The position numbers and the translations under genes were made by a program. A stretch of DNA of 64,000 bases from Gemmatimonadota bacterium. GTDB lineage: Bacteria; Latescibacterota; UBA2968; GCA-2709665. The stretch covers positions 124,001-188,000 of the forward strand of contig JAPPFJ010000008.1 of assembly GCA_028877215.1 (NCBI GenBank). The letters are read 5' to 3'. This document shows, piece by piece, positions 1-64,000 of the stretch. How positions within the stretch are numbered: the first letter of the stretch is position 1; each line of letters starts with the position of its first letter. The notes under the pieces were generated by a model. The model was given only the letters and a program-made list of their open reading frames with translations, had not been told where the DNA came from and did not search any database.

Positions 1-9
1 ATGTTTCGC

Positions 10-47
10 AAAAAAGCCGCTGGGCCGCCATTTATGCGACGGCCCAG
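10..47 (-). terminator. Rho-independent terminator of the mrp operon
   Basis: Read on the minus strand just after the mrp stop, an 8-bp perfect stem (CTGGGCCG with CGGCCCAG, plus bases 40-47 and 20-27) encloses a 12-nt loop. A short GC step and a run of six T (plus bases 10-15) follow. The position and T-run fit the end of the aminotransferase-mrp transcript. Confidence 0.75.
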
Positions 48-76
48 ACGTGCGGCATTCCGGCGCTTGGGTTGAA

Positions 77-871
77 TCAACCTTCCACGGCCGCTCTGAC
101 GCTGGATGCAACTTCGTTGTAACTTCTAGAGATCGGGGAATTTGGGTCGGCGGCCGTGATCGGGGCGCCGGTATCTCCACCTCTGCGTATCCGCGTGTCC
201 AGAGGGATTTCACCCAGAAGCGGCACACTGTATTCAGCAGCCATTTTTCTGCCGCCGCCCTGCCCGAAGATATCGGTACGGGCATTGCAGTTGCCGCATA
301 TATACGTGCTCATGTTTTCAACGATACCGATAACGGGTACGTCGACGGTGTTGAACATCTGGATGCCGCGTCGCACGTCCTCCAGCGCCACGGATTGGGG
401 TGTTGTCACAATCACGGCGCCGTCGAGGCGCGCGGACTGAATCAGGGTCAGCTGTACATCGCCCGTTCCGGGCGGCAGATCGATAACGAGAAAGTCCAGG
501 GGCGCCCAGGAAACGTCCCGGAGGAATTGCATCACCATCTTGGCGAGCATGGGACCTCGCCAGATCACCGGCGCGCCCGCTTCGGTGATGAGACCGAGGG
601 AGATCATCTTTACATTGTGACGTTCGAGGGGAAGAATCCCGCCGTTCGCGTCCATGCCCGGTGTTTCGTTCACGCCCATCATAATTGGAACGTTCGGACC
701 GTAGATGTCCGCGTCCATCAGACCCACTGCGGCGCCCTGCGCGGCCAGCGCCACACAAAGATTGGCGGCCGTGGTGGACTTCCCCACGCCGCCCTTGCCG
801 CTGGCAACGGCGATCAGACGCCTGACGCCAGGTATGGGCGCGGGCTGGGGGACGTTTGCGGGCCTGTTCAA
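77..871 (-). CDS. mrp: Mrp/NBP35-family iron-sulfur cluster carrier ATPase
   Basis: This 264-aa P-loop NTPase is predicted to bind and pass Fe-S clusters to apoproteins in the cytosol. The deviant Walker A GKGGVGKST is at residues 25-33. The Mrp-type CxxC (C192 and C195, ICGNC) is the expected site of the bridging cluster at the dimer interface. It lacks the N-terminal MIP18-like domain found in longer Mrp proteins, so it is the short ApbC/NBP35 form. The start is read as TTG at 871, preceded by a GAGGA-type ribosome site. The aminotransferase gene ends 37 bp upstream, so the two are probably cotranscribed. The family call is secure; the exact client proteins are unknown. Confidence 0.93.
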   Translation of the reverse strand: MNRPANVPQPAPIPGVRRLIAVASGKGGVGKSTTAANLCVALAAQGAAVGLMDADIYGPNVPIMMGVNETPGMDANGGILPLERHNVKMISLGLITEAGAPVIWRGPMLAKMVMQFLRDVSWAPLDFLVIDLPPGTGDVQLTLIQSARLDGAVIVTTPQSVALEDVRRGIQMFNTVDVPVIGIVENMSTYICGNCNARTDIFGQGGGRKMAAEYSVPLLGEIPLDTRIRRGGDTGAPITAADPNSPISRSYNEVASSVRAAVEG

Positions 872-908
872 GACAGGGATTCCTCAGAACGGGCGGCGAG
901 TGCGGTAT

Positions 909-2033
909 TCAATCGGGCTGTCTTTGACTTTTACGAATGCAATCGGCCAGAATGGGTATACCCGTACGAATTTCGTCGTGTGTTGCGAATCCGAACGCGA
1001 GCCTTATATACGGCACATCGACGTTCGATACGTGGAAGGCTTTGCCGGGCGCATAGTCAACACCCACTGACTCCGCAAGCTGCTCACACGCAACGGTGTC
1101 GGTGACGTCGGGCAACTTGACCCAGATAAAGAGACCGCCCCTGGGCCGGCTGTACCACTCGAATGCGTCCGGGAAGCGCGACAGCATTTCAAACATCAGA
1201 TCGCGTTTCTTCCTGACGATCGCGTTGATTCTATCCACGTGCGACCGGAGTTCCTCTCTGAAATACTCGTAGGCGATGGCCGCGCTGAGCGCGCTTGTGC
1301 CTCCGTCGCGCCGATACTGAAGAATGGGGTCGAGGAGATCTCGAGGCGCCGCCAGATAGCCCAGACGGATCCCCGGGCCTAGGATTTTGGACAAAGATTC
1401 TATGTGAATCACCGGCGTGTCGTGCTCGAGTGTCCAGAGGGCGGGTTCGTGATGGTCTTCGTAGACGGTGTCGGCGTAGCAGTGGTCTTCAACCACAGGT
1501 ATCGCGTAACGGCCTGCGATGTCCAGCAGTTCACGGCGCCGGCCGAGCGGCATGATTGAACCCGTGGGGTTCTGATAGGTTACCAGGGTGTAGATGAATT
1601 TCGGCTTTTTGTTCCTTGATACAAGCCGGTCCAGCGTTCCTTCCAGGGCGTCCATCCGCATGCCATGGTCGTCCAGCGGGATGCCCACGAGTTCGGCCTT
1701 TTCCTTGCGGTATGCGCTCAGGGTGCCCGAATAGGAGTATTCCTCGAGCACAATCACGTCGCCGGGCGACTCGACGAATACCTGGGCCATCAGCGTAACC
1801 GCCTGCATTGAGCCCGTGGTAAGCACAATCTGGTCGACCGGCAGCGCGACGCCCTCACGGTGGGCGAATCTCCGGGACATGAGCTTCCGGAGCGGTTCGT
1901 ACCCCAACGAACCGGGATAACACGCCAGTTCATCGCCCAGCTCAGGCAGAATGCGCATTGCGGCTTCGGCCAGACCTCGATTGGGGAAGGAGGCCGGGTC
2001 GGGGCGGCCGCTGCCAAAGGGAAATGTCTTCAC
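909..2033 (-). CDS. PLP-dependent aminotransferase, class I/II (LysN/2-aminoadipate aminotransferase-like)
   Basis: A 374-aa fold-type I aminotransferase. Visible landmarks are the QNPTG segment (N155), the D183 region that contacts the PLP ring nitrogen, the Schiff-base lysine in SLSK (K216), and R223 downstream. The sequence resembles the aminotransferase half of MocR proteins and LysN-type enzymes, but there is no N-terminal winged helix, so it is an enzyme and not a regulator. The start is GTG at 2033. It sits between a gamma-glutamyltransferase (110 bp upstream) and mrp. The substrate cannot be fixed from sequence; an aromatic or 2-aminoadipate-like amino acid is typical for the group. 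Confidence 0.88.
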   Translation of the reverse strand: MKTFPFGSGRPDPASFPNRGLAEAAMRILPELGDELACYPGSLGYEPLRKLMSRRFAHREGVALPVDQIVLTTGSMQAVTLMAQVFVESPGDVIVLEEYSYSGTLSAYRKEKAELVGIPLDDHGMRMDALEGTLDRLVSRNKKPKFIYTLVTYQNPTGSIMPLGRRRELLDIAGRYAIPVVEDHCYADTVYEDHHEPALWTLEHDTPVIHIESLSKILGPGIRLGYLAAPRDLLDPILQYRRDGGTSALSAAIAYEYFREELRSHVDRINAIVRKKRDLMFEMLSRFPDAFEWYSRPRGGLFIWVKLPDVTDTVACEQLAESVGVDYAPGKAFHVSNVDVPYIRLAFGFATHDEIRTGIPILADCIRKSQRQPD

Positions 2034-2143
2034 TCCGTAGTCACATCCTTATCGATCGGTCAGCCGGAACGGGATGTTCAGGTCGCGCCGGCGACCTGCC
2101 GCGGTCGGCATCCGCATTTGGTTCGTACGCAATCGGCAGCGCT

Positions 2144-3733
2144 TCAAATCCCTCTTTCCTTGCCCCGGATTCTGGGGTCGAGCGTGGCGAGAAGCTCGTC
2201 GTCTTCCGTGATTTCAATTGCCCGGACATTGGCCGCCGCACTCCCCTTGCCGAGTGTGTATCTGACTTCCGACTTCAGGTATTGGGGCGCGATTTCTCCA
2301 AATCCTTCTTCGACCGTGACCCATTCGTTGCCTTCGGAGTGCACTCTGGGCGCGCCGACCGCCCAGTCCAGGTCCTCTTCGAGCACCAGTCGCCTCGTGA
2401 GCACCTGAAACAGGGAGGACGGGATGCGGGTTCCACCCGATGCGCCGAGGGTCATCAGGGGCTCGCCGTCGCTCATGATGAGCATGGGGCACATGTTGTT
2501 GACGGGCGATTTGCCCGCGTCCACCGAGTTGGGCAGTCCGGAACCGGGATCGAACCGGGACATGCCGGCGTTCATGATGAGTCCCATCCTGGGAACGGTG
2601 ACGAATGAGCCGAAGCCGGGCCCGTGGGTCAGGGTGAGGGAAGCCATATTGCGGTCGCGGTCTACAACCGAGACGTGGGTCGTTCCGCCGTACGAAAGCG
2701 GACGCAACAGCGCCTGCCCACGCGTACCCTCCGACACATGATCGGCGATTTCGCGGCCTGTCGCTCCGATCTGGACGTCCGAAGTCAGGGTCTCGAGCGG
2801 CACCTTGACGAAACGGGGATCGCCGTAATGCCTGTACCGGTCCAGCCAGGCGGCACGTATGGTTTCGGTCAGCCCGTGGGCGAGACGCGCGGCGTCGCGC
2901 GCCCAGAGGTCCAGTTCCGCTACTTCGGCGACGCGACACATTTGAAGTACGGAGAGGCCGCTGGAACACAGGGGTGGGGTGTACAGGTCGTAGCCCAGAC
3001 AGGAGGCGTGGAGGGGTTCGACGTGGCTGGGATGATAGTCCGCGAAGTCTTCTTCCGTGAGTATCCCGCCGTTTTCCCGGATGTATTTCACGATTCTCCC
3101 GCCGATTCTTCCCCGGTAGAACTCATCGACGCCATTTTTTGCAACCTGTTCGAGGATCCGGCCCAGACTCGGATTGGACGCCCTGTCTCTGGTTGTGGGC
3201 GGCGCGCCGTCGACCAGCAGCAGACGTTCGGTGTCCCGGAACGTACGGATCCGTTTTTCGTGCTCCCCCACGGCGTCGGCGTACTCGGGTGACACCCGAA
3301 AGCCGTTCTTGCAGGCGCGAATGGCAGGAACAAGCGCCTGATCCAGCGGAATTTTTCCGTATTTCTCGAGCGCCGCGGCGAGGCCGGCGAGTACGCCGGG
3401 AACGGAGACCGCGAGGCAGCCGATCTCATTGGCCCTGCTGCTGACCAGCGACCCGAAGCGTCCGTCTGAGCGGACCACCTGGAACATTCTGCTCGTGGCG
3501 GCCCCCGGGGCGACGGTGTTGAAGTCGATGCAACCGATTTCTCCGTTCATATAAACCATCAGGGCGCCGCCGTAGCCGCCGATTCCCGTGTGGTGCGGCG
3601 TGACCACGCAGGAGAGCAGGGCGGCCGTGACGGCTGCATCGACGGCATTGCCGCCTTTTTTCAATACGTTGACGGCTGCGGCGTCGGCTTCCGGCTGGCC
3701 GACGACCGCGGCCTCCTCGAACTTGGCTGACAC
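2144..3733 (-). CDS. Gamma-glutamyltransferase family protein
   Basis: A 529-aa N-terminal-nucleophile hydrolase of the GGT family. Such enzymes self-cleave before a conserved threonine and then hydrolyse or transfer gamma-glutamyl (or related acyl) groups. The processing site is visible as GG-T351-T-H followed by SVVD, and the N-terminal GGNAVDAA motif of the large subunit is at 27-34. No signal peptide is visible, so unlike E. coli Ggt this one looks cytosolic. Many such short GGT-like proteins act on substrates other than glutathione, so the substrate is open. The start is GTG at 3733, with an AAGGAGGG ribosome site 10 nt upstream and a good promoter behind it. Confidence 0.9.
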   Translation of the reverse strand: MSAKFEEAAVVGQPEADAAAVNVLKKGGNAVDAAVTAALLSCVVTPHHTGIGGYGGALMVYMNGEIGCIDFNTVAPGAATSRMFQVVRSDGRFGSLVSSRANEIGCLAVSVPGVLAGLAAALEKYGKIPLDQALVPAIRACKNGFRVSPEYADAVGEHEKRIRTFRDTERLLLVDGAPPTTRDRASNPSLGRILEQVAKNGVDEFYRGRIGGRIVKYIRENGGILTEEDFADYHPSHVEPLHASCLGYDLYTPPLCSSGLSVLQMCRVAEVAELDLWARDAARLAHGLTETIRAAWLDRYRHYGDPRFVKVPLETLTSDVQIGATGREIADHVSEGTRGQALLRPLSYGGTTHVSVVDRDRNMASLTLTHGPGFGSFVTVPRMGLIMNAGMSRFDPGSGLPNSVDAGKSPVNNMCPMLIMSDGEPLMTLGASGGTRIPSSLFQVLTRRLVLEEDLDWAVGAPRVHSEGNEWVTVEEGFGEIAPQYLKSEVRYTLGKGSAAANVRAIEITEDDELLATLDPRIRGKERGI

Positions 3734-3783
3734 TTAAGAAGACCCTCCTTCAGTCACACGAAATTCACGCATATGCAGGTTCG

Positions 3784-3812
3784 ATAATATAAGCGCGCCC
3801 CGCGCAGGTCAA
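3784..3812 (-). promoter_or_regulatory. Sigma70-type promoter for the gamma-glutamyltransferase operon
   Basis: On the minus strand TTGACC (plus 3807-3812) and TATTAT (plus 3784-3789) are separated by exactly 17 bp. The pair lies about 50 bp upstream of the GTG start at 3733. The spacer contains a GC-rich near-palindrome. Confidence 0.6.
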
Positions 3813-3905
3813 GGGTTTTTTTAGCATTTGGCTTATTTCGTCCGTCGGAACCCGTTACGCCGTAGTTGAACGGGCCGGAAGAGGCCGCGTTTGCAGGCGA
3901 CGGCA

Positions 3906-6080
3906 TCACCGGGAACCGTTTCCCGTGGTGACGTATATGGGGCTGGTCCAGGCCTTGGCGCCGTCGGTCTGGGTCACCCGCACCCAGTAGGGATGGCAGC
4001 CGTCCTGCAGTCCGGACTCCCGGAAGGTGAAGCCGGCTTCGTAGCCGACGCCGTCGGGCGCCTGCTCGAAGACGACTGCAATGTCAATTCCGCCCGCGGG
4101 AATCCGTACAGGCCCTTTCGCAATTTCTCCGAGTGTAACGGCGTGAGAGACGACGTCCGTTCTAAAGTCGATGGTCGCCCGAGGCGTAGCGTCGACGGTG
4201 AGTATGACGCCGTCGGCGTCTCCGGTGGTTACGGATTTCCAGGTCACGGAATGGTCTGTAACGGACTGTATACCCTCCGCAGCCGAATCGAACGCATATC
4301 CTTCGGCGCGGCGTATGCGGCCCTGCTCGAGGGTGAGGCCGCCGTCCCAGCGAACCAGGCGGTTGCGCGCGCGAATTCTCTGGCCCGACCAGGCAATTCG
4401 TATTTTGTCGTCAGCGCGGGGTATGGTCGCGGGAAAACTGTGTACGAGCTTCAGACCTCTGAATACGTCAATGCGTTCGATGGGTGCGGTTCCGATCACG
4501 TCAACGGCAATTTCGGGCGGATGCAGTGCCGTCAGGTCCGAGCCCATCGGGTGTCCGTCGGCGGCGACGTTCACGAGGATTCGCTGGCCCGTGGTGCCAT
4601 AGCAGCGACGGTTTTTCAGCGCTTCCCAAAGCCCGCGCCGGCTGAGTTCGGGAGCAAAGACGCATGTAAGCCCTCCGTACACCCCGAAGGAGCCGCTGCC
4701 GGGGTACGCGGCGCCCGGCCTGCCCTTGTGGTCGTCGCTTCCGGCGATGAAGCCCACCCGATAGCCGTTTTCGAGGGCCCACCTGAGGAACCATTCGAAT
4801 TCGCCCCACTCGGAGTAGACTTCCACCAGGCGTTCGAAGTCGGGATCGTGCCAGTCCAGATTCGCGTAGCGGCCGCCAACGTGCGGCACCAGCAGGACGT
4901 CTCTTCCCTTCATCGCCCTGTAAAGATCGGTTACGTGCAGGCAATCCGCGCGGTCGTCGGATTTGTCCGGAATCAGCACGTGGCTGGAGCGGTGCAGGGG
5001 GCCGTTGTCTCCTGGATAGTAGACGTTGTGATCGCCGCCGACAGGGGTATTTCCGGACCATTCGTAACCGACGAAGGCGACGAACCTGCCGGGGTCGTTC
5101 TGCACGTTCGCCTGGTGTTTGATTTCTTCCCAGACGGATTCGGTAATCTGAAAATCATTACCCTGATGTCCAGCGAAATCGACAAAGGCGGATTCCCGGG
5201 CGAAGCAAAAGTACGAGGACACCGGGTTTGTTCCCACGGTTTCTTCGCTCTGTCCGTGCAGGTCGCCCCAGTACGGACGGTTTCCTGTCCCGGATTCGAC
5301 GCACCGCAGCGGGTTGCTTTTCGCTTTCAGGCCCAGAGACCGGTCCTCGGTTCCGATGCGAAAAACACCGCGTGCAGGCGCGACGACGTCGTCAAACCGG
5401 CGCGCTCCGCGGTCCTCCGGGCGAAAACGGAATGTCTCGGGGAGCCCCGTGAGCCCGCCGGCATCCACCGTGACTTCGCCAGTGTAGTCACGGCAGGGGT
5501 TTCCCCACAGGTCCTCGGCCTTGATCCCCGCCCAGGCGGATTCGCCCGGCGCAGATTCGGAAGCGCAGACCGCGACAAGCTTGTGGGGGTCGCCGCTCAC
5601 GATGGGCACCGAGGGCGACGGGACCTCCTCGTAGACCCAGGTTCCGCACCAGTCGACCGCCACGCGGAACTCGAACCGGTCCTTGCAGAAGGTCTGCGCG
5701 CGGATCCCGGGAGAGCCGCCGGAGGTGTCTCCCAGTGTGAGGGTGACCGTGTCGCCTTCGGAAAGAGAGTCGTCGTAGACGTCGATGGTGACACACAGGC
5801 GCCACGGTCGCACGTAGCGCTGTCTTTCAAAAGCGGGTCGAAGCGAAGCGGCTCCCGTGGTGTATACGGAAGCGTATCCCGGCGCGTCGGGTTCGGCGAA
5901 CTGCGGCGCCTGCCAATCGCTTACGTCGCGCCATGCGATCTTTATGACGCCGCCGTCATCCACGCCGTATCTGCCGGCGTGATAGATGATGCGCCAGGTG
6001 CCGGTGGCCCCGGCCGTGACCGGTCCCGCGGGGTCTATTTCCGCCCACCCGTAACGTTCGCGAATTTTCGCGTCGCCCAT
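3906..6080 (-). CDS. DUF3604 domain protein (PHP-like metal-dependent hydrolase)
   Basis: A 724-aa protein matching the DUF3604 family, which carries a PHP-like metal-binding fold of unknown substrate. Putative metal-ligand motifs are WGDLHGQSE at 271-279, VPHVGG at about 398-403 and GSDDHKG at 447-453. About 265 residues of beta-rich sequence precede the catalytic part and a further beta-rich tail of roughly 200 residues follows it. No signal peptide is seen. The start is ATG at 6080, with only a weak purine stretch as ribosome site. The gene is separated from the downstream ggt-like gene, which has its own promoter. Homologues are common in marine and soil heterotrophs next to sugar-acid catabolism genes. 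Function is unknown. Confidence 0.82.
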   Translation of the reverse strand: MGDAKIRERYGWAEIDPAGPVTAGATGTWRIIYHAGRYGVDDGGVIKIAWRDVSDWQAPQFAEPDAPGYASVYTTGAASLRPAFERQRYVRPWRLCVTIDVYDDSLSEGDTVTLTLGDTSGGSPGIRAQTFCKDRFEFRVAVDWCGTWVYEEVPSPSVPIVSGDPHKLVAVCASESAPGESAWAGIKAEDLWGNPCRDYTGEVTVDAGGLTGLPETFRFRPEDRGARRFDDVVAPARGVFRIGTEDRSLGLKAKSNPLRCVESGTGNRPYWGDLHGQSEETVGTNPVSSYFCFARESAFVDFAGHQGNDFQITESVWEEIKHQANVQNDPGRFVAFVGYEWSGNTPVGGDHNVYYPGDNGPLHRSSHVLIPDKSDDRADCLHVTDLYRAMKGRDVLLVPHVGGRYANLDWHDPDFERLVEVYSEWGEFEWFLRWALENGYRVGFIAGSDDHKGRPGAAYPGSGSFGVYGGLTCVFAPELSRRGLWEALKNRRCYGTTGQRILVNVAADGHPMGSDLTALHPPEIAVDVIGTAPIERIDVFRGLKLVHSFPATIPRADDKIRIAWSGQRIRARNRLVRWDGGLTLEQGRIRRAEGYAFDSAAEGIQSVTDHSVTWKSVTTGDADGVILTVDATPRATIDFRTDVVSHAVTLGEIAKGPVRIPAGGIDIAVVFEQAPDGVGYEAGFTFRESGLQDGCHPYWVRVTQTDGAKAWTSPIYVTTGNGSR

Positions 6081-6107
6081 TTCGATTTCTCACTCGGATG
6101 CGGCTTA

Positions 6108-6295
6108 GAAGCTGTCTCAAAATTCCCAGCGGTCTTCGCGCGGCTGCAAAAGCGCCGGCCGGCGTTGGTCAAATCCACCCAAGAGTGGCGAGGGGCGCGC
6201 AGCCACGATACATTAGATATGGGCGGATTTTCCCGCCTTGACCGCCACTTTTTCGCTCGCGCTCGGGAACTCACCGGTAATTTTAAGACAGCTTC
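6108..6295. mobile_element. MITE-like element with 17-bp terminal inverted repeats
   Basis: GAAGCTGTCTCAAAATT at 6108-6124 is repeated in inverse orientation at 6279-6295 with one mismatch in 17. The trinucleotide TTA flanks both ends (6105-6107 and 6296-6298), as expected for a target-site duplication. The 188-bp body has no plausible gene. It lies just upstream of the DUF3604 gene start. No autonomous partner transposase is in the window. Confidence 0.7.
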
Positions 6296-6494
6296 TTACA
6301 ATGGCCGGCCGTAGCCCGGACGCGTTTCTTCGTCGGACCGTTAAGGTCCGTTCGCCGAACGGCCGCGAGTGTGGGGAAATGTGTTTCCGCGATGCATTTC
6401 CCGGCGGCGCGTAAGGACATCGGGCAAATTAAGATATGGCTTATGCGATGTGGGACAAGCGAAATCAGGGCAGGGATTCACGCGCCCGTTCCGC

Positions 6495-6523
6495 TTGACG
6501 TATGGTGGTTTTCGGGTTAACTT
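6495..6523 (+). promoter_or_regulatory. Sigma70-type promoter of the glutaredoxin-like/rarA operon
   Basis: TTGACG (6495-6500) and TAACTT (6518-6523) are spaced by 17 bp. They lie about 75 bp upstream of the first gene of the operon. Confidence 0.5.
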
Positions 6524-6597
6524 TGCGGCGGATCGCGTCGTTCAATATTCCATTCCCTCCGCCTGTTTTCAGCCCCGCATACTCCCGGTCGGATCCG

Positions 6598-6882
6598 ATG
6601 TCCGCAACCCTTCCCGTAATCACGCTTTATTCCAGGAACGACTGCCATCTGTGTGATGTCGCAAAAGGACGCATCCGGTCGGCCGGAAGGCGGGTCCCGT
6701 TCCGGCTTGAAATCGTCGACATCGACAGTGATCCTGAACTGGTTGCGCGATACAACGACCGGGTCCCGGTTGTCCACGTAAACGGCGAGGAAGTCTTCAC
6801 ATACCGCGTAAACGAGACCGCTCTGGTGCGAAAGTTGAAATCGCTGTCGAACACGTCAAGGAGAAAGTATGGGTGGGGATGA
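6598..6882 (+). CDS. Glutaredoxin-like thiol-disulfide protein (DUF836/thioredoxin fold)
   Basis: A small thioredoxin-fold protein of 94 aa, counted from the ATG at 6598. The redox-active CxxC is C16-H-L-C19 in the expected place after the first beta strand (VITLYSRNDCHLC). The cis-proline segment RVPVVHVNGEEVF follows, as in glutaredoxin-like DUF836 proteins. The longer upstream ORF is unlikely to be translated because family similarity begins at this ATG. Its last 14 nt overlap the start of rarA, so the two are probably translationally coupled. A role in thiol redox reactions is inferred; the partner is unknown. Confidence 0.82.
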   Translation: MSATLPVITLYSRNDCHLCDVAKGRIRSAGRRVPFRLEIVDIDSDPELVARYNDRVPVVHVNGEEVFTYRVNETALVRKLKSLSNTSRRKYGWG

Positions 6883-8203
6883 CCTGTTCGCCGCCCTGGA
6901 ACCGGAGGCGCCGCTTGCGGACCGGATGAGACCGCGCAGTCTGGATGAAGTGCGGGGGCAGGATCATCTTACCGCGCCGGATGCGCCGTTTCGCAAGTTG
7001 ATCGAAAGCGACCGTGCGCCGTCGATGATCTTCTGGGGACCGCCGGGCTCGGGCAAGACCACGCTGGCGCGTCTCGTAGCCGAGTCCACGAAGAGCCGGT
7101 TCGTGGCATTCAGCGCGGTCACCTCAGGCGTCAAGGAGGTGAGGGAAATCGTAGCGCGCGCAAGAGGGGAACGGCAAAGCGGGCGGCGGACGACCCTCTT
7201 CGTAGACGAGATCCACCGGTTCAATCGGGCACAACAGGATGCGTTTCTGCCGCACGTGGAAGACGGTACCATCAGCCTTATCGGGGCCACGACGGAGAAT
7301 CCCTCATTCGAGGTGAACCCGGCGCTGCTGTCACGTACCCAGGTGTTCGTGTTGAATCTGCTGGACGTCCCGGCGATATGTGAAATTCTGAACGCCGCGC
7401 TTTCAGCGGACGGGCGCGGACTGCCGGATCTCGGCGCCGACGCCGACGCTGTGGAGGCGATTGCGGCGGCGTCCGAAGGCGACGCCCGACGCGCGCTCAA
7501 TGTGCTGGAAACGGTCGCGGCGTCGTTGGAGATCGGCGCGAGTGTGACTGCTGAGTCCGTCAGGGCGGCGATGGGCGGCAAAGCGTTGCTCTACGACAAG
7601 AGCGGGGAAGAACATTACAACCTTATTTCGGCGCTTCACAAGAGCCTGAGGGACAGCGATCCGCATGCTTCGCTGTATTGGCTGGCGCGGATGTTGGAAT
7701 CGGGCGAACACCCGCACTATATCCTCCGGCGCATGGTCCGGTTTGCGTCTGAAGACATCGGGAACGCGGACCCAAGGGCGCTTTCGATTTCACTGGCCGC
7801 AAGGGAGGCGTACGATTTTCTGGGCAGTCCCGAGGGCGACCTGGCCATTGCGCACGCCGCCGCGTACCTGGCCACTGCACCCAAGAGCAATTCGGTCTAT
7901 GCGGCATACGGTAATGCGCAAAAGGACGTCAGGGAACAGCCGAATCTGCCGGTACCGTTGCACCTCAGAAATGCGCCGACGGGCCTGATGCAGGAACTGG
8001 GATACGGGCGGGGCTATCAATACGCACACGACGATCCCGACGGGGTCGTGGCGCAGAGCCATTTGCCGGAGAATCTGGAGGGACGGGCCTACTATTGTCC
8101 CTCCGATCGGGGTTACGAGCAGCGGATCCGGGAGTTGATGGACTGGTGGGAAGCGTTGAGGCGGCAAAAGTCACGGACGAAAAGCGCAGCTGAAGAAATT
8201 TGA
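6869..8203 (+). CDS. rarA: Replication-associated recombination protein A (AAA+ ATPase)
   Basis: A 444-aa RarA/MgsA/WRNIP1-family clamp-loader-like ATPase acting at stalled replication forks. It has Walker A GPPGSGKT at 57-64, Walker B VDEIH at 113-117, a sensor-1 region ATTENPSFE, and the C-terminal tetramerisation region with the LYWLARMLESGE and RRMVRFASEDIG signatures. Length is normal for the family. Translation starts within the end of the glutaredoxin-like gene, with AAGGAG as the ribosome site a few bases upstream. Assignment is very secure. Confidence 0.96.
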   Translation: MGGDDLFAALEPEAPLADRMRPRSLDEVRGQDHLTAPDAPFRKLIESDRAPSMIFWGPPGSGKTTLARLVAESTKSRFVAFSAVTSGVKEVREIVARARGERQSGRRTTLFVDEIHRFNRAQQDAFLPHVEDGTISLIGATTENPSFEVNPALLSRTQVFVLNLLDVPAICEILNAALSADGRGLPDLGADADAVEAIAAASEGDARRALNVLETVAASLEIGASVTAESVRAAMGGKALLYDKSGEEHYNLISALHKSLRDSDPHASLYWLARMLESGEHPHYILRRMVRFASEDIGNADPRALSISLAAREAYDFLGSPEGDLAIAHAAAYLATAPKSNSVYAAYGNAQKDVREQPNLPVPLHLRNAPTGLMQELGYGRGYQYAHDDPDGVVAQSHLPENLEGRAYYCPSDRGYEQRIRELMDWWEALRRQKSRTKSAAEEI

Positions 8204-8205
8204 CG

Positions 8206-8235
8206 TTGAAAAGTGCATCCGCTGTTGTGTATATT
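8206..8235 (+). promoter_or_regulatory. Promoter ahead of a leader ORF and the sigma4-like gene
   Basis: TTGAAA (8206-8211) and TATATT (8230-8235) have an 18-bp spacer. They start right after the rarA stop codon and about 100 bp before a short ORF with a good ribosome site. Confidence 0.5.
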
Positions 8236-8335
8236 GTAGAGGACTGTTGTGCGCAGATCGGCTTTGGTCGAATGTGCGCGGAATCTACACACATCGAGCA
8301 ACTGGCCTGAAAAACATTGGGAAGGGAGGCGAAAC

Positions 8336-8389
8336 ATGAGGCTGACCGGAATGTTCCACGCAACCTATCCGCCTCCAGAGGGTTTCTGA
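8336..8389 (+). CDS. Possible 17-codon leader peptide
   Basis: An ATG preceded by GGGAGG seven bases upstream opens a 17-codon frame (MRLTGMFHATYPPPEGF) rich in proline at its end. It is followed within 50 bp by a terminator-like hairpin. The arrangement of promoter, short frame and hairpin before a regulator gene resembles an attenuator leader. Nothing else supports translation, so confidence is limited. Confidence 0.35.
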   Translation: MRLTGMFHATYPPPEGF

Positions 8390-8434
8390 CGGATTCGCAG
8401 TCGTATTTGTTGTAACTCGATCGCCCCTCCGGAG

Positions 8435-8466
8435 CCGCGGGTAGGGAATTGCCCCGCGGTATTTTT
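8435..8466 (+). terminator. Terminator or attenuator hairpin before the sigma4-like gene
   Basis: CCGCGGG (8435-8441) pairs with CCCGCGG (8453-8459) and is followed by TATTTTT. A second small hairpin, CCCGCA/TGCGGG, lies at 8470-8483. It could end the leader transcript or attenuate transcription into the gene at 8515. Confidence 0.55.
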
Positions 8467-8514
8467 GTGCCCGCATGTGCGGGTTGTCGTTATTCGGAGG
8501 TGACGATCGTTTTT

Positions 8515-8943
8515 ATGTACAATTCTGATTTCTGGGAAGTCCGGCTGAATCAGCGGGACCTTGAGAAGATCCCCAACGAGAATGGAATCTGGTTCGAGTC
8601 GCGTGAAGACCGGCAACTGCGATATTTGCGGGAAGACCGGGTTGCCGCAGTGGCAGTCCAGATTATCGAAGCGTTTCCGCATTGCCTTACGGACAGACAG
8701 CGGGAGGCGGCCCTGTTGTATTTCCGCCATGGGAAGACCCAGCGGGAGATCGCGGAGATCATGGGAATCTCCCGCCGCGTGGTCAGCCAGCACTTGTTCG
8801 GCATTACGCGAGGGGGACGGCAGGTGGGCGGCGCGATGCGAAAACTGCGGAAGTACTGTCAGGATGAGGGGCTGTTACTGGAAGGTAAACAACATTCGTG
8901 GGCAAGTACGGAAACCACAGACAATGGATTTGATTCTCGATAG
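8515..8943 (+). CDS. Sigma-70 region 4-like helix-turn-helix regulator
   Basis: A 142-aa protein whose middle carries a sigma-region-4/LuxR-like HTH: LTDRQREAALLYFRHGKTQREIAEIMGIS followed by RRVVSQH. There is no region 2, so it is not a complete sigma factor. The first 45 residues (NSDFWEVRLNQRD...) are not recognised. The start is taken at ATG 8515; an in-frame GTG at 8500 is the alternative, and a GGAGG lies at 8496-8500. The last 20 nt overlap the start of the PhyH gene, which argues for joint expression. The role is inferred to be transcriptional control, perhaps of the adjacent dioxygenase. Confidence 0.7.
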   Translation: MYNSDFWEVRLNQRDLEKIPNENGIWFESREDRQLRYLREDRVAAVAVQIIEAFPHCLTDRQREAALLYFRHGKTQREIAEIMGISRRVVSQHLFGITRGGRQVGGAMRKLRKYCQDEGLLLEGKQHSWASTETTDNGFDSR

Positions 8944-9835
8944 CGAAATCCTCGACACGCTCAACACCGAGGGTTGGATTCTCCTGGAGGATTTCTTCGA
9001 TGATGCAGAACTGGCTCAAGTTATAGCGGCAGCGTCAGGGAACTATCCATCCGAAGAGGAATACTATTCAGATCCCGATCAGTATTCCTGGATCAGTAAT
9101 GACCCGTTCGGGGGGCTCGTTCAGTTTCCGTTTTCAAGTATAAGTCTCAACAATCTCCCGACACATCCCAAAGTTGTTTCGCTCGCTGAACAATGCCTGG
9201 GCACGAGAGAAATCCGGCTGTTCAGAGCCGGCCTCCAGGCCAAGTTCGCGGGTGCCGCCGATTACGAGCAGCCCCTGCACTACGACTATCCCAACCATAC
9301 GCTCGTCGTCCCGGATCGAGGCAGGGACCCTGGCGGTATTTCCCTCTTTCTCTACCTTTCGGATGTGACCTCAGATCTCGGGCCGACGTACTTCGTACCA
9401 AAATCGAAAGCCCCGCCAGTAAATCCGTCCGTCACGCACTTCCTTCGTGACCCGGACGCTACGCACTCTCGCAAAGACTATGCAAACGCACCCGAGTTGT
9501 ACGAAGTCGAAGTTCCAGCCGCAGGGCCCGCGGGATCACTTCTGGTTTACCATTCCGATACCCTTCATCGCGGGTCCGCAATGACAGCCAAAGCAGGTAT
9601 CCGTCTTACTATGGGTTTTGCCTATGGCGGTGCGAACCCCTGGGAAGGATTCCAATCCTGGCCAGGATTGGGCGAGGATTTGGATATGGTTGACTTCGTC
9701 GTTCAGGCGAGTCCTCGACAGAGGGAGCTCGTCGGCTTTCCCGGAGTTGGAGATCCCTATTGGACTCCGGAGACCATTGCAGCTGTAGAGGCTCGTTATG
9801 TGGGCATTGACCTGACGGCCTACGGGATATCATAG
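8924..9835 (+). CDS. Phytanoyl-CoA dioxygenase (PhyH) family protein
   Basis: A 303-aa Fe(II)/2-oxoglutarate-dependent oxygenase of the PhyH family. The facial triad is readable as H119-x-D121 (HYD) and H215 (LHRGS), with R227 placed to hold 2-oxoglutarate. The start is the ATG at 8924, inside the preceding regulator gene; the longer frame upstream is only the other reading of that gene. No clear ribosome site is visible, consistent with translational coupling. PhyH proteins hydroxylate very varied small molecules and the substrate cannot be told here. The gene ends 10 bp before the convergent enolase gene. Confidence 0.9.
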   Translation: MDLILDSEILDTLNTEGWILLEDFFDDAELAQVIAAASGNYPSEEEYYSDPDQYSWISNDPFGGLVQFPFSSISLNNLPTHPKVVSLAEQCLGTREIRLFRAGLQAKFAGAADYEQPLHYDYPNHTLVVPDRGRDPGGISLFLYLSDVTSDLGPTYFVPKSKAPPVNPSVTHFLRDPDATHSRKDYANAPELYEVEVPAAGPAGSLLVYHSDTLHRGSAMTAKAGIRLTMGFAYGGANPWEGFQSWPGLGEDLDMVDFVVQASPRQRELVGFPGVGDPYWTPETIAAVEARYVGIDLTAYGIS

Positions 9836-9845
9836 AATACCGGCA

Positions 9846-11048
9846 TCATACCGCCCATTTTCTCATCTTCTCTTCGTCCAGTTCAACGCCCAGTCCGGGC
9901 TTTTCGAAGGGTGCGAGCGAGCCGTCGCGGTACCTGAACGGCGTATTGCAGACGTCGTCCACCAGGAGCGCGGGTCCGACCAGGTCCGACGGTACCGTTA
10001 CGTTTTGGGAAGCGACCGCCAGGTGGATGAACGCGGCGGTGCCGGGACCCATCTCGACGGTACTGCCCAGCAGCACGGGGACGCCGGCCGCCTGCGCGAT
10101 GTGAATCAGACGTTGACTGCGCAGAATGCCGCCTGCCTGTGAGGGGATGACGTTGAAGACGTCCACGGCCCGGTGGCGGATGAGAGCCGTTGAGAATCCG
10201 TCGTTCAGGTCCGCGACGTGTTCGATGATCTGAACGGGGGTCTGTTGCCGGACGCGAGCCAGGGAGCAGGCCGCCTCATCGGCGTTTTCATTGATCCGCT
10301 CGGGATTGTCATTGGCGACGGCGCGGTTCACCGCGACCACGGGCGTCTCGCAGGCGTCGATGCCGGCGGCGGCCATGTCCCGGATTTTTTCAATGGCCTC
10401 GTCCTCCTCCCACGCGCCGCTGGCGTCGGCTTTGAGGTAGACGTCGGGACCCGCCACCTGGCGAAATCGCGCGATGCGGTCCAGATCGCGTGGATGATTC
10501 TCGCCGACTTTGAGCTTGAAAGCCCGGAGTCCCCGGGAGACCATCGTACGGATTTCATCCTCGAGCGCGTCGAGTTCCTCCAGCAGCGAGACGCCCCGCC
10601 GCATATAGGCGACCCAGCAGACGTCCACGCGTTCGTGACGGCGCCCGCCCAGGAGTTCGTAAAGGGGGGCGCCGTAGGTTTTTCCGGCAAGGTCGAGCAG
10701 GGCGATCTCCACGCCGAACAGGGTGAGGCCCCGGAGTTCCGGGTGGATGCCGGCGGGGAGTTCATCGGCGATCCGTGCGATCAGGACGTTTCGATCGGCG
10801 ACGTCACCTTCCTTCAACACTCGAAGCAGGAGATCTCGCAGGCCGCCGGCCGGGAGCGGATTCATCCTGTCGGCGATGTCCGGGACTTCGCCAAGCCCCA
10901 CATGGTGGGTATCCGTGAAGAACTCGAGGATCTGATATCTGGACCGGCTGAGGTCTTCACCGGGCTGCAGGTTCTGCGGGTCCGCGGCATAGGTGGTGTA
11001 AATGCGCGGAACCGAGACTTCCCTCACCTGGATGTCCGTGATTCTCAT
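9846..11048 (-). CDS. Mandelate racemase/muconate lactonizing enzyme (enolase superfamily)
   Basis: A 400-aa enolase-superfamily protein with an N-terminal capping domain and a (beta/alpha)7-beta barrel. The FKLKVG segment supplies the catalytic lysine pair of the MLE/MR subgroups, and LKADASGAW gives the first metal-binding acid. The later acids are less canonical (ETPVVAVNRAV and IIEHVADL), so the chemistry may be a sugar-acid dehydration or a racemisation. It is last in a minus-strand series with a TMEM14-like membrane protein, a second enolase, an M14 peptidase and a 2-hydroxyacid dehydrogenase. Family sure, substrate unknown. Confidence 0.88.
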   Translation of the reverse strand: MRITDIQVREVSVPRIYTTYAADPQNLQPGEDLSRSRYQILEFFTDTHHVGLGEVPDIADRMNPLPAGGLRDLLLRVLKEGDVADRNVLIARIADELPAGIHPELRGLTLFGVEIALLDLAGKTYGAPLYELLGGRRHERVDVCWVAYMRRGVSLLEELDALEDEIRTMVSRGLRAFKLKVGENHPRDLDRIARFRQVAGPDVYLKADASGAWEEDEAIEKIRDMAAAGIDACETPVVAVNRAVANDNPERINENADEAACSLARVRQQTPVQIIEHVADLNDGFSTALIRHRAVDVFNVIPSQAGGILRSQRLIHIAQAAGVPVLLGSTVEMGPGTAAFIHLAVASQNVTVPSDLVGPALLVDDVCNTPFRYRDGSLAPFEKPGLGVELDEEKMRKWAV

Positions 11049-11066
11049 CGATGCGGTCCTTCCGGT

Positions 11067-11405
11067 TCAGCCCGAACCGGTTATACCGAGCAGATTTCGC
11101 GTATACGACATCAGACCGGCCGTGACAATGCTTGCTATGAGCAAAACGCCCGCCGGCATCAGCTTCCGGGTCCTGATGAATCGACTCAGGGAGATTCCTG
11201 TAAGCAGCAGTGCGAGCATCAGGCCGATGAGCAGCCCCGTCGCCGGATCCGTACGTCCGGTCCACCAGGCGTACAACGCAACCAGACCGCTGATGCCGCC
11301 CGCGGCGAGCGAAACCGAGCTGTCGGATTTAAGCTTGCCCACCAGGCCGCCCGCGATCAGCAGGAGACCGTAGAGCGCGAGGACGGTTTGTGCGAGTTGG
11401 AGCAT
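11067..11405 (-). CDS. TMEM14-family small membrane protein
   Basis: A 112-aa integral membrane protein with three to four hydrophobic helices and short glycine-rich connections, matching the UPF0136/TMEM14 family found in bacteria and eukaryotes. The segments AQTVLALYGLLLIAGGLVG, SLAAGGISGLVALYAWWTG and ATGLLIGLMLALLLTGISL are clear. It lies between two enolase-superfamily genes, 18 bp from the downstream one and 26 bp from the upstream one, so it is in their operon. No transport activity can be claimed; the bacterial function is not established. Confidence 0.75.
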   Translation of the reverse strand: MLQLAQTVLALYGLLLIAGGLVGKLKSDSSVSLAAGGISGLVALYAWWTGRTDPATGLLIGLMLALLLTGISLSRFIRTRKLMPAGVLLIASIVTAGLMSYTRNLLGITGSG

Positions 11406-11431
11406 GGTTTACCTCCGGTTACGTATATCGG

Positions 11432-12436
11432 TTAACCCGTGCGGTATTTCTCCACGGTGGCCATATCCAGCTTCACGCCCAGCCCCGCGCCTTCGGGCAG
11501 AACGAAGTGCCCGTCCTTGACGACGAGGGCGCCGTTTACGACGTCCGCCACGCGGGTGAACGGCAGTTCGTCGCAGGGCAGGGTCGCATTTGGAATGGTT
11601 GCCTGGACGTGCACGGAATACGCGGCGAGGACGCCCAGGCACAGGCCGCCCATCTGCACCCAGCAGGGGACGTCGTCGGCCTCCGCGATGGCGGCGGCCT
11701 TCTTCACCTGCTGTGCCGGTCCTCCCAGATTCACGTAGTCGATGCATTCGGCCTTCAGCGCGCTGAGTACACCCCCAGGCGGGCCCAGGTGCAACGCGAT
11801 GGGGATGTGGGTTTTCTCGCGCAGGAGGCGGTACCAATCCAGATTGTTCTTGAGCATGGGATCTTCGAAGTTGGCGATCGTCCCGAAGGGTTCCAGTTCT
11901 CCTGCCAGGCGGGCGGCGACGGTCGGGTGCCGAAATGCCGTGTTGGGGTCCACGCCCACCGTGTATTCGGGACCCGTGGCCTCCTTCAAGAGCTGGATGG
12001 TTTCAACGATGTTCCAGGGTCGGGCCTTGAGTTTGTGGTTGGTGAATCCCATTCCGGCGCCGATTTCGGCTTCGGCCGCGGTTTCCTCGGGCTGCATGGC
12101 GCACGACCAGTAGGAGACGGGTATTCGGTCCCGCACTTTCTCTCCGAAAAAACGCCACAGGGGGATGCCGTAGGCCTGTCCGGCGATGTCCAGAAGCGCG
12201 CAGGTGAAGGGATCGGGCTGGGCGAAAGGATCCACGTTAAGCGGATCCTCTCCGGTCAGTGCGGCGGCTCGTTCGGTGAATTGGTCGGGTTCGCCCTGGC
12301 ACTCGCCGATTCCCTCGAGTCCGCCGTCGGTACGGATGCGGCACAGCGTGATCGAATAGACTTTGGGATGGTATCTGGCAATAACCGGTATGGGCGGGAC
12401 CTCCACTTCGAAAAGGTCGATTTCCGTGATTCTCAC
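11432..12436 (-). CDS. Mandelate racemase/muconate lactonizing enzyme (enolase superfamily)
   Basis: A 334-aa enolase-superfamily enzyme. The start is a GTG at 12436 (VRITEIDLFEV), preceded by AAAGGAGGCC. The longer in-frame extension overlaps the upstream peptidase and should be dropped. The GTG overlaps the peptidase stop in a GTGA arrangement, showing translational coupling. Barrel landmarks are NHKLKAR, GVDPNTAF and NFEDPM; the expected third acid is replaced by IALHLGPP, so catalysis may differ from mandelate racemase. It is a paralogue of the 9846-11048 gene in the same operon, and the two may act on successive or alternative sugar acids. Confidence 0.88.
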   Translation of the reverse strand: MRITEIDLFEVEVPPIPVIARYHPKVYSITLCRIRTDGGLEGIGECQGEPDQFTERAAALTGEDPLNVDPFAQPDPFTCALLDIAGQAYGIPLWRFFGEKVRDRIPVSYWSCAMQPEETAAEAEIGAGMGFTNHKLKARPWNIVETIQLLKEATGPEYTVGVDPNTAFRHPTVAARLAGELEPFGTIANFEDPMLKNNLDWYRLLREKTHIPIALHLGPPGGVLSALKAECIDYVNLGGPAQQVKKAAAIAEADDVPCWVQMGGLCLGVLAAYSVHVQATIPNATLPCDELPFTRVADVVNGALVVKDGHFVLPEGAGLGVKLDMATVEKYRTG

Positions 12437-13938
12437 TTCGGGCCTCCTTTGAGCAGGCACTGTTTGACGGCTGCAAGGCAGATTTCGACGACCGTGTCCG
12501 TGTTCATGACAAGCGCGTGCACGTCGTCGCGATTGCCGGACATTTCTATGAGGAAGGCGGCCTGCGTGCCACGTTCGGCAGCGTATGAGATGCAATAGGG
12601 CTCGGGAGGACCGAATTCGGTGATGCGGTCCATGTTCACCTGCTGGTACGCTCCCCCGTACGGTTTTTGAGTCAGGTAACGGTTTTTCAGGCGGTCCCTG
12701 ATGTCCGCGTGGATGGCGGCGAGCAGTTCCCCGTCTCCCTTGTGCGGCAGCATCATAATGTAGTCGGCCGTATGGAAGTCGATAACGCACAGCGGCCGGT
12801 ACCTGTCGATAATGCGCTGGATGACCCGCGTCTCCCGCTCGGATGCGGCTTTCGTGCCCTTGTAATTGTAGTCCCAGGGCATCCGCACGTCCTGCGTGAA
12901 TTGGAAACCGTCCCAGCTGCAGTCGAAGTTGCGGTTCAGATCAACGCCCCGGGAGTTCTGGCGGGTGAACCGGTCGAATCCGCCAGGGTTCTGCACCGGC
13001 AGTATCTTGATATGCAGATCGCGGGTATTCAACCCCTCCACGTTCGGATTCTCGCACAGGACTTCCGCAAGGCGAAGCAGACCGTACGCGTTTTCCCATT
13101 CCCAGCCGTGAATGGCGGCGCCGAAGTACATCGTGGGCCTGGATTCATCGCCCACGTTCAGGGAATACATCGGCCTGCCGTCGCTGGAGCGTCCTTCGTC
13201 CTCCAGATAAAGGTCCGGATACCGCTCCACCGCGTCGAACATCAGGTCGACGAATCCATCGTAGGAGAGTCGTTCCGGATAGTGTCTGCCGTATCGAACG
13301 GCGTTGTTGACGATGTTGCCGAGAAACAGATATTTGTTCGTGCTTCCCCAGGAATTGTACCAGGGACGCACAGGCGACGCGAGGTCCATAGCCACGATCC
13401 GACCGTCTCCGACGCTTTCTTCCAGCATCACGCCGCCGCTGTTCAGATTGGATATGCCGAGAGCGGCGACATTATCAAAGTATTCCAGACCCAGGACCTG
13501 ACGCTGGAACATCTGGTTGGCATAGCTCTGGTCCGGGGCGCTCGTTACGGTCCCGTACCACCACAAGGTGTCGCCGACGGCAAAGCCCCGGGTCACGTCG
13601 TTCTCAACCTCGATTCGCATCTCGGGTCGAATTCGGTCCTGCACGTGGGTTTTGCTGAATTGCATGCCACGATTGCGCGCGTACTCGAAGAGACATGAGA
13701 TGACCTGTCCCCCGCATTCCGCGAACTCGGTGACGGCGCCGTAGTCCAGTTCATCAAGATTGTCACCGTCATTCACGACGGTGATCACGAAGTCGTAACG
13801 GCCGAGAAAATCTGCGTCGTAAGATTCGCATGTAATGTCCAGGCGTCTTACCTTGCCCGGGTAAAGGACGTCGAGATCGGCCCCTATGGTTCCGCCGGGA
13901 CCGTCCGAGAGCAGGAGGATGTTCTGATCGGGTTGCAT
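12433..13938 (-). CDS. M14-family zinc carboxypeptidase-like protein
   Basis: A 501-aa protein with a C-terminal zinc carboxypeptidase domain. Zinc ligands are visible as the HGWEWE (HxxE) motif and the later histidine in VIDFHTADY. The substrate-binding stretch is VDLNRNFD, and the catalytic glutamate is in AAFLIEMSGN. About 250 N-terminal residues precede the peptidase and resemble a glutamine-amidotransferase-like fold (FVITVVNDGDNLDELDYGAV...ECGGQVISCLFE); this second reading is tentative. No signal peptide is visible, unusual for M14 peptidases. It is coupled to the downstream enolase by a 4-bp overlap. Confidence 0.83.
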   Translation of the reverse strand: MQPDQNILLLSDGPGGTIGADLDVLYPGKVRRLDITCESYDADFLGRYDFVITVVNDGDNLDELDYGAVTEFAECGGQVISCLFEYARNRGMQFSKTHVQDRIRPEMRIEVENDVTRGFAVGDTLWWYGTVTSAPDQSYANQMFQRQVLGLEYFDNVAALGISNLNSGGVMLEESVGDGRIVAMDLASPVRPWYNSWGSTNKYLFLGNIVNNAVRYGRHYPERLSYDGFVDLMFDAVERYPDLYLEDEGRSSDGRPMYSLNVGDESRPTMYFGAAIHGWEWENAYGLLRLAEVLCENPNVEGLNTRDLHIKILPVQNPGGFDRFTRQNSRGVDLNRNFDCSWDGFQFTQDVRMPWDYNYKGTKAASERETRVIQRIIDRYRPLCVIDFHTADYIMMLPHKGDGELLAAIHADIRDRLKNRYLTQKPYGGAYQQVNMDRITEFGPPEPYCISYAAERGTQAAFLIEMSGNRDDVHALVMNTDTVVEICLAAVKQCLLKGGPK

Positions 13939-13985
13939 GGCGCTTTCAGGTGCGGGCGATGCGTGAAACCGGGAAGATCGAGCGG

Positions 13986-15002
13986 CTACGATCCGGTGAT
14001 TGCCGGAGGGTTGACGATATTTCTGAGCGGCTGGCCGAGCAGGGCTCTTCTGCAGGCTTCGGCGGTACCGGTGCGCAGGTCCACAAGGCTCTGCTCCGAG
14101 TAGAAGGCGGAATGCGGCGTCAGCAGCACGCGATGGTGGGCGGGATGGCCGGGATTGCGCCAGGCGACGACGAGCGGGTCGTCTTCATTGAGCTGTTCCC
14201 ACTCGAAGACGTCGATACCCGCCCCGGCCAGACGTCCGGATGCGACCGCGTCCGGAATCGCCGACGTGTCGAGGATCGCGCCGCGGGCGGTGTTAACCAG
14301 GTACGAGCCTTCGGGCATGAGCGCGAGGGCTTCGGCATCGATCAGGTGGCGGGTTTCGTCAGTTAGCGGGCAGTGGATGCTGAGCGTGAAGGCCTGACCG
14401 AGGGTTTCTTCGAGGGACTCCACGCGTCGTATTCCAAGGGCCTTGGCGTATCCGTCCGGCTTGTATGGATCGTAAAAACACACGTCCATACCCAGCGCCT
14501 TCGCGCGCAGCGCGGCCGCCGTGCCGATACGGCCGAGGCCGACGATGGCGAATACGCTGCCGCGGATGCGTTGCAGGGGTGCCGCCTGGGTGGGCGACCA
14601 GGGTCCGTGTGACGCGCGCAGGCGGGAGTTGAGAAATGCGGCGCCCCGGATCATGGAGACCGCCATGCCCACGGCTGAATCGGCCACGTCTTCGGTCCCG
14701 TAGTCCGGCACGTTGCAAACCGGTATGCCCAGTTCACGGGCGCGCCCCACGTCTACATTGTCGAATCCGACGCCGCCGCGCGCAATGACTCTGCAATTCC
14801 GGAGACGGTTCAGGGTCAGCGCGGAGATAACGATATAGTGATAGGGAATAATGGCGTCGGCGTCTTCGATCCTGCCCGCGAGTTCGTCTTCCCGCGTCGC
14901 ATTCAGAACCCGGACGTTGGCAACGTCGCGAAGGACTTCCCTCTCGAGATCGGGATTTGAAATGAAATCCGTGATGACAACGTCTGATTTGCGTCCGGAC
15001 AT
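13986..15002 (-). CDS. D-isomer-specific 2-hydroxyacid dehydrogenase (CtBP-like)
   Basis: A NAD(P)-dependent 2-hydroxyacid dehydrogenase of 338 aa, counted from the ATG at 15002 (MSGRKSDVV). The Rossmann motif is VGLGRIGTA. The catalytic arginine is in NTARGAILD, the glutamate in the AGIDVFEWE region, and the histidine in LLTPHSAF. The C-terminal order GGVGFDNVDVG...VCNVPDYGTEDVADS is typical of the CtBP/phosphoglycerate-dehydrogenase branch. An upstream in-frame extension to 15089 runs into the dispersed repeat and lacks family similarity. It probably heads the operon that continues into the M14 peptidase and enolases (47-bp gap). Confidence 0.9.
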   Translation of the reverse strand: MSGRKSDVVITDFISNPDLEREVLRDVANVRVLNATREDELAGRIEDADAIIPYHYIVISALTLNRLRNCRVIARGGVGFDNVDVGRARELGIPVCNVPDYGTEDVADSAVGMAVSMIRGAAFLNSRLRASHGPWSPTQAAPLQRIRGSVFAIVGLGRIGTAAALRAKALGMDVCFYDPYKPDGYAKALGIRRVESLEETLGQAFTLSIHCPLTDETRHLIDAEALALMPEGSYLVNTARGAILDTSAIPDAVASGRLAGAGIDVFEWEQLNEDDPLVVAWRNPGHPAHHRVLLTPHSAFYSEQSLVDLRTGTAEACRRALLGQPLRNIVNPPAITGS

Positions 15003-15064
15003 ATTGGATATGGCAACGTGATAGAGAGAAGGGTCGGGCCGTGGGTCGCGACCGATCGGGACAA

Positions 15065-15260
15065 AAACCTCAATCAAAAATAACAGCAACGCGGCGACGC
15101 GATGAAACCCTCCGAAACGGGTCGTTATCGACGTATAGAAGGACGTTTTTTCCCTTCACGGCCAGTGATCTGGTGTATCCTGGTAATCCGCCTTCTAATC
15201 GCCTTCATTTACAAGCACAAATTCGAATTAACGTCCTCGAAGACTTACGAATCAAGGTTA
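15065..15260 (+). repeat. 197-bp dispersed repeat, copy A
   Basis: First of three copies (others at 33170-33366 and 56420-56616). It shares long identical blocks such as GACGTTTTTTCCCTTCACG, TATCCTGGTAATCCGCC and GACTTACGAATCAAGGTTA. The ends form an imperfect inverted repeat (CCTCAAT... against CGAATCAAGG). The left end is the least conserved of the three. It fills the intergenic stretch upstream of the 2-hydroxyacid dehydrogenase; I see no gene in 15003-15352. Confidence 0.85.
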
Positions 15261-15352
15261 ACCTATGTTCGTATTCCAGGCGAGTCAAGCCCATTCCGGT
15301 GAGCCGGAGCGGTCCGGGTGGACGGGTCGCCCGGCGGGATCTGCCGCCCCCC

Positions 15353-16609
15353 TCAACTGTCGTACCCGAGTTTGCGCCAGCGCTCGCGGGCGTATCGGAT
15401 GGCCTCCGCGCCGGGTTTCACAAAACCACGCGTGCTGGGAGGGGGCTGCCCGGGACCGGCGTCTTCCGGGTAGGGCGACCAGTGGTCCGCCGCGTAGGGC
15501 CTGCTTGCGGTCTTCAGTCGAAAATCGGGAATGGGATATGGAGCGCCGTTTTCGAGGCATGACCGCCATGCCTGCACGCCGACGGCGGCCATGGCGACGC
15601 CCCGGTACACGTTCAGGTAGGGCTGGCGGCCCGACCGGATGGCGCGTGCGAAGTGGAAATTGGTCCAGAAGTCTCCGCCTCCGTGTCCGGCCTTCCGGGC
15701 AAGATCGCCGTGATCCGGCCAGTCGGCGGTGTACGTCCGGTCCAGCGGCTGACCCTCGTCGCGCAGCCAATCTTCGTGATGAATGCGGACGCAGCTCCAG
15801 TGGTTGGGTTCGGCGGTGGCGATGAGGCCCCGTTCCCCGTGGATTTCGTAGCGCACCCGGTGTACGGAACTGAGCTGCAGGCCCAGAATCCGAAAGACGG
15901 CGCCGTTATCCATTCGCACGAGAATCAGACCGCCCTGATCTCCCACGCGCACGCGGTGGGGAGACTGGGTGGGTTCTTCGACGATCGACAGCGCATTGAC
16001 GGAAACGGGCATGGTCCCGGTGATGGACATCAGCGGCGCGAGCGCGTGGCTGCAGTAATAGGTGGGCGGGATCCAGTTGCGCCAGTGATTCAGGCCGGTG
16101 GAGATGCCCAGGCGCCAGTCTTCCTCGGCTGCGTGGTTGTATTCCCCTTCGGCGTACGTGACGTTTCCGATCTCTCCGCTGCGGTACAGGCGGCGCAACT
16201 CCTGGTTGGCCGAGGAAAAAGGGTAGTTTTCAGCGAACATATAGATCCGGCCGCTGGCTTCCACCGCGCGGCAGAGGGCAACGCCTTCGGCGAGCGTCTT
16301 GCACGCGGCAGTCTCGCTCATCACGTGCTTTTCCGCCTGAAGCGCCTTGATGGCGAAGGGCGCGTGCTCGTGGCTGTAGTTCGCCAGGATGACCGCATCC
16401 ATTTCATGTTCGAGGAAACGGTCGTAATCCGTGTAAGTGGCCACTCCGTACTCCCGGCCGACCTGTTCGAGCTTCTCCTTCCAGATATCGCAGAGCGCCA
16501 CGAGTTTCATGCCCACCGTGTCGGTCGCGCCCCGGGCGAAGCTCTGTCCCCGGCCCACGCCGATGATGCCGACCCTGATGGGCCGCTTATCGGTCTGATG
16601 CTGTGTCAT
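15353..16609 (-). CDS. Gfo/Idh/MocA-family oxidoreductase
   Basis: A 418-aa NAD(P)-dependent oxidoreductase. The N-terminal Rossmann motif is VGIIGVGRGQSF at about 12-23, and the second half has the alpha/beta GFO_IDH_MocA_C fold. The usual EKP catalytic-lysine motif reads AEKHVMSE, with histidine in place of proline. A conserved YCSHALAPLM supplies the active-site histidine. Such enzymes oxidise or isomerise sugars, inositols or their acids. It is the last gene of a minus-strand operon with a TIM barrel (73 bp upstream), an M42 peptidase and a second Gfo/Idh/MocA enzyme. Confidence 0.9.
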   Translation of the reverse strand: MTQHQTDKRPIRVGIIGVGRGQSFARGATDTVGMKLVALCDIWKEKLEQVGREYGVATYTDYDRFLEHEMDAVILANYSHEHAPFAIKALQAEKHVMSETAACKTLAEGVALCRAVEASGRIYMFAENYPFSSANQELRRLYRSGEIGNVTYAEGEYNHAAEEDWRLGISTGLNHWRNWIPPTYYCSHALAPLMSITGTMPVSVNALSIVEEPTQSPHRVRVGDQGGLILVRMDNGAVFRILGLQLSSVHRVRYEIHGERGLIATAEPNHWSCVRIHHEDWLRDEGQPLDRTYTADWPDHGDLARKAGHGGGDFWTNFHFARAIRSGRQPYLNVYRGVAMAAVGVQAWRSCLENGAPYPIPDFRLKTASRPYAADHWSPYPEDAGPGQPPPSTRGFVKPGAEAIRYARERWRKLGYDS

Positions 16610-16682
16610 GACTGGGGATCCTCACGCCCTGGACTGTGGGCATTAATCGCAAATCGAACGCGACTGAAGTCGCTCAGGGCGA

Positions 16683-17540
16683 TCAGGCTTCGAGCAGCCG
16701 TCGAAGATACGCGCCCTGTTCGCCGACCTTGGCATCGTCTTCGCCGGGCCCGAAGTCTTCCAGCGAAAGGTACCCCGAATAGCCGACGTCTTTGAAATCA
16801 CTGACGATCCGGGCGATGTCGGCAATACCTTCCCGCATGTCGGCGAAGTCCCACTCCCAGACTTGTGCGCCGGTATCGTCGCGTCCGGTGACGACGGGCT
16901 TGCCGTTGCCGATGTGGCAATGGGCGAGATAGGGACCCAGCAATTCCATGCCCATCCTGGTATCTTCCAGACCCACGCGCAGCATGTTCGGAATGTCGTA
17001 GATGGCGCCGATTCGGTCCGGATCCAGGTCTCGCAGCAGCTCGATAGCGCGCGAACAGGTGACGGCGACGGTGCCCACGTGGATTTCGTAGAGGATTTTG
17101 ACGTTGAATTGTCGTGCAGTTTCAACGAGGTTCGCGAAACCTGCGCGTGCATCGAGGAACTGGGGCCAGTAGGGCTTCGTCCTGTCGTGCCTTGGCGCGC
17201 CGATGCGGATCATAGGCGGGTTGTCCGGATTCAGCGTGGCGGCGCCCCGAAACAGTTTCTCCACGACCTCGGACTCTTCCAGCGTCACGTTCGGGGCCAG
17301 CGCGATCACCTGTACGCCGGTTCGCCTCTGGGCCGCGCGGATCGCTTCGGTCTTATGAATGATATTGTCGGGGCTGACGTCGGACAGGTGACGGCCCCAG
17401 AAAGAGGGTTCCTCGGAATCGTCATCGGGGTTGTAACGACAACGCAGCTCGACGCCGTCGTACCCGTGTTCGGCCAGCTTGTCGAACGTGAGATCCAGGT
17501 CCCAGCGGGGTAGCATTACGGACGTACAGGAGAGTTTCAT
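16683..17540 (-). CDS. Sugar phosphate isomerase/epimerase-like TIM barrel
   Basis: A 285-aa xylose-isomerase-like TIM barrel (AP_endonuc_2 family). The metal site is suggested by GVELRCRY near the N terminus, LYEIHVGTV, IYDIPNM, HCHIGN and the final LSLEDFGPG, which place the usual Glu/Asp/His ligands at strand ends. Length is normal. It starts 23 bp after the M42 peptidase stop and belongs to the same operon. Proteins of this family isomerise or epimerise keto sugars and inosoles, which fits the two Gfo/Idh/MocA dehydrogenases beside it. Confidence 0.88.
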   Translation of the reverse strand: MKLSCTSVMLPRWDLDLTFDKLAEHGYDGVELRCRYNPDDDSEEPSFWGRHLSDVSPDNIIHKTEAIRAAQRRTGVQVIALAPNVTLEESEVVEKLFRGAATLNPDNPPMIRIGAPRHDRTKPYWPQFLDARAGFANLVETARQFNVKILYEIHVGTVAVTCSRAIELLRDLDPDRIGAIYDIPNMLRVGLEDTRMGMELLGPYLAHCHIGNGKPVVTGRDDTGAQVWEWDFADMREGIADIARIVSDFKDVGYSGYLSLEDFGPGEDDAKVGEQGAYLRRLLEA

Positions 17541-17563
17541 AGGGCCTCCAGCTTCGCGGACTA

Positions 17564-18628
17564 TTACGGTATGAATCGCGTATTCGGCGTGATTGCCAGA
17601 ATGAACTCCGTGAGCAGGGCTACGGTTCGATCCAGGTCCTTCAACGAGAGAATTTCCACCGGCGTGTGCATATAACGCAGCGCTACGCTCACGAGGCCGG
17701 TAGCCACGCCGGCGCGGGTTAGCTGAATGGCGTTCGCGTCCGTTCCGGTTCCGCCCGCCGCGGCTTCGATCTGATACGGAACATCGGCCTTACGCGCCGC
17801 AGCCACGAGGCGCTTGAAGACAACCGGATTGATGTTGGCTCCACGGGCGATGACGGGGCCGGCCCCCACCTTCAGGTCGCCGTCCCTTCGTTTGTCCACG
17901 TCCGGATGATCGGTGGCGCAGGCGACGTCCAGGCCGATACCGAGGTGCGGGTTGATTCCGTAAGCGCTGGTTTTGGCGCCGCGCAGCCCGATCTCCTCCT
18001 GGACGGTGGCGACGGCGAACAAGGCGGCGCCGGACGTCTTTCCGGACCGGGCAACGCAGCGCATGGTCTCCGCGGCGACGTAGGCGCCCATCTTGTTGTC
18101 GAAAGCGCGGGAGGCGGCCAGGTCTCCGCGGATGACCTCGAAATTGGGATCGTAGGTAACCGGGTCGCCAATGTCGACGACTTTTCCGGCCTCCTTGTTG
18201 TCCGCCGCACCAATGTCAATCCAGAGATCGTGGATACGTGGCGTTTTCTTGCGGTCTTCGCCCGTCATCAAATGGATGGGTTTCTTGCCGAATACGCCGG
18301 GAATGGCGCCGGATGACGTGTGTATGCGGACTTTCCTTCCCGGGATGATGTTGGTGTCGAAGCCGCCGATCGCATTCACGTAGATGAATCCGTTGTCATC
18401 GATGTGGTTGACCTGGAATCCCAGTTCATCCATGTGCCCGGCCAGCATGATTCGAGGGCTTCCTTTGGCATTGTGGACGGCAATCGCATTGCCGTGTGCG
18501 TCGACGGTGACCTCATCCGCGTATTTCTTCGTTTGCGCCATCCAGACGTCGCGGACGGGACCTTCGTACCCGGATGGTCCGGGCGCGTTGAGCATGGATT
18601 CGAGAAAGGCACGGGAAGATTTGCGCAT
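17564..18628 (-). CDS. M42-family metallopeptidase (glutamyl aminopeptidase-like)
   Basis: A 354-aa dinuclear-metal aminopeptidase of the M42 family (FrvX/YsdC/PepA type). Metal ligands and catalytic residues are in place: H65 and D67 (AGHMDE), D177 (ASRAFDNKMG), catalytic E211 with E212 (VQEEIGLRG), D234 (GLDVACATDHP) and H321 (RYMHTPVE). It is a cytosolic tetrahedral aminopeptidase in known relatives. It follows the upstream oxidoreductase by 10 bp with an AAAGGAG ribosome site. The annotation is secure; its place in a sugar-catabolic operon suggests scavenging of peptides or glycopeptides, which is inference. Confidence 0.94.
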   Translation of the reverse strand: MRKSSRAFLESMLNAPGPSGYEGPVRDVWMAQTKKYADEVTVDAHGNAIAVHNAKGSPRIMLAGHMDELGFQVNHIDDNGFIYVNAIGGFDTNIIPGRKVRIHTSSGAIPGVFGKKPIHLMTGEDRKKTPRIHDLWIDIGAADNKEAGKVVDIGDPVTYDPNFEVIRGDLAASRAFDNKMGAYVAAETMRCVARSGKTSGAALFAVATVQEEIGLRGAKTSAYGINPHLGIGLDVACATDHPDVDKRRDGDLKVGAGPVIARGANINPVVFKRLVAAARKADVPYQIEAAAGGTGTDANAIQLTRAGVATGLVSVALRYMHTPVEILSLKDLDRTVALLTEFILAITPNTRFIP

Positions 18629-18638
18629 CGGTCTCCTT

Positions 18639-19667
18639 TCAGAAAGCAGAGCGTTTTCGGCATTGTTCGATAACGCGAATCAATTCGCGGGACTCATGGG
18701 TCTTGATATGGGGCTCTGCGTTTCTCGTCAACGTTTCATGGACGTTCGCGTAAAAATCGAGTTGGGCTTCGGAACGAATCGGCACGGTCTCTTCCCGCCA
18801 GGGGAGCCGGTCCTTGTTGTCATAGCTGCGCCCCGGCGCCGCACCCTCGAGAACCCTCAGTTCCGGCGCCTGATCGGGATCGTAATACCGGATTCGAAAG
18901 GCATTTTCCGACTGGACGAGGGTTCCATATCGACCGCACACGTGCCAGGGCGGAAGGGGCAGGGCGGCCGCCTGATTGACTTCCAGATCGAGGAGCTGAC
19001 TGCGCCGGGTCCTGAGCCAGACTTTCACCACGTCGTCCGCGTCGCCGCGTGTCGCGACGGACCAGAGATTGCATTGTGTATCGACAATGGGCGTGCCGTC
19101 GGAGAGATACAGCAACTGGTCGATATAGTGGGCGCCGTAGTTGTTGAGCATTCCGCCGCCGTGTTTGCGCAGACTCTGCCAGTCGTTTCGGCGCACGTAA
19201 CGCGTCAGCAGGCGGCGGATCAGGTAGACCGGGCCAAGGGTTCCACTGTCGAGGATACTTTTGAGCGTCTGAGTTTCAGCGGCAAGGCGATGCGGCTGAT
19301 AGACGAGTACGCGCCGTCCGTGCCGCTCCGCCTCTTCAATGATGCGGTCGGCCGATCTGAGGGTGGTCGTCATCGGCTTTTCGAGGATGACGTGACAACC
19401 TTCGCGCAGCGCTCTCCGGGCGTGACGTTCGTGAAGTCTCGTTGGCGTGGCGACGACCAGTATGTCGGGGAGCTCATTCTTCCAGAACGCTCCGGGAGTC
19501 CTGTACGTCCGGCAGCCGGACAGAGCAGCCGCCTCCTCGAGACGCTCGGCGAGGGGGTCGATAACGGCGGCGAGCCGGAAATCCGGTGCGTCCTTGAGTT
19601 TATTGAAGTGTATGGACCATCCCGCCCGGCCCAGACCCGCGATCGCTACATCCAGCTTTTTCGACAT
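18639..19667 (-). CDS. Gfo/Idh/MocA-family oxidoreductase
   Basis: A 342-aa NAD(P)-dependent oxidoreductase. The N terminus is Rossmann (VAIAGLGRAGWSIHF), followed by the intact catalytic motif ILEKPMTTT and by HYIDQLLYLSDG, which carries the active-site histidine. It differs clearly from the paralogue at 15353-16609, both in length and in its EKP motif. It is the first gene of the four-gene operon running down to 15353. The substrate is unknown, probably a sugar or inositol derivative. Confidence 0.9.
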   Translation of the reverse strand: MSKKLDVAIAGLGRAGWSIHFNKLKDAPDFRLAAVIDPLAERLEEAAALSGCRTYRTPGAFWKNELPDILVVATPTRLHERHARRALREGCHVILEKPMTTTLRSADRIIEEAERHGRRVLVYQPHRLAAETQTLKSILDSGTLGPVYLIRRLLTRYVRRNDWQSLRKHGGGMLNNYGAHYIDQLLYLSDGTPIVDTQCNLWSVATRGDADDVVKVWLRTRRSQLLDLEVNQAAALPLPPWHVCGRYGTLVQSENAFRIRYYDPDQAPELRVLEGAAPGRSYDNKDRLPWREETVPIRSEAQLDFYANVHETLTRNAEPHIKTHESRELIRVIEQCRKRSAF

Positions 19668-20126
19668 CGGCGCATCCTGAAAAGTTGACGGTTCCGCCTT
19701 CTCTGTCTATATTCCTTCGAACGGCGTAGAAGATAAATCCTGCGACCCAAATGTCCACAGAAATCATGAGTGGTTTTCGCTGGTTCGGGCGCCGAAACCG
19801 CGTGGGCTTTTTGTCACGCAGCTTCGCTTGCCGCAACAAAATAGATGGCAGGGAACACGCTCGCGGGCTTGATGTACCGATCACTCCCCCCTTGAGGGGG
19901 AGTCGCAGAAGCCAAGCCGTCCCCTGAGCACGCGGTCCCTGAGCCTTGTCCTGAGCTTGTCGAAGAGTCGAAGGAGCTGCCCTGAGCCTGTCAAAGGGGC
20001 CGGCGACGGCTGATGCGGTGGGGGGATTCCAACATCCTGCTGTATACAAGCAGCATGAGTGTACATCCAGGCAATTCGCGTTGAAGCCTCAATGTAAGGT
20101 CCAAATTGTTAAGCGGGAGGATCGCG
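19668..20126. other. Intergenic region with repeat debris
   Basis: No gene seen. It holds a near-palindromic ACTCCCCCTTGAGGGGGAGT at about 19883-19902. From about 19922 to 20000 there is a cluster of CCTGAGCTTGTCGAAG and CCTGAGCCTGTCAAAG units. Reverse-complement versions of the same unit occur near 22840-22940. Confidence 0.6.
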
Positions 20127-20702
20127 GTGGGAAACGGGTCAGAACGTCCGGATGCTTCCGAGGGGGTCAGGTCGACGACGATGCAGGCGGCCATTCTGGG
20201 CATGCTCGTAGTGAATGTTCCGTTGCTGCTGGTCAGCTTCGGGATGGGTTACGCGTCGCGGTTCGACTGGATGTCCGTATCCGTAAGCGCCCACCTGAAG
20301 GTGGGGCTTCTTGCCGCGTTTCTGACGGTGCTGACGCAGACGACAACGATGTTTTACTTTATGGGAACGGGCTCCGCCATCAAGTCCGAGGTCCGGGAGC
20401 GAGGTCTGAATCCGGAGTTTCTTGCCCGCGCCCGCGCGTTCAAGGGCAGTTTCTTCTACCTTCTGACGCTCGGTATTCTGCTGATTATGGCCGCGGCGAT
20501 GATCGGCGGCGGCGCGCACGCCGACCTGTTGTGGAGCGGCGGCGAAGGGGGCCGCACGTTTTATCAGATCCTGCACGAGGTCTTGGCGATCCTGAGTCTT
20601 CTGGTGAATATGATCGCATTCGCCCTCACCCCTTTCTATATCCGGAAGAACAACCGGCTGCTGGACGACGTGGGAAGTACCCGGGCCGCGGCGCAGGAGT
20701 AG
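20127..20702 (+). CDS. Uncharacterised four-helix membrane protein
   Basis: A 191-aa protein. The start is GTG at 20127, with GGGAGG six bases upstream; this beats the longer TTG frame. Four hydrophobic segments are visible: QAAILGMLVVNVPLLLVSFG, KVGLLAAFLTVLTQTTTMFY, FYLLTLGILLIMAAAMIGG and LAILSLLVNMIAFALTPFYI. Short charged ends (SEVRERGLNPEF and YIRKNNRLL) lie between or after them. I do not recognise the family. It lies 52 bp upstream of the PolX-like gene on the same strand, so cotranscription is possible. Confidence 0.65.
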   Translation: MGNGSERPDASEGVRSTTMQAAILGMLVVNVPLLLVSFGMGYASRFDWMSVSVSAHLKVGLLAAFLTVLTQTTTMFYFMGTGSAIKSEVRERGLNPEFLARARAFKGSFFYLLTLGILLIMAAAMIGGGAHADLLWSGGEGGRTFYQILHEVLAILSLLVNMIAFALTPFYIRKNNRLLDDVGSTRAAAQE

Positions 20703-20754
20703 ACTGTTACATCGGAGCGGGTATCGCCGCCAGCAGGCGGAACACGGAGGAGAT

Positions 20755-22470
20755 ATGGATAACCGGGAGGTCGCGGAAATCCTGGAAGAGATGGCCACAT
20801 TGATGGAACTGAACGGCGAGGGCGGTTTTCGGATACGCGCGTACGTCAATGCCGCCCGGGCAATCGATTCCCTCGGGGATCCGGTTGCGGCGCTGGCAGC
20901 AGAGGGAAAACTGGATTCGGTCAGGGGAATCGGAAAGGGTCTCGCGGGCAGGATCAGCGAACTCGTGGAAACGGGCCATCTGCCCGGTCTGGATGAGTTG
21001 AAGGCGTCCATCCCGGAAGGATTGATGGAAATGACTGAAATACCGGGACTTGGGGCCAAACGAATTCGCGCGATCTACGAAGAGTTGGGCATCGTGGACA
21101 TCGATGCGCTCTCCAGAGCCTGCGACTCGGGCGATCTCGAGGCGATGAGCGGATTCGGCCGGAAGACGGCCGAACGGATCGCACACGGCATTCAATACAT
21201 GCAGAAGCACCGGGGGCAGTTTCTGTGCAATAGTGCAGGCCGCGACGCGGCAGGGATTCGTGTATTTCTCGAGGACCAGGCAAACGTCGATCGTGTGGCC
21301 ACGGCCGGATCGATACGGCGCCGCAGTGAAACGCACAGCGCCCTGGATCTCGTCACGTGCACAAGGGATCCCGACGGGCTGGCCGGGGCAATTATTGGTC
21401 ATGGAGAAGTGGACGAGGTTGTCGAAGCCGGGGAAACGCGGGTGAGCGTCACATTGAAGTCGGGCATGCGCGCAAACCTGTGGCTGGTGGAGGAGGAGGC
21501 GTTCCCGGCTGCGCTTCATCACGTGACGGGAAACGAGGCGCATGTTGCGCAGATGCGGGACAGCGCGTCCGAAATGGGACTGCGGTTGAACGAGTACGGA
21601 TTGTTCGACGGCGAGCGTCGAATCCCCTGCGGAGACGAGGCCGCGTTGTTCGAATCGCTGGGGCTGTCCGAAATCCCGCCGGAACTGCGCGAGGGTGGAG
21701 ACGAGGTCCGGCTGGCAGGCGCCGGGGAACTGCCTGCTCTTGTGTCACGCGCCGACCTCCGGGGGACGCTGCACGTGCATACCCGGCACAGCGACGGCCG
21801 GGCGGACGTCATGGAGATGGCGAAGGCGGCGGCAGATCTGGGTTACGAGTATATCGGGATATGCGACCACAGCAAGGCCGCGGCCTATGCAAACGGTCTG
21901 ACCGAGGACAGGGTCCGCGCCCAGTGGGAGGAAATCGACAGCGTGAACGCTGAACTCGAAGATATCCGGGTGTTGAAGGGCATCGAGGTGGATATTCTCG
22001 GCGACGGACGGCTGGATTTCGAGGACGAATTCCTCTCGGAGTTCGAAGTCGTCGTGGCGTCGGTGCATTCCAGGTTCGGCATGACCGAATCCGAGGCGAC
22101 GGATCGGATCGTGCGTGCGGTCCGGAACCCGAACGTACACATTCTGGGACATCCCACGGGGCGATTGCTGCTTTCACGGGAGGGGTATCCGCTGGATCAC
22201 CGCGCCGTTATCGACGCGGCGGACGAGGCGAATACGGCGATCGAGCTGAATGCCAATCCTCGGCGGCTGGACATGGACTGGCGGCATATCGGATATGCGC
22301 GGGAAAGAGGGGTGAAGATTTCCATTAATACCGATGCCCACAGCATAGAGGGACTGGAGCAGATGGAGTACGGACTCGGGGTCGGTCGGAAAGGCGGACT
22401 GACCGCCGCGGACGTTCTGAACGCGATGACCCTGGATGACTTTCAGGCCTGGTGCGCGGAAACTAAATAA
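20755..22470 (+). CDS. PolX-like protein with active PHP domain and degenerate polymerase site
   Basis: A 571-aa protein with the bacterial PolX layout: three helix-hairpin-helix motifs (about 56-67, 96-104, 131-142), a beta-type nucleotidyltransferase palm, and a C-terminal PHP domain from about 335. PHP metal motifs look complete: HVHTRHSD (340-347), ICDHS, KGIEVDIL, ASVHSRF, ILGHPTG, ELNANP and NTDAHS. The palm looks dead: after GSIRRR (185-190) the expected DxD is A196-L-D198, and the third carboxylate (normally DLR) is N241 in RANLW. It therefore probably keeps the PHP 3'-5' exonuclease or phosphoesterase activity but not DNA synthesis. An AGGAG-type ribosome site precedes the ATG. Confidence 0.88.
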   Translation: MDNREVAEILEEMATLMELNGEGGFRIRAYVNAARAIDSLGDPVAALAAEGKLDSVRGIGKGLAGRISELVETGHLPGLDELKASIPEGLMEMTEIPGLGAKRIRAIYEELGIVDIDALSRACDSGDLEAMSGFGRKTAERIAHGIQYMQKHRGQFLCNSAGRDAAGIRVFLEDQANVDRVATAGSIRRRSETHSALDLVTCTRDPDGLAGAIIGHGEVDEVVEAGETRVSVTLKSGMRANLWLVEEEAFPAALHHVTGNEAHVAQMRDSASEMGLRLNEYGLFDGERRIPCGDEAALFESLGLSEIPPELREGGDEVRLAGAGELPALVSRADLRGTLHVHTRHSDGRADVMEMAKAAADLGYEYIGICDHSKAAAYANGLTEDRVRAQWEEIDSVNAELEDIRVLKGIEVDILGDGRLDFEDEFLSEFEVVVASVHSRFGMTESEATDRIVRAVRNPNVHILGHPTGRLLLSREGYPLDHRAVIDAADEANTAIELNANPRRLDMDWRHIGYARERGVKISINTDAHSIEGLEQMEYGLGVGRKGGLTAADVLNAMTLDDFQAWCAETK

Positions 22471-23161
22471 ACGGCAAACATGGATGGACAGGATAATCAG
22501 GATCAAAACCGACCAGGATTAACAGGATTAAAAACCAGAGGCAGGATTAAGCAGGATTAGAAACAAAGAGCAAGATCAAAACCGAATGCAGCAAAAAGGC
22601 CAGGAACAGGGCCTGGAAAAACCCTGTAGTCGACACACCGGACACGAGCGTCTTGCGACCTAAGGAAATCTGCCCTCTTTCACGAAATGATCCACCAATA
22701 TCCGGAGCGAGGGCAGGATTGCCTCGCTCCCGGGAACGCCGATTGGCACAACTGCTCCGTTACAAATCTTCCGGTTCGGTGCACTCACTGTGGTGAGGCT
22801 GTGGAAGAAGCTTTTCGATGCGTGGTCACTGCCTGTGCTGAGCGTGTCGAAGTAAGCTTGTCGAAGCGCCCGTGTATCGACATCCGGTAGGTCCCCCAAA
22901 CTGCCCTGCGCCGACCCTTCGACAGGCTCAGGGAGCGGCTCAGCAGGGCGGGGCAACTGACAACAGGTTCGGAAAACACCGGACATTTTCATCCAGATCG
23001 TCAGCAGAGGCAGAAAACCGTCAACTATTTTCCGCTTCTGGTGTTAATCAACCGTTTTTCCGCATTTCGTTTTTAATCCCGCCTATCCTGTATATCCATG
23101 TTTTGCTGTTGTTCGCAGCCATTCGGCGAAAGTAATCAACTGTAACTGACATGGAGGTCGC
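22471..23161. other. Repeat-rich intergenic region
   Basis: No gene seen in about 690 bp. From 22490 to 22560 there are several degenerate copies of CAGGATTAA. A 61-bp palindromic repeat is at 22680-22740. CTTCGACAGGCTCAGG-type units occur at about 22838-22940. A good GGAGG at 23153 serves the next gene. Confidence 0.6.
22680..22740 (-). repeat. 61-bp palindromic repeat, copy 1
   Basis: The reverse complement matches 57947-58007 over the same 61 bp: the outer GGCGTTCCCGGGAGCGAGG, the stem partner CCCTCGCTCCGG and the tail GGTGGATCATNTCGTGA are shared. The loop triplets differ. It can fold into a long GC stem, like a REP-type element. Confidence 0.75.
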
Positions 23162-23902
23162 GTGACTCGCGAAGAGATCTACGATGCCGTCCAATCGTTA
23201 GCCGTAGACAAGGACCTCTACGCCGCCAGCGAGTTTGTGCTCGGACTCTGGGAAGAGACCGAAGTGGCGAAGGTTTTTGAAGACCTCATGCTCGACTGTT
23301 ATTGGAAGGCGAAGTCGGTGGCGCAGGTGATCCACTTTGCCAACGCGGGCATCCACTATTGTCTCGCTCAGGCGTGCGAACGCGATGAAGACGACGATTC
23401 CGCGAGGGAGCTTCGGTTCGCCGCCAAGAGGTTGGCCACCAACGCGGCGTCCTTCACGTGGATCGGCTGGGAGGAACCCAGAGTGGCGATCTCGGCAGAC
23501 CAGATGCGCCAGGGGCTCGCCTTCGCCCGGTACAGCGTCCGGCAACTCCATAAACTGGACCCGACGGACGCGCAACTCGCCTTTACGTACTGGTATCTCG
23601 GCGCTCATCTCATCGCGGAGGGGTCCTACGCGGAGGGGCTGGCGGTATTTATTAAGACGAAGGATTACAACGAATCGGCCGGCGACAATCCGGACTACCA
23701 GACCATGATCGAAGGATACATCGGGCTGACGAGGATCCTGTCGGGCGACGTCGAAACAGGGGAATCGGAATTCGACGAATCGGTCGCCGAGCTGAAATCC
23801 CGCGAAGGCGAAGACGCCGCGTTCTTCGCGAAGCAACTCGTGGATGTCCGGGCATTTTTCGAGAAACGCAAGGCGGCAGACACGGAAGCCGATCCACGAT
23901 AG
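23162..23902 (+). CDS. TPR-like helical repeat protein of unknown function
   Basis: A 246-aa, acidic, almost wholly alpha-helical protein. The start is GTG at 23162 with GGAGG four bases upstream; an ATG at 23151 runs into a stop at once. Helix pairs such as AFTYWYLGAHLIAEGSYAEG and TMIEGYIGLTRILSGDVETG look like tetratricopeptide repeats, with three to five repeats in all. No signal peptide or membrane segment is seen. It stands alone between two repeat-rich gaps. A protein-binding role is the only reasonable inference. Confidence 0.6.
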   Translation: MTREEIYDAVQSLAVDKDLYAASEFVLGLWEETEVAKVFEDLMLDCYWKAKSVAQVIHFANAGIHYCLAQACERDEDDDSARELRFAAKRLATNAASFTWIGWEEPRVAISADQMRQGLAFARYSVRQLHKLDPTDAQLAFTYWYLGAHLIAEGSYAEGLAVFIKTKDYNESAGDNPDYQTMIEGYIGLTRILSGDVETGESEFDESVAELKSREGEDAAFFAKQLVDVRAFFEKRKAADTEADPR

Positions 23903-24735
23903 TGACCCCACCCACTTGCCGTACCCCATGGCATTTCTCGCACGAAGACACAAAGACACAAAGGGAAAACCGAAAATTCTGCCACTGTAGCATTTCGCGA
24001 CAGTTGCTCAGCGTCGGATGCCTGAAGATGGGTCGGGGGGTAGACGAGAGACATAGGAAGATCACACGGCGCCTCGCCGGTCAGGTCAGGCGCTGCCGCT
24101 TGAATTCACCCCCTGTCACACCTGTCCAAAAACGGGTTTGATTCACTCGGAAAGTCGCGAAAGTGCGCAAAATGCACGGAAGGAAAAATCGTCCGCAGCC
24201 ATTGGCGAAACGCTATGTCCATACCTTCGCCTAAACTGTCATCCAGAGGAGGCCTGCGTACGACGTCGGCGATACATGTCCGTTACACGTAAGAGCAGAC
24301 TGGCATGTAGCGCAGGCCGACGAAGGATCTACTGCAGCATAGGATCGTCCCGGTTCGATTTGCACGTTTCGACACCTGAGAGGCAGCACACTCGCCTCCA
24401 GCGCGGGACGGAAGCGGCGAAAGAGGCTTCGACCCTGCTTTAGAATGACATGTATTGCAACTAACGTGAACCCAGGGCATCCTGGATTTCGTTATCCGGA
24501 TCAAACCCGTGCACAATCGCCAATCGAATCCATTTTTCGAACCTCATCTCCAGAAATCCCACGGTTCTTGGACAACGGTGATCCCCTGTATTTGTGCGAT
24601 TTGTAGAAAAGCAATTGCACAGTATTATCAGGTTTGATATATTCGCTATCAGACCGGGATACAGTCAGTAGCGCCCGCGCCGCTTCTTGAATATCGTAGA
24701 TTTCGGTACGACGGATGACTCTCCAGGAGGAACCA
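23903..24735. other. Repeat and relic intergenic region before hicBA
   Basis: No convincing gene in about 830 bp. Around 23940 there is a GACACAAAGACACAAAGGG repeat. Between 24238 and 24340 lies an imperfect palindrome (TGTCATCCAGAGGAGGCCTG ... GCAGGCCGACGAAGGATCTAC) of a type scattered through many uncultured genomes. On the minus strand near 24480-24560 a 28-codon frame (MRFEKWIRLAIVHGF...) reads like protein but has no partner sequence. Confidence 0.5.
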
Positions 24736-24921
24736 ATGGCTGCGAGAAATTTAACCGCGGTGATTACAAAAGAGGATGATTTGTATGTTGCCGATTGTCC
24801 GGCATTGGGTACGGTAAGCCAGGGCGCATCCCCGAAAGAAGCGTTGGAGAACCTCAAGGAGGCCACAACACTCTACCTAGAAGAAACCGGTGCTACGGTG
24901 ACGGAGTTTAAGATTGCCTAA
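24736..24921 (+). CDS. hicB: HicB-family antitoxin
   Basis: A 61-aa type II antitoxin with the HicB fold: an N-terminal strand set (LTAVITKEDDLYVADCPALGTVSQGAS) followed by the helix PKEALENLKEATTLYLEE. It neutralises HicA and usually represses the operon. It is the short form without a C-terminal DNA-binding domain. The start is the ATG at 24736 with AGGAGG five bases upstream; a longer frame lacks a ribosome site. It overlaps hicA by 8 bp. The order hicB-hicA is the less common one. Confidence 0.88.
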   Translation: MAARNLTAVITKEDDLYVADCPALGTVSQGASPKEALENLKEATTLYLEETGATVTEFKIA

Positions 24922-25144
24922 ATTGCCATCGGACAAATCCGGCAACGACGTAATAGCGGCATTGGAAAGACTGGGATTCAGTTTTGTGAGGCAAAGTGGA
25001 AGCCATGTTGTCCTAAGGCGACTCGATCCGATTAAAAACAGAGTGGCGGTTGTTCCTGCGCACAAACGTCTGGCGCGCGGCACCATTAGCGGAATTCTCA
25101 AACAGGCGGGCATTGATCGGGACGAGTTTCTAAGTGTCATATAA
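24914..25144 (+). CDS. hicA: HicA-family toxin (mRNA interferase)
   Basis: A 76-aa toxin of the YcfA/HicA double-stranded-RNA-binding-like fold, which cleaves mRNA. The catalytic histidine is H31 in QSGSHVVLRR, and VPAHKRLARGTISGILKQAGI is the typical C-terminal part. Both candidate starts are TTG (24914 or 24923); the first overlaps hicB by 8 bp, consistent with coupling to the antitoxin. The gene looks intact, so the pair is probably functional. Confidence 0.88.
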   Translation: MPKLPSDKSGNDVIAALERLGFSFVRQSGSHVVLRRLDPIKNRVAVVPAHKRLARGTISGILKQAGIDRDEFLSVI

Positions 25145-25216
25145 ACATTAAAAAACGATACACGCGAGGGTGGTTTGGCGTAGCCAGTTGTCCATTTTCT
25201 CGCACAGGAGGGTCTT

Positions 25217-25462
25217 ATGGGCTTTGTATCAACAGTCGTAACAACAGCCCACAGACTGATTGATATGGTTACGCCTGGTAAGCCTGCAAAGGACGTCGTC
25301 GACGAGGCAGTGACGGATCATCCAATTGACGATGTCGACATGGCCCTCTGTGATATAGCCAACGCTGACGAGAGGGCTGGTCGTGGTGACGTTATGTCGG
25401 ATTCTGAGATGGCGAGGTACTTTCCCAACAGCGCCCGCCGGCGCCGGGAGAGACGTGGGTGA
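25217..25462 (+). CDS. Small protein of unknown function (81 aa)
   Basis: An 81-aa frame beginning with ATG at 25217 and preceded by AGGAGGG, an excellent ribosome site. The first half has a possible amphipathic helix (STVVTTAHRLIDMVTPG). The middle is acidic (DEAVTDHPIDDVDMALCDIANADERAG) and the tail very basic (NSARRRRERRG). I do not recognise it. It follows hicA by 72 bp and precedes a run of smaller frames that ends at a strong terminator. Confidence 0.55.
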   Translation: MGFVSTVVTTAHRLIDMVTPGKPAKDVVDEAVTDHPIDDVDMALCDIANADERAGRGDVMSDSEMARYFPNSARRRRERRG

Positions 25463-25535
25463 GCAAAAGGAAGAGTAAGAGGACTGGGAGACGAAAACCT
25501 TCCAGAGGAAAAAGGCCTGCCCTCACGCCGCCCTG
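25458..25535 (+). CDS. Possible 25-codon basic peptide overlapping the previous stop
   Basis: A GTG at 25458 overlaps the TGA of the 81-aa gene (GTGA) and opens a 25-codon frame made largely of Lys, Arg, Ser and Pro (SKRKSKRTGRRKPSRGKRP). The stop-start overlap is suggestive, but composition bias in such a short frame can arise by chance. Confidence 0.25.
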
Positions 25536-25584
25536 AGTCGCCAGCAGGTGACCTCATGCCAAGACTATCCGATTCTCATTTTGA

Positions 25585-25719
25585 ATGAGCTACTCCGGAA
25601 GAACTGGCAAGAGCATCGGCCAGATCCGCCTTGGAGAAGCGCAAGCAATCGCAGAAAGCGAAAAACAAGAGGAAACTCCAAAGCCCCAGATCGAACCCAC
25701 GTGTCGAGAGAAGAAATGA
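25585..25719 (+). CDS. Possible 44-aa small protein ending at a terminator
   Basis: An ATG at 25585 overlaps the stop of a 10-codon frame (25556-25588) in an ATGA arrangement and runs 44 codons to a TGA at 25717-25719, one base before a strong terminator. The product is hydrophilic and helical (SIGQIRLGEAQAIAESEKQEE). Its end fits the terminator closely, which supports translation; there is no independent ribosome site. Confidence 0.4.
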   Translation: MSYSGRTGKSIGQIRLGEAQAIAESEKQEETPKPQIEPTCREKK

Positions 25720-25720
25720 G

Positions 25721-25754
25721 AAACGCCCGGGGACTCCCCGGGCGTTTCTTTTGT
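25721..25754 (+). terminator. Strong Rho-independent terminator
   Basis: AAACGCCCGGGG (25721-25732) pairs perfectly with CCCCGGGCGTTT (25736-25747) around a 3-nt loop and is followed by CTTTTG. It closes the hicBA/small-ORF stretch. Confidence 0.85.
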
Positions 25755-25815
25755 GATTTCAGTATCTGTGTAGTTAATTATATGGGTTACCCTTTGACAG
25801 GAATTACTCAACGAG

Positions 25816-27861
25816 ATGCCTCCGCAAACGAAAAAGACCGAACCCGAAGAACCGACTGATCCCTTTTCGGAACTGACGTGGGACGATCTGGAGGAATGGG
25901 CCGGCAGTCGCATCGTCGCGCGGGGCCGGTCCTATCAGAGAAGAGGGGCCGTTCGGGATCTACAGCGTGGCGATGACGGCGCGTTGGTCGCCTGGGTTGC
26001 GGGCAGTCGTCTGTACGCCGCAAGGGTGAGCATCGAGGGAGGCAAGGACCTGATATGCGAATGTACCTGCCCCTACTGGACGACGTGCAAACACGCGGTG
26101 GCCGTGGTCGTGGAATATCTCGAGATGACAAAAAAGGGGACCGCCGTCGGCCGGGTTGAGGCGGACGATCCGCGCCTTGAGGAGTTGGACGCAATCACGG
26201 AAGACGACGACGAACCGCTGGAATTCAACGTTGAGGAGGACTTGGAAGAGGAGCCACTGGAATTCGACGTGGAAGAGGAGGATTTGGAAGACGAGCCCGT
26301 CGAGCCACTTTCCGAAAGCGTCGGGAGCGGGAAATCCCGGGATTCTTCCTTGCGCGCATACCTGCAAGAGCATAGCACGTCCGAGCTTGTAGAGCTGCTG
26401 CTGGAACTCGCCGAAACCCACGACGAAGTGCGCCAATCGCTCGAAAACCGCCGCAGTCTGACCTCTGGTGAGACCCGTAGAGTTCTGAAGAGCATCCGCT
26501 CCGAGATCGCAACCCTGGAAGAACCCGCATGGGAGAGCCGTCATTACGGGTACGAGGTGCGCAATACGGATAGTCTCAAGGCGATGCTTCAGGCGCTGGT
26601 GGCGTCCGGAGAGTCTGACGCAGCCGTGCGACTGGGACCGGAACTTCTGGCCGCGGGCACACAGGCGCTGGAGTACGAGCACGAGGCAGAGTCAAGCGAA
26701 GCGATCGGCGCCTGCCTCGACGTTCTTTTTCAGGCCCTGGATAGAACGTCCATGTCGCCGGCGGACCGGATCGAATGGGTCCTGGACATGGCCCTGGCGG
26801 ACGAGTACGAGCTTTGCAGCGATGGATTCGAAAACCTCTGGAATAAAGACTATGTGAAGAGCGATTGGTCTGAGGTGTGCGACCGATTGACGCAGCGTCT
26901 CGACGGGCGTGAACAACCTCCCCCAGATGATGAGCTTTCACGTGACTACGGACGGGACCTGATCGCCGACTGGCTCATTCTTGCCCTGGAAAAGGCCGAC
27001 AGGCGGAAAGAGATCGTCCCACTGTGCAAGCGCGAAGCCCCCATCACCTCCAGTTACAATCGCCTGGTGGACCGTCTGATGGCCGAGCGGGCGTGGGAAG
27101 AAGCGCGGCACTGGTGCAGACAGGGGATCGAGGCGATTCCCGACGGGTTTGCAGACCTTCACGCCGCTCTTCGAGAGCAACTGCAGACAATCAATCGGCG
27201 CACGGGCAATCCACTCGCCGGGCTGGCCATACAGGCGGAAGAGTTTTTCGACAGACCCAGCTCGAAGAGTTTCCAAGCACTGTGCAATGCCGCCCGCGAA
27301 CAGGGCGCTGGCGAGGGCGTCGAGGCGTGGGTGCGGCATTATCTGCAAACCGGCCGGCGACCTCGCAGCGGCAGGAGGCGCAAGAGCGATCCGGAGATCG
27401 GCTGGCCCCTGCCGGCCCCGGAAGTCGAAATGCCTGCGGCCCGCGGGGAAAACGAGGCGCCGATGGTCGACGTGTTGATGCGATTGGCCATTGCCGAGAA
27501 GAAGCCGAACGAGGTTGTAAAGTGGTACGACCACGACAGGCGGACCAAAGCTGAGCACTGGCAGCGCGACGCCTCCCTCGACGACGACGTGGCCGACGCC
27601 ATCGCGTCCACGCATCCCGACCGGGCGGTGTCGATCTGGAAGGAATTGGCGGAAAACGAGATCGCCCTGGTAAAGCCGAGGGCGTACCAGGATGCGGTTC
27701 CGTTTCTGCGCAAAGTCAGAGATGTACTCATCAGGTCAGGTCGCGAGGGGGAGTGGCAAGAGTACCTGGCCTCGTTGAGACAACAGAACAGGCGCAGGCC
27801 CCGGTGTATGGAGGAACTGGATCGGTTGGAGGGCGGCCGCCGGCGCATAATCGACGGCTGA
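25816..27861 (+). CDS. SWIM zinc-finger protein with acidic repeats and helical repeat domain
   Basis: A 681-aa protein. An N-terminal SWIM zinc finger reads C83-T-C85 then C91-K-H93 (CTCPYWTTCKH). It is followed at about 130-175 by an acidic tandem stretch with three variants of EPLEFNVEEDLEEE. From about 185 the chain is alpha-helical and TPR-like (ELLLELAETHDEVRQSL, WEEARHWCRQGIEAIPDG and others) to the end. SWIM domains bind DNA or protein in SWI2/SNF2 ATPases, MuDR transposases and bacterial relatives, often beside a helicase gene; none is present here. The start at ATG 25816 follows a TTGACA-containing AT-rich stretch. Function unknown. Confidence 0.75.
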   Translation: MPPQTKKTEPEEPTDPFSELTWDDLEEWAGSRIVARGRSYQRRGAVRDLQRGDDGALVAWVAGSRLYAARVSIEGGKDLICECTCPYWTTCKHAVAVVVEYLEMTKKGTAVGRVEADDPRLEELDAITEDDDEPLEFNVEEDLEEEPLEFDVEEEDLEDEPVEPLSESVGSGKSRDSSLRAYLQEHSTSELVELLLELAETHDEVRQSLENRRSLTSGETRRVLKSIRSEIATLEEPAWESRHYGYEVRNTDSLKAMLQALVASGESDAAVRLGPELLAAGTQALEYEHEAESSEAIGACLDVLFQALDRTSMSPADRIEWVLDMALADEYELCSDGFENLWNKDYVKSDWSEVCDRLTQRLDGREQPPPDDELSRDYGRDLIADWLILALEKADRRKEIVPLCKREAPITSSYNRLVDRLMAERAWEEARHWCRQGIEAIPDGFADLHAALREQLQTINRRTGNPLAGLAIQAEEFFDRPSSKSFQALCNAAREQGAGEGVEAWVRHYLQTGRRPRSGRRRKSDPEIGWPLPAPEVEMPAARGENEAPMVDVLMRLAIAEKKPNEVVKWYDHDRRTKAEHWQRDASLDDDVADAIASTHPDRAVSIWKELAENEIALVKPRAYQDAVPFLRKVRDVLIRSGREGEWQEYLASLRQQNRRRPRCMEELDRLEGGRRRIIDG

Positions 27862-27944
27862 GCGACGTCCGAACCTGAACAGCGAGCCAGTTTCGCCGAA
27901 TGTACAGCTATCACAAACTCACACCTGTAATATTACCTGACCCC

Positions 27945-29501
27945 ATGAACGTCAAGGACCGTCTGCTCCTGTCTGGCCGCAACCTCCTCGGCAGTCTGTC
28001 GCGTGACGACGGCTACCTGCCGTACTGGCACATGGCCGTCGACGGCGATCTGCGCGCCATGTACCAGTTCCGGCCGTACTGCACCGGCCACAACGTGGGA
28101 CGCTGGTGGAACGCAATGCTGCGGCTCGAGCGCGCCGCCGGCTTCGAGATCCCCGTGGAGATCGAAGCGGCGATGCTGGAAAACAGCCGGCGCCTGTCCG
28201 ACAACGCCAGCGGCATCTTCCTCGAGGACGTCGATCCCTGCGACCCCGCGACCTGGTACATCCACTCCTACCGCGAGACCATGCTGTCCTTCGGACTGCT
28301 TGTCGAATGCCGGGGCAGCAACCGCGCCGCCGCGTGGGGCCGCCGGGCGATCGAGGGTATGAGCCGCGCCAGCCGGGACCTGATGGAGTGGAAGTTCTCG
28401 TTCGACGGCGGACCTGTGCGGTCAAAGCACGGAAACAGCGCCGCCCCGGCCTACACCCACGGCCGCGCCATCGAGGGCCTGCTCTGTTTTCACGCGGCCA
28501 CGGGCGAGCCCGCCGCTTTCAAGGAAGCGGAGCGCCTGGCCGATTTCCACTTCCGATTCCTGCTGAACCAGGACGGCAGCCTCGCCGGGGGCTGCGGCCA
28601 TCACACCCACTCATATCTCAACACCCTCCGCGGCCTGCTGAAGCTGGCCGTGCTCCAGGGATCGCGCGAACGCCAGGAGCTGATCTACAAGACCTACCGT
28701 GAGGCCGTTTCCGGGATGATCACCCGCTCGGGGTTCGTCACCCACGACATCGGCGACCACTACGGCGGCGACATCGCGTCGGCCGGGGATATCGCCCACA
28801 TCGCCCTGTTGCTGTGGGACCTGTTCGCCGACCCCGGACTGCTCGACGATGCCGAGCGCATCGCGCGGGCCCGGCTGTTCCCGGCGCAGGTGCGGGAACC
28901 GGTTCCGATCCGGCCTGCCGAAGTAGCCGGCGCCCGCGACTGCTACCGCGACCTCCCCATCCGTTTCGTGGGCGCCATCGGCGGTTCGGTAGGCCACGTC
29001 AGCGGCCAGACCTGCGTCACCGATTTCACCGCCTCTGCCCTGCACAGCCTTATTGAGCTCTGGACCCGGACCGTCGACGTCGAGGGAGAGGTCGTCCGCG
29101 TCAACTTCCACTTCGACTACGACCTGCCGGAGCTGAGCGTGAGGGCGGAGCGCGGCGAAAACGGGGCCCGGGTCACCGTGGTCAACCGAACCGGAAAGGA
29201 GCTTCGCCTGCGTTATCCGGGGTGGGCGGACGAGGGGACGTGCTCGGTGACCGTCGACGGGCGGCCTGTCGAGGCAACGGTGCAGAACGGGTTCGTGGTG
29301 GTGGCGCAGGGTGAGGGGGCGTCGACCAGCGAGCTGCGCTTCGCCCTTCCCGAGTACGAGGAGGACGAACTGTCGCGGGACGCGTCTGCCGAAGAAGACA
29401 CGGTAGTGGCCTTTCGCTGGCGGGGCGACGAGATCGCTGACGTCAGCAGCGGCGGGCCCTATATGGAGCCGCATCCGGCATTGTGCCGGTCGCTGTTGTA
29501 G
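27945..29501 (+). CDS. Glycoside-hydrolase-like alpha/alpha-barrel protein
   Basis: A 518-aa protein, counted from the ATG at 27945; an ATG at 27900 in the same frame is the alternative and neither has a ribosome site. The first 380 residues look like an (alpha/alpha)6 toroid (YWHMAVDGDLRAMYQF, HTHSYLNTLRGLLKLAVLQG, GDIAHIALLLWDLFADPG). The last 120 form a beta-sandwich (VNRTGKELRLRYPGWAD). This recalls GH127/beta-L-arabinofuranosidase-like and related unsaturated-glucuronyl hydrolase-type proteins, but I cannot place the catalytic residues. Codon use is more strongly C-ending than in the neighbours, a possible sign of acquisition. Confidence 0.6.
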   Translation: MNVKDRLLLSGRNLLGSLSRDDGYLPYWHMAVDGDLRAMYQFRPYCTGHNVGRWWNAMLRLERAAGFEIPVEIEAAMLENSRRLSDNASGIFLEDVDPCDPATWYIHSYRETMLSFGLLVECRGSNRAAAWGRRAIEGMSRASRDLMEWKFSFDGGPVRSKHGNSAAPAYTHGRAIEGLLCFHAATGEPAAFKEAERLADFHFRFLLNQDGSLAGGCGHHTHSYLNTLRGLLKLAVLQGSRERQELIYKTYREAVSGMITRSGFVTHDIGDHYGGDIASAGDIAHIALLLWDLFADPGLLDDAERIARARLFPAQVREPVPIRPAEVAGARDCYRDLPIRFVGAIGGSVGHVSGQTCVTDFTASALHSLIELWTRTVDVEGEVVRVNFHFDYDLPELSVRAERGENGARVTVVNRTGKELRLRYPGWADEGTCSVTVDGRPVEATVQNGFVVVAQGEGASTSELRFALPEYEEDELSRDASAEEDTVVAFRWRGDEIADVSSGGPYMEPHPALCRSLL

Positions 29502-29633
29502 AGAGGTCGCCGGCGCATTGTGGACGGAAAAAGGTCCAATAATTGAGTCGCTCTGCAGGCATGGCCGGATAGAGTGACAGGCTTTCAGGTCGACAAATCG
29601 AATTCGCAAAAACAGGGTCAACGGAGGTCATCC

Positions 29634-30422
29634 ATGGATATGAATCTGAAGGGTAAAATCGCGCTTGTGACGGGCGGGAATCGCGGGATCGGTCTCGCAA
29701 CGGCGAAGGGCCTGGCGAAGGAGGGGTGTGACGTTGCGATCTGCGCCCGGCGGGAGGAGACGCTTGCGCAGGCGGCTGGAGAGATCGAAGCGCTCGGCGT
29801 CCGTGTCGCCGCCATACAGGCGGATGTGCAGAATCCGGATGACGCGGTCCGGTTTGTGGCGGAATCCGCCGCACGCCTTGGCGGGATCGATATTCTCATC
29901 AATAACGTGGGCGGCCGATCCGGCGACAGGTTGATGGATTCGACGGACGAGGATTGGGTGGAGACCTTCGACAAGAATGTGTTCCACGGCGTTCGGTTGA
30001 CCCGGCTGGTGGTCCCGCATATGCGGGCCCGCGGCGGGGGGGCCATCGTGTTTATTTCCTCCATCTCCGGATGGATTCCGCAATTGAGCGGCGCGGTGCA
30101 GTACGGCGCGTCAAAGGCCGCCCAGATCTTCATGGCCGAACCGATGGCGCTTGAGCTGGTGCACGACCGCATCCGGGTGAACGTGGTATCGCCGGGATCG
30201 ATTATTTTCGAGGGCGGCGGTTGGGCCGGGCTTCGTGATGAAAAGCCGGAGGTATTTGCCGCATACGAGCAGAACGGTTTCCCGATGGGGGGCCTGGGTA
30301 CGCCCGAAGACGTTGCGGACGTCGTCGTGTTTCTGGCTTCGGACCGGTCCCGCTGGGTGAACGGCGAAAACATCCGCGCAGACGGACTCGAGCAGCCTGT
30401 TCCGGCGGTGCGTCCGTGGTGA
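29634..30422 (+). CDS. Short-chain dehydrogenase/reductase (SDR)
   Basis: A 262-aa classical SDR. It has the cofactor motif TGGNRGIG at 14-21, the NNVGG segment, the catalytic serine in FISSISGW, and YGASK as the Tyr-x-x-x-Lys pair. PGSI begins the substrate loop. An acidic or basic residue after strand 2 (CARREE) suggests NADP(H). The start is the ATG at 29634 with GGAGG six bases upstream. Close relatives are annotated as 3-oxoacyl-ACP reductase or glucose dehydrogenase; the substrate is unknown. It overlaps or abuts the downstream endonuclease III gene. Confidence 0.9.
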   Translation: MDMNLKGKIALVTGGNRGIGLATAKGLAKEGCDVAICARREETLAQAAGEIEALGVRVAAIQADVQNPDDAVRFVAESAARLGGIDILINNVGGRSGDRLMDSTDEDWVETFDKNVFHGVRLTRLVVPHMRARGGGAIVFISSISGWIPQLSGAVQYGASKAAQIFMAEPMALELVHDRIRVNVVSPGSIIFEGGGWAGLRDEKPEVFAAYEQNGFPMGGLGTPEDVADVVVFLASDRSRWVNGENIRADGLEQPVPAVRPW

Positions 30423-30448
30423 GCGCAGGCCAAACGAGGAATCCGGGG

Positions 30449-31108
30449 ATGATGGGGCCTGACGAAAATCAGGACGCGCGGCGGTCGCGGACCCGCACGA
30501 TCATAAAGAAGCTGAAGCGTGACTATCCCGACGCCGAGTGTTCGCTTACGTACGAAAACCCGCTCCAACTCCTGATTGCGACGATGCTCTCAGCGCAATG
30601 TACGGACGAACGGGTCAATATGGTGACGCCGGTTCTCTTCGAGCGCTATCCCACGGCCGTGGACTATGCCGACGCTCCGTTGGATGAACTGGAGGGCCTG
30701 ATCCGTTCGACGGGGTTCTTTCGCAACAAGGCACGCAACATCCAGGGCTGCTGCCAGGCGCTTGTGGACAACCACGGCGGAGAGGTGCCGCGATCCATGG
30801 ATGAACTGGTGGCGCTGGACGGCGTTGGAAGAAAGACCGCCAACGTCGTTCTGGGCAATGCGTTCGGGATTGCCGAAGGCGTTGTGGTGGATACGCATGT
30901 TCGCCGGATTTCCAATCGCCTGGGCCTGACCCGTAGGCAGGACCCGGTCAAAATCGAACAGGACCTGATCGGTCTCGTGCCGAAAAGGGATTGGGTGGAC
31001 CTGCCGCATCTGTTCATCCATCATGGGCGCGCGATATGCAGCGCCAGGGCGCCTGACTGCGATGCGTGCGGCGTGGGCGCGTTGTGCCCGTCGCACGGAC
31101 GCGCATGA
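30449..31108 (+). CDS. nth: Endonuclease III (DNA glycosylase/AP lyase)
   Basis: A 219-aa HhH-GPD base-excision-repair enzyme removing oxidised pyrimidines. The HhH motif LDGVGRKTAN carries the catalytic lysine (K129) and VDTHVRR the catalytic aspartate (D148). A [4Fe-4S] loop is formed by C197-x6-C204-x2-C207-x5-C213. The start at ATG 30449 has a CGAGG 10 bases upstream; a GTG at 30416 would overlap the SDR gene by 7 bp. Assignment is secure. A second, atypical HhH-GPD glycosylase lies 2.3 kb downstream. Confidence 0.95.
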   Translation: MMGPDENQDARRSRTRTIIKKLKRDYPDAECSLTYENPLQLLIATMLSAQCTDERVNMVTPVLFERYPTAVDYADAPLDELEGLIRSTGFFRNKARNIQGCCQALVDNHGGEVPRSMDELVALDGVGRKTANVVLGNAFGIAEGVVVDTHVRRISNRLGLTRRQDPVKIEQDLIGLVPKRDWVDLPHLFIHHGRAICSARAPDCDACGVGALCPSHGRA

Positions 31109-31222
31109 TAAATTTCACCATTTGAGATCACGGGTTCGCGCATCACGCTTCGACCGCTCGGGATCGCCCTGTCGACATTTTCGCGGGTCGCGTTTTACTG
31201 AAAAATTTCTGAAATTTGGGGC
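31109..31222. other. Intergenic spacer upstream of the dksA-like promoter
   Basis: AT-rich stretch after nth with short inverted runs (AAAAATTTCTGAAATTT at about 31201-31217). No gene is seen; it may hold upstream promoter sequence. Confidence 0.35.
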
Positions 31223-31251
31223 TTGACTTTCAGTACGTGTAAGGATAAATT
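31223..31251 (+). promoter_or_regulatory. Sigma70-type promoter of the DksA/TraR-like gene
   Basis: TTGACT (31223-31228) and TAAATT (31246-31251) are 17 bp apart. They would give a leader of about 170 nt before the start codon at 31431. Confidence 0.65.
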
Positions 31252-31430
31252 TTCGTCCGAAAAATTCGACCTGGAACGGTTTGAATCCGGGATCCGGTCC
31301 GGTCCAATTGAGAGACGTCGTGTGGTTTTGCGGGCATTTTCGGGAGAAAGATACAGACATCGTTAACTCGTGTCGGTATTGGATGTAGATTCCGGAAATC
31401 GGGTATGGCGCCGGGGAGATGGAAGGCGAT

Positions 31431-31865
31431 ATGGCAGAAAAACTGACTCCTGAAAAGCTGGCGTTTTACAGGCAGCTCCTGGTGGATCGAAAGAGAGATC
31501 TGCTGAAGCAGACCAGCCTTGAAGATGCCGATATCAACGAGCTGAGAAGAGACCGCTCGGCGGATCCTTTCGATATGGCCGGCAACGCCACGTCTCTTGA
31601 GTTGATGGCGACGCTGGGCAATAACGAGAGGCGGGAACTCGGGGAGATCGACCACGCGCTCGGCAAGATCGAAAGCGGCACGTACGGTATCTGCGAGGTG
31701 TCCGGGGAACTGATTGGCGAGATGCGTCTGGAAGCCATTCCCACTGCGCGGTATACCATGCAGGTGCAGCAGGAACGGGAACGGAATCCTCAGATTGTCG
31801 ACCGCCCGAGGCGGCGCGTGATCTCGGCGGAAGACCTGCCCATGAGCGGCGACGAGGATTCCTGA
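31431..31865 (+). CDS. DksA/TraR-family protein with degenerate zinc finger
   Basis: A 144-aa RNA-polymerase secondary-channel-type protein: an N-terminal coiled coil (EKLAFYRQLLVDRKRDLLKQ ... NNERRELGEIDHALGKIESG) then the globular TYGICEVSGELIGEMRLEAIPTARY motif. DksA-family fingers normally use four ligands; here only one cysteine (C88) remains, with serine, glutamate and threonine at the other places, as in the zinc-independent branch. The start at ATG 31431 has GGAAGG at a proper distance; an ATG at 31419 is less well placed. It has its own promoter with a long leader and a strong terminator, so it is monocistronic. Confidence 0.88.
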   Translation: MAEKLTPEKLAFYRQLLVDRKRDLLKQTSLEDADINELRRDRSADPFDMAGNATSLELMATLGNNERRELGEIDHALGKIESGTYGICEVSGELIGEMRLEAIPTARYTMQVQQERERNPQIVDRPRRRVISAEDLPMSGDEDS

Positions 31866-31887
31866 CGCGGAGCGAGTTGGGAGCAGG

Positions 31888-31920
31888 AAAGGCGACTCCT
31901 GAGGGAGTCGCCTTTCCTAT
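31888..31920 (+). terminator. Bidirectional Rho-independent terminator
   Basis: AAAGGCGACTCC (31888-31899) pairs perfectly with GGAGTCGCCTTT (31904-31915) around TGAG. U-rich sequence follows on the plus strand, and the symmetric A/T ends may also stop the convergent aldolase transcript. Confidence 0.85.
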
Positions 31921-31979
31921 TTTCCGATAAACCGGGATGCTCCACGCCTGCGCCCGGAGCATCCCGCAAGCCGTGGCAT

Positions 31980-32741
31980 TCAACCCCTCACTGCGTCGAC
32001 CATGCTGCGGCAGCCGTGCAGGTAGATGCCCGTATCAACCGACAGGGCGATGTAACGCACGCCGGCGTCGATCCAGCGATTGGCTGCTTCGGGGCTGTCC
32101 GCAAAGGTGCCCACGGTGAGGCCGGCCTTATTGATCTCAACGGTGGCCTCACGCATCCGGTCCACCACCCTGGGATCGCTCACCTGGCCCGGGATGCCGA
32201 GGGACTGGGATAGGTCGTACGGACCCAGGAAGACGACGTCCAGGCCGGGCACGGCGATGATGGCATCCAGGTTTTCCAGGCCCTCCACCCCTTCCACGTG
32301 GATGAGGACCATGGATTCCCGGTTGAGCCGCTCGAAGATCTGCCCGCCTTCCGCGAAGTACCGGGCCGCGCGGGTGTAGGGCGAGACACCCCGCATCCCC
32401 AGCGGCGCGTACTTTGCCGCCTCGACGAGGGTCTCGGCGTCGGAGCGTGTGCGTATCTGCGGTACCTGGACGCCCTCCGGGCCGATGTCCAGCGCCCGGA
32501 GCACCTGGGGCGGGTCGTTTTCCCTGACGCGCACAATCGGGGAAATACCCGCGCCCTTTGCCACGCGGCAGAGGTTCTCGGTGGTCTCGATATCCAGCGG
32601 ACCGTGTTCGGTATCCAGGACAACGAAGTCAAACCCCGCGTACGCGGCGATCTCGATGAGCGCGCCGGACGCGAGATTGACGAACGGACCCAGGACGACC
32701 TCACCGGCCTTCAGTTTGGTTTTCAGGCTGGTTTCAGACAT
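31980..32741 (-). CDS. HpcH/HpaI-family aldolase (2-keto-3-deoxy sugar acid type)
   Basis: A 253-aa class II pyruvate aldolase. The catalytic histidine is H46 in LDTEHGPLD. RVREND gives the conserved arginine that polarises pyruvate. The metal ligands are E150 (IHVEGVEG) and D176 (LGPYDLS). Relatives split 4-hydroxy-2-oxo-heptanedioate, 2-keto-3-deoxy-rhamnonate or similar acids to pyruvate and an aldehyde. This fits as the step after an enolase-superfamily dehydratase, several of which are encoded in this window, though not in this operon. The preferred substrate is not determinable. Confidence 0.92.
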   Translation of the reverse strand: MSETSLKTKLKAGEVVLGPFVNLASGALIEIAAYAGFDFVVLDTEHGPLDIETTENLCRVAKGAGISPIVRVRENDPPQVLRALDIGPEGVQVPQIRTRSDAETLVEAAKYAPLGMRGVSPYTRAARYFAEGGQIFERLNRESMVLIHVEGVEGLENLDAIIAVPGLDVVFLGPYDLSQSLGIPGQVSDPRVVDRMREATVEINKAGLTVGTFADSPEAANRWIDAGVRYIALSVDTGIYLHGCRSMVDAVRG

Positions 32742-32844
32742 GGTGAATCTCCACGACAGGGGTCGGATCTATGGAGCGGTTTAATCGTTCAATATATGCC
32801 GTGGCCGAAAACGTGTAAAGCGGAAAGCCCCGGCGCCGGACCGC

Positions 32845-32873
32845 TTGACATTCGAATGCCGCATCCGTATATA
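32845..32873 (+). promoter_or_regulatory. Near-consensus sigma70 promoter of an orphan small gene
   Basis: TTGACA (32845-32850), a 17-bp spacer, then TATATA (32868-32873). It is the strongest promoter match in the window. It reads away from the aldolase gene into a 42-codon frame. Confidence 0.75.
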
Positions 32874-32908
32874 TGTGATATAAGATCAGCAACGGGGAGG
32901 AGGTTGGA

Positions 32909-33037
32909 ATGAACACCGATTTGCGGGAATTCGCGTTGCGCCTTAAAGTTATCGAAATCCTGAAGCGGTACACCTGGGTACGACATCAGTTGAGGGTCAT
33001 TCAGTTGTGGAAGAAGCTCTACATCCACCCGAATTGA
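32909..33037 (+). CDS. Orphan 42-aa basic small protein
   Basis: An ATG at 32909, preceded by GGGGAGGAGG (a very strong ribosome site), opens a 42-codon frame. The product is basic and probably one or two amphipathic helices (LREFALRLKVIEILKRY, then RVIQLWKKLYIHPN). A near-consensus promoter lies about 36 bp upstream and a stable terminator begins 25 bp after the stop, so it is a complete one-gene transcription unit. No hydrophobic membrane span is long enough for certainty. I know no family for it; a regulatory RNA with a short frame is the alternative. Confidence 0.6.
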   Translation: MNTDLREFALRLKVIEILKRYTWVRHQLRVIQLWKKLYIHPN

Positions 33038-33061
33038 CGCGTGCTGACTGGCTGCTTAAGA

Positions 33062-33094
33062 GGCGCTCGGGCGGGGACGGTCCGGGCGCCTTTC
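33062..33094 (+). terminator. Rho-independent terminator of the 42-aa gene
   Basis: GGCGCTCGGGC (33062-33072) pairs with GTCCGGGCGCC (33080-33090), with two G-U pairs, around a 7-nt loop. TTTCTGTTGT follows. Confidence 0.75.
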
Positions 33095-33169
33095 TGTTGT
33101 CCGGAACAATCTCTGAGGGACTTCCGAAAGACGCCAGGTCCCAACACGGGCACATCCCATGGTAATGAT

Positions 33170-33366
33170 TAGCCTCAATGCGAAAAAAACAGCAATGCGG
33201 CGACGCGATAAAACCCTCCGAATCGGGGCGCTATCGACGTAAAGAAGGACGTTTTTTCCCTTCACGTCCGGTGACTTGGTTTATCCTGGTAATCCGCCTT
33301 TTAATCGCCTATTTTAACAATCACATATTCGAATTAACGTCCCCGAAGACTTACGAATCAAGGTTA
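33170..33366 (+). repeat. 197-bp dispersed repeat, copy B
   Basis: The copy begins TAGCCTCAATGCG and ends CGAATCAAGGTTA, which are imperfect inverted repeats of each other (9 of 13 positions). TTA lies at both borders. It abuts the start region of the next gene, where its terminal AAGGTTAGG could act as a ribosome site. Confidence 0.88.
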
Positions 33367-33370
33367 GGTC

Positions 33371-34084
33371 TTGATCGACATCCGTCGATTCGTTAGATTT
33401 CCGCCCGATATGCCCTCCGGACAGAACAGGATTCGCGCGGTCTTCGACCGGTTGATGGATGCTTTCGGACCCCAGGGATGGTGGCCGGCTGAAACTCCGT
33501 TCGAAACGATGGTTGGGGCCATATTGACACAGAATACGGCCTGGACGAACGTGGAACGGGCGATGGGAGCGCTGACAGCCGCGGGGGCCCTTGAAGCCCG
33601 TACGATGCTGGAAATGCCCGACGCCGAATTGGAAACCCTCATCCGTTCCGCGGGCACCTTCCGCGTAAAGGCCAGGCGGCTGAAGGCATTCCTGGCGTAC
33701 TACGTTGTCAGGTACGATGCGGACGTTTCACGGATGAGGGATGTCCCGACCGGGCGTCTGCGCAAGGAACTGCTGTCGGTAAACGGAATCGGACCCGAAA
33801 CCGCGGACTGCATCCTGCTGTATGCGCTCGAAAGGCCGAGTTTCGTGGTGGATGCATATACGCGGCGGGTCTTCGGGCGTCTGGGACTGCTGGACGCGAG
33901 ACTCGATTATCACGACATGCAGCGCAGGTTTCAGGCCGCGCTGCCGGCGAACGCGGCGGTCTATAACGAGTATCACGCCTTGATCGTAGCGCTGGGCAAG
34001 CGCGTCTGCCTGCCCGCGCCAAGGTGCGGAGCGTGCGTGCTGAACACGGTATGCGAGACAGGAGGACAGGATGACCCGGTTTGA
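33371..34084 (+). CDS. HhH-GPD DNA glycosylase (endonuclease III-related, lyase lysine absent)
   Basis: A 237-aa protein of the endonuclease III superfamily. The HhH motif is VNGIGPETADC, where the Nth catalytic lysine is replaced by glutamate. The general aspartate is kept (VDAYTRR, D161). Four cysteines in CLPAPRCGACVLNTVC suit a [4Fe-4S] loop. It is therefore expected to be a monofunctional glycosylase, perhaps for alkylated bases. The start may be TTG 33371, right after repeat copy B, or ATG 33410, which matches family length better. It overlaps the next gene by 14 bp and begins a plus-strand operon with a TIM barrel, dusB and larB. Confidence 0.87.
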   Translation: MIDIRRFVRFPPDMPSGQNRIRAVFDRLMDAFGPQGWWPAETPFETMVGAILTQNTAWTNVERAMGALTAAGALEARTMLEMPDAELETLIRSAGTFRVKARRLKAFLAYYVVRYDADVSRMRDVPTGRLRKELLSVNGIGPETADCILLYALERPSFVVDAYTRRVFGRLGLLDARLDYHDMQRRFQAALPANAAVYNEYHALIVALGKRVCLPAPRCGACVLNTVCETGGQDDPV

Positions 34085-34895
34085 ATTGTGTTTCAATACG
34101 AGCACGATACAGCCCACACCCGTCGACGAGAAGATCCGCATCGCGGGCGCCGCGGGGTATGAGTCTATCGAGCTCTGGAACGACGACCTGACGGACTGGG
34201 AACGCGGGGGCGGGAAGTTGTCCGAACTCAAACGGATGCTCGATGACCACAATTTCGCTGTGCCGGACGTTGTCCACCTTTCCGGGTGGATGGACGCGGC
34301 CGAGCCGGACTTCGAAACCGAGTTGCTCGATAAAGCCCGGCGGCTGATGGAACAGGGCGTGGCCGTGGGCGCGCCCCGGATCATCGCCGGACCCGCGCGC
34401 GGTCGGGTGGACGTGAACCGGGCGGCGGACCGCTATTGCCGGCTGATCGAACTGGGTCGGGAGGTGGGATGCCTGCCCGCCCTCGAGTTCCTGGGATTCG
34501 TGGACCACGTGAATAACGTGGACGTGTTGATGGAGATCGTTACGCTCGCGGGCCATCCGGATACCACGGTCGTGATGGACGCGTTCCACATCTATCGCGG
34601 CGGTGGGCGGGACGAGGACATCCTGAAGGTACCGGGAGAGCAGGTGTCGATTTTCCATATCGACGATGCGCCGCGATCGGATCGCCCGAGGGAGACGCTC
34701 GCGGACGGAGACCGCGTGTATCCGGGCGACGGGATTCTGAACCTGCCGAAGATGTTGGAGATGTTGGCCTCGCAGGGATTCTCCGGCCCGGTATCTCTCG
34801 AATTGTTCAATGAAGATCTCTGGCGTCAGGACCCGGGTGAAGTCGCCCGGGTGGGGGCGGAGAAGGTGAGACGTCTGATCGAGTCGGTAGAATGA
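34071..34895 (+). CDS. Sugar phosphate isomerase/epimerase-like TIM barrel
   Basis: A 274-aa AP_endonuc_2/xylose-isomerase-like barrel. Putative metal ligands lie in YESIELWNDD, ALEFLGF, VVMDAFHIYRGG, SIFHIDDAP and the closing VSLELFNEDLW, which is the classical order for 2-keto-sugar or inosose epimerases. It starts within the end of the glycosylase gene (14-bp overlap) and ends in an ATGA overlap with dusB, so it is tightly embedded in the operon although its metabolic theme differs. A second family member is at 16683-17540. Confidence 0.9.
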   Translation: MTRFELCFNTSTIQPTPVDEKIRIAGAAGYESIELWNDDLTDWERGGGKLSELKRMLDDHNFAVPDVVHLSGWMDAAEPDFETELLDKARRLMEQGVAVGAPRIIAGPARGRVDVNRAADRYCRLIELGREVGCLPALEFLGFVDHVNNVDVLMEIVTLAGHPDTTVVMDAFHIYRGGGRDEDILKVPGEQVSIFHIDDAPRSDRPRETLADGDRVYPGDGILNLPKMLEMLASQGFSGPVSLELFNEDLWRQDPGEVARVGAEKVRRLIESVE

Positions 34896-35896
34896 ATGCG
34901 CGGAGCCCCGACATGGTTTACGTTGGCAAGACCGCGATCCCCGGATCGACCGTGCTCGCGCCGCTGGCCGGCGTGACGGACCGGTCCTTCCGGCTCCTGT
35001 GCCGTGAGCAGGGCGCGGGTCTGGCCGTGACGGAGATGGTGAGCGCCAAAGGCCTGGCGGACGGCAGCGAGCGTTCGAGCCGAAACCTGGACTTCCAGGC
35101 GGACGAGCATCCGATTTCCGTGCAGATTTTCGGGTCCGAACCCGGTGAAATGGCCGAAGGCGCGCGCGTGGCCGCCGAACGCAATCCGGACCTGCTCGAT
35201 ATCAACTGCGGGTGTCCCGTCAAGAAGATCGTGAACAGGCGCGCGGGCGCGGCCCTTTTGAAGGATCCGTCCCGGTTGGGCCGGATCGTATCGGCGATGG
35301 CGCGGGCGGTGTCCATCCCGGTCACGTTGAAGATCCGCAGCGGATGGGACGATGCGGACAACGCATCCGACGTCGCGCGCATGGCGGAAGAGATGGGCGC
35401 CGCCGCGATCGCCGTGCACGGCCGGACCCGACAGGCCGGATTCACGGGCAGGGCGGACTGGGACGTGATCCGGGAAGTGTCCGAAGCCGTTTCGATTCCC
35501 GTCATCGGCAACGGCGACGTCAGGGATCCGCTGGCCGCGAAGGATATGATGGAGCAGACAGGATGTGACCTCGTGATGGTGGGCCGGTGGGCGATCGGCG
35601 ACCCGTGGTTGTTCGGTCGGATCGAGCATTTTCTGGCCACCGGCACGCTGCTGGATGCGCCAACGGCCGGAGAACGGGTGAGGATGGCCGTCCGGCACCT
35701 GCGGCTGTCGGTGCAGAACAAGGGGCTGCCCGCCGGGGTCCGTGAAATGAGACGGCACTTTGCCGCATACATCAAGGGCATCGCGGGCGCGGCGGCGTAT
35801 CGGCGCGCGCTGATGACACAGGACGACCCGGATGCGGTTGAAGGCATCCTGAACGCGGTACGCAGGAATGCGGAGGAGGTATCCGGTGACGCCTGA
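34892..35896 (+). CDS. dusB: tRNA-dihydrouridine synthase
   Basis: A 334-aa FMN-dependent Dus enzyme reducing uridine to dihydrouridine in the tRNA D-loop. It has the N-terminal LAPLAGVTDRSFR, the catalytic cysteine C108 in NCGCPVKKI, LKIRSGWDD, the VHGRTRQAGFTG loop and IGNGDV for FMN phosphate, then the helical RNA-binding C-terminal domain (VREMRRHFAAYIKGI). The motifs are DusB-like. It starts at an ATGA overlap with the TIM-barrel gene and overlaps larB by 11 bp. Confidence 0.95.
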   Translation: MNARSPDMVYVGKTAIPGSTVLAPLAGVTDRSFRLLCREQGAGLAVTEMVSAKGLADGSERSSRNLDFQADEHPISVQIFGSEPGEMAEGARVAAERNPDLLDINCGCPVKKIVNRRAGAALLKDPSRLGRIVSAMARAVSIPVTLKIRSGWDDADNASDVARMAEEMGAAAIAVHGRTRQAGFTGRADWDVIREVSEAVSIPVIGNGDVRDPLAAKDMMEQTGCDLVMVGRWAIGDPWLFGRIEHFLATGTLLDAPTAGERVRMAVRHLRLSVQNKGLPAGVREMRRHFAAYIKGIAGAAAYRRALMTQDDPDAVEGILNAVRRNAEEVSGDA

Positions 35897-36662
35897 ACAG
35901 ATCCGGAACGTGCTGGAGGCCGTCCGCGAGAACGAACTGGACGTCGACAGCGCAATGGATCAGCTAAAGAAGCTCCCGTTTGAAGATCTGGGATTCGCGC
36001 ACGTGGACCATCACCGGGCGATGCGGCAGGGGTTCCCCGAGGTGATTTTCTGTCAGGGCAAGACCGCCGAACAGGTGGCGGAAATCGCACGCCGGATTTC
36101 GGATTCGGGATCCACGCTGCTGGCGACCCGGGCCGACCGCGCTCACGCGGACGCCGTTGCCTCCGCGCTGCCGGCTATTGACTACAACCCGGTAGCGCGG
36201 ACAATGCTGTTGCGCGGCGACGATCCGGGCAAGGTCGCGACGGCGGGCGAGGTCCTCGTCATTTCCGCGGGAACGTCCGATTTGCCGGTTGCGGAAGAGG
36301 CGGTTGTGACGGCCGATGCGATGGGCAGCCGCGTGAGGAAGCTGTTCGACGTGGGCGTTGCGGGGATTCACCGGTTGTTCGCGTACAGGGAACAGATCGA
36401 CCGGGCGGCGGCGATCGTGGTGGTGGCGGGCATGGAAGGCGCCCTGCCGTCGGTCGTGGGGGGACTGGTGGAAGTACCCGTGATTGCGGTGCCGACAAGC
36501 GTGGGCTATGGCGCCAGCTTCGGCGGTCTGGCCGCGCTGCTCGGTACGTTGAATTCCTGTGCGCCCGGGGTGGCGGTGGTGAATATCGACAACGGATTCG
36601 GCGCGGGTTTTTTCGCGGGTCTCGTCACGCGCGCGCAGGACCGCGCAGGGGAAGGATCGTAG
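35886..36662 (+). CDS. larB: Nickel pincer cofactor biosynthesis protein LarB
   Basis: A 258-aa LarB/AIR-carboxylase-like protein. LarB carboxylates and hydrolyses nicotinic acid adenine dinucleotide, the first step in making the nickel-pincer cofactor of lactate racemase LarA. Diagnostic stretches are VDHHRAMRQGFPEVIFCQGKT near the N terminus and EGALPSVVGGLVEVPVIAVP followed by TSVGYGASFGGLAALL. The start is GTG 35886 with GGAGGAGG six bases upstream. larC, larE and larA are not in the window, so the rest of the pathway must lie elsewhere. Confidence 0.94.
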   Translation: MTPEQIRNVLEAVRENELDVDSAMDQLKKLPFEDLGFAHVDHHRAMRQGFPEVIFCQGKTAEQVAEIARRISDSGSTLLATRADRAHADAVASALPAIDYNPVARTMLLRGDDPGKVATAGEVLVISAGTSDLPVAEEAVVTADAMGSRVRKLFDVGVAGIHRLFAYREQIDRAAAIVVVAGMEGALPSVVGGLVEVPVIAVPTSVGYGASFGGLAALLGTLNSCAPGVAVVNIDNGFGAGFFAGLVTRAQDRAGEGS

Positions 36663-36665
36663 CCG

Positions 36666-38120
36666 CTACCCGCGTCCCAGCCCGAGTCGGTTCTCGAGGG
36701 AAACGGGGCGTCCCGTGGTATCCGCAAGCGGGCGCGCCGGAACGGAGCCCTTCGTTTTCAGGCTGACAACCGCCAGGCAGACCAGCGCAACCGGTACGGC
36801 CATCAGGTCTGCCGGCAGGTCCGGCGTCAGATAGATGAAGCAGATCCAGGCGACGAATCCCGAAACCATGGCCGCGAGCGCGCCGGGGAGATTGGCCCGG
36901 GGCCACCAGATTCCGGCGGTGAGCGGCACGAAGAGGGTGGCCAGGAGGATCGACCACGAATTCACCATCAGCGTATAGACGGTATTGTGCGCCAGGGCGA
37001 GGTAGAGGGCAATCAGCCCGAGAATCGGGACGCTGATACGGCAGATCCTGAGAATGGCGCGTTCGTCGGCGTCCGGTTGGACGTAGCGGGCCAGATCCCA
37101 GCCGATGACGCTGGCCGGGGCGAGCAGCGCGCTGTCCGCACTGCTCATCAGGGCGGATACGAGCGCGCCCAGGAATACCGCCATCGCCAGGGGGGAGAGG
37201 TATTTCATGCCCAGCCGCATCATGATCATATCCGGATCGGCGAGGTCGGGAAAGATGAGGGTCCCGGCGATGCCGAGAAAGACCGGCAGCAGCCCCACCG
37301 TGAGATAGAGCGCCCCGGCAAGGTAGGCGCTGTTCTGTGCAACGGTCTCGTTTCTGCTTGAAAGGCTGCGCTGAATGAGATCCTGCCCCGCGAGATTTCC
37401 GAGTCCGATGACCAGCCAGTCCCTGGCGTAGGCGAACCAGCCGGGCGCGCCGGCGTCCCGGGGATAGAGGTAAAACCGGTCTTCCGGGATGCGCGCGCTG
37501 ATGGCCGACCATCCTCCCATATCGTTCAGTAGCAGCGGCGTGATTACCAGGAGCCCCACCGTCAATACGGCAACCTGGATGAAGTCCGTCAGCGTGACGG
37601 CCCACATGCCTCCCGCGGTCGTGTAAACGAGGACGATCGCGGCGCCGATACAGATACCCAGGGTCGGGTCGAGTCCGGTGAGCGATTGGATGACCCGCCC
37701 GAAAGCGACCATGAGGGACGCCACCCATCCCAGGTACGCCGGGATGGTACACAGCGCCGCTACCGCGCCCGCTGAGGGCCCGAAGCGGCTTTCGAAAAAG
37801 CCAGCGATGGTCGTCAGGCCCATCCGCCGCATGACTCTCACGTAGAAAAGACCCGCGAGGAAGAGACAGAGGGCCGCGCCAAACGGATCGGCGATAACGC
37901 CCAGGAAACCCTTTTTGTAGGCCTCGCTTGCAGCGCCGATGACGATCCCGCCCCCGAACCACGTGGCCGCCAGGGTCCCGGTGGCCAGCAAGACGCCCAG
38001 CCTCCTTCCTGCGACGATGAAGTCAGCGGAGCCTTTTATCCGGCGCCCGGCGTACAGCCCGATCCCCAGGGTTATCAGGATGTAGACCGAAAGACCGAGA
38101 TTGATTGGAAGGTTGGGCAT
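36666..38120 (-). CDS. Sodium:solute symporter family (SSS) transporter
   Basis: A 484-aa polytopic membrane protein of the SSS family with about 13 hydrophobic segments. Recognisable parts are the N-terminal LPINLGLSVYILITLGIGLYAG, the ADFIVAGRRLG loop, the AATWFGGGIVIGAASEAY segment of TM2, and ALVSALMSSADSALLAPAS, which carries the Na2-site serines. The substrate could be a sugar, carboxylate, amino acid or proline-like solute. It converges on larB with 3 bp between stops. Upstream, 59 bp away, is a P1 peptidase, so it may import the released amino acids; this is inference. Confidence 0.92.
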   Translation of the reverse strand: MPNLPINLGLSVYILITLGIGLYAGRRIKGSADFIVAGRRLGVLLATGTLAATWFGGGIVIGAASEAYKKGFLGVIADPFGAALCLFLAGLFYVRVMRRMGLTTIAGFFESRFGPSAGAVAALCTIPAYLGWVASLMVAFGRVIQSLTGLDPTLGICIGAAIVLVYTTAGGMWAVTLTDFIQVAVLTVGLLVITPLLLNDMGGWSAISARIPEDRFYLYPRDAGAPGWFAYARDWLVIGLGNLAGQDLIQRSLSSRNETVAQNSAYLAGALYLTVGLLPVFLGIAGTLIFPDLADPDMIMMRLGMKYLSPLAMAVFLGALVSALMSSADSALLAPASVIGWDLARYVQPDADERAILRICRISVPILGLIALYLALAHNTVYTLMVNSWSILLATLFVPLTAGIWWPRANLPGALAAMVSGFVAWICFIYLTPDLPADLMAVPVALVCLAVVSLKTKGSVPARPLADTTGRPVSLENRLGLGRG

Positions 38121-38179
38121 GGCGAAAAGCGGAATCCGGTTTCAGTAGTCTGCTTAATGGATCCGGTGAGGATCCCGGT

Positions 38180-39331
38180 TTATTCGATTCGGTTGTGCTG
38201 TTTCATAATATCGACGAGTCGATCCAGCGGGAGGCCGGGCATCTTCCTGCCGTCCCGCCCGGTCATGGTGTCCGCGGCGCAAAGCGCGTTGACGATGGCT
38301 TCTTCCGTCGCCTCGACCGTGGCCTGCAGGAGCGGGTTGAGGCGGTGGTCGCGCAGGGTGTGAACCGTATCCACAGTCGCCGCATCCCGCGGGATGCGGC
38401 GGGCGGTGGAGAATGCGAGGGCCAGGTCGCCGCTGCTGGTTCTCGAGAAGGTGCCGGTGCGGCCCACGCCCAGGGCGGACCGTTTACAGAGCCGCCGAAG
38501 CTGGATGGGGATCAGCGGCGCATCGGTGGCGATGATGATCACGATCGAGCCGTCGCGGGCCGGGGGACTCGCTTTCGTCGGCAGGTGTCGCCCGACAGGA
38601 ACGCCGTCGATGACCAGATTCGGACGGCGGCCGCAGTTTGCCACGACGAGCACGCCCAGGGTATAGCCGCCCTGGGCTTTGTTGAGTTCTCGCGATGCGG
38701 TTCCGATGCCCGCCTTGAAGCCGTAGGCTCGCATGCCGGTACCGGCGCCCACCGAGCCTTCGGCAACCCGACCGGCAGCCGCAGATTCAATTGACTGTAT
38801 GACATGTGCCTCTTTTACGTGGCGGCCCGCGATGTCGTTCAGACCGCCGTCGTAACATTCGGCCACTACGGGAAGGGGCACGCGCCCCGGGTTCTGCTGA
38901 AGCATATAGGCAACGACCCCGCTGTACCCTTCGCCGACGCTCAGGGTGTTCGTGATGATCACGGGCACCTCGAGCAGACCCCGCTCGTTGATCCACTCCA
39001 TTCCGGTCATTTCGCCGTTGCCGTTGAGCGCTTCCGCCGCCGCGAAGACCTGGTTCAGATAGACGTCGTCGGGGCGGGGCACCACCGCGGTGACACCGGT
39101 GCGCACGGGACCCTTTCCGACAACCAGTTCCCCCTCGCCGCTGATCAGGGTGACGTGCCCCACCCCCACGCCGGAGACGTCGGTGATGGCGTTTCGAGGG
39201 CCGGGCGCGAGCGTGCCGATACGGATGCCGAGATCCCGTGCGCGGGGGCGTTGGGCGCAGGCGGTACCCGCGCAGAGCGCGAGACTGAGAAGCGATATTG
39301 CCCATCGGCGGATTTTCGGACGAGTATTCAT
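38180..39331 (-). CDS. P1-family peptidase (DmpA/L-aminopeptidase D-esterase), secreted
   Basis: A 383-aa N-terminal-nucleophile peptidase. A signal peptide is clear (basic start, SLLSLALCAGTACA, cut near A26-Q27), so it is exported. The family core includes DVSGVGVGHVTL, NGNGEMTGM and EGSVGAGTGM. The autoprocessing site is G261-S262 in RDGSIVIIIATDAP, the serine being the nucleophile. Known relatives release N-terminal D- or L-amino acids from peptides. It is followed by the symporter gene. Confidence 0.93.
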   Translation of the reverse strand: MNTRPKIRRWAISLLSLALCAGTACAQRPRARDLGIRIGTLAPGPRNAITDVSGVGVGHVTLISGEGELVVGKGPVRTGVTAVVPRPDDVYLNQVFAAAEALNGNGEMTGMEWINERGLLEVPVIITNTLSVGEGYSGVVAYMLQQNPGRVPLPVVAECYDGGLNDIAGRHVKEAHVIQSIESAAAGRVAEGSVGAGTGMRAYGFKAGIGTASRELNKAQGGYTLGVLVVANCGRRPNLVIDGVPVGRHLPTKASPPARDGSIVIIIATDAPLIPIQLRRLCKRSALGVGRTGTFSRTSSGDLALAFSTARRIPRDAATVDTVHTLRDHRLNPLLQATVEATEEAIVNALCAADTMTGRDGRKMPGLPLDRLVDIMKQHNRIE

Positions 39332-39460
39332 AACGCGTAAAACAGGATTCCTGCTGTCGGCAGGCGGGATTCACTGAAGCGTCAGGATGTCTCAAACGCA
39401 CGGAGAGCCCGGCCCGCGTTTTCCCTCACATGCGGATCGAGCCGGGTGACGTTTCGCCTC

Positions 39461-40711
39461 CTACCTCAAGCGAAGTCCACATCTCGAAAAGATCCCCTCT
39501 TTCAAAGAACCCGCCTGACGCGCCCTGTGGGTTCTGCCCTTCCAGACGAAACTTCCGAACGATCCGAACAGCCCCACCAGAGTCGTATAAGGCACCTGCA
39601 GGAGTTCCCACACCGGCAGCACCGGGAGCAGGTCGGTCCGGCCGAACAGTCGGGCGCCCGTCCAGACCACCGCCAGATCCGCCAGCGCTTTGCCTGCCAG
39701 GCACGACAGGGGCAGGCCGAAGGCGTTTTTACCGATTCCCAGGATAATTCCAGCCGGAATGAGGAGGTTGAGCAGAAATACGTTCGCCAGATAGAGGAAG
39801 AAAAGAGGGTTGAGCGCCGCCATGTTTCGGGCGTTCGACGCCCATCGGCGCCGCTGGGTCCAGAAACCGGCCATGGACTCCGCCCGCCGGGTGCTGACAT
39901 AGGTGCGGGGATGGTCTGCAAATGCGATCTTCGCGCCGGCCCGTCGGAACAGCTGAAGCAGGAGAACGTCGTCGCCTGAAGGGCAATGGGCGATCCTTTC
40001 GAAGCCGCCGACCCTCTCGAAGAGCGCCTTCCGATAGGCGAGATTCTGCCCGGATGCGGCCAGCGGTATCCCGAGGTTGGCCGCGCCGGCCGAAGCGCAC
40101 ATGAGCGCGAGAAAGTCGAAGGCCTGGATGCGTTCCGCGGGCGTGAGCTGGTCTCCGGCGGTTTTTACCTGCGAGAATCCGATGACGACGTCCGCGCCGG
40201 CTTCGAGTTGGGATACCATTCCCGATACCCATGTGGCCGGGACGGAGCAATCCGCGTCCGTAGTCAGAATGATGGGCCCGCGCGCGGCCCGGATGCCTTC
40301 GGAAAGGGGCCGTTTCTTTGCGGCCATGTGCTGAAAGGCGTCGGTGACTTGAATGCTTCGGATGTGTGGATATTCGACGGCATAACGCGCCACGATTTGC
40401 GCCGTCTCGTCCGTCGAACCGTCGTCGACAACCAGGACTTCGTACCGGTCGGCGGGATAGCACTGGCCGGCCAGGCCCTCGAGGCAATCGCCGATGTACC
40501 CGGCTTCGTTTCTGGCCGCGATGACGACCGATACGAACGGAAAGGCGTGGGCATCGGCGCGCCGTTTCCTTCGCCGCAGTCCGATCAGAAAGATGAGCGC
40601 GGCGGCGATGTAGACAGCAGCCGAAATCGGAAGGAGGGTATTGATCAGGGTGGTTGACACAGGTGCCAGGTGTCTATTGGAGTTGGATTCGGGACGCAGG
40701 ATTCGATACAA
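39461..40711 (-). CDS. Family 2 glycosyltransferase, membrane-bound
   Basis: A 416-aa GT2 enzyme. One N-terminal membrane helix (ISAAVYIAAALIFLIGL) leads into a GT-A domain with VSVVIAARNEA, VVDDGSTDET and the metal-binding DADC. The catalytic region is SGDDVLLL and QRRRW, and three C-terminal membrane helices follow. It uses an NDP-sugar at the inner membrane and resembles processive, hyaluronan/cellulose-synthase-like transferases. A GTG at 40660 may be the true start, since the first 17 residues look unlike protein of the family. The radical SAM gene is 9 bp upstream. Confidence 0.88.
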   Translation of the reverse strand: MYRILRPESNSNRHLAPVSTTLINTLLPISAAVYIAAALIFLIGLRRRKRRADAHAFPFVSVVIAARNEAGYIGDCLEGLAGQCYPADRYEVLVVDDGSTDETAQIVARYAVEYPHIRSIQVTDAFQHMAAKKRPLSEGIRAARGPIILTTDADCSVPATWVSGMVSQLEAGADVVIGFSQVKTAGDQLTPAERIQAFDFLALMCASAGAANLGIPLAASGQNLAYRKALFERVGGFERIAHCPSGDDVLLLQLFRRAGAKIAFADHPRTYVSTRRAESMAGFWTQRRRWASNARNMAALNPLFFLYLANVFLLNLLIPAGIILGIGKNAFGLPLSCLAGKALADLAVVWTGARLFGRTDLLPVLPVWELLQVPYTTLVGLFGSFGSFVWKGRTHRARQAGSLKEGIFSRCGLRLR

Positions 40712-40720
40712 CCGAAGAGG

Positions 40721-41779
40721 CTATTGTTTCACCTCTTCGATATCGTAGAACATGCCCTTGATGCCCTCGGAACAGTTATTGCAGATGGGTACAGCGGACC
40801 GGTCCTTGAGGATGGCATTTCTGAAGTTGGTATATGCCTCACCGGACCAGACGCTGTCGAAGTCCGGGTCATCAAGCGCGTTGCCCAGACCATAGTGCAC
40901 GTCTTTATCGAAGCAACACGGTGAAACGGCCCCGTCCCAGTTCACCACAGTGCTGAACCAGAGATGCCTGCAGGCATTGGTGATCCTGCCGTTCATCGTA
41001 AGATGGTCCGCGTCGTAGCGGTAGCGGCTGTAGGATTCGTCTTCGGGAAGGTACTCTTCCGCTTCGGTATCGGTATACACCTGGGCCGTCTTCAGAGAAA
41101 GCCGGTCCACGCCCAGTTCGCGCGCGAGGTTCCTGGCGGCTTCGATTTCGGACTCGTTGTGCTTGAAGATGATGAACTGCAGGTGGATGACGGGATTATC
41201 CGCATTCAGTGCCTTCTTGGCCGCACTCAGAAAGCGAATTCCGTCCAGAACCCGGTCGAAGTTGCCTCCGACGCGATATTTGACATAGGATTCCTGTGTC
41301 ACGCCGTCAAGGGAGACCACGATTTCATCGAGGCCGGAGGTGACGATATCCTCGGCGTCGCCTCGGCTTCGGATGTAGTGGACGTTGGTGCTGGTGATGG
41401 TGGGTACGTTGTGCGCCTTCGCCAGACGGACCATGTCGGTCAGACGCTTGTTGATGAAGGGTTCGCCCTGGTTCCAGAGCATCAGCAGCAGGAGGTCCTT
41501 CGCCTGTTCCTCGAAAATCCGCTTGAAGGCTTCGTATTCCATCGTGCCCCTGGGCCGCGTCAGTCCGCCGTTGCCGGATGGGCAGAGGGGGCATTTGAGA
41601 TTGCAGAGGTTTGTCGGCTCCAGCATCAGGACGAAGGGGCGGCCCATGCGGATATCCCGTCCGGCCAGTCGCGACAGGCCGTAGGAGAAAACCACCCTGG
41701 CGGCATTCCAGGCCCGCCGGGCCGTCAGCGTCCGATGGTAGCGCGCAACGGTCCTGGGCAACAGTCTGAGTGAGAGCAT
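40721..41779 (-). CDS. Radical SAM/SPASM domain protein
   Basis: A 352-aa radical SAM enzyme. The [4Fe-4S]-SAM motif C59-x3-C63-x2-C66 is in LCNLKCPLCPSG. The C-terminal SPASM-type cysteines are in TNACRHLW, SPCCFDKD and PICNNCSEG, binding one or two auxiliary clusters. Such proteins modify peptides, sugars or lipids. It lies between two GT2 genes with gaps of 9 and 2 bp, so it surely belongs to the same operon and may act on a glycan or lipid carrier made there. No precursor peptide was noticed nearby. Confidence 0.9.
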   Translation of the reverse strand: MLSLRLLPRTVARYHRTLTARRAWNAARVVFSYGLSRLAGRDIRMGRPFVLMLEPTNLCNLKCPLCPSGNGGLTRPRGTMEYEAFKRIFEEQAKDLLLLMLWNQGEPFINKRLTDMVRLAKAHNVPTITSTNVHYIRSRGDAEDIVTSGLDEIVVSLDGVTQESYVKYRVGGNFDRVLDGIRFLSAAKKALNADNPVIHLQFIIFKHNESEIEAARNLARELGVDRLSLKTAQVYTDTEAEEYLPEDESYSRYRYDADHLTMNGRITNACRHLWFSTVVNWDGAVSPCCFDKDVHYGLGNALDDPDFDSVWSGEAYTNFRNAILKDRSAVPICNNCSEGIKGMFYDIEEVKQ

Positions 41780-41781
41780 GT

Positions 41782-42870
41782 CTACTTCCAGCGGGAGGGC
41801 GCCAGTACGCCTGCGGCGCAGATGACGACGACATACGGTACGGAAATCAGTTCAAGGAGCGGAAACAGCCGGAGGATCTTCCGCGCGTGGTAACGGCGGG
41901 CGGCTCTCGACAGTAGCAGCCAGTCGGCGAGACATTTCGCCGCAACCATCAGTCCGAAGGGGACGCGGAACGCCGGGTGGTGCCACGCGAGGAAAGGCGC
42001 CGCGGCGAGAGCCACGTGGAATATATAGATACACACCGCGACAAGCAAGACTGAAAATCCGTAGTGTACCGCTTTTGACTGATAGCGCACCTGGCGGAGA
42101 AAAAGACCGTCGGCATGGGGGTGCGAGTCCACCTTGGCTTCCGGATTGAACCGGATACGCCAGCCCGTCCGGGTGGCGATGCGCCGCATCAGCAGGACGT
42201 CGTCCCCGCCGCGTATATGGCCGATGGGCCCGAAGCCGCCGGCGTCCTTGAAGGCTGCTCTGCGGTATGCCAGATTCCGCCCGGAACAGGTCAGCGGAAT
42301 GCCCAGGCCCATGCTGCCCGCCGCGAGTGTGGATACCACGAGGCTCTGCAGGGCAAGCAGTCTGGATAGCAGCCCTCTTCCAGGCAAGAGGGGCGCGTAT
42401 CCCGCGACCATGCCGACCTCGGGGTCGAAGGCGCGAACCGTGGAGGCGATCCAGTCGGAGGACGGGATGCAGTCGGCGTCGGTGGTGAGGATGATCCTCC
42501 CGGCGCCGGCGCGGATGCCCGCGTCCAGGGCATTCTTCTTCGGGCAGGCGAGCGAACTTTCGGAAATCCGCACGACCTTGAGACCGGGAATCCGATCCGT
42601 CCAGGTGAGCGCCCGGCGGGCGGTATCATCCGTTGAACGGTCGTCGACGACGATGACTTCGGTGCATTGGGGAGGATAGGTCTGTTCGGCGAGGGCCGCG
42701 AGGCACCTTTCGATGCCGTGGGCTTCGTTGCGGGCGGGAATGACCACTGTGACGTCGGGTAGCGCCGCGTTTCGGCCCGCCGTTGAGCGACTCAGGCCTC
42801 GATGGATGGCCCCCGCGACGACGACGTAGAGCAGGCAGAGGAGAGATGCGGCGAATGCCAGTGTTTCCAT
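41782..42870 (-). CDS. Family 2 glycosyltransferase, membrane-bound
   Basis: A 362-aa GT2 enzyme, counted from the ATG at 42870; the longer open frame upstream is only antiparallel noise over the next gene. A GTG four codons earlier overlaps the stop of the upstream gene (GTGA) and is an alternative. It has an N-terminal membrane helix, a GT-A core with VTVVIPARNEA, VVDDRSTDDT and DADC, then GGDDVLLMRRI and a QVRYQSK site in place of QxxRW. C-terminal membrane helices follow. It is a paralogue of the 39461-40711 transferase. Confidence 0.87.
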   Translation of the reverse strand: METLAFAASLLCLLYVVVAGAIHRGLSRSTAGRNAALPDVTVVIPARNEAHGIERCLAALAEQTYPPQCTEVIVVDDRSTDDTARRALTWTDRIPGLKVVRISESSLACPKKNALDAGIRAGAGRIILTTDADCIPSSDWIASTVRAFDPEVGMVAGYAPLLPGRGLLSRLLALQSLVVSTLAAGSMGLGIPLTCSGRNLAYRRAAFKDAGGFGPIGHIRGGDDVLLMRRIATRTGWRIRFNPEAKVDSHPHADGLFLRQVRYQSKAVHYGFSVLLVAVCIYIFHVALAAAPFLAWHHPAFRVPFGLMVAAKCLADWLLLSRAARRYHARKILRLFPLLELISVPYVVVICAAGVLAPSRWK

Positions 42871-42878
42871 CGGGGCCG

Positions 42879-44060
42879 TCACGTGTCGCAGATGCGACGG
42901 GCATCGCCGATGCACTGCCTGATCCAGGCCAGATTGGCCGGCGGCATAATACCGTAATTGTAGAATGAAAAACGGCGGATACCCAGGTCCAGCGCGCGTT
43001 CGACGCCCGCACCGAGTGTCGCGGCGTCCGGAGACGCGGGCGGATAAGCCTGGAGGCCCACCACGAGTTGCCGTGGATTCTTCAGGTCGGGCACAATCTC
43101 TTTGATGGTCGCCTGGATCCGGTCGGCGTCCGGCGTATAGGCGAGTGTTTCGGCGTAGTCCGCGATTTCCGCAAGTCGGGAGCGGTTGATGGCCGCGTTG
43201 AACCGGTCGCCCATAAATATGGATGAGACGGGGACCCCGGCGGCCGACCTGACCTCTTCCAGCAGGCTCGCGACCACCTCCTCGCGCATCCGTACAAACG
43301 GCTCGAGTTGCGGCACGGTGGCGATGAGTTCCACAGGTGACTCGGAAGGCGGGATGCCGGATGCCAGGGTCAGGCGCAGCCTGGACTCGACGGCCCGTGA
43401 AAGGGCGTCGGGATCCAGCCCTCGCTCTTGCGCCCTGGACCGGCAGGCGTCGCAGAAGCAGAGGGCGAGCAGCATTCGGCCTCCCGGCCCAAGATCTACG
43501 CCGTGCTTGACGTGATAGTGGGTGTGTCCGAACCCGCCATAGGAGAGGGATTCGCATTCGAGGAGGGCGATTCCGTAGTTTTGCGCAAGGTCTCTGGCCA
43601 GCGCCGCGGCGAAGGCGCGCACACCCGGGTTGGCCGGGCAGAGCCAGGACGTGCTGACGTCTCCGGTACAGGTGACTTCAGCGCATTCCGGATGGCGGCC
43701 GGCCTGGAAGGAATTGTGGAGGAATACCGTCCAGGCGATGAGTTCAATTCCGGCGCCGGCCGCGGCATCGGCGGCGTCAGCGTACCAGTTGTCTCCGCCC
43801 ATCAGGGGGCTGACGTGCGGTTGTATCGGCGTGTGGGCATACAGGCCCGCGTCGGGCTGGAAATAGACGGCGGCCTGCGGGATCTGGAGCAGCACCCGCT
43901 TCGGCGAATGGGGACGCAGCATCTCGAAGGTATGGTACGCCGAGGCCAGGCTGATGCCATCGAGGCCGATGTCATTCCGGAGCCGTTTCGCGATCGCCCG
44001 GGGGTCGCCGTCAGCCAGGTCCCAGGGGTAGGTCCAGAGGGTTGTGTGAAGTTTGGACAA
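42879..44060 (-). CDS. Uncharacterised TIM-barrel, glycosyl-hydrolase-like protein
   Basis: A protein of 393 aa if started at the TTG at 44060 (LSKLHTTLWTYPWDL), which has GGAG seven bases upstream; a longer frame to 44162 is possible but its first 34 residues look non-coding. It resembles hypothetical glycoside-hydrolase-type barrels: IGLDGISLASAYH, LIAWTVFLHNS, ALLECESLSYGGFGHTH and LVVGLQAYPP are typical strand-end patterns. CFCDACRSRAQERGLD forms a CxxC insert. It has no signal peptide. It is first in the operon with the GT2/radical SAM/GT2 genes. Confidence 0.6.
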   Translation of the reverse strand: MSKLHTTLWTYPWDLADGDPRAIAKRLRNDIGLDGISLASAYHTFEMLRPHSPKRVLLQIPQAAVYFQPDAGLYAHTPIQPHVSPLMGGDNWYADAADAAAGAGIELIAWTVFLHNSFQAGRHPECAEVTCTGDVSTSWLCPANPGVRAFAAALARDLAQNYGIALLECESLSYGGFGHTHYHVKHGVDLGPGGRMLLALCFCDACRSRAQERGLDPDALSRAVESRLRLTLASGIPPSESPVELIATVPQLEPFVRMREEVVASLLEEVRSAAGVPVSSIFMGDRFNAAINRSRLAEIADYAETLAYTPDADRIQATIKEIVPDLKNPRQLVVGLQAYPPASPDAATLGAGVERALDLGIRRFSFYNYGIMPPANLAWIRQCIGDARRICDT

Positions 44061-44353
44061 TCCGATGTCTCCAGCTGCAGGTGGTATGTACCGGGACAGG
44101 CAATTCGCTATGCCTGCACCGGCGCAATCTGCTGTCGGTCCCGGATGGGTTGATGGTACCAACGGATTGCGGCGATTGCAAGGAGTTTCGGGGAGTCGTC
44201 AAGGGCTCGGCGACGGACCTACCCCCACCCCCTTCCTGCAGGAAGGGGGAACCGTGTCGGTCAGATGTACGGAGTTTGCAACCGTGCCGGGATGGCGATT
44301 TCCTGTCAATCGATGGTGTCTATAGAAGACCGTCGAGGCGACATCCGGCTTTT

Positions 44354-44470
44354 CACCCTCTTTCCTTTAGGAGAGAGGGCCGGGGAGAGAGGTCTGGGCG
44401 GCGGGAGAGGTGGCCTTTGACCTTGACTATTGCTTTGGGCTGACAGCTGACGACTGATAGCTGATGGCTG
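44354..44470 (+). repeat. Hairpin-plus-heptamer repeat, copy 1
   Basis: A CCCTCTTTCC/GGAGAGAGGG hairpin and CCGGGGAGAGAGGTCTGGGCGG are followed by TTTGACCTTG and then degenerate 7-bp units (GCTGACA GCTGACG ACTGATA GCTGATG). Related copies are at 47664-47768 and 54806-54930, with a hairpin-only piece at 55831-55872. The rest of 44061-44473 has a C-rich CCTACCCCCACCCCCTTCC stretch and no gene. Confidence 0.7.
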
Positions 44471-44473
44471 GTT

Positions 44474-45616
44474 TTATATGTATCCCGTCGAGCCATCCGG
44501 CCGGACGGGCGCCGTGCGCTGCCAGTGAGGTGGTTCTGAATCCGCAAGCGCGTCTTCGTTCACCTCGATGCCCAATCCAGGGCGGTCTCTTAGTTCGAGG
44601 TATCCGTCCACAGGTAGGTACGGATCCGGCACGTAGTCCATCCATCTGGAGCTTGCGGGGATGACGTATTCGAGGATCTTGAAATTGTGCGTGGCCGCGG
44701 CAAAGTGCACGTTCACCGCCGTGGCGATGGGTCCCATCGGATTGTGCGGCGCGATGGTGACGTAGTGGGCCTCGGCGATCGCAGCGATCTTTCGCATTTC
44801 CAGAAGGCCCCCGCAGACGCAGACGTCGGGCTGTATGATGTCAGCGGCCCTGGCGGCGATGAGATTCAGAAACTCGAATCGCGCGTAGAGACATTCCCCG
44901 GTTGCCAGCGGCACCTGCATCTGGCTGCGCAGCTGCTGCCACGCGGGGATGTGTTCCGGTCTGAGGGGCTCTTCGTAAAACAGGGGGTCGTACGGCGCAA
45001 GCGCGTTGGCAAGTTGCAGGGCTCTGACCGGTTCGAAGATCTTGGCGTGCGGATCGAACGCGAATTCCCAGTCGTCGGGGGTATGCTTCCGGAGGCTCTC
45101 GAAATACTCGGCGGCGGCCGCGCAGACCCGGCCCCAACGATTCGCATCGGGATTCAGCAGGAAGGGGCTGGTCTTGAACGCGGTGAACCCCCATTGCTCA
45201 TTCAGACGGTGCGCACCTTCCGCCGCGACCTCTCCGGTCGGGCCGCCGCAGCTCTGGTAGACTCTTACCCGGTCTCGCAGATTGCCGCCCAGAAGCATAT
45301 AGACGGGTACGTTTGCGGCTTTGCCGCTGATATCCCAAAGCGCGTGTTCGATACCGGAAATGGCTGCCAGTCCGGTGCCGCCCGCGGGGAAGCGAAACTG
45401 CTGATGAATCTTCATCATCAGGTATTCGATGCGGCGGGGATCTTCGCCTACAAGCCACGTGGCCACGTAGTCGACGATGGGCTCGATAGAGAGATCCGGC
45501 CCGATGGAATAGGCTTCGCCCCATCCGTACAGTCCCTCGTCGGTCTCGACTTTGACGAGCGCCCTCGGGCGGTTGCTGTAGGTCACGAGGAAGGTCTTTA
45601 CCGAGGTGATTTTCAT
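44474..45616 (-). CDS. Galactonate dehydratase-like enolase-superfamily enzyme
   Basis: A 380-aa enolase-superfamily dehydratase resembling DgoD/mannonate dehydratase-type enzymes. Metal and catalytic positions are readable: WEFAFDPHAKI, PLFYEEPLRPEH and LATGECLY for the three acids, and TIAPHNPMGP for the catalytic histidine. The N-terminal capping domain includes GLYGWGEAYS. It dehydrates a sugar acid to a 2-keto-3-deoxy acid, which an HpcH-type aldolase (one is at 31980) could cleave. It follows a small XRE regulator by 17 bp and is likely under its control. Confidence 0.92.
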   Translation of the reverse strand: MKITSVKTFLVTYSNRPRALVKVETDEGLYGWGEAYSIGPDLSIEPIVDYVATWLVGEDPRRIEYLMMKIHQQFRFPAGGTGLAAISGIEHALWDISGKAANVPVYMLLGGNLRDRVRVYQSCGGPTGEVAAEGAHRLNEQWGFTAFKTSPFLLNPDANRWGRVCAAAAEYFESLRKHTPDDWEFAFDPHAKIFEPVRALQLANALAPYDPLFYEEPLRPEHIPAWQQLRSQMQVPLATGECLYARFEFLNLIAARAADIIQPDVCVCGGLLEMRKIAAIAEAHYVTIAPHNPMGPIATAVNVHFAAATHNFKILEYVIPASSRWMDYVPDPYLPVDGYLELRDRPGLGIEVNEDALADSEPPHWQRTAPVRPDGSTGYI

Positions 45617-45633
45617 GATGACAACTCTCCTTT

Positions 45634-45873
45634 TTACGGTGATTCGGGCTTGGGATCTGACTCGGGATTGTATTTAAAGAGGTCGCCGGGCGTGCATTCG
45701 AGCGCCTGGCAGAGAGATTCGATGGTGGCCAGGTCTATCCGCTTTGCCCGGTTGTTGTAAATGGCCGAGACCGTATTGGCCTGAAGCCCGGTCAGCCTGG
45801 CGATTTCCGATATCCTGTACGGCCGGTCGGGGCCCTTTTCGGCCATGACGATATGGAGTTGGAATCTAAGCAT
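45634..45873 (-). CDS. XRE-family (Cro/C1-type) HTH regulator
   Basis: A 79-aa DNA-binding protein with one Cro/C1-type helix-turn-helix: YRISEIARLTGLQANTVSAIY then NNRAKRIDLATIESLCQALECTPGDLFKY. It is of the short YdaS/YozG-like class without a ligand domain. It heads the operon with the dehydratase gene. The AT-rich stretch upstream carries a promoter and a hairpin that could be its operator. Confidence 0.88.
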   Translation of the reverse strand: MLRFQLHIVMAEKGPDRPYRISEIARLTGLQANTVSAIYNNRAKRIDLATIESLCQALECTPGDLFKYNPESDPKPESP

Positions 45874-45948
45874 CCTATCGACCGTATTGGAGTCAGTGCG
45901 AGACGATTCATCTCGCGAAGGGTCTGCCCATTAAGATTAATATGGATG

Positions 45949-45978
45949 TTATAATAAATAAAATATTAGTTATTTCAA
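45949..45978 (-). promoter_or_regulatory. AT-rich promoter of the XRE/dehydratase operon
   Basis: On the minus strand TTGAAA (plus 45973-45978) and TTATAA (plus 45949-45954) are 18 bp apart in very AT-rich DNA, about 75 bp before the XRE start. Just upstream, CTTGTTTT-TTC-AAAACAAG (45990-46008) is a perfect 8-bp inverted repeat, a candidate operator. Confidence 0.5.
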
Positions 45979-46150
45979 GTATTTAATTACTTGTTTTTTC
46001 AAAACAAGCGAACTATTGGGCGATTCGACGCCGTTGGTGTCGGGTTGCATGTCCAACTGACAGGCTTTTGACCGGGATATCTCTCCTGATGGGACCCATC
46101 GCGTCTGGTTTCCTGTATTGAGGGTGTTGCAACGGGCCGGATCGCGTTTC

Positions 46151-46651
46151 TCAGTCCTTGAATGTCAGCGAGATGCCGGCCTTGGCGCCGTATTTGTTCT
46201 CCGTGCCTTCGGCCACGCCCCGGTCCAGGGTTGCTTCCGCGAAGAACCGAATCGGTCCGAGCATCTTCAGATTCATCCCAGCCACGGCGGTTAGAAGCAC
46301 CTTGCTGGCGGATCCGTCGATGAGTTCGGTATCCGATTCTTCTTTCGTGTATATGAGCCCGCTTCCGGCCCCGCCGTAAAGCCGGAGGTTATCCCCCAGG
46401 CCGACTTTGTAGAGTCCGCGGATGGAAACCGGCACGGTAATCGCGCCGTCTTTCACGTAATATTCGCCTGCCAGCATTACCCCCGCGGGTTTGCTGCCGA
46501 ACGGTAGGATGATGGAGGCATGCCAGCCGGGTTCCTTGTCTTCGACGTAGAGTCCGCCCCCGGCGCGTAAGGCGATCTGGGCGTGCGTCTCGGCGGTGGC
46601 CGCACCCAGCAGGCAGAACACGGTCACCGCCGGGGCGAGGTATCTGATCAT
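46151..46651 (-). CDS. Outer-membrane beta-barrel-like protein, secreted
   Basis: A 166-aa protein with a signal peptide (LAPAVTVFCLLGAATAETHA-Q). It then has alternating amphipathic strands ending KAGISLTFKD, where the terminal residues suit a beta-barrel. Repeated glycine-aromatic strand patterns (LRLYGGAGSGLIYT, IRFFAEATLD) fit an eight-stranded OmpW/OmpX-like porin-type barrel. This indicates a Gram-negative envelope. Function unknown; it stands alone with 50 bp to vapC upstream. Confidence 0.72.
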   Translation of the reverse strand: MIRYLAPAVTVFCLLGAATAETHAQIALRAGGGLYVEDKEPGWHASIILPFGSKPAGVMLAGEYYVKDGAITVPVSIRGLYKVGLGDNLRLYGGAGSGLIYTKEESDTELIDGSASKVLLTAVAGMNLKMLGPIRFFAEATLDRGVAEGTENKYGAKAGISLTFKD

Positions 46652-46700
46652 AATTGTGTTCTCCTTTTGATTTAGACACGTGTCGCCCGGGACACCGCCC

Positions 46701-47084
46701 TCAATGTTGAAACGCGATTCCCAGGCGGCCGGCCGCAGCCCGCAGGTTTCCCTCTGATGTCCACAACAGCAAGTCGGACAGCCGGGCGGATGCCATCAGA
46801 TGCGCGTCGATCAGGCCGACCCCCGCGGCGGAGAGCCGGTGGTGTTCGATGAAATGCAGGACTTCCCGCTCGCTGGCCGCGGATGCCTGGGGAAGCGTCT
46901 GAAGCAACGTCAGAAACTCGGTCCTGTTGTCCAACCTGCCGCACGCAAGTTCCCCGACGATCAGAGGATGGCACGCGACCCTCCCTTCTTGCAGGAGCGC
47001 CTTCAGTCGTCCATTTCCTGTACGAAGGAAAGAGACCCAGATTGACGTATCGACTAGGACCATGGCTACGGGTTGTCCGGACAT
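46701..47084 (-). CDS. vapC: VapC-family PIN-domain toxin
   Basis: A 127-aa PIN ribonuclease. The acidic metal-binding residues are D12 (VLVDTSIW), E45 (VGELACG) and D93 (GLIDAHLMASA); the fourth, usually an aspartate, is expected near LLLWTSEGN. It cleaves RNA, typically tRNA or rRNA, when free of VapB. The start may be the GTG/ATG at 47084 (overlapping vapB by 19 bp) or the ATG at 47063 (MVLVDTS), 2 bp after the vapB stop. The operon is intact. Confidence 0.92.
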   Translation of the reverse strand: MSGQPVAMVLVDTSIWVSFLRTGNGRLKALLQEGRVACHPLIVGELACGRLDNRTEFLTLLQTLPQASAASEREVLHFIEHHRLSAAGVGLIDAHLMASARLSDLLLWTSEGNLRAAAGRLGIAFQH

Positions 47085-47263
47085 CGGCGCGGGACCGGCA
47101 GCAAGTTTGTTTCCGTGCCTTCGAGCTCCGCCAGCCGCCTGCTGCTCTCGCGGGCGATCAGGGTTTCCAGACCGAGCCTGACAAGGGCGGTTTTCTGTTT
47201 GATACCGGTTAACGTGGATGCCCGCTTCAACAGGGCATCGTCTATATTCAGCGTCGTTCTCAT
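47066..47263 (-). CDS. vapB: VapB-family antitoxin
   Basis: A 65-aa antitoxin with an N-terminal ribbon-helix-helix domain: MRTTLNIDDALLKRASTLTG then IKQKTALVRLGLETLIARE. Its C-terminal tail (LPVPRRCPDNP) would wrap VapC. The -10 element upstream is only about 6 bp from the ATG, so the mRNA may be leaderless. A palindrome between -10 and -35 is the probable VapB operator. Confidence 0.9.
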   Translation of the reverse strand: MRTTLNIDDALLKRASTLTGIKQKTALVRLGLETLIARESSRRLAELEGTETNLLPVPRRCPDNP

Positions 47264-47268
47264 GTGCT

Positions 47269-47299
47269 ATAATATGTATAATTTATACATATAAGTCAA
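47269..47299 (-). promoter_or_regulatory. vapBC promoter with palindromic operator
   Basis: On the minus strand TTGACT (plus 47294-47299) and TATTAT (plus 47269-47274) are 19 bp apart. Between and overlapping them is the perfect odd palindrome ATGTATAA-T-TTATACAT (47274-47290). The -10 is about 6 bp from the vapB ATG at 47263. Confidence 0.6.
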
Positions 47300-47430
47300 T
47301 GGTATTCTAATGCCTAGAAACATTGTACGGAAGAACCATTACCCGGGTTGACGCCACGATGAAACTTGCTTGAGGGACACACCTGCGGTATGTTAGGTAG
47401 GGCTGGCCGGCCGGTCGCCCAAAAGCGGGA

Positions 47431-47495
47431 AGACGGTAGAGGTGAGCCGGTAGAAAAAAGGCGGGTAGAGGTAAGAGGGTAGACGGTAGAAGAAA
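47431..47495 (+). repeat. Degenerate GGTAGA repeat tract
   Basis: Five GGTAGA motifs (starting at 47435, 47449, 47464, 47478 and 47485) lie in 56 bp of purine-rich sequence at irregular spacing. No gene is seen in 47300-47809. Confidence 0.5.
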
Positions 47496-47663
47496 CCCTT
47501 GCCCGGTATGTTTTCCCTCCTTGCCTTTGGCACGAAAAGAATCCTTGCAAGGCTGGAAATCTCTCCCGTGACTCACGTCTTGCGTCTCACCAGGTGGTGG
47601 GATGTGGTGTGGTCATCTCCCCGCTCCCGTCTTCCTTAGCTAAACAGCACGCGAGACTGTCTT

Positions 47664-47768
47664 TCCTCCCTCTCTCCCGCGGGAGAGAGGTCCGGGCGGA
47701 GGGTAGAGGTGGATTTCGATCCTGGTTTTCGTTTTTGGCTGACAGTCGATGACTGATAGCTGAAGGCT
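47664..47768 (+). repeat. Hairpin-plus-heptamer repeat, copy 2
   Basis: A CCTCTCTCCC/GGGAGAGAGG hairpin is followed by TCCGGGCGGAGGGTAGAGGTGG... down to the heptamers GCTGACA, GTCGATG, ACTGATA, GCTGAAG. It has the same order as 44354-44470. Confidence 0.65.
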
Positions 47769-47809
47769 CGGTGTATGGGACCGGGCGGAGAGGTTACTTG
47801 GGGTGACCA

Positions 47810-48247
47810 ATGGCTGAGAAATTCAAACTGATTCCCGAAGCCCACGTCTTCCTGATGAATGGCAGCGACGAAGTGTTGCTGCTGCGGCGTTTCAATACGG
47901 GATTTGAAGACGGGAAGTACAGCGTGATCGCCGGGCATATCGACGGAAACGAAGAGGTCAGGGCTGCGGCGATCAGGGAGGCGCGTGAGGAGGCCGGAAT
48001 CGAAATCAGGCCAGCGGACATCGAGGTCGTGGGCGTGATGCACCGGAAGAGCGAGGACGAACGGGTTGGGTTTTTTCTGGCGGCGACCAGGTGGCATGGC
48101 GACGTCGTCAACGCCGAGCCGCACCGGTGCGACGACCTGTCGTGGCATTCTGTCCGCGATCTCCCGTCCAATATGGTGCCGTACGTCAGGCGGGCGCTGG
48201 AAAACTATCTGAACGGCAGGTTCTACGACAGCTTTGGCTGGGAGTGA
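47810..48247 (+). CDS. NUDIX hydrolase
   Basis: A 145-aa Nudix protein. The Nudix box GX5EX7REUXEEXGU is complete at 42-64 (GHIDGNEEV, then REAREEAGIEI). It hydrolyses a nucleoside diphosphate linked to another moiety; NUDIX substrates are not predictable from this alone. The strand before the box (EVLLLRRFNTGFEDGKYSVI) resembles proteins annotated as ADP-ribose/8-oxo-dGTP-type. A GGTTACTTGGGGTGACCA stretch rather than a clear ribosome site precedes the ATG. Confidence 0.93.
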   Translation: MAEKFKLIPEAHVFLMNGSDEVLLLRRFNTGFEDGKYSVIAGHIDGNEEVRAAAIREAREEAGIEIRPADIEVVGVMHRKSEDERVGFFLAATRWHGDVVNAEPHRCDDLSWHSVRDLPSNMVPYVRRALENYLNGRFYDSFGWE

Positions 48248-48283
48248 CAATCCGGTTCGATACGCGATAGGACGTCAATAGCC

Positions 48284-48733
48284 ATGAACGACAGGACAAT
48301 CGATCTTACGGTCTCGATTCCCCCTCAGTTCAGAGTCCTTCTGGTCACCCTTGGCGTTGTCCATGTGCTTGGGGGCGCACTTTTCCTGAGCGCAGGGAAC
48401 GGCTTTTTCGGAGTCCTGAATCTGGTCTTAGGTCCCTCATGGCTATCGTGGGGTCTGTTTTACGAACGAATCAACAGGCACACCATCGCCATTGATGACG
48501 GACATATCCAAATCGTCCGAGGCCTTTTTCGCCGGCGCAGAATCCTCTGGTCATCGATATCGGAAATCCGCTTCGAGTCGTCCCGGATGGACATTCAGGT
48601 CACCCGAGGCAAGGCCGCTACGGTAAATTTCCGGGAAATAAGCTCTGGCGCGAGCAGGTTGATCAGAGACGAAATGGTCTCGAAACTCACGCCCTTTGCC
48701 GAGGCGAACGGGGTGTCGATTGAGGGCGTATAG
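48284..48733 (+). CDS. Membrane protein with a PH-like C-terminal domain
   Basis: A 149-aa protein. Two membrane helices (FRVLLVTLGVVHVLGGALFL and FGVLNLVLGPSWLSWGLFY) are followed by a compact beta-rich domain (HTIAIDDGHIQIVRG ... RRRILWSSISEIRFESSRMDIQVTRG) like bacterial PH/GRAM-type YcxB or YdbT domains. The function is unknown. It starts 36 bp after the Nudix stop on the same strand. Confidence 0.62.
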   Translation: MNDRTIDLTVSIPPQFRVLLVTLGVVHVLGGALFLSAGNGFFGVLNLVLGPSWLSWGLFYERINRHTIAIDDGHIQIVRGLFRRRRILWSSISEIRFESSRMDIQVTRGKAATVNFREISSGASRLIRDEMVSKLTPFAEANGVSIEGV

Positions 48734-48853
48734 CGAGCCCGGCCGCCTAGGTCGACCGTCGTCCGGGTCGTTTTGCGGATGAGCGGTGTTAATTGGAAAA
48801 CGGATTTTCGGAGTACGACGATTGCCAGGGAAATGTCAGGCCGAGGATAGTAT

Positions 48854-49600
48854 ATGGGCAATGGTGCGAACGAAGGTTTCAGCTATTTCGCGGAAATTGC
48901 GGCATCGTACGATCGGGTCCAATCGGTCCTGAGCCCTCCCTATGAGAGAGGGCTGGAGACGATCGTCGAACTGGTCCCGTTCGATCCGGACGAACCGTTC
49001 CACTTCGTGGATCTGGGCTGTGGCACGGCGGAGCCCACGGCGCGTGTGTTGGAACGCTTTGGCCGGTCCACGGCCGTGTGCATTGACAGTGAACCGGAGA
49101 TGCTCGGGATCGCGAAACGAAAACTGACGCCTTATCCAGGAAGAATCGAGGTAAGAGAAGGAGACCTCACCGATTGCGCAATTCCGTCCTGCGACCTGGT
49201 TTTCTCGGCTAAGACCTTTCACCACGTGCATCCCGATCGTTTGCCGTCGCTCATTGCGCGGATCGCGGCCGCGCTGCGGCCCGGCGGCTGTTTCATTCTG
49301 TATGATACGATGTCGGTCGGGCCCGGCTGGTCGGACGAGGTCCGGCGGCAGGCTTCGCGGTTCCGCGAGCGTCACGTTCAGCGGGCGGTCGATTCGGGGA
49401 GGGTGACCCGGGAGGAAATCGATGCCAGACGGGAGTATAAACGAATGATGAAGGCGGCGGGGAAGGACGTTGAGTACGAGCACCACGCGGAAGACCTCAT
49501 CAGCGCGATGACGGGGGCGGGGTACAAGGAAGTCGCCGTCGTCTGGCGTCTGTTCGCCGACACGATCCTGTTGGCGTTTGTGCCGGCGGGGGATTCCTGA
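48854..49600 (+). CDS. Class I SAM-dependent methyltransferase
   Basis: A 248-aa methyltransferase with a Rossmann-like fold. Motif I is VDLGCGTAEP at about 52-61, the acidic end of strand 2 is CIDSEPEM, motif II/post-I is VREGDLTD, and motif III is LRPGGCFILYD. The F-x-E-I-A-A-S-Y-D start and the KTFHHV signature recall UbiE/COQ5-like and small-molecule methyltransferases. The acceptor is unknown. The ATG follows GAGGATAGTAT. Confidence 0.9.
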   Translation: MGNGANEGFSYFAEIAASYDRVQSVLSPPYERGLETIVELVPFDPDEPFHFVDLGCGTAEPTARVLERFGRSTAVCIDSEPEMLGIAKRKLTPYPGRIEVREGDLTDCAIPSCDLVFSAKTFHHVHPDRLPSLIARIAAALRPGGCFILYDTMSVGPGWSDEVRRQASRFRERHVQRAVDSGRVTREEIDARREYKRMMKAAGKDVEYEHHAEDLISAMTGAGYKEVAVVWRLFADTILLAFVPAGDS

Positions 49601-49736
49601 AACGAGCGTACGGGGTGTGACAGATCCGCGAAGCGCAACGTTTCAACTTTCGAGATAGCGCCGAAAAGACATCGACTATTGCGATCCGTTCAAGCTCAAT
49701 CAAGCAGGTGAGCTTGGATTCGTCAGGTTCACTCAC
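49601..49736 (-). pseudogene. Possible remnant of a DUF3368-type toxin partner
   Basis: Immediately after the UPF0175 gene, a GTG overlapping its end opens the frame SEPDESKLTCLIELERIAI. This faintly resembles the N terminus of the PIN-like DUF3368 toxins that normally pair with UPF0175, but the frame loses any resemblance after about 30 codons. Very tentative. Confidence 0.2.
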
Positions 49737-49953
49737 CGATCTCCATCTGCAACTCACCAGGAGGATAGTCGAAGATAGGCACCTGATGTTTTCCAAGAAT
49801 CTCCATAAAGCCACGTTTGGTGCGTCCAGCCGTCCTGGCTGCCTGTCCAAGGGAGACTCTACCGGTTTCGTAGAGCTTAATGGCAAGGAGCACTTTTGCT
49901 TCTTCCCGGGATAGTCCGAGTGGAAGCTCGACCGTCAAATCGGTCACATGCAT
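49729..49953 (-). CDS. UPF0175-family antitoxin-like protein
   Basis: A 74-aa UPF0175 protein: VELPLGLSREEAKVLLAIKLYE, TGRVSLGQAARTAGRTKRGFMEILG (a helix-turn-helix-like part), then HQVPIFDYPPGEL. Members usually pair with a PIN-like DUF3368 toxin encoded just downstream. Here no intact toxin follows, so it is orphan or its partner has decayed. It could still act as a DNA-binding regulator. Confidence 0.85.
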   Translation of the reverse strand: MHVTDLTVELPLGLSREEAKVLLAIKLYETGRVSLGQAARTAGRTKRGFMEILGKHQVPIFDYPPGELQMEIGE

Positions 49954-50019
49954 ACTTTACGTCCCCGTGGATCAGCGAGTTTCAAGATTCCGTCAGTCGA
50001 TTGGCTTCGTATTCCAATA

Positions 50020-50047
50020 AAAATAGGAAAAACCAATCTTGAATCAA
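50020..50047 (-). promoter_or_regulatory. Possible promoter of the UPF0175 gene
   Basis: On the minus strand TTGATT (plus 50042-50047) and TATTTT (plus 50020-50025) are 16 bp apart in AT-rich sequence, about 65 bp before the start. A CTTGATTCAAG palindrome overlaps the -35. Confidence 0.35.
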
Positions 50048-50122
50048 GATTACTATCGGATGCCGATATTGTCCCGGACGCTACGGTCCCAGAGCATGCA
50101 CCCTCAGCGCCCCCAACACCCG

Positions 50123-51058
50123 TCATTGAGCCGTGTCACGCGCCATAACGTAAATCGGTGCATTCCTCGTCGCAAGTCTTGATTTCTCACCCTTGCCAAT
50201 GCTCAATCGTACATATTTGTCGCCGTCACGAAATGCATGTCTCCTCAGGCTTTCATCGACAATGCATCTTTCGTTTGTTATCAGATCCACGTCGCCTGCG
50301 AAGTTTTCACCGAGAACCAATAAAATCGGATCATTCGACGTTTCGACATCTATCGGACCGATGGCACTGTCGGTGAGTGAAATCGAGATTTGGTCGTTGG
50401 AAGTGCGAGCGAAAACGGAGCTCTCTGCTGAATTGACTTCGATCGTCCCATTGGAAGTACGGGCATCGACAGGCCCAGTGACGCCATTGATTCTGATGTC
50501 GTCATTTGAAGATCTCGCCGTGATTGATCCCTGGTTACGTACGATAACGATGGCATCATTGCTGGTTGTTGCTCTGAGAATGCCATGGTGATTTGTCGCC
50601 TCGATCCGGTCATTGTTCGTTATCAACTCAGCGGTTCCCGATAAGCCCTTGATGCGGACGGGTGCATTGGAAGTCGATGCGAAGATCCCGTCAACCTCCG
50701 GTACGTAGATCTCGAAACTGGCAGATTCGCCGTTTTTCCTGCCTCCTGCTGGCCACTTGACCTCTATTCGTAAAGTTCCTCCTTCGTCACGTTGGGTCAG
50801 GATGGGAGTCGAATCCAGGCGCTCTTCAGATCGGGCGCATATCAAAGCATTAATCTCAACATCGCTTCGATCTGTCGCCTCGACGTAAACGCGACCGTTA
50901 TAGGTCTTGATGCTGATAGGCGTCCCCGGGATATGTGACAGGCGTATGACCCGGTTTTCGGTGAAACCCGGACATCGAGTTCCGAAATGCCGCACTTGTC
51001 CACAGCCAGCCAACCATAGCGTGGCCAAGCAGAATACCACGATTGTACACCGGGTCAT
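50123..51058 (-). CDS. DUF4097-like adhesin-type lipoprotein
   Basis: A 311-aa lipoprotein. The signal ends in the lipobox LAGC with acylated C19, counted from the ATG at 51058, which has GAGGAG upstream. The mature part is a repetitive right-handed beta structure of the DUF4097/GIN type, with a recurring T/S-S-N-D/G/A motif ([69 protein letters not shown]). It would sit on the periplasmic or outer surface. It is 10 bp downstream of the SPFH gene, so the two are cotranscribed. Confidence 0.82.
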
Positions 51059-51068
51059 CTTATACTCC

Positions 51069-51932
51069 TCACTGCTGTCCGGCACTTACGACGGGTTGCG
51101 TCGACTCGTGCGAGCAGAGTACGACCAGCAGGTTGCTGACCATATTCGCCCTCTGTACCTCGTTCAGTTTGATCACGTCGTCGTCCATCAGTCGCTTCAG
51201 AGCCATCTCCACCATACCGACGGCGCCGTCGACAATCTTCGCCCTCGCGGAAATCACCGCCTCCGCCTGCTGGCGCTGCAGCATGGCGTTGGCGATTTCC
51301 GGCGCGTAGGCGAGGTGGTTGATCCGGGCTTCCTCGACGCGGACGCCCGCGTCCCGAACGCGCTGCTGGATCTCCTCGCCGAGGGATTCGGACACCTCCG
51401 TGATCGAGGATCGCAGGCTGATTTCTTCGCCTTCAGACTGATCATAGGGGTAGCTGGTCGCGAGGTGCCTGATTGCCGATTCGGATTGGACCCTTACGTA
51501 ATGTTCGTAGTCGTCCACGTCGAACAGGGCCTGCGCGGCAACCTCCACTTTCCAGACGATAACGGCGGAAATCTCGATGGGATTGCCCCTGCTGTCGTTC
51601 ACCTTCAGCCGTTCGCTGTCGAAGTTCCTGACGCGCAGCGACACCTTTTTCCGGCTCTTGAACGGGTTGGTCCATCGAAACCCCTGGGTTGTTTCCGTAC
51701 CCTTATAGTCGCCGAACAGCAGCATAACGACGCACTGATTCGGTTCCACAGCGAACAGGCCCGTTAACAGGACGATCACGATCACGAGAAGAACGATCGA
51801 CGAGATGATGGGAACGGCCCCGCCGCCAGTTACACCGTAGATGAACAGGACCACGGTCAATGCCAGAAGCAGAAGCGCGAGGAACAGCATCAACCATCCG
51901 CTGGATTGTGGGGCGATTCTTTCTTCCGTCAC
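51069..51932 (-). CDS. SPFH/Band 7 (stomatin/prohibitin-like) membrane protein
   Basis: A 287-aa SPFH protein. Two N-terminal hydrophobic helices ([19 protein letters not shown] and [20 protein letters not shown]) are followed by the Band 7 core ([38 protein letters not shown]-type strands). A coiled coil follows ([26 protein letters not shown]). Such proteins scaffold membrane microdomains. It is the first gene of a two-gene operon with the DUF4097-like lipoprotein. Confidence 0.9.
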
Positions 51933-52467
51933 GGGAGACCTCCTGGAAGATAGTAATTGGACTGATTCGGGTTCATTCCCGACGCAGAATCGTCGCCAGG
52001 CACATGGTACGACGCGAATCCCGACTGTTTTGTTTCGAAGACATCAAGTGAATACACAGCGTTCCGCTTGCAGGCAAGCCCCGATAGTCCCAGTTGATCA
52101 AACCAACCCGCCGCTCGAATCCAACCCATCGGAATGCTCCCGCCAGCCGGATGCTGAAGGTCATCCGCCTTCGATTATATCGCAGTTGCGAGGAAGCCAG
52201 GCCGTGCAAACCAATTGATCAAACCGGCGCCGTGCGCATTCCGCCGAAATCCACTCTCGCTGTATCCGTCGAATCGGACCCGCCTTTTTCGGTTGTTTCG
52301 ACCCTCCAATAGATCGCTAGACCTCTGAAAAGCGCTCGCGTGCAAGGTTGCACGTCGTGCGTGTGCCGGCATAATTGCGTTTTTTCCTGCACACGTGAAC
52401 TTTCGATGAGAAAAACCCCACTTTATGTTTAGAAAACCTGAACGGTTGACGGCGGACCTCCGGCAGG
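51933..52467. other. Intergenic region, divergent promoters expected
   Basis: No gene seen in 535 bp between the divergent SPFH and ECF sigma genes. The motif TTGATCAAACC occurs twice, at about 52096 and 52217, as a direct repeat. Upstream of the sigma gene lies an AT-richer stretch (52378-52440), without a clear promoter. Confidence 0.5.
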
Positions 52468-52968
52468 ATGGGTAAAGGTCAAATGGACATAGCGGAACTC
52501 TACCGAGAAACCGGACCGGCAATTCTGGCGTACTTTCGCCAGCACCGCTCCACGAGGCCCAATGCAGAGGACTTGCTACAGGAGACGTTTTTACGCGCCC
52601 TCAGCTACAAAGACCGGGTCTTAAGCGCGGCATCGCCTCGGGCATATATTTTCGGCATTGCCCGTCACGTTCGACTTGGCGCAATGCGCGAACGTCCCGC
52701 GCCGGACGAGATTCTGCTGCTGGAAAGCCATCAAACTGTGGAGACCGAGGATCCACGGCTACACGACTTGCGCGAGGCCATTCAACAGTTACAGGAGCCA
52801 CACCGTGAAACGCTGCTGCTCAAGCTGCGGTACGAACTCTCTTACGAGGAAACCGCGGCGGTGCTTCAGATCCCGATCGGGACCGTTCGATCGCGGATGC
52901 ATTACGCGGTCGCCAGACTCAGACGAGTCTTGAATCCACCGAAACCCGGAAACAACGAGGCCAGATGA
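52468..52968 (+). CDS. ECF-type RNA polymerase sigma factor
   Basis: A 166-aa group 4 sigma factor. Region 2 is ELYRETGPAILAYFRQHR, then AEDLLQETFLRALSYKDR and SPRAYIFGIARHVRLGAMRER. Region 4 is LQEPHRETLLLKLRYELS, then YEETAAVLQIPIGTVRSRMHYAVARLRR. A second ATG at 52483 (MDIAELY) may be the real start. The gene overlaps the next one by 4 bp (ATGA), the usual arrangement with an anti-sigma factor. Confidence 0.92.
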   Translation: MGKGQMDIAELYRETGPAILAYFRQHRSTRPNAEDLLQETFLRALSYKDRVLSAASPRAYIFGIARHVRLGAMRERPAPDEILLLESHQTVETEDPRLHDLREAIQQLQEPHRETLLLKLRYELSYEETAAVLQIPIGTVRSRMHYAVARLRRVLNPPKPGNNEAR

Positions 52969-53474
52969 CTATGAAACCGGAATCTCTTGAGGGTTTGCTG
53001 ATCGACCGGGCCCTGGGGGAACTCAGCCCGGAAGTGACGGAACTTCTGGACGCGTATTTGCAGGCGAACCCAGCAGCCGCCGAACAGGCTGCGGCCTGGA
53101 CCGAGACCTGGCGCGGTGCCGTGCGCGCGACGGCATTTGACGTCGAAGGTCGGCTTCAGCCGCTCCCGAAACTTAAGCCCCGCGGGAGCAACACCTGGAA
53201 TTGGAGAATCCGTCGTGGTGAGTTGCTCCGACTGGCCGCTTGCCTGATCATTGGAGTAACCGCGGCGTGGGGTCTGTTCACAGCGCAGCCAGAGAAGGCG
53301 CCAGCGCCCGCCGTTGCCTCGCAGCCGTCCAAATTCTGGTCGGTAAATCGCCTGAAAGAGATTTATTCGAGGCCCTCAGCGCGGAAACATCGTCCCATGC
53401 GCCATAGACTCCTGTGGGGGTCGCCTTTGAGAATCCAGAAAGGGGGAGAGTCCTATGGAACTTCAATCCGATAA
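52965..53474 (+). CDS. Probable anti-sigma factor, single-pass membrane protein
   Basis: A 169-aa protein. It has a cytosolic N terminus (LLIDRALGELSPEVTELLDAYL, like the zinc-less anti-sigma domain), a central membrane helix (LLRLAACLIIGVTAAWGLF at about 87-105) and a basic periplasmic tail. It lacks the HxxxCxxC of ZAS domains. Start-stop overlap with the ECF gene argues for a sigma/anti-sigma pair. The last 20 nt overlap the downstream lipoprotein gene. The role is inferred from context. Confidence 0.7.
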   Translation: MTMKPESLEGLLIDRALGELSPEVTELLDAYLQANPAAAEQAAAWTETWRGAVRATAFDVEGRLQPLPKLKPRGSNTWNWRIRRGELLRLAACLIIGVTAAWGLFTAQPEKAPAPAVASQPSKFWSVNRLKEIYSRPSARKHRPMRHRLLWGSPLRIQKGGESYGTSIR

Positions 53475-54591
53475 TATCCTGTATAGAGTTCGGCGGGTAG
53501 CTGTGATCGGTCTGACCACGTTGGTGGCCTGCAGTTGTTACGAAAAACGTATACATTGGGCGCCGGACGGCCAACGGGCTGCCATCATCTTGAGCAAGAA
53601 CCTGTTCGAGGCGGATGACCATATTCAGGGCCTGTACTTTTCAGATTCCGAAGGCCGATTGTCACGGAAATTGCTGCCAAAAGCCAGTACTGTGGCGTGG
53701 TTCGGCGACTCTCAGCGTCTGGCCGTCGCTACCTGGGACAAACCGAACGGTGGCCTTTCGGTCGCGCGCGTAGAGGACGAGCATCTGATGCTGGGTCCAA
53801 CACTGTGGTCCGATTCATCTGAAGTCATCGATATACGAATTGCGCCAGGCGACGCTCATCTCGCGTTCACTGTGGGGAGCGTTGATGATTCCAGGGGTGT
53901 ATCGCTCTTCGTTGCGCCTTGCAACGGTTCCGCCCCGCCGACGGTCGTCTCCCGTCACGCGGCGGTTTCGCCGGATTGGAGCCCCGATGGTCGTTCCCTC
54001 GTATACTTTGAGGGGACGAGCAACCGACGCGACGAGCCGAGTCTTGGAAAGCTCGTGCGGCGAGGTGTAGTCAACGAGCATGGTAAGGTCGAACTCGCCG
54101 AGGATCTCGTTCATCTCGCGGAAGTCGTTTTCTTCAGCTTTGCTCAGGTTCGTTGTCTCAGAGATGGGCGAGTGCTTTTCAATACCGCCGAGTTGAACTT
54201 TCCATTTGCACCGGTTGACGATGAAGTTCTACCCGTTCAGCTCTTCGCTATCGAGACCGCGCGGCAGCCTACACTGATCCGGATAATGACCCGCGAGGCG
54301 GAGGCGAAGCTGCGACAGACACTTTGGTTTTATGAGGTCAGCCCCGACGAACGCCAGGTGCTCTTTGGCACATTTGACGGTGACGTGTATCTGCTGACGC
54401 TCGCGACGGGAGAGATGAAGGAGATATACACTCCCCAAAATAACCGAACAGGTGCGGTGGCACCAGTCTGGCGAAGGGCAGGGGAGTTTACCTACGTCAA
54501 GCCGGAATCGGGCGTCATCCAGTGGCATGACGGACAAGAGAGTGAGTTGAGTAAAGACTGGCCTCGCGAGGTTATTGACGGACTTGATTAA
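53455..54591 (+). CDS. TolB-like beta-propeller lipoprotein
   Basis: A 378-aa protein with a lipoprotein-type signal (AVIGLTTLVAC, acylated C26). It is followed by beta-propeller-like repeats: HWAPDGQRAAIILSKN, VAWFGDSQRLAVATW, IAPGDAHLAFTVGS, PDWSPDGRSLVYFEG and VSPDERQVLFGTFDG have the WSPDG/PD40 pattern. A GGGGGAG lies upstream of the ATG. It is the third gene of the sigma/anti-sigma operon and could be the envelope sensor or output of that system; this is inference. Confidence 0.8.
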   Translation: MELQSDNILYRVRRVAVIGLTTLVACSCYEKRIHWAPDGQRAAIILSKNLFEADDHIQGLYFSDSEGRLSRKLLPKASTVAWFGDSQRLAVATWDKPNGGLSVARVEDEHLMLGPTLWSDSSEVIDIRIAPGDAHLAFTVGSVDDSRGVSLFVAPCNGSAPPTVVSRHAAVSPDWSPDGRSLVYFEGTSNRRDEPSLGKLVRRGVVNEHGKVELAEDLVHLAEVVFFSFAQVRCLRDGRVLFNTAELNFPFAPVDDEVLPVQLFAIETARQPTLIRIMTREAEAKLRQTLWFYEVSPDERQVLFGTFDGDVYLLTLATGEMKEIYTPQNNRTGAVAPVWRRAGEFTYVKPESGVIQWHDGQESELSKDWPREVIDGLD

Positions 54592-54621
54592 ATGCGGCTG
54601 CGCCGCCGGTGGATTCGCGGC

Positions 54622-54647
54622 GGCAAGCCTTGCGGTTGCCTTTATTT
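54622..54647 (+). terminator. Possible terminator of the ECF operon
   Basis: GGCAA (54622-54626) pairs with TTGCC (54636-54640), followed by TTTATTT. The stem is short. A further GC-rich inverted repeat lies just upstream, so the overall fold may be larger. Confidence 0.4.
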
Positions 54648-54805
54648 CGCCTTAGCTATTGCAGGTTGACACCGCTGGTCCGTATCGCTGAACGATGGAC
54701 GCGGCGTGGTCTTCTTTCGTCTACCCTCTCACTTCTCACCAACTTTCCCTTTGCGGCCTTCGTGTGAGTCGCATTGCCAGCGCCAAATAAAGACGGATGT
54801 TTCTG

Positions 54806-54930
54806 CTCCCCCTCTCCTGACAGGAGAGGGGGCCGGGGGGAGCGGTCTGCGGCGGTGGGAGTAGGGGTTGCTTTTGATCTTGCCTTTCGTTTCTTGCTGA
54901 CGGCTGACGGCTGACGGCTGACGGCTGATA
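54806..54930 (+). repeat. Hairpin-plus-heptamer repeat, copy 3
   Basis: A CCCCCTCTCCTG/CAGGAGAGGGGG hairpin and the shared middle are followed by five exact-length tandem heptamers (GCTGACG four times, then GCTGATA) at 54896-54930. It is the most regular of the copies. Confidence 0.75.
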
Positions 54931-54991
54931 GCTCTGCTTGAGGGGCCAGGGCAGAGGTCACGGCGCCGTCGATGCGTTTGTTGGACAGTTC

Positions 54992-55744
54992 ATGGAGTCG
55001 AATATCATGCTGACGCAAGTCTCTTCTTCCGTATACAGCTGGTCCGAGATTCACGGTGCAGCCAGGAATGAGCCCTATCCGTGGAACAGCTTTGTGATCC
55101 GGACCAATCACGGGGACGGCCTCGTCCTTGTCGATCCGCTTCCGCTCCCGGCTGAAGATGCGAGGGAGATCGAAGTCCTGGGTAAACCTGCGCATATTCT
55201 TCTGACCTGCGAGTACCACCTGCGCGAATCGGAAGCCTTCAGGGATCGCTGGGGTTGCGACATACGCATTCATGCGGACGGATCGGACTATACCAAAGTG
55301 ATGATTGACGAGACGTTACTGGACGGAGACCTGCTGTGGGACCGGATCGAAGTGATCCATATTCCGGATGCCTACCATACCGATGAGGTCGCGTTTCTGG
55401 TGCACGGAGACGGGAATACGATGATCGTGGGAGACGCGGTCTGCGGAGGCAGGAGGGATCGAGGCATACCGGACGGTGAAATCTGGATCAACGCCCCCGA
55501 ATACATCGTCGCCGAAATGTCAAGCGCGCGAGATTCGCTGCGCAAGCTGGCCGGTCATCCATTCGAGAGAATGGTCTTCGGACATGGATCGCCCATTCTG
55601 CACGACGCCAGCGACCGGTTCAGGGCATTCCTGGAAGATGATGAGGCCTGGGCGAAACTGGAATCCGAAAAGGCCGAGAGAACGAACCCGTCCTCGCTGG
55701 AATTCATCCGGGAAATGAAAGCGAGGAAATCCCGTGGAGGATGA
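54992..55744 (+). CDS. Metallo-beta-lactamase-fold protein with degenerate HxHxDH motif
   Basis: A 250-aa MBL-fold protein, counted from the ATG at 54992; the ATG at 55007 is the alternative. The strand before the metal loop is GLVLVDPLPLP and AHILLT. The loop itself reads CEYHLRES in place of HxHxDH, so the first metal histidine is missing. Later ligands are partly kept (IVGDAVCGG and VFGHGSPIL). It belongs to the degenerate branch of glyoxalase II-like hydrolases that may bind one metal or none. Substrate unknown. Confidence 0.72.
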   Translation: MESNIMLTQVSSSVYSWSEIHGAARNEPYPWNSFVIRTNHGDGLVLVDPLPLPAEDAREIEVLGKPAHILLTCEYHLRESEAFRDRWGCDIRIHADGSDYTKVMIDETLLDGDLLWDRIEVIHIPDAYHTDEVAFLVHGDGNTMIVGDAVCGGRRDRGIPDGEIWINAPEYIVAEMSSARDSLRKLAGHPFERMVFGHGSPILHDASDRFRAFLEDDEAWAKLESEKAERTNPSSLEFIREMKARKSRGG

Positions 55745-55830
55745 AGGTGAAGGTATGGGATTCGGTCCTTTCACCTCTCCCACGAATCAGATCTAGAGAA
55801 AATTCACCGGTAAGGCAACGCCCGACTATA

Positions 55831-55872
55831 CTCCCCCTTTCCTTTAGGAGAGGGGGCAGGGGGGAGAGGTCG
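55831..55872 (+). repeat. Partial hairpin repeat, copy 4
   Basis: A CTCCCCCTTTCC/GGAGAGGGGGCAGGGGGGAGAGGTC sequence matches the hairpin part of the 44354, 47664 and 54806 elements but lacks the heptamer tail. Confidence 0.5.
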
Positions 55873-56026
55873 GCGCGCCATCTCCAGGGTGTGTAGGGGC
55901 AACCCTTGTGGTTGCCCGGGCATCAGAGAGCGTTTTCCGGATCTTGGTTTTTCATACTGCCCATCCTGTTCAACCATGTAAGTTTCAAATGTAATGTAGG
56001 AGAGAGGACAAAAAGGAGGATTCGCC

Positions 56027-56422
56027 ATGCCGCAGAACACCAGCCTCGGCCTGTCCGTGATCGGGCAGATTTCGGTAACCGTTCAGGACCTCGACCGGGC
56101 GGTCGCATTTTACCGCGATAAACTTGGCATGCAGTTCCTGTTCCGTGTTCCGGGGATGGCCTTTTTCAATTGCTCTGGCGTCCGGCTCCTGCTCGGCCTT
56201 TCGGAGGATGAATCGGCGGACGTGCATGCTTCAGTGATCTATTACAAGGTCGACGACCTCGAAGGCACGTGTGAGGAACTGCGTTCGCGCGACGTCGCCT
56301 TCGACAGTGAGCCTCACAAGATTGCCGATATGCCCGACCATGAACTGTGGATGGCGTTCTTCAGAGACTCCGAGATGAATCTGATGGCGCTGATGGCCGA
56401 GAAGCCAAGAGAGGACCATTAG
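56027..56422 (+). CDS. VOC-family (glyoxalase/bleomycin-resistance-like) protein
   Basis: A 131-aa protein with the two-beta-alpha-beta-beta-beta VOC fold. It has GQISVTVQDLDRAVAFYRDKLG in the first half and IYYKVDDLEGTCEELRSRD in the second. Metal-ligand positions are not obvious, as in many VOC proteins of unknown activity. AGGAGGA precedes the ATG. Its stop codon falls at the first bases of 197-bp repeat copy C, so insertion of the repeat may have set the present C terminus (PREDH). Confidence 0.9.
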   Translation: MPQNTSLGLSVIGQISVTVQDLDRAVAFYRDKLGMQFLFRVPGMAFFNCSGVRLLLGLSEDESADVHASVIYYKVDDLEGTCEELRSRDVAFDSEPHKIADMPDHELWMAFFRDSEMNLMALMAEKPREDH

Positions 56423-56616
56423 CCTCAATCCGAAAGAAACTGCAACGCGGCGACGCGATAAAACCCTCCGAAACGGGGCAATATCGACGTATAGAATGAC
56501 GTTTTTTCCCTTCACGTCCAGTGACCTGGTGTATCCTGGTAATCCGCCGTCTAATCGCCTTTATTTACAAGCACATATTCGAATTAACGTCCCCAAAGAC
56601 TTACGAATCAAGGTTA
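56420..56616 (+). repeat. 197-bp dispersed repeat, copy C
   Basis: Same length, ends and blocks as copy B, with TTA at both borders. In the reading frame that stays open through copies A and B, this copy has a TGA, so the element is probably not protein-coding. It separates the VOC and SRPBCC genes. Confidence 0.88.
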
Positions 56617-56644
56617 GTCGCCGCACTCCGGACGGAGCAGACCG

Positions 56645-57100
56645 ATGGATCAAATCGAAGAACTGTCGTTTTCATTTCGCTGCGTCATCGACAGACCCGT
56701 GGCCGAGGTCTTCGATGCCGTCACGGGCAGGACGGCGATCAGCACCTACTTCACGGATGTCGCCAGCGCCGGACTGGAAGCCGGGCGAACGGTAATATGG
56801 CGATTCGGCGACGTCGAGGTGGACGTCGCGGTGGAGGAGGTGGTCCGCAACAGGAGTATCGTCTGCACCTGGCCCGCCTGCAACGACGTGGGCTACAGGA
56901 CGCGCTTCGTGTTCGAATTCGAAGCGCTGAACGGCGGCACGAGGATTTCGGTGAGCGAATCCGGATGGCGGCCCGACCGGGAAGGGATCAACAGCGCTTT
57001 CGATCAGTGCTCGGGCTGGACGCACTTCTTCGCGAGCCTGAAGGCACGGCTTGAGTACGACGTGGACCTCAAACGCTTCTACGAAGAAGATGATGGCTGA
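56645..57100 (+). CDS. SRPBCC/AHSA1-like ligand-binding protein
   Basis: A 151-aa START-like protein. It has the beta-alpha-alpha start EELSFSFRCVIDRPVAEVFDAV, then VIWRFGDVEVDVAVEEVVRN, FVFEFEALNGGTRISVSESGW and the C-terminal helix GWTHFFASLKARLEYDVDLK. AHSA1-type proteins bind small hydrophobic ligands. The family is fairly clear; the ligand is unknown. Confidence 0.87.
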   Translation: MDQIEELSFSFRCVIDRPVAEVFDAVTGRTAISTYFTDVASAGLEAGRTVIWRFGDVEVDVAVEEVVRNRSIVCTWPACNDVGYRTRFVFEFEALNGGTRISVSESGWRPDREGINSAFDQCSGWTHFFASLKARLEYDVDLKRFYEEDDG

Positions 57101-57366
57101 TCGACCGTCGTCCGATCGGCGAAATCCGCCAATCGCTCGATGGGAGTTGGCGAACACCGCGCGCCGTGCCGGGTAGACCGGTCTGCGGCGCGTTTCACGT
57201 TATGTTCGCGCCGTACATGGAGAAGCGGACCGGGGATTCCCGGCCCGCGGGTTACGGCATCGTGGGTTTGTAGAACGATCGGCACGTATCGCGTACGCGG
57301 CGCCGGTGTGACAGGCGACAATTGCGTCGACCGGCGAGCCATTATGGTGTATTTCAATACCCGCGG

Positions 57367-57867
57367 CTAAGCGCCATCTTCATCCGCTCCGGCAGGAGGA
57401 TCCGCAGGACCTGTGGCTCGCCGCAGACCGCGCCAGATCGCGAGGATCAGCATGGGAACGCCGACCAGAACCAGAAACGGAACGAGCGCGTAGATGACCA
57501 CCATATGCGGTCCGAGCAAGCCGCCGAGAAGACTGAACAGGACCGCAAGCGGCGTTGCGATCGCCAGCCCAACCAGAATCAAGACCCGGGGGGTACCGCT
57601 TACGCCCCTCAAGAGGCGCTGCGCCAGCAATCCGATCAACGCGCCGGCGATAAAGAACAGAACCAGGCCGGACAGGATGCTCGGAAGCGCAAAGAGCAGT
57701 CCGAACGGGTCGGAGTGATGCATTGTACCGAAGCGAATTGCGGCGGTGAGTATCTGTAGAACGCAGAATCCCAGGCCGAACCACACCGGGATCTTCCAGT
57801 ATTCCCAGGATCGGCGGTTTGGCGCTTCCGGTTGACCTGTAGCGGCGGCTCCTTCGGTGGGTTCCAT
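57367..57867 (-). CDS. Uncharacterised membrane protein
   Basis: A 166-aa protein with about four hydrophobic helices (IPVWFGLGFCVLQILTAAI, PFGLLFALPSILSGLVLFFIAG, ILVGLAIATPLAVLFSLLGG and MVVIYALVPFLVLVGVPMLI) between hydrophilic, proline- and glutamate-rich ends. No family recognised. It stands alone on the minus strand. Confidence 0.65.
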   Translation of the reverse strand: MEPTEGAAATGQPEAPNRRSWEYWKIPVWFGLGFCVLQILTAAIRFGTMHHSDPFGLLFALPSILSGLVLFFIAGALIGLLAQRLLRGVSGTPRVLILVGLAIATPLAVLFSLLGGLLGPHMVVIYALVPFLVLVGVPMLILAIWRGLRRATGPADPPAGADEDGA

Positions 57868-57946
57868 GAAGATTTCCCCCTCTATCAGTTATCTATTTTA
57901 TTCTACGGCTGTCCAAGACAAAAACCGGTTTGAGACCGGCGTGGTT

Positions 57947-58007
57947 GGCGTTCCCGGGAGCGAGGGCAGGATGCCCTCGCTCCGGTTCCAGGTGGATCAT
58001 GTCGTGA
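57947..58007 (+). repeat. 61-bp palindromic repeat, copy 2
   Basis: A hairpin GAGCGAGGGCA/TGCCCTCGCTC with shared flanks, the exact-length inverted partner of 22680-22740. Nothing else but the remnant at 58112-58320 is seen in 57868-58356. Confidence 0.75.
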
Positions 58008-58111
58008 TTGCGGTTGAAAAAGACGATTTTGGACAGGTGTGATATCATCCAATCAATCGGAAAGTCAGCGTACGTGTCCAAATCACGTTGAGTCTCGAGT
58101 GTAATGTGCCA

Positions 58112-58320
58112 CTATTCATCGTCATAGTTTACAAATCCGTGTCTTTCCATCAACGTCTTCAGCAACTGACGGTTGCGTTTTTGTTGTTCCATCGTCCTGA
58201 AAACCGTTGCAATGCGTGAACCTTTGGCCGCCCGGACACGCCTTGCAGGGTAGTGGAATGGTGATCTCGTGGACGTTACGTGAATGGCCACAGATAAAAT
58301 CCACGCGACACGTGAAGTGA
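58112..58320 (-). pseudogene. Frameshifted zinc-ribbon-like small gene
   Basis: On the minus strand one frame reads HFTCRVDFICGHSRNVHEI, ending PLPCKAC, a plausible C-x5-C/CxxC metal site. After a one-base shift the next frame continues RAAKGSRIATVFRTMEQQ and NRQLLKTLMERHGFVNYDDE to a stop at 58112. The single uninterrupted frame instead ends in unlikely sequence. It appears to lack its own start because the 5' end meets the divergent gene at 58357. A decayed zinc-ribbon gene is the best reading; a sequencing error at the shift is possible. Confidence 0.35.
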
Positions 58321-58356
58321 CTTAGAGTTCCGCCAGGATTACCGGGAGAGAAAGCC

Positions 58357-59178
58357 ATGATACTCGAAAACGAAACGATAGCAAATTATACGTTTCCGTT
58401 GACAAGGCCGGATGTCACAATACTCGAAAGTTCTGAGAAGATAAAAGAAGTCGATTGCCCAGAACTGCAGTGGTGGTTCGCCATTCCGAAACTGGGCGAA
58501 CACTGCCGTTGGGCAGCCTATGAGTCCGGAACGTTGGCGTTAACCGCCGTCGTCGAGATTGTGTCCACAGTTCCTGCGACGATCCGGGACATCGACTGCG
58601 TCGAACTCCGACTGAAAGAATGGTCGGCTCGGGACGATTGGCCGATGGGCTTTAACCCTGGTCTCATGTACGCACTGCTGGACGAAAAGCAGGCGAGGTG
58701 GCTTTCCGTCGTCAAGACTCGAGATGGAAGACGCGTTTTTGAGAACGTGGGGGACAAATGGTTTGAGGAGAACTGGGGGGGAACGATGAGGCGCCGAATT
58801 GTTGATGACGGACGCTACCGGCGTCAACCCGATGGATCGTATAAAACTGGCAAAGGTAAAGGGATAGGTGCAGGCACTTACGATGTCACGATCGGCGGCA
58901 ATACGTTCTGTTGTCTCCGTGTTTTGGACCCCGACCTTTGTACACCGAATGGCGGCGAGCTTGTGGAAGTATACATTGAACGCGGAGGGCGGACCGTGTT
59001 TTTTAGACGGTACGATGGGAGGTTTTTCCGTGACACGGACCTGATCGTCAAGTATCCGGACAATCGCCGAATCGTCATCAACAACACGGTGTATGTGCAC
59101 CATGACTGCAGCGGGCGAGCTCACGACACAATCACGCAATACGCACTAAAACCTGCTCGACCGGAGGAATGCCAGTAA
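58357..59178 (+). CDS. Stand-alone copy of the sigma-fused C-terminal domain
   Basis: A 273-aa soluble protein of unknown family. It is clearly homologous to the C-terminal 270 residues of the next gene: QWWFAIPKLGEH matches AWWFVKPEVGDR, GAGTYDVTIGGNTFCCLRVLD matches GAGVFDVHVGGRQFTCLRVFD, RGGRTVFFRRYDG matches RAGRTVLFRRYNG, and RRIVINNTVYVHH matches DRIVIDGLTYVHY. The ATG at 58357 has GGGAG eight bases upstream. It ends within a few bases of the sigma-domain gene and is surely cotranscribed. It may compete with, or bind the same ligand as, the sigma-fused copy. Confidence 0.72.
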   Translation: MILENETIANYTFPLTRPDVTILESSEKIKEVDCPELQWWFAIPKLGEHCRWAAYESGTLALTAVVEIVSTVPATIRDIDCVELRLKEWSARDDWPMGFNPGLMYALLDEKQARWLSVVKTRDGRRVFENVGDKWFEENWGGTMRRRIVDDGRYRRQPDGSYKTGKGKGIGAGTYDVTIGGNTFCCLRVLDPDLCTPNGGELVEVYIERGGRTVFFRRYDGRFFRDTDLIVKYPDNRRIVINNTVYVHHDCSGRAHDTITQYALKPARPEECQ

Positions 59179-59219
59179 CTGCATTTGAAGTGCATAGCAC
59201 AAAGTACAGTGGTTTTCGA

Positions 59220-60620
59220 ATGACAAATTTAAACGACCAACAATTGGCGAAGCAGGTGCGGGAGGGCAGCGAGTCGGCTTTCGTGACCCTCATCCGGCGC
59301 TACGAGCGCGTGATTGCTGCGTTGATCCGTTCACGGATCGGTTCCGGAGAACAGGTGCAGGACGTGATGCAGGAAACCCTGGTCCATGCCTGGCGCGGCC
59401 TGCGCCGGGATACGCCTCGCAACGTACGTCCGTGGCTGCTGCAGGTGGCACGCAACCGCTGCCGCGATTACTTCAGGTCGCCCCATCGCCGCGAACTGTA
59501 CGTGGGGAGCGAAGTCCTGACGCCGCTGGTCAACCGCAGCGGACTCGCGCAGTCACGGGAGCGGGAAGCCGCTACGGCAATCCTGGAAGCCATGGACGAA
59601 GTGCCCGAACGCGAACGCGCCGCCCTGAAGGCGTTTTATCTCGACGGTCTGAGCATCGCCGAAATTGCCGCCCGCCACCGCAGTCCCGCCGGCACGGTCA
59701 AACGCCGTCTTTCGCACGGCCGAGACCACATCCGGAGGACATTGGGAATCACCCCTACGAAGAGGAAGATCGACATGAAACCAAGACAACAAGACTTTCC
59801 GCGACAGCGCCCGGAGATTCGAATTCACCCCAGCGCGGAGAAATCATTACGAATCGATTTCACGGAAATGGCATGGTGGTTCGTAAAGCCGGAAGTCGGC
59901 GACCGGGTCGGCTTTGGTTATTACGACGGCGAAAAGGACGGCTGTGCGCCCTGGCGTCTGACCGAAACGACATGGCTGACCGCCGGCCGGCCGGCGGTGA
60001 TCCACGGACGACCCTGTGTCGAGGTGGATGTCGAGGAGGTGGAGGTCGAGAAGATGAGGTTCCGGAAGAAGCCTCTTGAGGAAAGGAGCCGCATTAAACG
60101 GGTATGGGGATGTTTGTCTGATGACGAGGTGGAGTGGATCGCCGTGGAAAGGGAAGAGGCCGACGGCGTGAGAGAACTGGAGACCTTTCTGGACGATGGA
60201 TTCCACGACGACTGGTGGGGTTCACGGCGCATCGTCGAAGACCGCGGATGTTTGTCCCAACTGGCCGATGGCTCCTGGGTCAGAGGGCCGGATGCCCCCG
60301 CATTTACAGGCGCTGGCGTGTTCGACGTCCACGTAGGCGGGCGTCAGTTCACCTGTTTGCGGGTATTTGACCTGGAGAAAAACGCCACCGAGCGTGACTG
60401 CTTGGTCGTGGCATATATCACGCGCGCGGGACGCACGGTGCTGTTCCGGCGATACAACGGAAGCCGCTGGGGCAAGAGCGACGCCCCGCCGCACAACTGG
60501 GGCGAAGCGATGACCTGGGAAGAGGAGCTGCCCGCAAACGACCGCATCGTCATCGACGGGCTGACTTACGTGCACTATTACGACATCCTGTCGGCGGCAG
60601 CCTGCGGCCTCGTCGATTGA
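59220..60620 (+). CDS. ECF-type sigma factor fused to an unrecognised C-terminal domain
   Basis: A 466-aa protein, counted from the ATG at 59220. An upstream ATG at 59169 overlaps the previous gene by 10 bp but sits one base from its GGAGG. Residues about 1-170 are an ECF sigma factor: region 2 LIRRYERVIAALIRSRIG, VQDVMQETLVHAWRGL and VRPWLLQVARNRCRDYFR; region 4 VPERERAALKAFYLDGLS and IAEIAARHRSPAGTVKRRL. From about 190 to the end lies a domain shared with the upstream gene, rich in Trp/Asp/Gly and beta strands, not SnoaL-like. No anti-sigma gene is adjacent, so the C-terminal domain is the likely regulator. Confidence 0.82.
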   Translation: MTNLNDQQLAKQVREGSESAFVTLIRRYERVIAALIRSRIGSGEQVQDVMQETLVHAWRGLRRDTPRNVRPWLLQVARNRCRDYFRSPHRRELYVGSEVLTPLVNRSGLAQSREREAATAILEAMDEVPERERAALKAFYLDGLSIAEIAARHRSPAGTVKRRLSHGRDHIRRTLGITPTKRKIDMKPRQQDFPRQRPEIRIHPSAEKSLRIDFTEMAWWFVKPEVGDRVGFGYYDGEKDGCAPWRLTETTWLTAGRPAVIHGRPCVEVDVEEVEVEKMRFRKKPLEERSRIKRVWGCLSDDEVEWIAVEREEADGVRELETFLDDGFHDDWWGSRRIVEDRGCLSQLADGSWVRGPDAPAFTGAGVFDVHVGGRQFTCLRVFDLEKNATERDCLVVAYITRAGRTVLFRRYNGSRWGKSDAPPHNWGEAMTWEEELPANDRIVIDGLTYVHYYDILSAAACGLVD

Positions 60621-60647
60621 GGGTCACGGTACCGGGCCGACGACCGT

Positions 60648-61208
60648 CTATCGCACTCGGCGGTAGGTCATGGTGTGCGCCATCGTCTCCTTGCCGTTCT
60701 CGTACATCGTCCAGGTCTGCGACATTGCATCGGGGCCGTTGAAAGCGATCGAGACAGAGTGCATGTGCGACTCGTCGGGCGAATCGAGAGAACCCTCGAC
60801 CAGCTCTAGCGCAATCACCCCATCGGTGGATTTCGCCAGGCTCATCTGCGGCTGATTGCCCTTCGCGCAGTAGTGGGTCATCCACAGCCTGCCGCCCCGG
60901 TCGTGGTAAACGGAGATCATCTCCTTTGGCGTGTCCGGGAAGTTGCGCTCGACGATGACGCTGCCGTTGGCCGCCACCCGGTACTCCGTTGCAACCGTGG
61001 TCATCGCGCCCTTCCCGCCCCCGGGCATCGGCATCTCGGACTCCCAGCGCCCGACCAGCGTTTTCAGCCGCTCGAATTCCGCCGAGCCGACGCATGGCCC
61101 AGCCTGCTTTTCTTCTTTTCCTTTCGGTTTACGCCCGTTTTCCCCTGCAAAAGCCGAAAGAGCGAAAATTGCAATCAGGACGGGCAGAACGAGTGTGGCT
61201 CTCTTCAT
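60648..61208 (-). CDS. Secreted DUF1579-like protein
   Basis: A 186-aa protein with a signal peptide (ATLVLPVLIAIFALSAFAGE), counted from the ATG at 61208, which has AAGGAGC upstream. The mature part resembles DUF1579/lipocalin-like proteins: FERLKTLVGRWESEMPMPGG, TTVATEYRVAANGSVIVERN, MISVYHDRGGRLWMTHYCAK and SMAFNGPDAM-type strands. It probably binds a small ligand in the periplasm. Convergent with the sigma-fusion gene. Confidence 0.75.
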   Translation of the reverse strand: MKRATLVLPVLIAIFALSAFAGENGRKPKGKEEKQAGPCVGSAEFERLKTLVGRWESEMPMPGGGKGAMTTVATEYRVAANGSVIVERNFPDTPKEMISVYHDRGGRLWMTHYCAKGNQPQMSLAKSTDGVIALELVEGSLDSPDESHMHSVSIAFNGPDAMSQTWTMYENGKETMAHTMTYRRVR

Positions 61209-61315
61209 TATGGTTTGCTCCTTTCGGCAGTGCAACAAAGACACAATTGAAATGAGGATATTGACGACGGCAATTACGTAACAAATCCCGGATTCGTCTC
61301 GAGTCCGTCCTCCTG

Positions 61316-61711
61316 TCAGACCGACTCGAGAAACTCAACGACTTCAGCCGCCTCCGCGCCTCCGTTCCTGGCGTGGACGATCAGCGGAATTCCGTGGGGT
61401 CCCTCAACGTTGACGACCCCGGGATCGTCGGCGATCGCCGCGCGCACGATGTCCAGCTTGCCCAGCATCGCCGCGGCGAAAATGTCGATTCGTGCGCCCC
61501 TGTCCAGCAGATACATTGCGATGTCCCTTCGTCCCACGTGCGCCGCCGCACCCAGGCCCGTCTCCCAGTCGCCGCCGCCCCAGTCCCAGCACGCATTGAC
61601 CAGGTTCGGTTCTTCGTCGAGCAGTTCTCGCACGCGGCCGAAGTCGCCGTGGGAACACGCGACGAAATCCCTGACGAGGTCGGGGGCAATGGCTGGCTTA
61701 TTCTCCGCCAT
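61316..61711 (-). CDS. Ankyrin-repeat protein
   Basis: A 131-aa protein with about three ankyrin-type repeats: DFVACSHGDFGRVRELLDEEPNLVNA, GLGAAAHVGRRDIAMYLLDRGARID and FAAAMLGKLDIVRAAIADDPGVVN, ending GIPLIVHARNGGAEAAEVVEFL. No signal peptide. It would mediate protein contacts in the cytosol; the partner is unknown. Confidence 0.85.
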   Translation of the reverse strand: MAENKPAIAPDLVRDFVACSHGDFGRVRELLDEEPNLVNACWDWGGGDWETGLGAAAHVGRRDIAMYLLDRGARIDIFAAAMLGKLDIVRAAIADDPGVVNVEGPHGIPLIVHARNGGAEAAEVVEFLESV

Positions 61712-61912
61712 TGGTCAACTCCTTGTCCAAGGCGTTAATTCAATACGTGTTCGCAGGCGGTACGGGATGACGTCCTGATGCCCATTGACACGTACCCGGG
61801 GAATTTTTAGAGTCTTCGACTCACGGTATTGGAGTGTGGAGGCGGGAAGAGAGGAAGGATCGGATGGTTCAGGATGCAAAGTGTTAATAAATAATTAGAT
61901 ATGCGAAAAAAC

Positions 61913-61987
61913 TGGTGACCCCGAGGGGAGTCGAACCCCCGTTGCCGGGTTGAAAACCCGGTGTCCTAACCACTGAACGACGGGGTC
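61913..61987 (-). tRNA. tRNA-Glu (anticodon TTC)
   Basis: On the minus strand the acceptor GACCCCG pairs with CGGGGTC and is followed by A and an encoded CCA. The D-arm is GTTCAGTGGTTAGGAC, the anticodon stem CCGGG/CCCGG has the loop TTTTCAA (anticodon TTC), and the T-arm contains GGTTCGACTCC. A TTGACA promoter lies just upstream. Confidence 0.96.
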
Positions 61988-62005
61988 ACCTGAATCGAAG
62001 GTCGG

Positions 62006-62034
62006 AATTTATAGAAATCACTGTTCGCTGTCAA
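62006..62034 (-). promoter_or_regulatory. Promoter of tRNA-Glu
   Basis: On the minus strand TTGACA (plus 62029-62034) is followed after 15-17 bp by TATAAATT (plus 62006-62013). It is about 20 bp before the tRNA 5' end. Confidence 0.65.
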
Positions 62035-62089
62035 GCTAATCATCACGAAAGCAGTCGACCGGAACGCGGCGTTCTTTACGGGAATAAGC

Positions 62090-62118
62090 TTGACATTTAA
62101 AGGTGATTTTTGTTTATT
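62090..62118 (+). promoter_or_regulatory. Promoter of the tRNA-Val/zinc-ribbon/RNase H stretch
   Basis: TTGACA (62090-62095), a 17-bp spacer and TTTATT (62113-62118) lie about 100 bp upstream of tRNA-Val. It may also drive the two genes that follow. Confidence 0.55.
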
Positions 62119-62221
62119 CAAAATCCTGAAAAACATCTGAATTCCGCGTATTGAAACGACGATTTCGCCTGATTCGAGGATAGGGAATACGCGTCACGTG
62201 AACCGTCCGATACCTTCAGGT

Positions 62222-62298
62222 GGGCGATTAGCTCAGATGGTTAGAGCGCTGGTTTCACATACCAGAGGTCACTGGTTCGAGTCCAGTATCGCCCACCA
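62222..62298 (+). tRNA. tRNA-Val (anticodon CAC)
   Basis: The acceptor GGGCGAT pairs with ATCGCCC, then A and an encoded CCA. The D-arm is AGCTCAGATGGTTAGAGC, the anticodon stem CTGGT/ACCAG has the loop TTCACAT (anticodon CAC), and the T-arm is CTGGTTCGAGTCCAG. Confidence 0.96.
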
Positions 62299-62409
62299 TA
62301 TTCCGAAGCGTGAGGTGGCCTCGGCCTGTCCGCAGGTGGTCCGGGACGGCCGGCAAACGTCAGGGTGCATCTATTAAACGGATGCGCCCTTCTTTTTTGG
62401 AGAACGTGT

Positions 62410-63123
62410 ATGAAGGATAGTCTGCTAAAACTTTTGAACCTGCAGCGCATCGATACAGAACTGGACAAACTGAAACAGGTACAGGCGGATTATCCCGAAG
62501 CCATTTCCGACCTGCGCGGTAAGCTTGAAACCGCGAAACAGGCAGTCGACGCCAAGAAGGAGCAGGCGTCCGACCTGGAAAAGACACGTCGTCAGTTGGA
62601 GGGTGAGCTGGAGACCATACAGGCGGACCTGAAAAAACACCAGGACCGCCTCTACGAAGTCAAGACTAACCGCGAATACGACGCGCTGCAGATAGAGATC
62701 GAGGTCCTTAGGAACCGGGCCGACGAGAACGAGACCATTATCCTCGAGGGCATTGAGCAACACGATGAACTGAAGACGATGCTGGAGGAAGAGGAACGCG
62801 CGTACAAGGCGCTGGAAGCCGATTATCGGGGTCAGATTCAGGATCTGCAGAACCGGCTGGACCTGGTTGACGGCGAGGCCAGCGGCTGGCGTGAAGAACG
62901 TTCGGTCGCCGAAGAACTGGTCGACAGACCCGTCCTGTCCAATTACGACCGCATCCGCCGCGTCGTTAAGGACGGCGTCGCCGTGGTGCCGATCGGAAAG
63001 GGGTCCTGCGGCGGATGTTTCAGGCAGCTGCCTCCCCAGCTGCGCGTGGAAGTCCGGCGCCAGGACCGGATCATCCGCTGCGAGAACTGCGGCCGGATCC
63101 TCGTGTGGAGGGAAGAAACCTGA
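62410..63123 (+). CDS. Coiled-coil protein with C4-type zinc ribbon (DUF164-like)
   Basis: A 237-aa protein. Residues about 5-180 form a long antiparallel coiled coil (LLNLQRIDTELDKLKQ, AKKEQASDLEKTRRQLEGEL and others). A C4 zinc ribbon closes it: CGGC (GSCGGCFRQLPPQL) and CENC (IIRCENCGRILVW). This is the CT398/Cdsz-like zf-RING_7 family, usually encoded beside RNase HI or RNase P RNA as here. The start is the ATG at 62410 with GGAG seven bases upstream. It may bind nucleic acid or sigma factor-related partners; the function is not settled. Confidence 0.9.
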   Translation: MKDSLLKLLNLQRIDTELDKLKQVQADYPEAISDLRGKLETAKQAVDAKKEQASDLEKTRRQLEGELETIQADLKKHQDRLYEVKTNREYDALQIEIEVLRNRADENETIILEGIEQHDELKTMLEEEERAYKALEADYRGQIQDLQNRLDLVDGEASGWREERSVAEELVDRPVLSNYDRIRRVVKDGVAVVPIGKGSCGGCFRQLPPQLRVEVRRQDRIIRCENCGRILVWREET

Positions 63124-63124
63124 C

Positions 63125-63547
63125 ATGGCCGGCAACGAGACAATAGAAGTCTACGTCGACGGCGCTGCGAAGGGCAATCCCGGCCCGGCGGGCATTGGCG
63201 TGCGGTTGGAGCTCGAAGGCGTGGTTCTGTCTGAACATTCGGAATACATCGGCAACGCCACCAACAACGTCGCGGAATACAAGGCGCTCATCTACGGATT
63301 GGAAATTGCCCGGAGGTATCGCGTAACACGCGTCAACGCCATATCGGACAGCGAATTGCTGGTCCGGCAGTTGAACGGCGAATACAAGGTAAAGAACGAG
63401 AACCTGATTCCGTTGTATCGCGATGCACGTGAACTCGCCTGTACGTTTGAGGAATTCCGGATTCGGCATGTTTCGCGGACGGAAAACCAGCACGCGGACC
63501 GCCTTGCGAATCAGGGCATAAAGGACGGTTTGAAACGAAAATCCTGA
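63125..63547 (+). CDS. Ribonuclease HI-family protein
   Basis: A 140-aa RNase H-fold protein. Catalytic acids are visible as D12 (VYVDGAAKGNPG), the glutamate in NNVAEYKAL, the aspartate in ISDSELLVRQL, and the last in HADRLAN. It is the short YpdQ-like type, without the basic protrusion of E. coli RNase HI. It starts 1 bp after the zinc-ribbon gene stop, a pairing conserved in several phyla. It would cut RNA in RNA-DNA hybrids. Confidence 0.9.
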   Translation: MAGNETIEVYVDGAAKGNPGPAGIGVRLELEGVVLSEHSEYIGNATNNVAEYKALIYGLEIARRYRVTRVNAISDSELLVRQLNGEYKVKNENLIPLYRDARELACTFEEFRIRHVSRTENQHADRLANQGIKDGLKRKS

Positions 63548-63576
63548 GCCGCCTGCGGTTTGGGATCCATAACAGT

Positions 63577-63728
63577 CCGTTGGAAAAGTCGCTCTGCAGG
63601 CGAGGCCGAGCCATTGTGGCCGAAGACAAGGCGCACGACCGAGTCGAATCGGGAGATTCGGGGAGGAAGTGCAACGCAGTAATTCGGCCGCAAGAGCCGG
63701 CCGTAGCCCGGATGGAATTTTTCAACGG
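63577..63728. mobile_element. MITE-like inverted-repeat element before rnpB
   Basis: CCGTTGGAAAAGTC (63577-63590) and GAATTTTTCAACGG (63715-63728) are inverted repeats matching at 12 of 14 positions. The 152-bp body is GC-rich and non-coding. A block in it (AGTCGCTCTGCAGGC) recurs at about 29545, and CCGGCCGTAGCCCGGA recurs at about 6302. A target duplication is not clear. Confidence 0.5.
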
Positions 63729-63740
63729 GCTGATTATTCC

Positions 63741-64000
63741 AGGCAAGCGGGCCGGATGGCCGCGCCCCTGCCAGTCCGCTGGTATGGGCGAGGAAAGTCC
63801 GAGCTCCACAGGGCAGGATGCTGGGTAACTCCCAGGCGGGGCAACCCGAAGGAAAGTGCCACAGAGAACAGACCGCCAGCGGGCGAAACCACGGTTTCGT
63901 TGCGGGCAAGGGTGAAACGGCGGGGTAAGAGCCCACCGCGCTCCCGGAGACGGGAGCGGCACGGTAAACCCCATCCGGAGCAAGGCCAAATAGGAGCGGA
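63741..64000 (+). ncRNA. rnpB: RNase P RNA (class A), 5' part
   Basis: The bacterial RNase P RNA core is recognisable: GAGGAAAGTCCGAGCTCC, ACAGGGCAGGATGCTGGGTAACTCCCAGG as the P3-P4 region, GAAAGTGCCACAGAGAACAGACCGCC, and AAGGGTGAAACGGCGGGGTAAGAGCCCACCGC. The 3' part, including the end of P4 and P1, runs past the window. The exact 5' end is approximate. An ORF overlapping it is not real. Confidence 0.95.

Follow-up and report, generated by a model that had tools for sequence, protein, structure and literature searches.

A conserved single-copy 42-residue protein of one Latescibacterota class, tentatively assigned to a core cellular complex

Background

In some lineages, the ribosome contains small, helical proteins that had been left unannotated, namely bS22, bL37 and bL38, as described in PMC10618245, which also gives a lysine and arginine content of 61% for bS22 of Borrelia. 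Proteins with the DUF1127 domain are often shorter than 50 amino acids, arginine-rich and conserved, and they act by binding a larger protein, PhoR, according to PMC12501420. In the GMSC catalogue of small open reading frames (ORFs), CDD domains were assigned to only 6.1% of the families (PMC11364881).

For the family reported here, and for small proteins of the Latescibacterota, our literature search, which was not exhaustive, returned no paper. To our knowledge, this phylum has few or no cultured members, and the present analysis adds to it a clean, near-universal small-protein family. The gene was noticed within a window of 64,000 nucleotides (the whole stretch of DNA analysed) by reading promoter, ribosome site and terminator from the raw sequence, an approach that can find such small genes.

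The transcription unit

The promoter, ribosome site, 42-codon frame and hairpin named in the earlier note were all read at positions 32845-33093 of the window. The unit and its immediate neighbours are arranged as follows (stand-alone loci are defined below):

31980-32741, minus strand: HpcH/HpaI aldolase gene, divergent neighbour outside the unit (Pfam PF03328)
32791-32819, minus strand: promoter-like site TTTACA-17-TATATT of the aldolase gene, outside the unit (promoter scan, 10 of 12 positions)
32845-32850, plus strand: -35 box TTGACA, read directly; all 11 stand-alone loci have TTGAC
32868-32873, plus strand: -10 box TATATA after a 17-nt spacer, read directly; all 11 stand-alone loci have exactly this spacing
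32894-32903, plus strand: ribosome binding site GGGGAGGAGG, read directly; AGGAGG-like sites occur in relatives
32909-33037, plus strand: 42-codon ORF MNTDLREFALRLKVIEILKRYTWVRHQLRVIQLWKKLYIHPN, stop codon included; under purifying selection and kept by 44 of the 47 genomes in the class
32909 and 33035-33037, plus strand: start codon ATG and stop codon TGA, the ends of the 42-codon ORF
33061-33093, plus strand: GC-rich hairpin with a short T tract, a presumed intrinsic terminator (fold, covarying pairs, kept in relatives)
33371-34084, plus strand: HhH-GPD (endonuclease III-like) gene, downstream neighbour outside the unit (Pfam PF00730)

The unit had been called an orphan. This holds insofar as it is monocistronic in the window; on its other side it diverges from the aldolase gene, which has a promoter-like site of its own. 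Two HhH-GPD (endonuclease III-like) genes flank the unit within 3 kb, at 30416-31108 and 33371-34084. The three sister species lack about 200 bases that lie in the window between terminator and second HhH-GPD gene (33171-33370); their downstream gene starts near +266 as compared with +462 in the window, which looks like a small insertion. Towards its end, the window carries tRNA genes at 61916-61987 (minus strand) and 62222-62295 (plus strand) and a class A RNase P RNA gene that begins at 63744 (plus strand) and runs off the end.

A near-consensus promoter, TTGACA-17-TATATA, is present as the earlier note had claimed, and was read directly. To call it the best in the window was an overstatement: by counting it scores 10 of 12, the same as eight other sites, and a perfect TTGACA is found in three of those eight too, so that it is among the best rather than the single best. 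Because its -10 box lacks the consensus T at position 6, a standard scan of the window does not list it. Its conservation could be followed by dividing the loci into stand-alone ones (families f1 and f3 and genera g5-g8 of family f2) and others, a split made after the sequences had been seen: TTGAC-17-TA lies upstream of the gene in all 11 stand-alone loci, which represent eight genera, versus 0 of 19 other loci examined. Of 2000 shuffled versions of each upstream region, 0 to 22 contained the motif. The length of 17 nt is constant in the stand-alone loci, and the bases of the spacer for the most part differ from genus to genus. As judged from this motif, the gene has its own conserved, predicted sigma-70-type promoter in f1, f3 and g5-g8 of f2. 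In f4 and in most of genus g4 of f2 it sits close behind other genes and does not stand alone. An AGGAGG-like site precedes the start codon in most relatives outside f4, and promoter and ribosome site together make an abundant product plausible.

At the 3' end, the hairpin arms lie within 33061-33091 and are followed by TTTCTGTTGT, a weak T tail. The description as a stable terminator is borne out in part: the hairpin is strong and is kept in relatives with compensatory changes, but the T tract is poor and the folding energy is not unusual for the composition (z -1.29; an equally good fold arose in 20 of 200 shuffles). The poor T tract goes along with the lack of an entry for this terminator in the standard scan of the window. 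RNAalifold on ten loci gave support mainly for the terminator helix, again with compensatory changes, and this was the sole good conserved RNA helix. No convincing terminator was seen 3' of the gene in f4.

A protein-coding gene of one class

The 42-codon ORF is almost certainly a real protein-coding gene, as judged from its pattern of substitutions. Among four species of the genus (six pairs), pS was 0.552 and pN 0.020 for the ORF, compared with 0.307 and 0.021 for the neighbouring aldolase gene as a control; across nine genomes of genus g4 of f2, the summed values were 0.261 and 0.091. Eleven loci were examined frame by frame, and the ORF was never interrupted, whereas each of the other five frames contained stops in several loci. 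No internal stop occurred in the matched frame of 44 members. Synonymous changes were thus in excess, and frame and stop position were kept; loss of the frame, the outcome that would have spoken against the gene as proposed in the earlier note, was not seen when frame and synonymous-site conservation were checked.

A search profile built from 30 members matched once, and only once, in each of 44 of the 47 class genomes (E 1e-22 to 2e-8); in 17 genomes from other classes of the phylum it matched nothing. With the single sequence and E values up to 1, a match was obtained in 45 of 60 relatives, the weakest of these matches being unreliable. Outside the phylum (322 of the 386 genomes searched), there was no full-length match, and the five weak partial ones (E 0.003-0.009) are about the number expected by chance at that cut-off. 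Three genomes of the class have no copy, G013 (91% complete), G027 (75%) and G033 (73%), and a renewed search of these at E values up to 10 returned only fragments of 14 to 20 residues; their lack of a copy counts against the best explanation offered below.

A peptide-pattern scan of 84,980 species genomes gave 32 pattern matches, of which 16 were confirmed; we take all 16 to be members of the same class of Latescibacterota. Viral contigs yielded 48 pattern matches, none of them confirmed, and plasmids no match, and an origin as phage or plasmid gene was rejected on these grounds. Our best reading of this distribution is that the protein arose in one class of Latescibacterota or has been retained only there.

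For the window protein, no Pfam or NCBIfam family scored above its curated cut-off, and NCBIfam returned none over 30 members either. Over the same 30 members, the only Pfam family to appear was the Trp repressor (PF01371), below cut-off in three of them. This weak likeness concerns members of genus g14 in f4, which resemble profile positions 27-58 (E 0.014 and 0.0046); with scores of 15.9 and 17.4 below the 27-bit cut-off and about one third of the profile covered, this identity was rejected. In PHROGs, six families without a name came up, none with an E value better than 0.026. A profile search of the PDB (177635 sequences) returned no ribosomal chain and no solved structure, its two matches being chance ones at E 2.4 and 5.5. 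On these sequence comparisons, the family is near-universal and single-copy in the class, and no Pfam or NCBIfam family covers the 42-residue protein.

Changing neighbours

In f1 and in g5-g8 of f2, the usual order is genes for PolX, endonuclease III, a DksA/TraR protein and the antisense aldolase, next the gene for the 42-residue protein, and after it dusB and an AIR-carboxylase-like gene, each of these neighbours occurring in part of the genomes. In most of g4 of f2, the gene lies behind a sulfatase gene. In f4, a gene for a large barrel-type outer-membrane protein is found upstream, and lipoprotein-like and TPR genes downstream. Next to the gene, f1, f2 and f4 showed no ribosomal genes; in f3 alone, obgE follows closely downstream. 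Neighbours were named by Pfam in the window and by reading the sequences elsewhere. The ORF maps consist of the longest non-overlapping frames, in which some genes are mis-called, those for the DksA-like and HhH-GPD proteins in the window genome among them, so the neighbourhoods are approximate.

As the neighbours change between families and the gene persists, its role would be independent of any one partner gene. The presence of one copy in nearly every genome despite these changes suggests that the product most likely acts in trans.

A basic helix with a fixed C-terminus

The earlier note had predicted a basic and helical product, and both attributes agree with what was computed here: the isoelectric points of 30 members range from 9.6 to 12 and their net charges from +3 to +11, and both AlphaFold2 models consist of one predicted helix. 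In the window protein, 9 of 42 residues are lysine or arginine. Its helix is modelled over residues 2-38 (mean pLDDT 89, pTM 0.51, 16 sequences) and that of an f4 member over residues 2-39 (mean pLDDT 85.2, pTM 0.50, 15 sequences). Since AlphaFold readily gives a single helix for 15 or 16 short sequences, these models say little on tertiary structure.

Three residues never vary among the 44 members: L10, W34 and the asparagine at the C-terminus, directly before the stop codon (33032-33034 in the window). Almost as constant are E16 (43 of 44), K13 (42 of 44, arginine in the other two), P41 (41 of 44), and R11 and L12 (40 of 44 each). Fitted lengths are 39-43 residues; in genus g13 of f4, the start codons are uncertain and the proteins were fitted to 42 residues, and in two of its genomes (G037 and G046) there is no start codon at the fitted start point.

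Conservation, measured as entropy over residues 5-22, is not concentrated on any one face of the helix (3100 of 5000 shuffles gave as large a value), and in none of 30 members did residues 4-37 have a significant hydrophobic moment (48 to 494 of 500 shuffles as large). By eye, there is no signal peptide and no long hydrophobic stretch. All-round conservation together with the lack of a significant hydrophobic moment is as expected of a helix enclosed by partners, not of one lying on a membrane.

Candidate functions

We propose that this small basic protein would consist of one 37-residue helix and a short C-terminal tail, [IV]-x-P-N-COOH, and would work in trans as a structural component of some core complex, for which an RNA-protein particle, for instance the ribosome, is the likeliest kind. 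Partners would surround the N-terminal half of the protein (ALRLKVIEIL) completely, with anchoring contacts made by the invariant tryptophan and the C-terminal asparagine. That it is a class-specific, independently expressed small protein with its helix buried in a core cellular complex is a tentative reading, to which we give somewhat less than an even chance. We put the ribosome first among the candidates because lineage-specific proteins that are small, basic, helical and unannotated have been found there (PMC10618245); taken as the specific complex, it is nevertheless unlikely. What stands against it is the lack of a relation to known ribosomal proteins, the absence of ribosomal neighbours except obgE in f3, and a moderate basicity. 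We regard with the same reserve the complete proposal of a previously undescribed subunit that would define the class and belong to a core machine, the ribosome being the most probable one, whose single basic helix would be threaded through the particle and whose free C-terminal Pro-Asn would be recognised; this last element is suggested because the final residue is invariant in all members. If the protein were a true component of the ribosome or of RNA polymerase, a lineage-specific part would be newly added to such a core machine, and its strict C-terminal asparagine would call for an explanation.

Nearly as likely as a core-complex subunit, and taken by itself a possible but rather doubtful assignment, is a small regulatory protein that binds a larger one, such as a sensor kinase, RNA polymerase or a nuclease, in the manner of DUF1127 or MgrB. 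Size, basic charge, an own promoter and the lack of a recognisable enzymatic motif are consistent with this, as is the binding of PhoR by DUF1127 proteins (reported in PMC12501420). In the window, there is a DksA/TraR-type gene some 1 kb upstream of the unit, and a cluster of such genes (c29) has members nearby in five other genomes from five genera; this cluster is not found near the gene in f4 or in g4 of f2. A near-universal single copy and conservation all round the helix fit a structural subunit better, and DUF1127 matched none of the 30 members in Pfam.

A peripheral membrane or envelope protein, with an amphipathic helix lying on the membrane, is improbable. A basic helix with tryptophan and tyrosine would suit such a role, and in f4 the gene is placed between those for the barrel-type outer-membrane protein and the lipoprotein-like proteins; envelope neighbours are confined to f4, however, the helix has no significant amphipathicity in any of 30 members, and no signal peptide or long hydrophobic stretch is visible by eye.

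Still less probable is a non-coding or dual-function RNA in which the ORF is incidental or secondary, the second option having been raised in the earlier note and finding no support here. Promoter and terminator bracket about 200 nt, and the 221-nt transcript, taken as a whole, gives a somewhat better fold than its shuffles (z -2.13, 6 of 200), a value that we do not count as evidence of RNA function. Against this stand the strong coding constraint, the uninterrupted frame in 11 loci and covariation that is found mainly in the terminator, the only good conserved helix. The synonymous sites of the ORF vary more than those of the aldolase gene, and such fast synonymous change disfavours a second, RNA-level role of the coding part. 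Rfam gave no match at gathering score near the unit, the best sub-threshold one lying over the terminator (20.7 bits versus 50, E 0.1).

Least probable of all is a leader peptide attenuating downstream genes, as a short ORF followed by a terminator could suggest, with a same-strand gene whose start lies 228-462 nt beyond the ATG in the mapped f1 loci (at 33371 in the window), because the protein is conserved residue by residue despite different downstream genes, and also in f4 without a convincing terminator.

Comparison with known systems

Several identities were considered for the 42-residue protein. Replacement of ribosomal protein bS21 was rejected, PF01165 being present in 58 of 64 genomes of the phylum, including that of the window. 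The RNA polymerase omega subunit is apparently strongly divergent in the class: nearly all genomes of the class give either a PF01192 match below cut-off or none, and 14 of 14 control genomes match. By reading, an omega-like ORF was found before coaBC in the two f1 and six g4 loci opened (L096-L103), mostly directly behind gmk, and a replacement of omega was set aside for these f1 and g4 genomes.

Microcin C-type peptides have a C-terminal asparagine and an adjacent gene for the adenylating enzyme MccB. An asparagine ends the protein in 44 of 44 members here, and a ThiF/MccB-like gene was found among none of the seven window neighbours scanned, other genomes having been inspected partly by eye.

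The conserved residues of DUF1127, which we take to be PF06568, differ from those of the 42-residue protein. The gene described here is furthermore single-copy, in distinction to DUF1127, and 30 members gave no Pfam match to that family at E values up to 1. Its likeness to DUF1127 proteins such as YjiS, which are often under 50 residues, lies in small size, richness in arginine and conservation (PMC12501420). With the uncharacterised small-protein families of the GMSC catalogue, it has in common that it is conserved, small and without an assigned function.

In comparison with bS22, bL37 and bL38, the 42-residue protein is without a profile-detectable sequence relation to PDB chains, and it is less basic than bS22. 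It resembles these ribosomal proteins, as described in PMC10618245, in being very small, basic, in part a single helix, easily left unannotated and restricted to a lineage.

Follow-up and report, generated by a model that had tools for sequence, protein, structure and literature searches.

An ECF sigma factor fused to an undescribed domain, with a predicted promoter of its own and a predicted second product

Here we describe an ECF sigma factor gene, located in a 64,000-nucleotide stretch of bacterial DNA (referred to below as the window), that is fused to a C-terminal domain and stands behind a promoter motif shared with its relatives in other phyla. We put at roughly 60% the probability that this locus is a self-controlled, ECF41-like sigma switch with the domain as its output. 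The features of the locus are listed in Table 1.

Table 1. Features of the sigma fusion locus, in window coordinates
Feature	Position	Strand	Basis
Predicted autogenous ECF promoter, GAACCTT-N14-CGCC	58218..58242 (-35 58218-58224; -10 58239-58242)	+	Motif match
Segment with free gene between promoter and fusion, ~958 bp	58258..59215	+	DNA alignments, window and G022 only
Free domain gene, 273 aa	58357..59178	+	Domain comparison, G022 counterpart, dN/dS, tree grouping
Alternative fusion start GGAGGAATG, 483-aa form	59169..59171 (form 59169-60620)	+	In-frame ATG read from sequence
ECF sigma and domain fusion, 466 aa	59220..60620	+	Orthologues in G020-G022, G046, G047, G049
Sigma region 2, residues 24-87	59289..59480	+	PF04542, E 4.2e-14
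Sigma region 4, residues 120-170	59577..59729	+	PF08281, E 2.1e-12
Predicted internal ribosome-binding site and in-frame ATG, AGAGGAAG...ATG (ATG 59775)	59761..59777	+	Junction statistics
C-terminal domain / predicted internal-start product, 281 aa	59775..60617	+	No Pfam/NCBIfam match; AlphaFold2 model

The fusion protein carries sigma regions 2 and 4 only, without region 3, and scores above the TIGR02937 cutoff, as members of the ECF family do. Its C-terminal half, and the whole of the free protein encoded just upstream, matched nothing in Pfam or NCBIfam, which bears out the preliminary description of a full sigma half joined to a domain that could not be placed in any known family. The same description had recognised the domain in the upstream gene; free and fused copies align over about 260 residues with 31% identity (E 1e-29), and the motifs quoted for the pair fall within this alignment. 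No third copy of the domain was found in the window's genome, and the window proteins are free of membrane segments. It was also correct that no anti-sigma gene adjoins the pair: downstream lies a convergent gene without a Pfam match, and upstream a divergent one whose Pfam matches are all sub-threshold. Farther downstream of the fusion lie two tRNA genes (61916-61987 and 62222-62295) and the start of an RNase P RNA (63744-64000).

Scanning 84,980 species genomes with a profile yielded 66 loci. They lie in Latescibacterota, the group to which we assign the window's own metagenome-assembled genome, and in Gammaproteobacteria, Poribacteria, Bacillus niameyensis, Lederbergia, Avimonas, Armatimonadota, and Brachybacterium. 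Whole-genome searches located full fusions also in genomes related to Avimonas at the level of class, a class taken here to be Clostridia. Metagenome assemblies are the source of most loci. Sigma fusions, which span four phyla, make up most of the family; they are joined by free genes, found mainly in Poribacteria, and by a split operon of two Bacillus-like species. In the split operons of Bacillus niameyensis and Lederbergia (L055, L056), sigma factor and domain are encoded by separate, overlapping genes. According to the whole-genome searches the domain is present in 45 of 85 Poribacterial genomes, nearly always as a free gene, the two Poribacterial fusions being L054 and L147. Wider sampling near Bacillus (300 genomes) and Brachybacterium (198 genomes) returned no more members. 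A phage or plasmid origin was rejected, with zero relatives among phages, plasmids, and viral contigs. More distant relatives of the domain occur in two loci (L026:1432-3667 of G003 and L149:3418-5059 of G914), each of which combines an ECF sigma factor, a zf-HC2-like gene, and the domain relative in one cluster; the domain similarity was upheld with a model built excluding both, and the zinc-finger match of L149 falls just under the Pfam cutoff.

The predicted promoter GAACCTT-N14-CGCC is the sole match in the window (0.09 expected) and the sole full-motif match in the 5.35-Mb genome. Within the genus GTGAACCTTT...CGCCTTGCAGG has been kept and the flanks have diverged. Across all phyla found, GAACCTT-N14-CGYC precedes fusions and split sigma genes with a spacer that is always 14 bp, providing the shared promoter motif that the preliminary description had proposed looking for. 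It lies 25-102 bp upstream of the sigma match at 31 distinct loci, with CGAC at two further, Clostridial loci and -35 variants (GAACTTT, GAACCAG, GAACCGA) at a few loci in Firmicutes, the split Bacillus niameyensis/Lederbergia form reading GAACCAG-N14-CGTC; of random stretches of 270 bp, 0.7% contain the strict motif. The motif stands before all complete fusions with an available upstream region, and before the split sigma gene as well. Loci without it directly ahead are three from which region 2 has been deleted (G048, G043, G042), one at a contig edge (L048), and one G022 fusion, where the motif stands ahead of the free gene instead. As a prediction from sequence, this is an autogenous promoter of the AAC...CGT type by which ECF family members are recognised. 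A near-match in G047 (L012:4044-4120) comprises a promoter copy followed by the fusion gene's first codons and is a duplication relic. At most of the Clostridial loci (L151-L158 and L092) a conserved TATATAAGTGAAACCGGTTT follows the -10 element, and the palindrome GAAACCGGTTTC may be an operator.

Genomes of the genus contain the full motif once, except G022, which has it twice, each copy being a fusion promoter. With two mismatches allowed, seven of seven Latescibacterota genomes had perfect copies at the fusion only, and a loose form of the motif occurred 113 times in 21 genomes vs 147 times in the reversed control, with no excess over background. A wider regulon was thus rejected, the strict, loose, and two-mismatch searches having given only the locus itself above background. 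Because, in the genomes searched, the full motif is absent elsewhere and the loose motif is at background, the main target of the sigma factor is predicted to be its own unit. These searches covered a single spacing and a tight -35, so that promoters with other spacers or a divergent -10 would escape them and the sigma factor may have further targets.

In its behaviour, the nearest known system is ECF41 (SigJ, Ecf41Bli), which combines a SnoaL-like C-terminal extension with a single target operon and has no anti-sigma factor (PMC3426412). The window's fusion resembles it in that its C-terminal domain is fused and soluble, an anti-sigma gene is lacking, the promoter motif is conserved and its own, and there is essentially one target unit, here a predicted one. 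The domain, however, is about 260 residues long with no detectable SnoaL match, and its best fold matches are other proteins; the ECF41 promoter is TGTCACA-n16-CGTC rather than GAACCTT-N14-CGYC; and the fusions described here have a predicted internal start for the free domain. Since domain and promoter differ, the window's family is not ECF41. Even so, extensions coupled to a single target operon were already known from ECF41, and what had been put forward as a new regulatory layout is therefore better regarded as a variant than as a new class. The same precedent, together with the narrow spacing and -35 used in our searches, speaks for an ECF41-type sensor sigma factor with an ordinary small regulon, in which the domain does no more than regulate the sigma factor, a few target genes fit the motif poorly, and the internal start and free gene supply extra inhibitor. 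We consider this unlikely, given that both full and loose motif searches left only the locus itself above background and that the neighbouring genes vary by lineage, whereas the ECF41 neighbour is conserved as a carboxymuconolactone decarboxylase, oxidoreductase, or epimerase. Among the loci listed, of whose neighbours a minority were searched by family, no neighbour is common to all fusion lineages, which led us to reject a conserved neighbour as the target. A gene of about 280 aa, presumably phytanoyl-CoA-dioxygenase-like from a reading by eye, occurs near Poribacterial free genes only (23 loci, among them L057 and L064) and may reflect genome kinship.

The gene pair of the window has a counterpart in G022, a genome of the same genus, in which both genes are adjacent (86% and 82% identity) and the DNA is collinear through the segment that holds the free gene. 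In G021 (L008), window positions 58132-58257 correspond to 5365-5488 and window 59216 onward to 5496 onward; G020 is likewise arranged, so that neither genome has the free gene and in both the fusion comes directly after the promoter. In a domain tree made by a quick method, the window's free gene and its G022 counterpart cluster with the free genes of Poribacteria and are separated from the fused domains of Latescibacterota, among which the G021 fusion is nearest to the window's. Both this tree and the absence of the segment from G021 and G020 led us to reject an origin of the free gene by tandem duplication of the fused domain; given the closeness of the G021 fusion, that genome may once have had the segment and lost it, or an exchange may account for the difference. 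A second free-gene copy in G022 has no promoter and lies at a distance of about 30 kb from the second fusion there. The two G022 free copies (L009:4463-5287 and L028:1501-2325) differ with a dS of 0.05 after residue 60 and 0.51 before it, a pattern that looks like gene conversion.

The gap in G021 and G020, the grouping with Poribacterial genes, and the promoterless distant copy in G022 are what one would see if the free gene were an unrelated passenger, mobile or transferred from the Poribacterial free-gene group and with no bearing on the sigma factor. That interpretation strikes us as improbable. The free gene belongs to the domain family of its fused partner; the alternative fusion start overlaps the free gene's 3' end, in G022 as in the window, positioned in frame for what is likely, to judge from the sequence, to be translational coupling; and with a dN/dS of 0.12-0.27 for both genes of the pair (0.18 for the free gene against G022), free gene and fusion are under purifying selection. 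Poribacterium L054, moreover, has an independent pair of fused and free genes with a promoter before each. Free genes that adjoin a fusion carry the promoter (window, G022, L054), and lone Poribacterial free genes do not. The expectation that sigma fusion and free domain occur as neighbours thus holds for the window, G022, and, independently, L054; the side-by-side layout is nevertheless rare, being found in two of the four genomes of the genus.

The combination of fused and free domain appears to be general by another route, namely a predicted internal start at the junction of sigma factor and domain, so that the layout envisaged by the preliminary description would be rare as a pair of neighbouring genes and present within nearly all fusions. 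An in-frame junction Met with a Shine-Dalgarno sequence is found in 30 of 31 fusions. The match is at least 5 nt long at 25/30 junction sites vs 23/203 other in-frame Met codons and 32/403 out-of-frame ATGs, where the better site was taken in linkers with two Met, a slight bias towards the junction; the window's own site, with an AGGA core and a 4-nt match, is weaker than those of its relatives. Arg codons in the linker are AGG or AGA in 45 of 53 cases vs 231 of 1390 elsewhere. The pattern was first noticed in the linkers and then counted on those sequences, and because the fusions are related (11 groups at 60% identity), Fisher values overstate independence. The sole fusion without an internal Met, L054, is accompanied by a separate free gene behind a promoter copy of its own. 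On these sequence statistics, the free domain should also be made from most fusions. It is unlikely that the junction ATG and Shine-Dalgarno sequence are an unused relic of an ancestral two-gene operon, an origin suggested by the similar geometry of the split Bacillus/Lederbergia genes, where the domain start overlaps the sigma stop, since the site has been retained across phyla despite domain identities of only ~25-35%, with AGG/AGA specifically in the linker, and persists in loci that have lost region 2, including the G048-G043 reading frame under selection.

Three such loci (L014, L015, and L017, of G048, G043, and G042) lack both sigma region 2 and the promoter; the sigma-4/domain reading frame is open in G048 and G043, and that of G042 is shortened further. 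Between G048 and G043 the dN/dS of the remaining frame is 0.16, from which the domain seems to be useful without an active sigma factor. This is consistent with the lone free genes of Poribacteria, which have neither a neighbouring sigma gene nor a promoter and point to a role of the domain beyond the control of an adjacent sigma factor. Elsewhere dN/dS ranges from 0.07 to 0.28, alike for the sigma and domain parts.

The domain itself was rejected as a known family by Pfam, NCBIfam, and PDB sequence searches, and in no member scanned did the extension give a Pfam match; the preliminary description was right to call it unrecognised. An AlphaFold2 model of the window's C-terminal domain has a pLDDT of 80, and a family model of the free protein, from a 55-sequence alignment, is nearly all beta (pLDDT 92.3, pTM 0.90). 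The best Foldseek matches in the PDB are the YmcC-like half-barrels 3fzx and 4fvs (E 1.1e-3, probability 0.99), and a viral fold library returned nothing at E <= 0.001. TM-scores against YmcC-like and LolA-like half-barrels (3fzx, 4fvs, LolA) are 0.30-0.37, with an rmsd of 12-16 A, and so fall short of the 0.5 beyond which a YmcC-/LolA-like fold would be indicated, as it would be by a match at the sequence level. These models offer a hint, as a remote fold lead, of a ligand-binding half-barrel. YmcC- and LolA-like proteins are described as exported or as lipoproteins, unlike the soluble domain proposed here.

In the self-controlled switch that we favour, the soluble beta-sheet domain would act as a sensor, with an intracellular ligand deciding whether the sigma factor is inhibited or licensed. 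On signal, the sigma factor would transcribe its own gene from the conserved GAACCTT-N14-CGYC promoter, and the same mRNA would yield more of the fusion and, from the junction start, the domain alone. The genomes tested contain no other strong copy of the promoter, and the main output would therefore be the domain itself, which would bind the ligand and, free or fused, turn the sigma factor off again. The arrangement in the window and G022 includes a further domain gene, only distantly related; standing between promoter and fusion, it would be co-transcribed as part of the same unit, and its product could serve as a decoy or second sensor.

Control of the sigma factor by a C-terminal extension is also known from ECF238/CorE, which is metal-responsive, and from ECF42 with its TPR extension (PMC8999054), whereas the domain described here has no match to TPR or to any known extension domain. 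Classic operons of an ECF sigma factor with a zf-HC2 anti-sigma factor offer another parallel: the split Bacillus domain gene occupies the anti-sigma position, overlapping the sigma gene, and the distant relatives L026 and L149 cluster with a zf-HC2-like gene, but the domain has neither a zf-HC2 match nor a membrane segment. ECF262, ECF264, and ECF288 are listed as extension groups with Firmicutes models (PMC8999054); they resemble the present family in joining an ECF sigma factor to an extension in Firmicutes, and may already include the Clostridial fusions.

How ECF sigma factors without an anti-sigma partner are controlled is still poorly understood (PMC8999054, PMC8103513), and the family described here would bring to this group a sensory domain not described before and a layout with two products. 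That very dissimilar hosts share a near-identical promoter suggests that the locus is a self-contained switch. More tentatively, these may be cross-phylum two-product sigma genes, in which one autogenous promoter and mRNA give rise to fusion and free sensor with no target but the gene itself, so that sensor, factor, and effector would be united in one self-inducing gene. The relatives in Bacillus and Lederbergia, with genome records that belong to named strains, make the switch directly testable.
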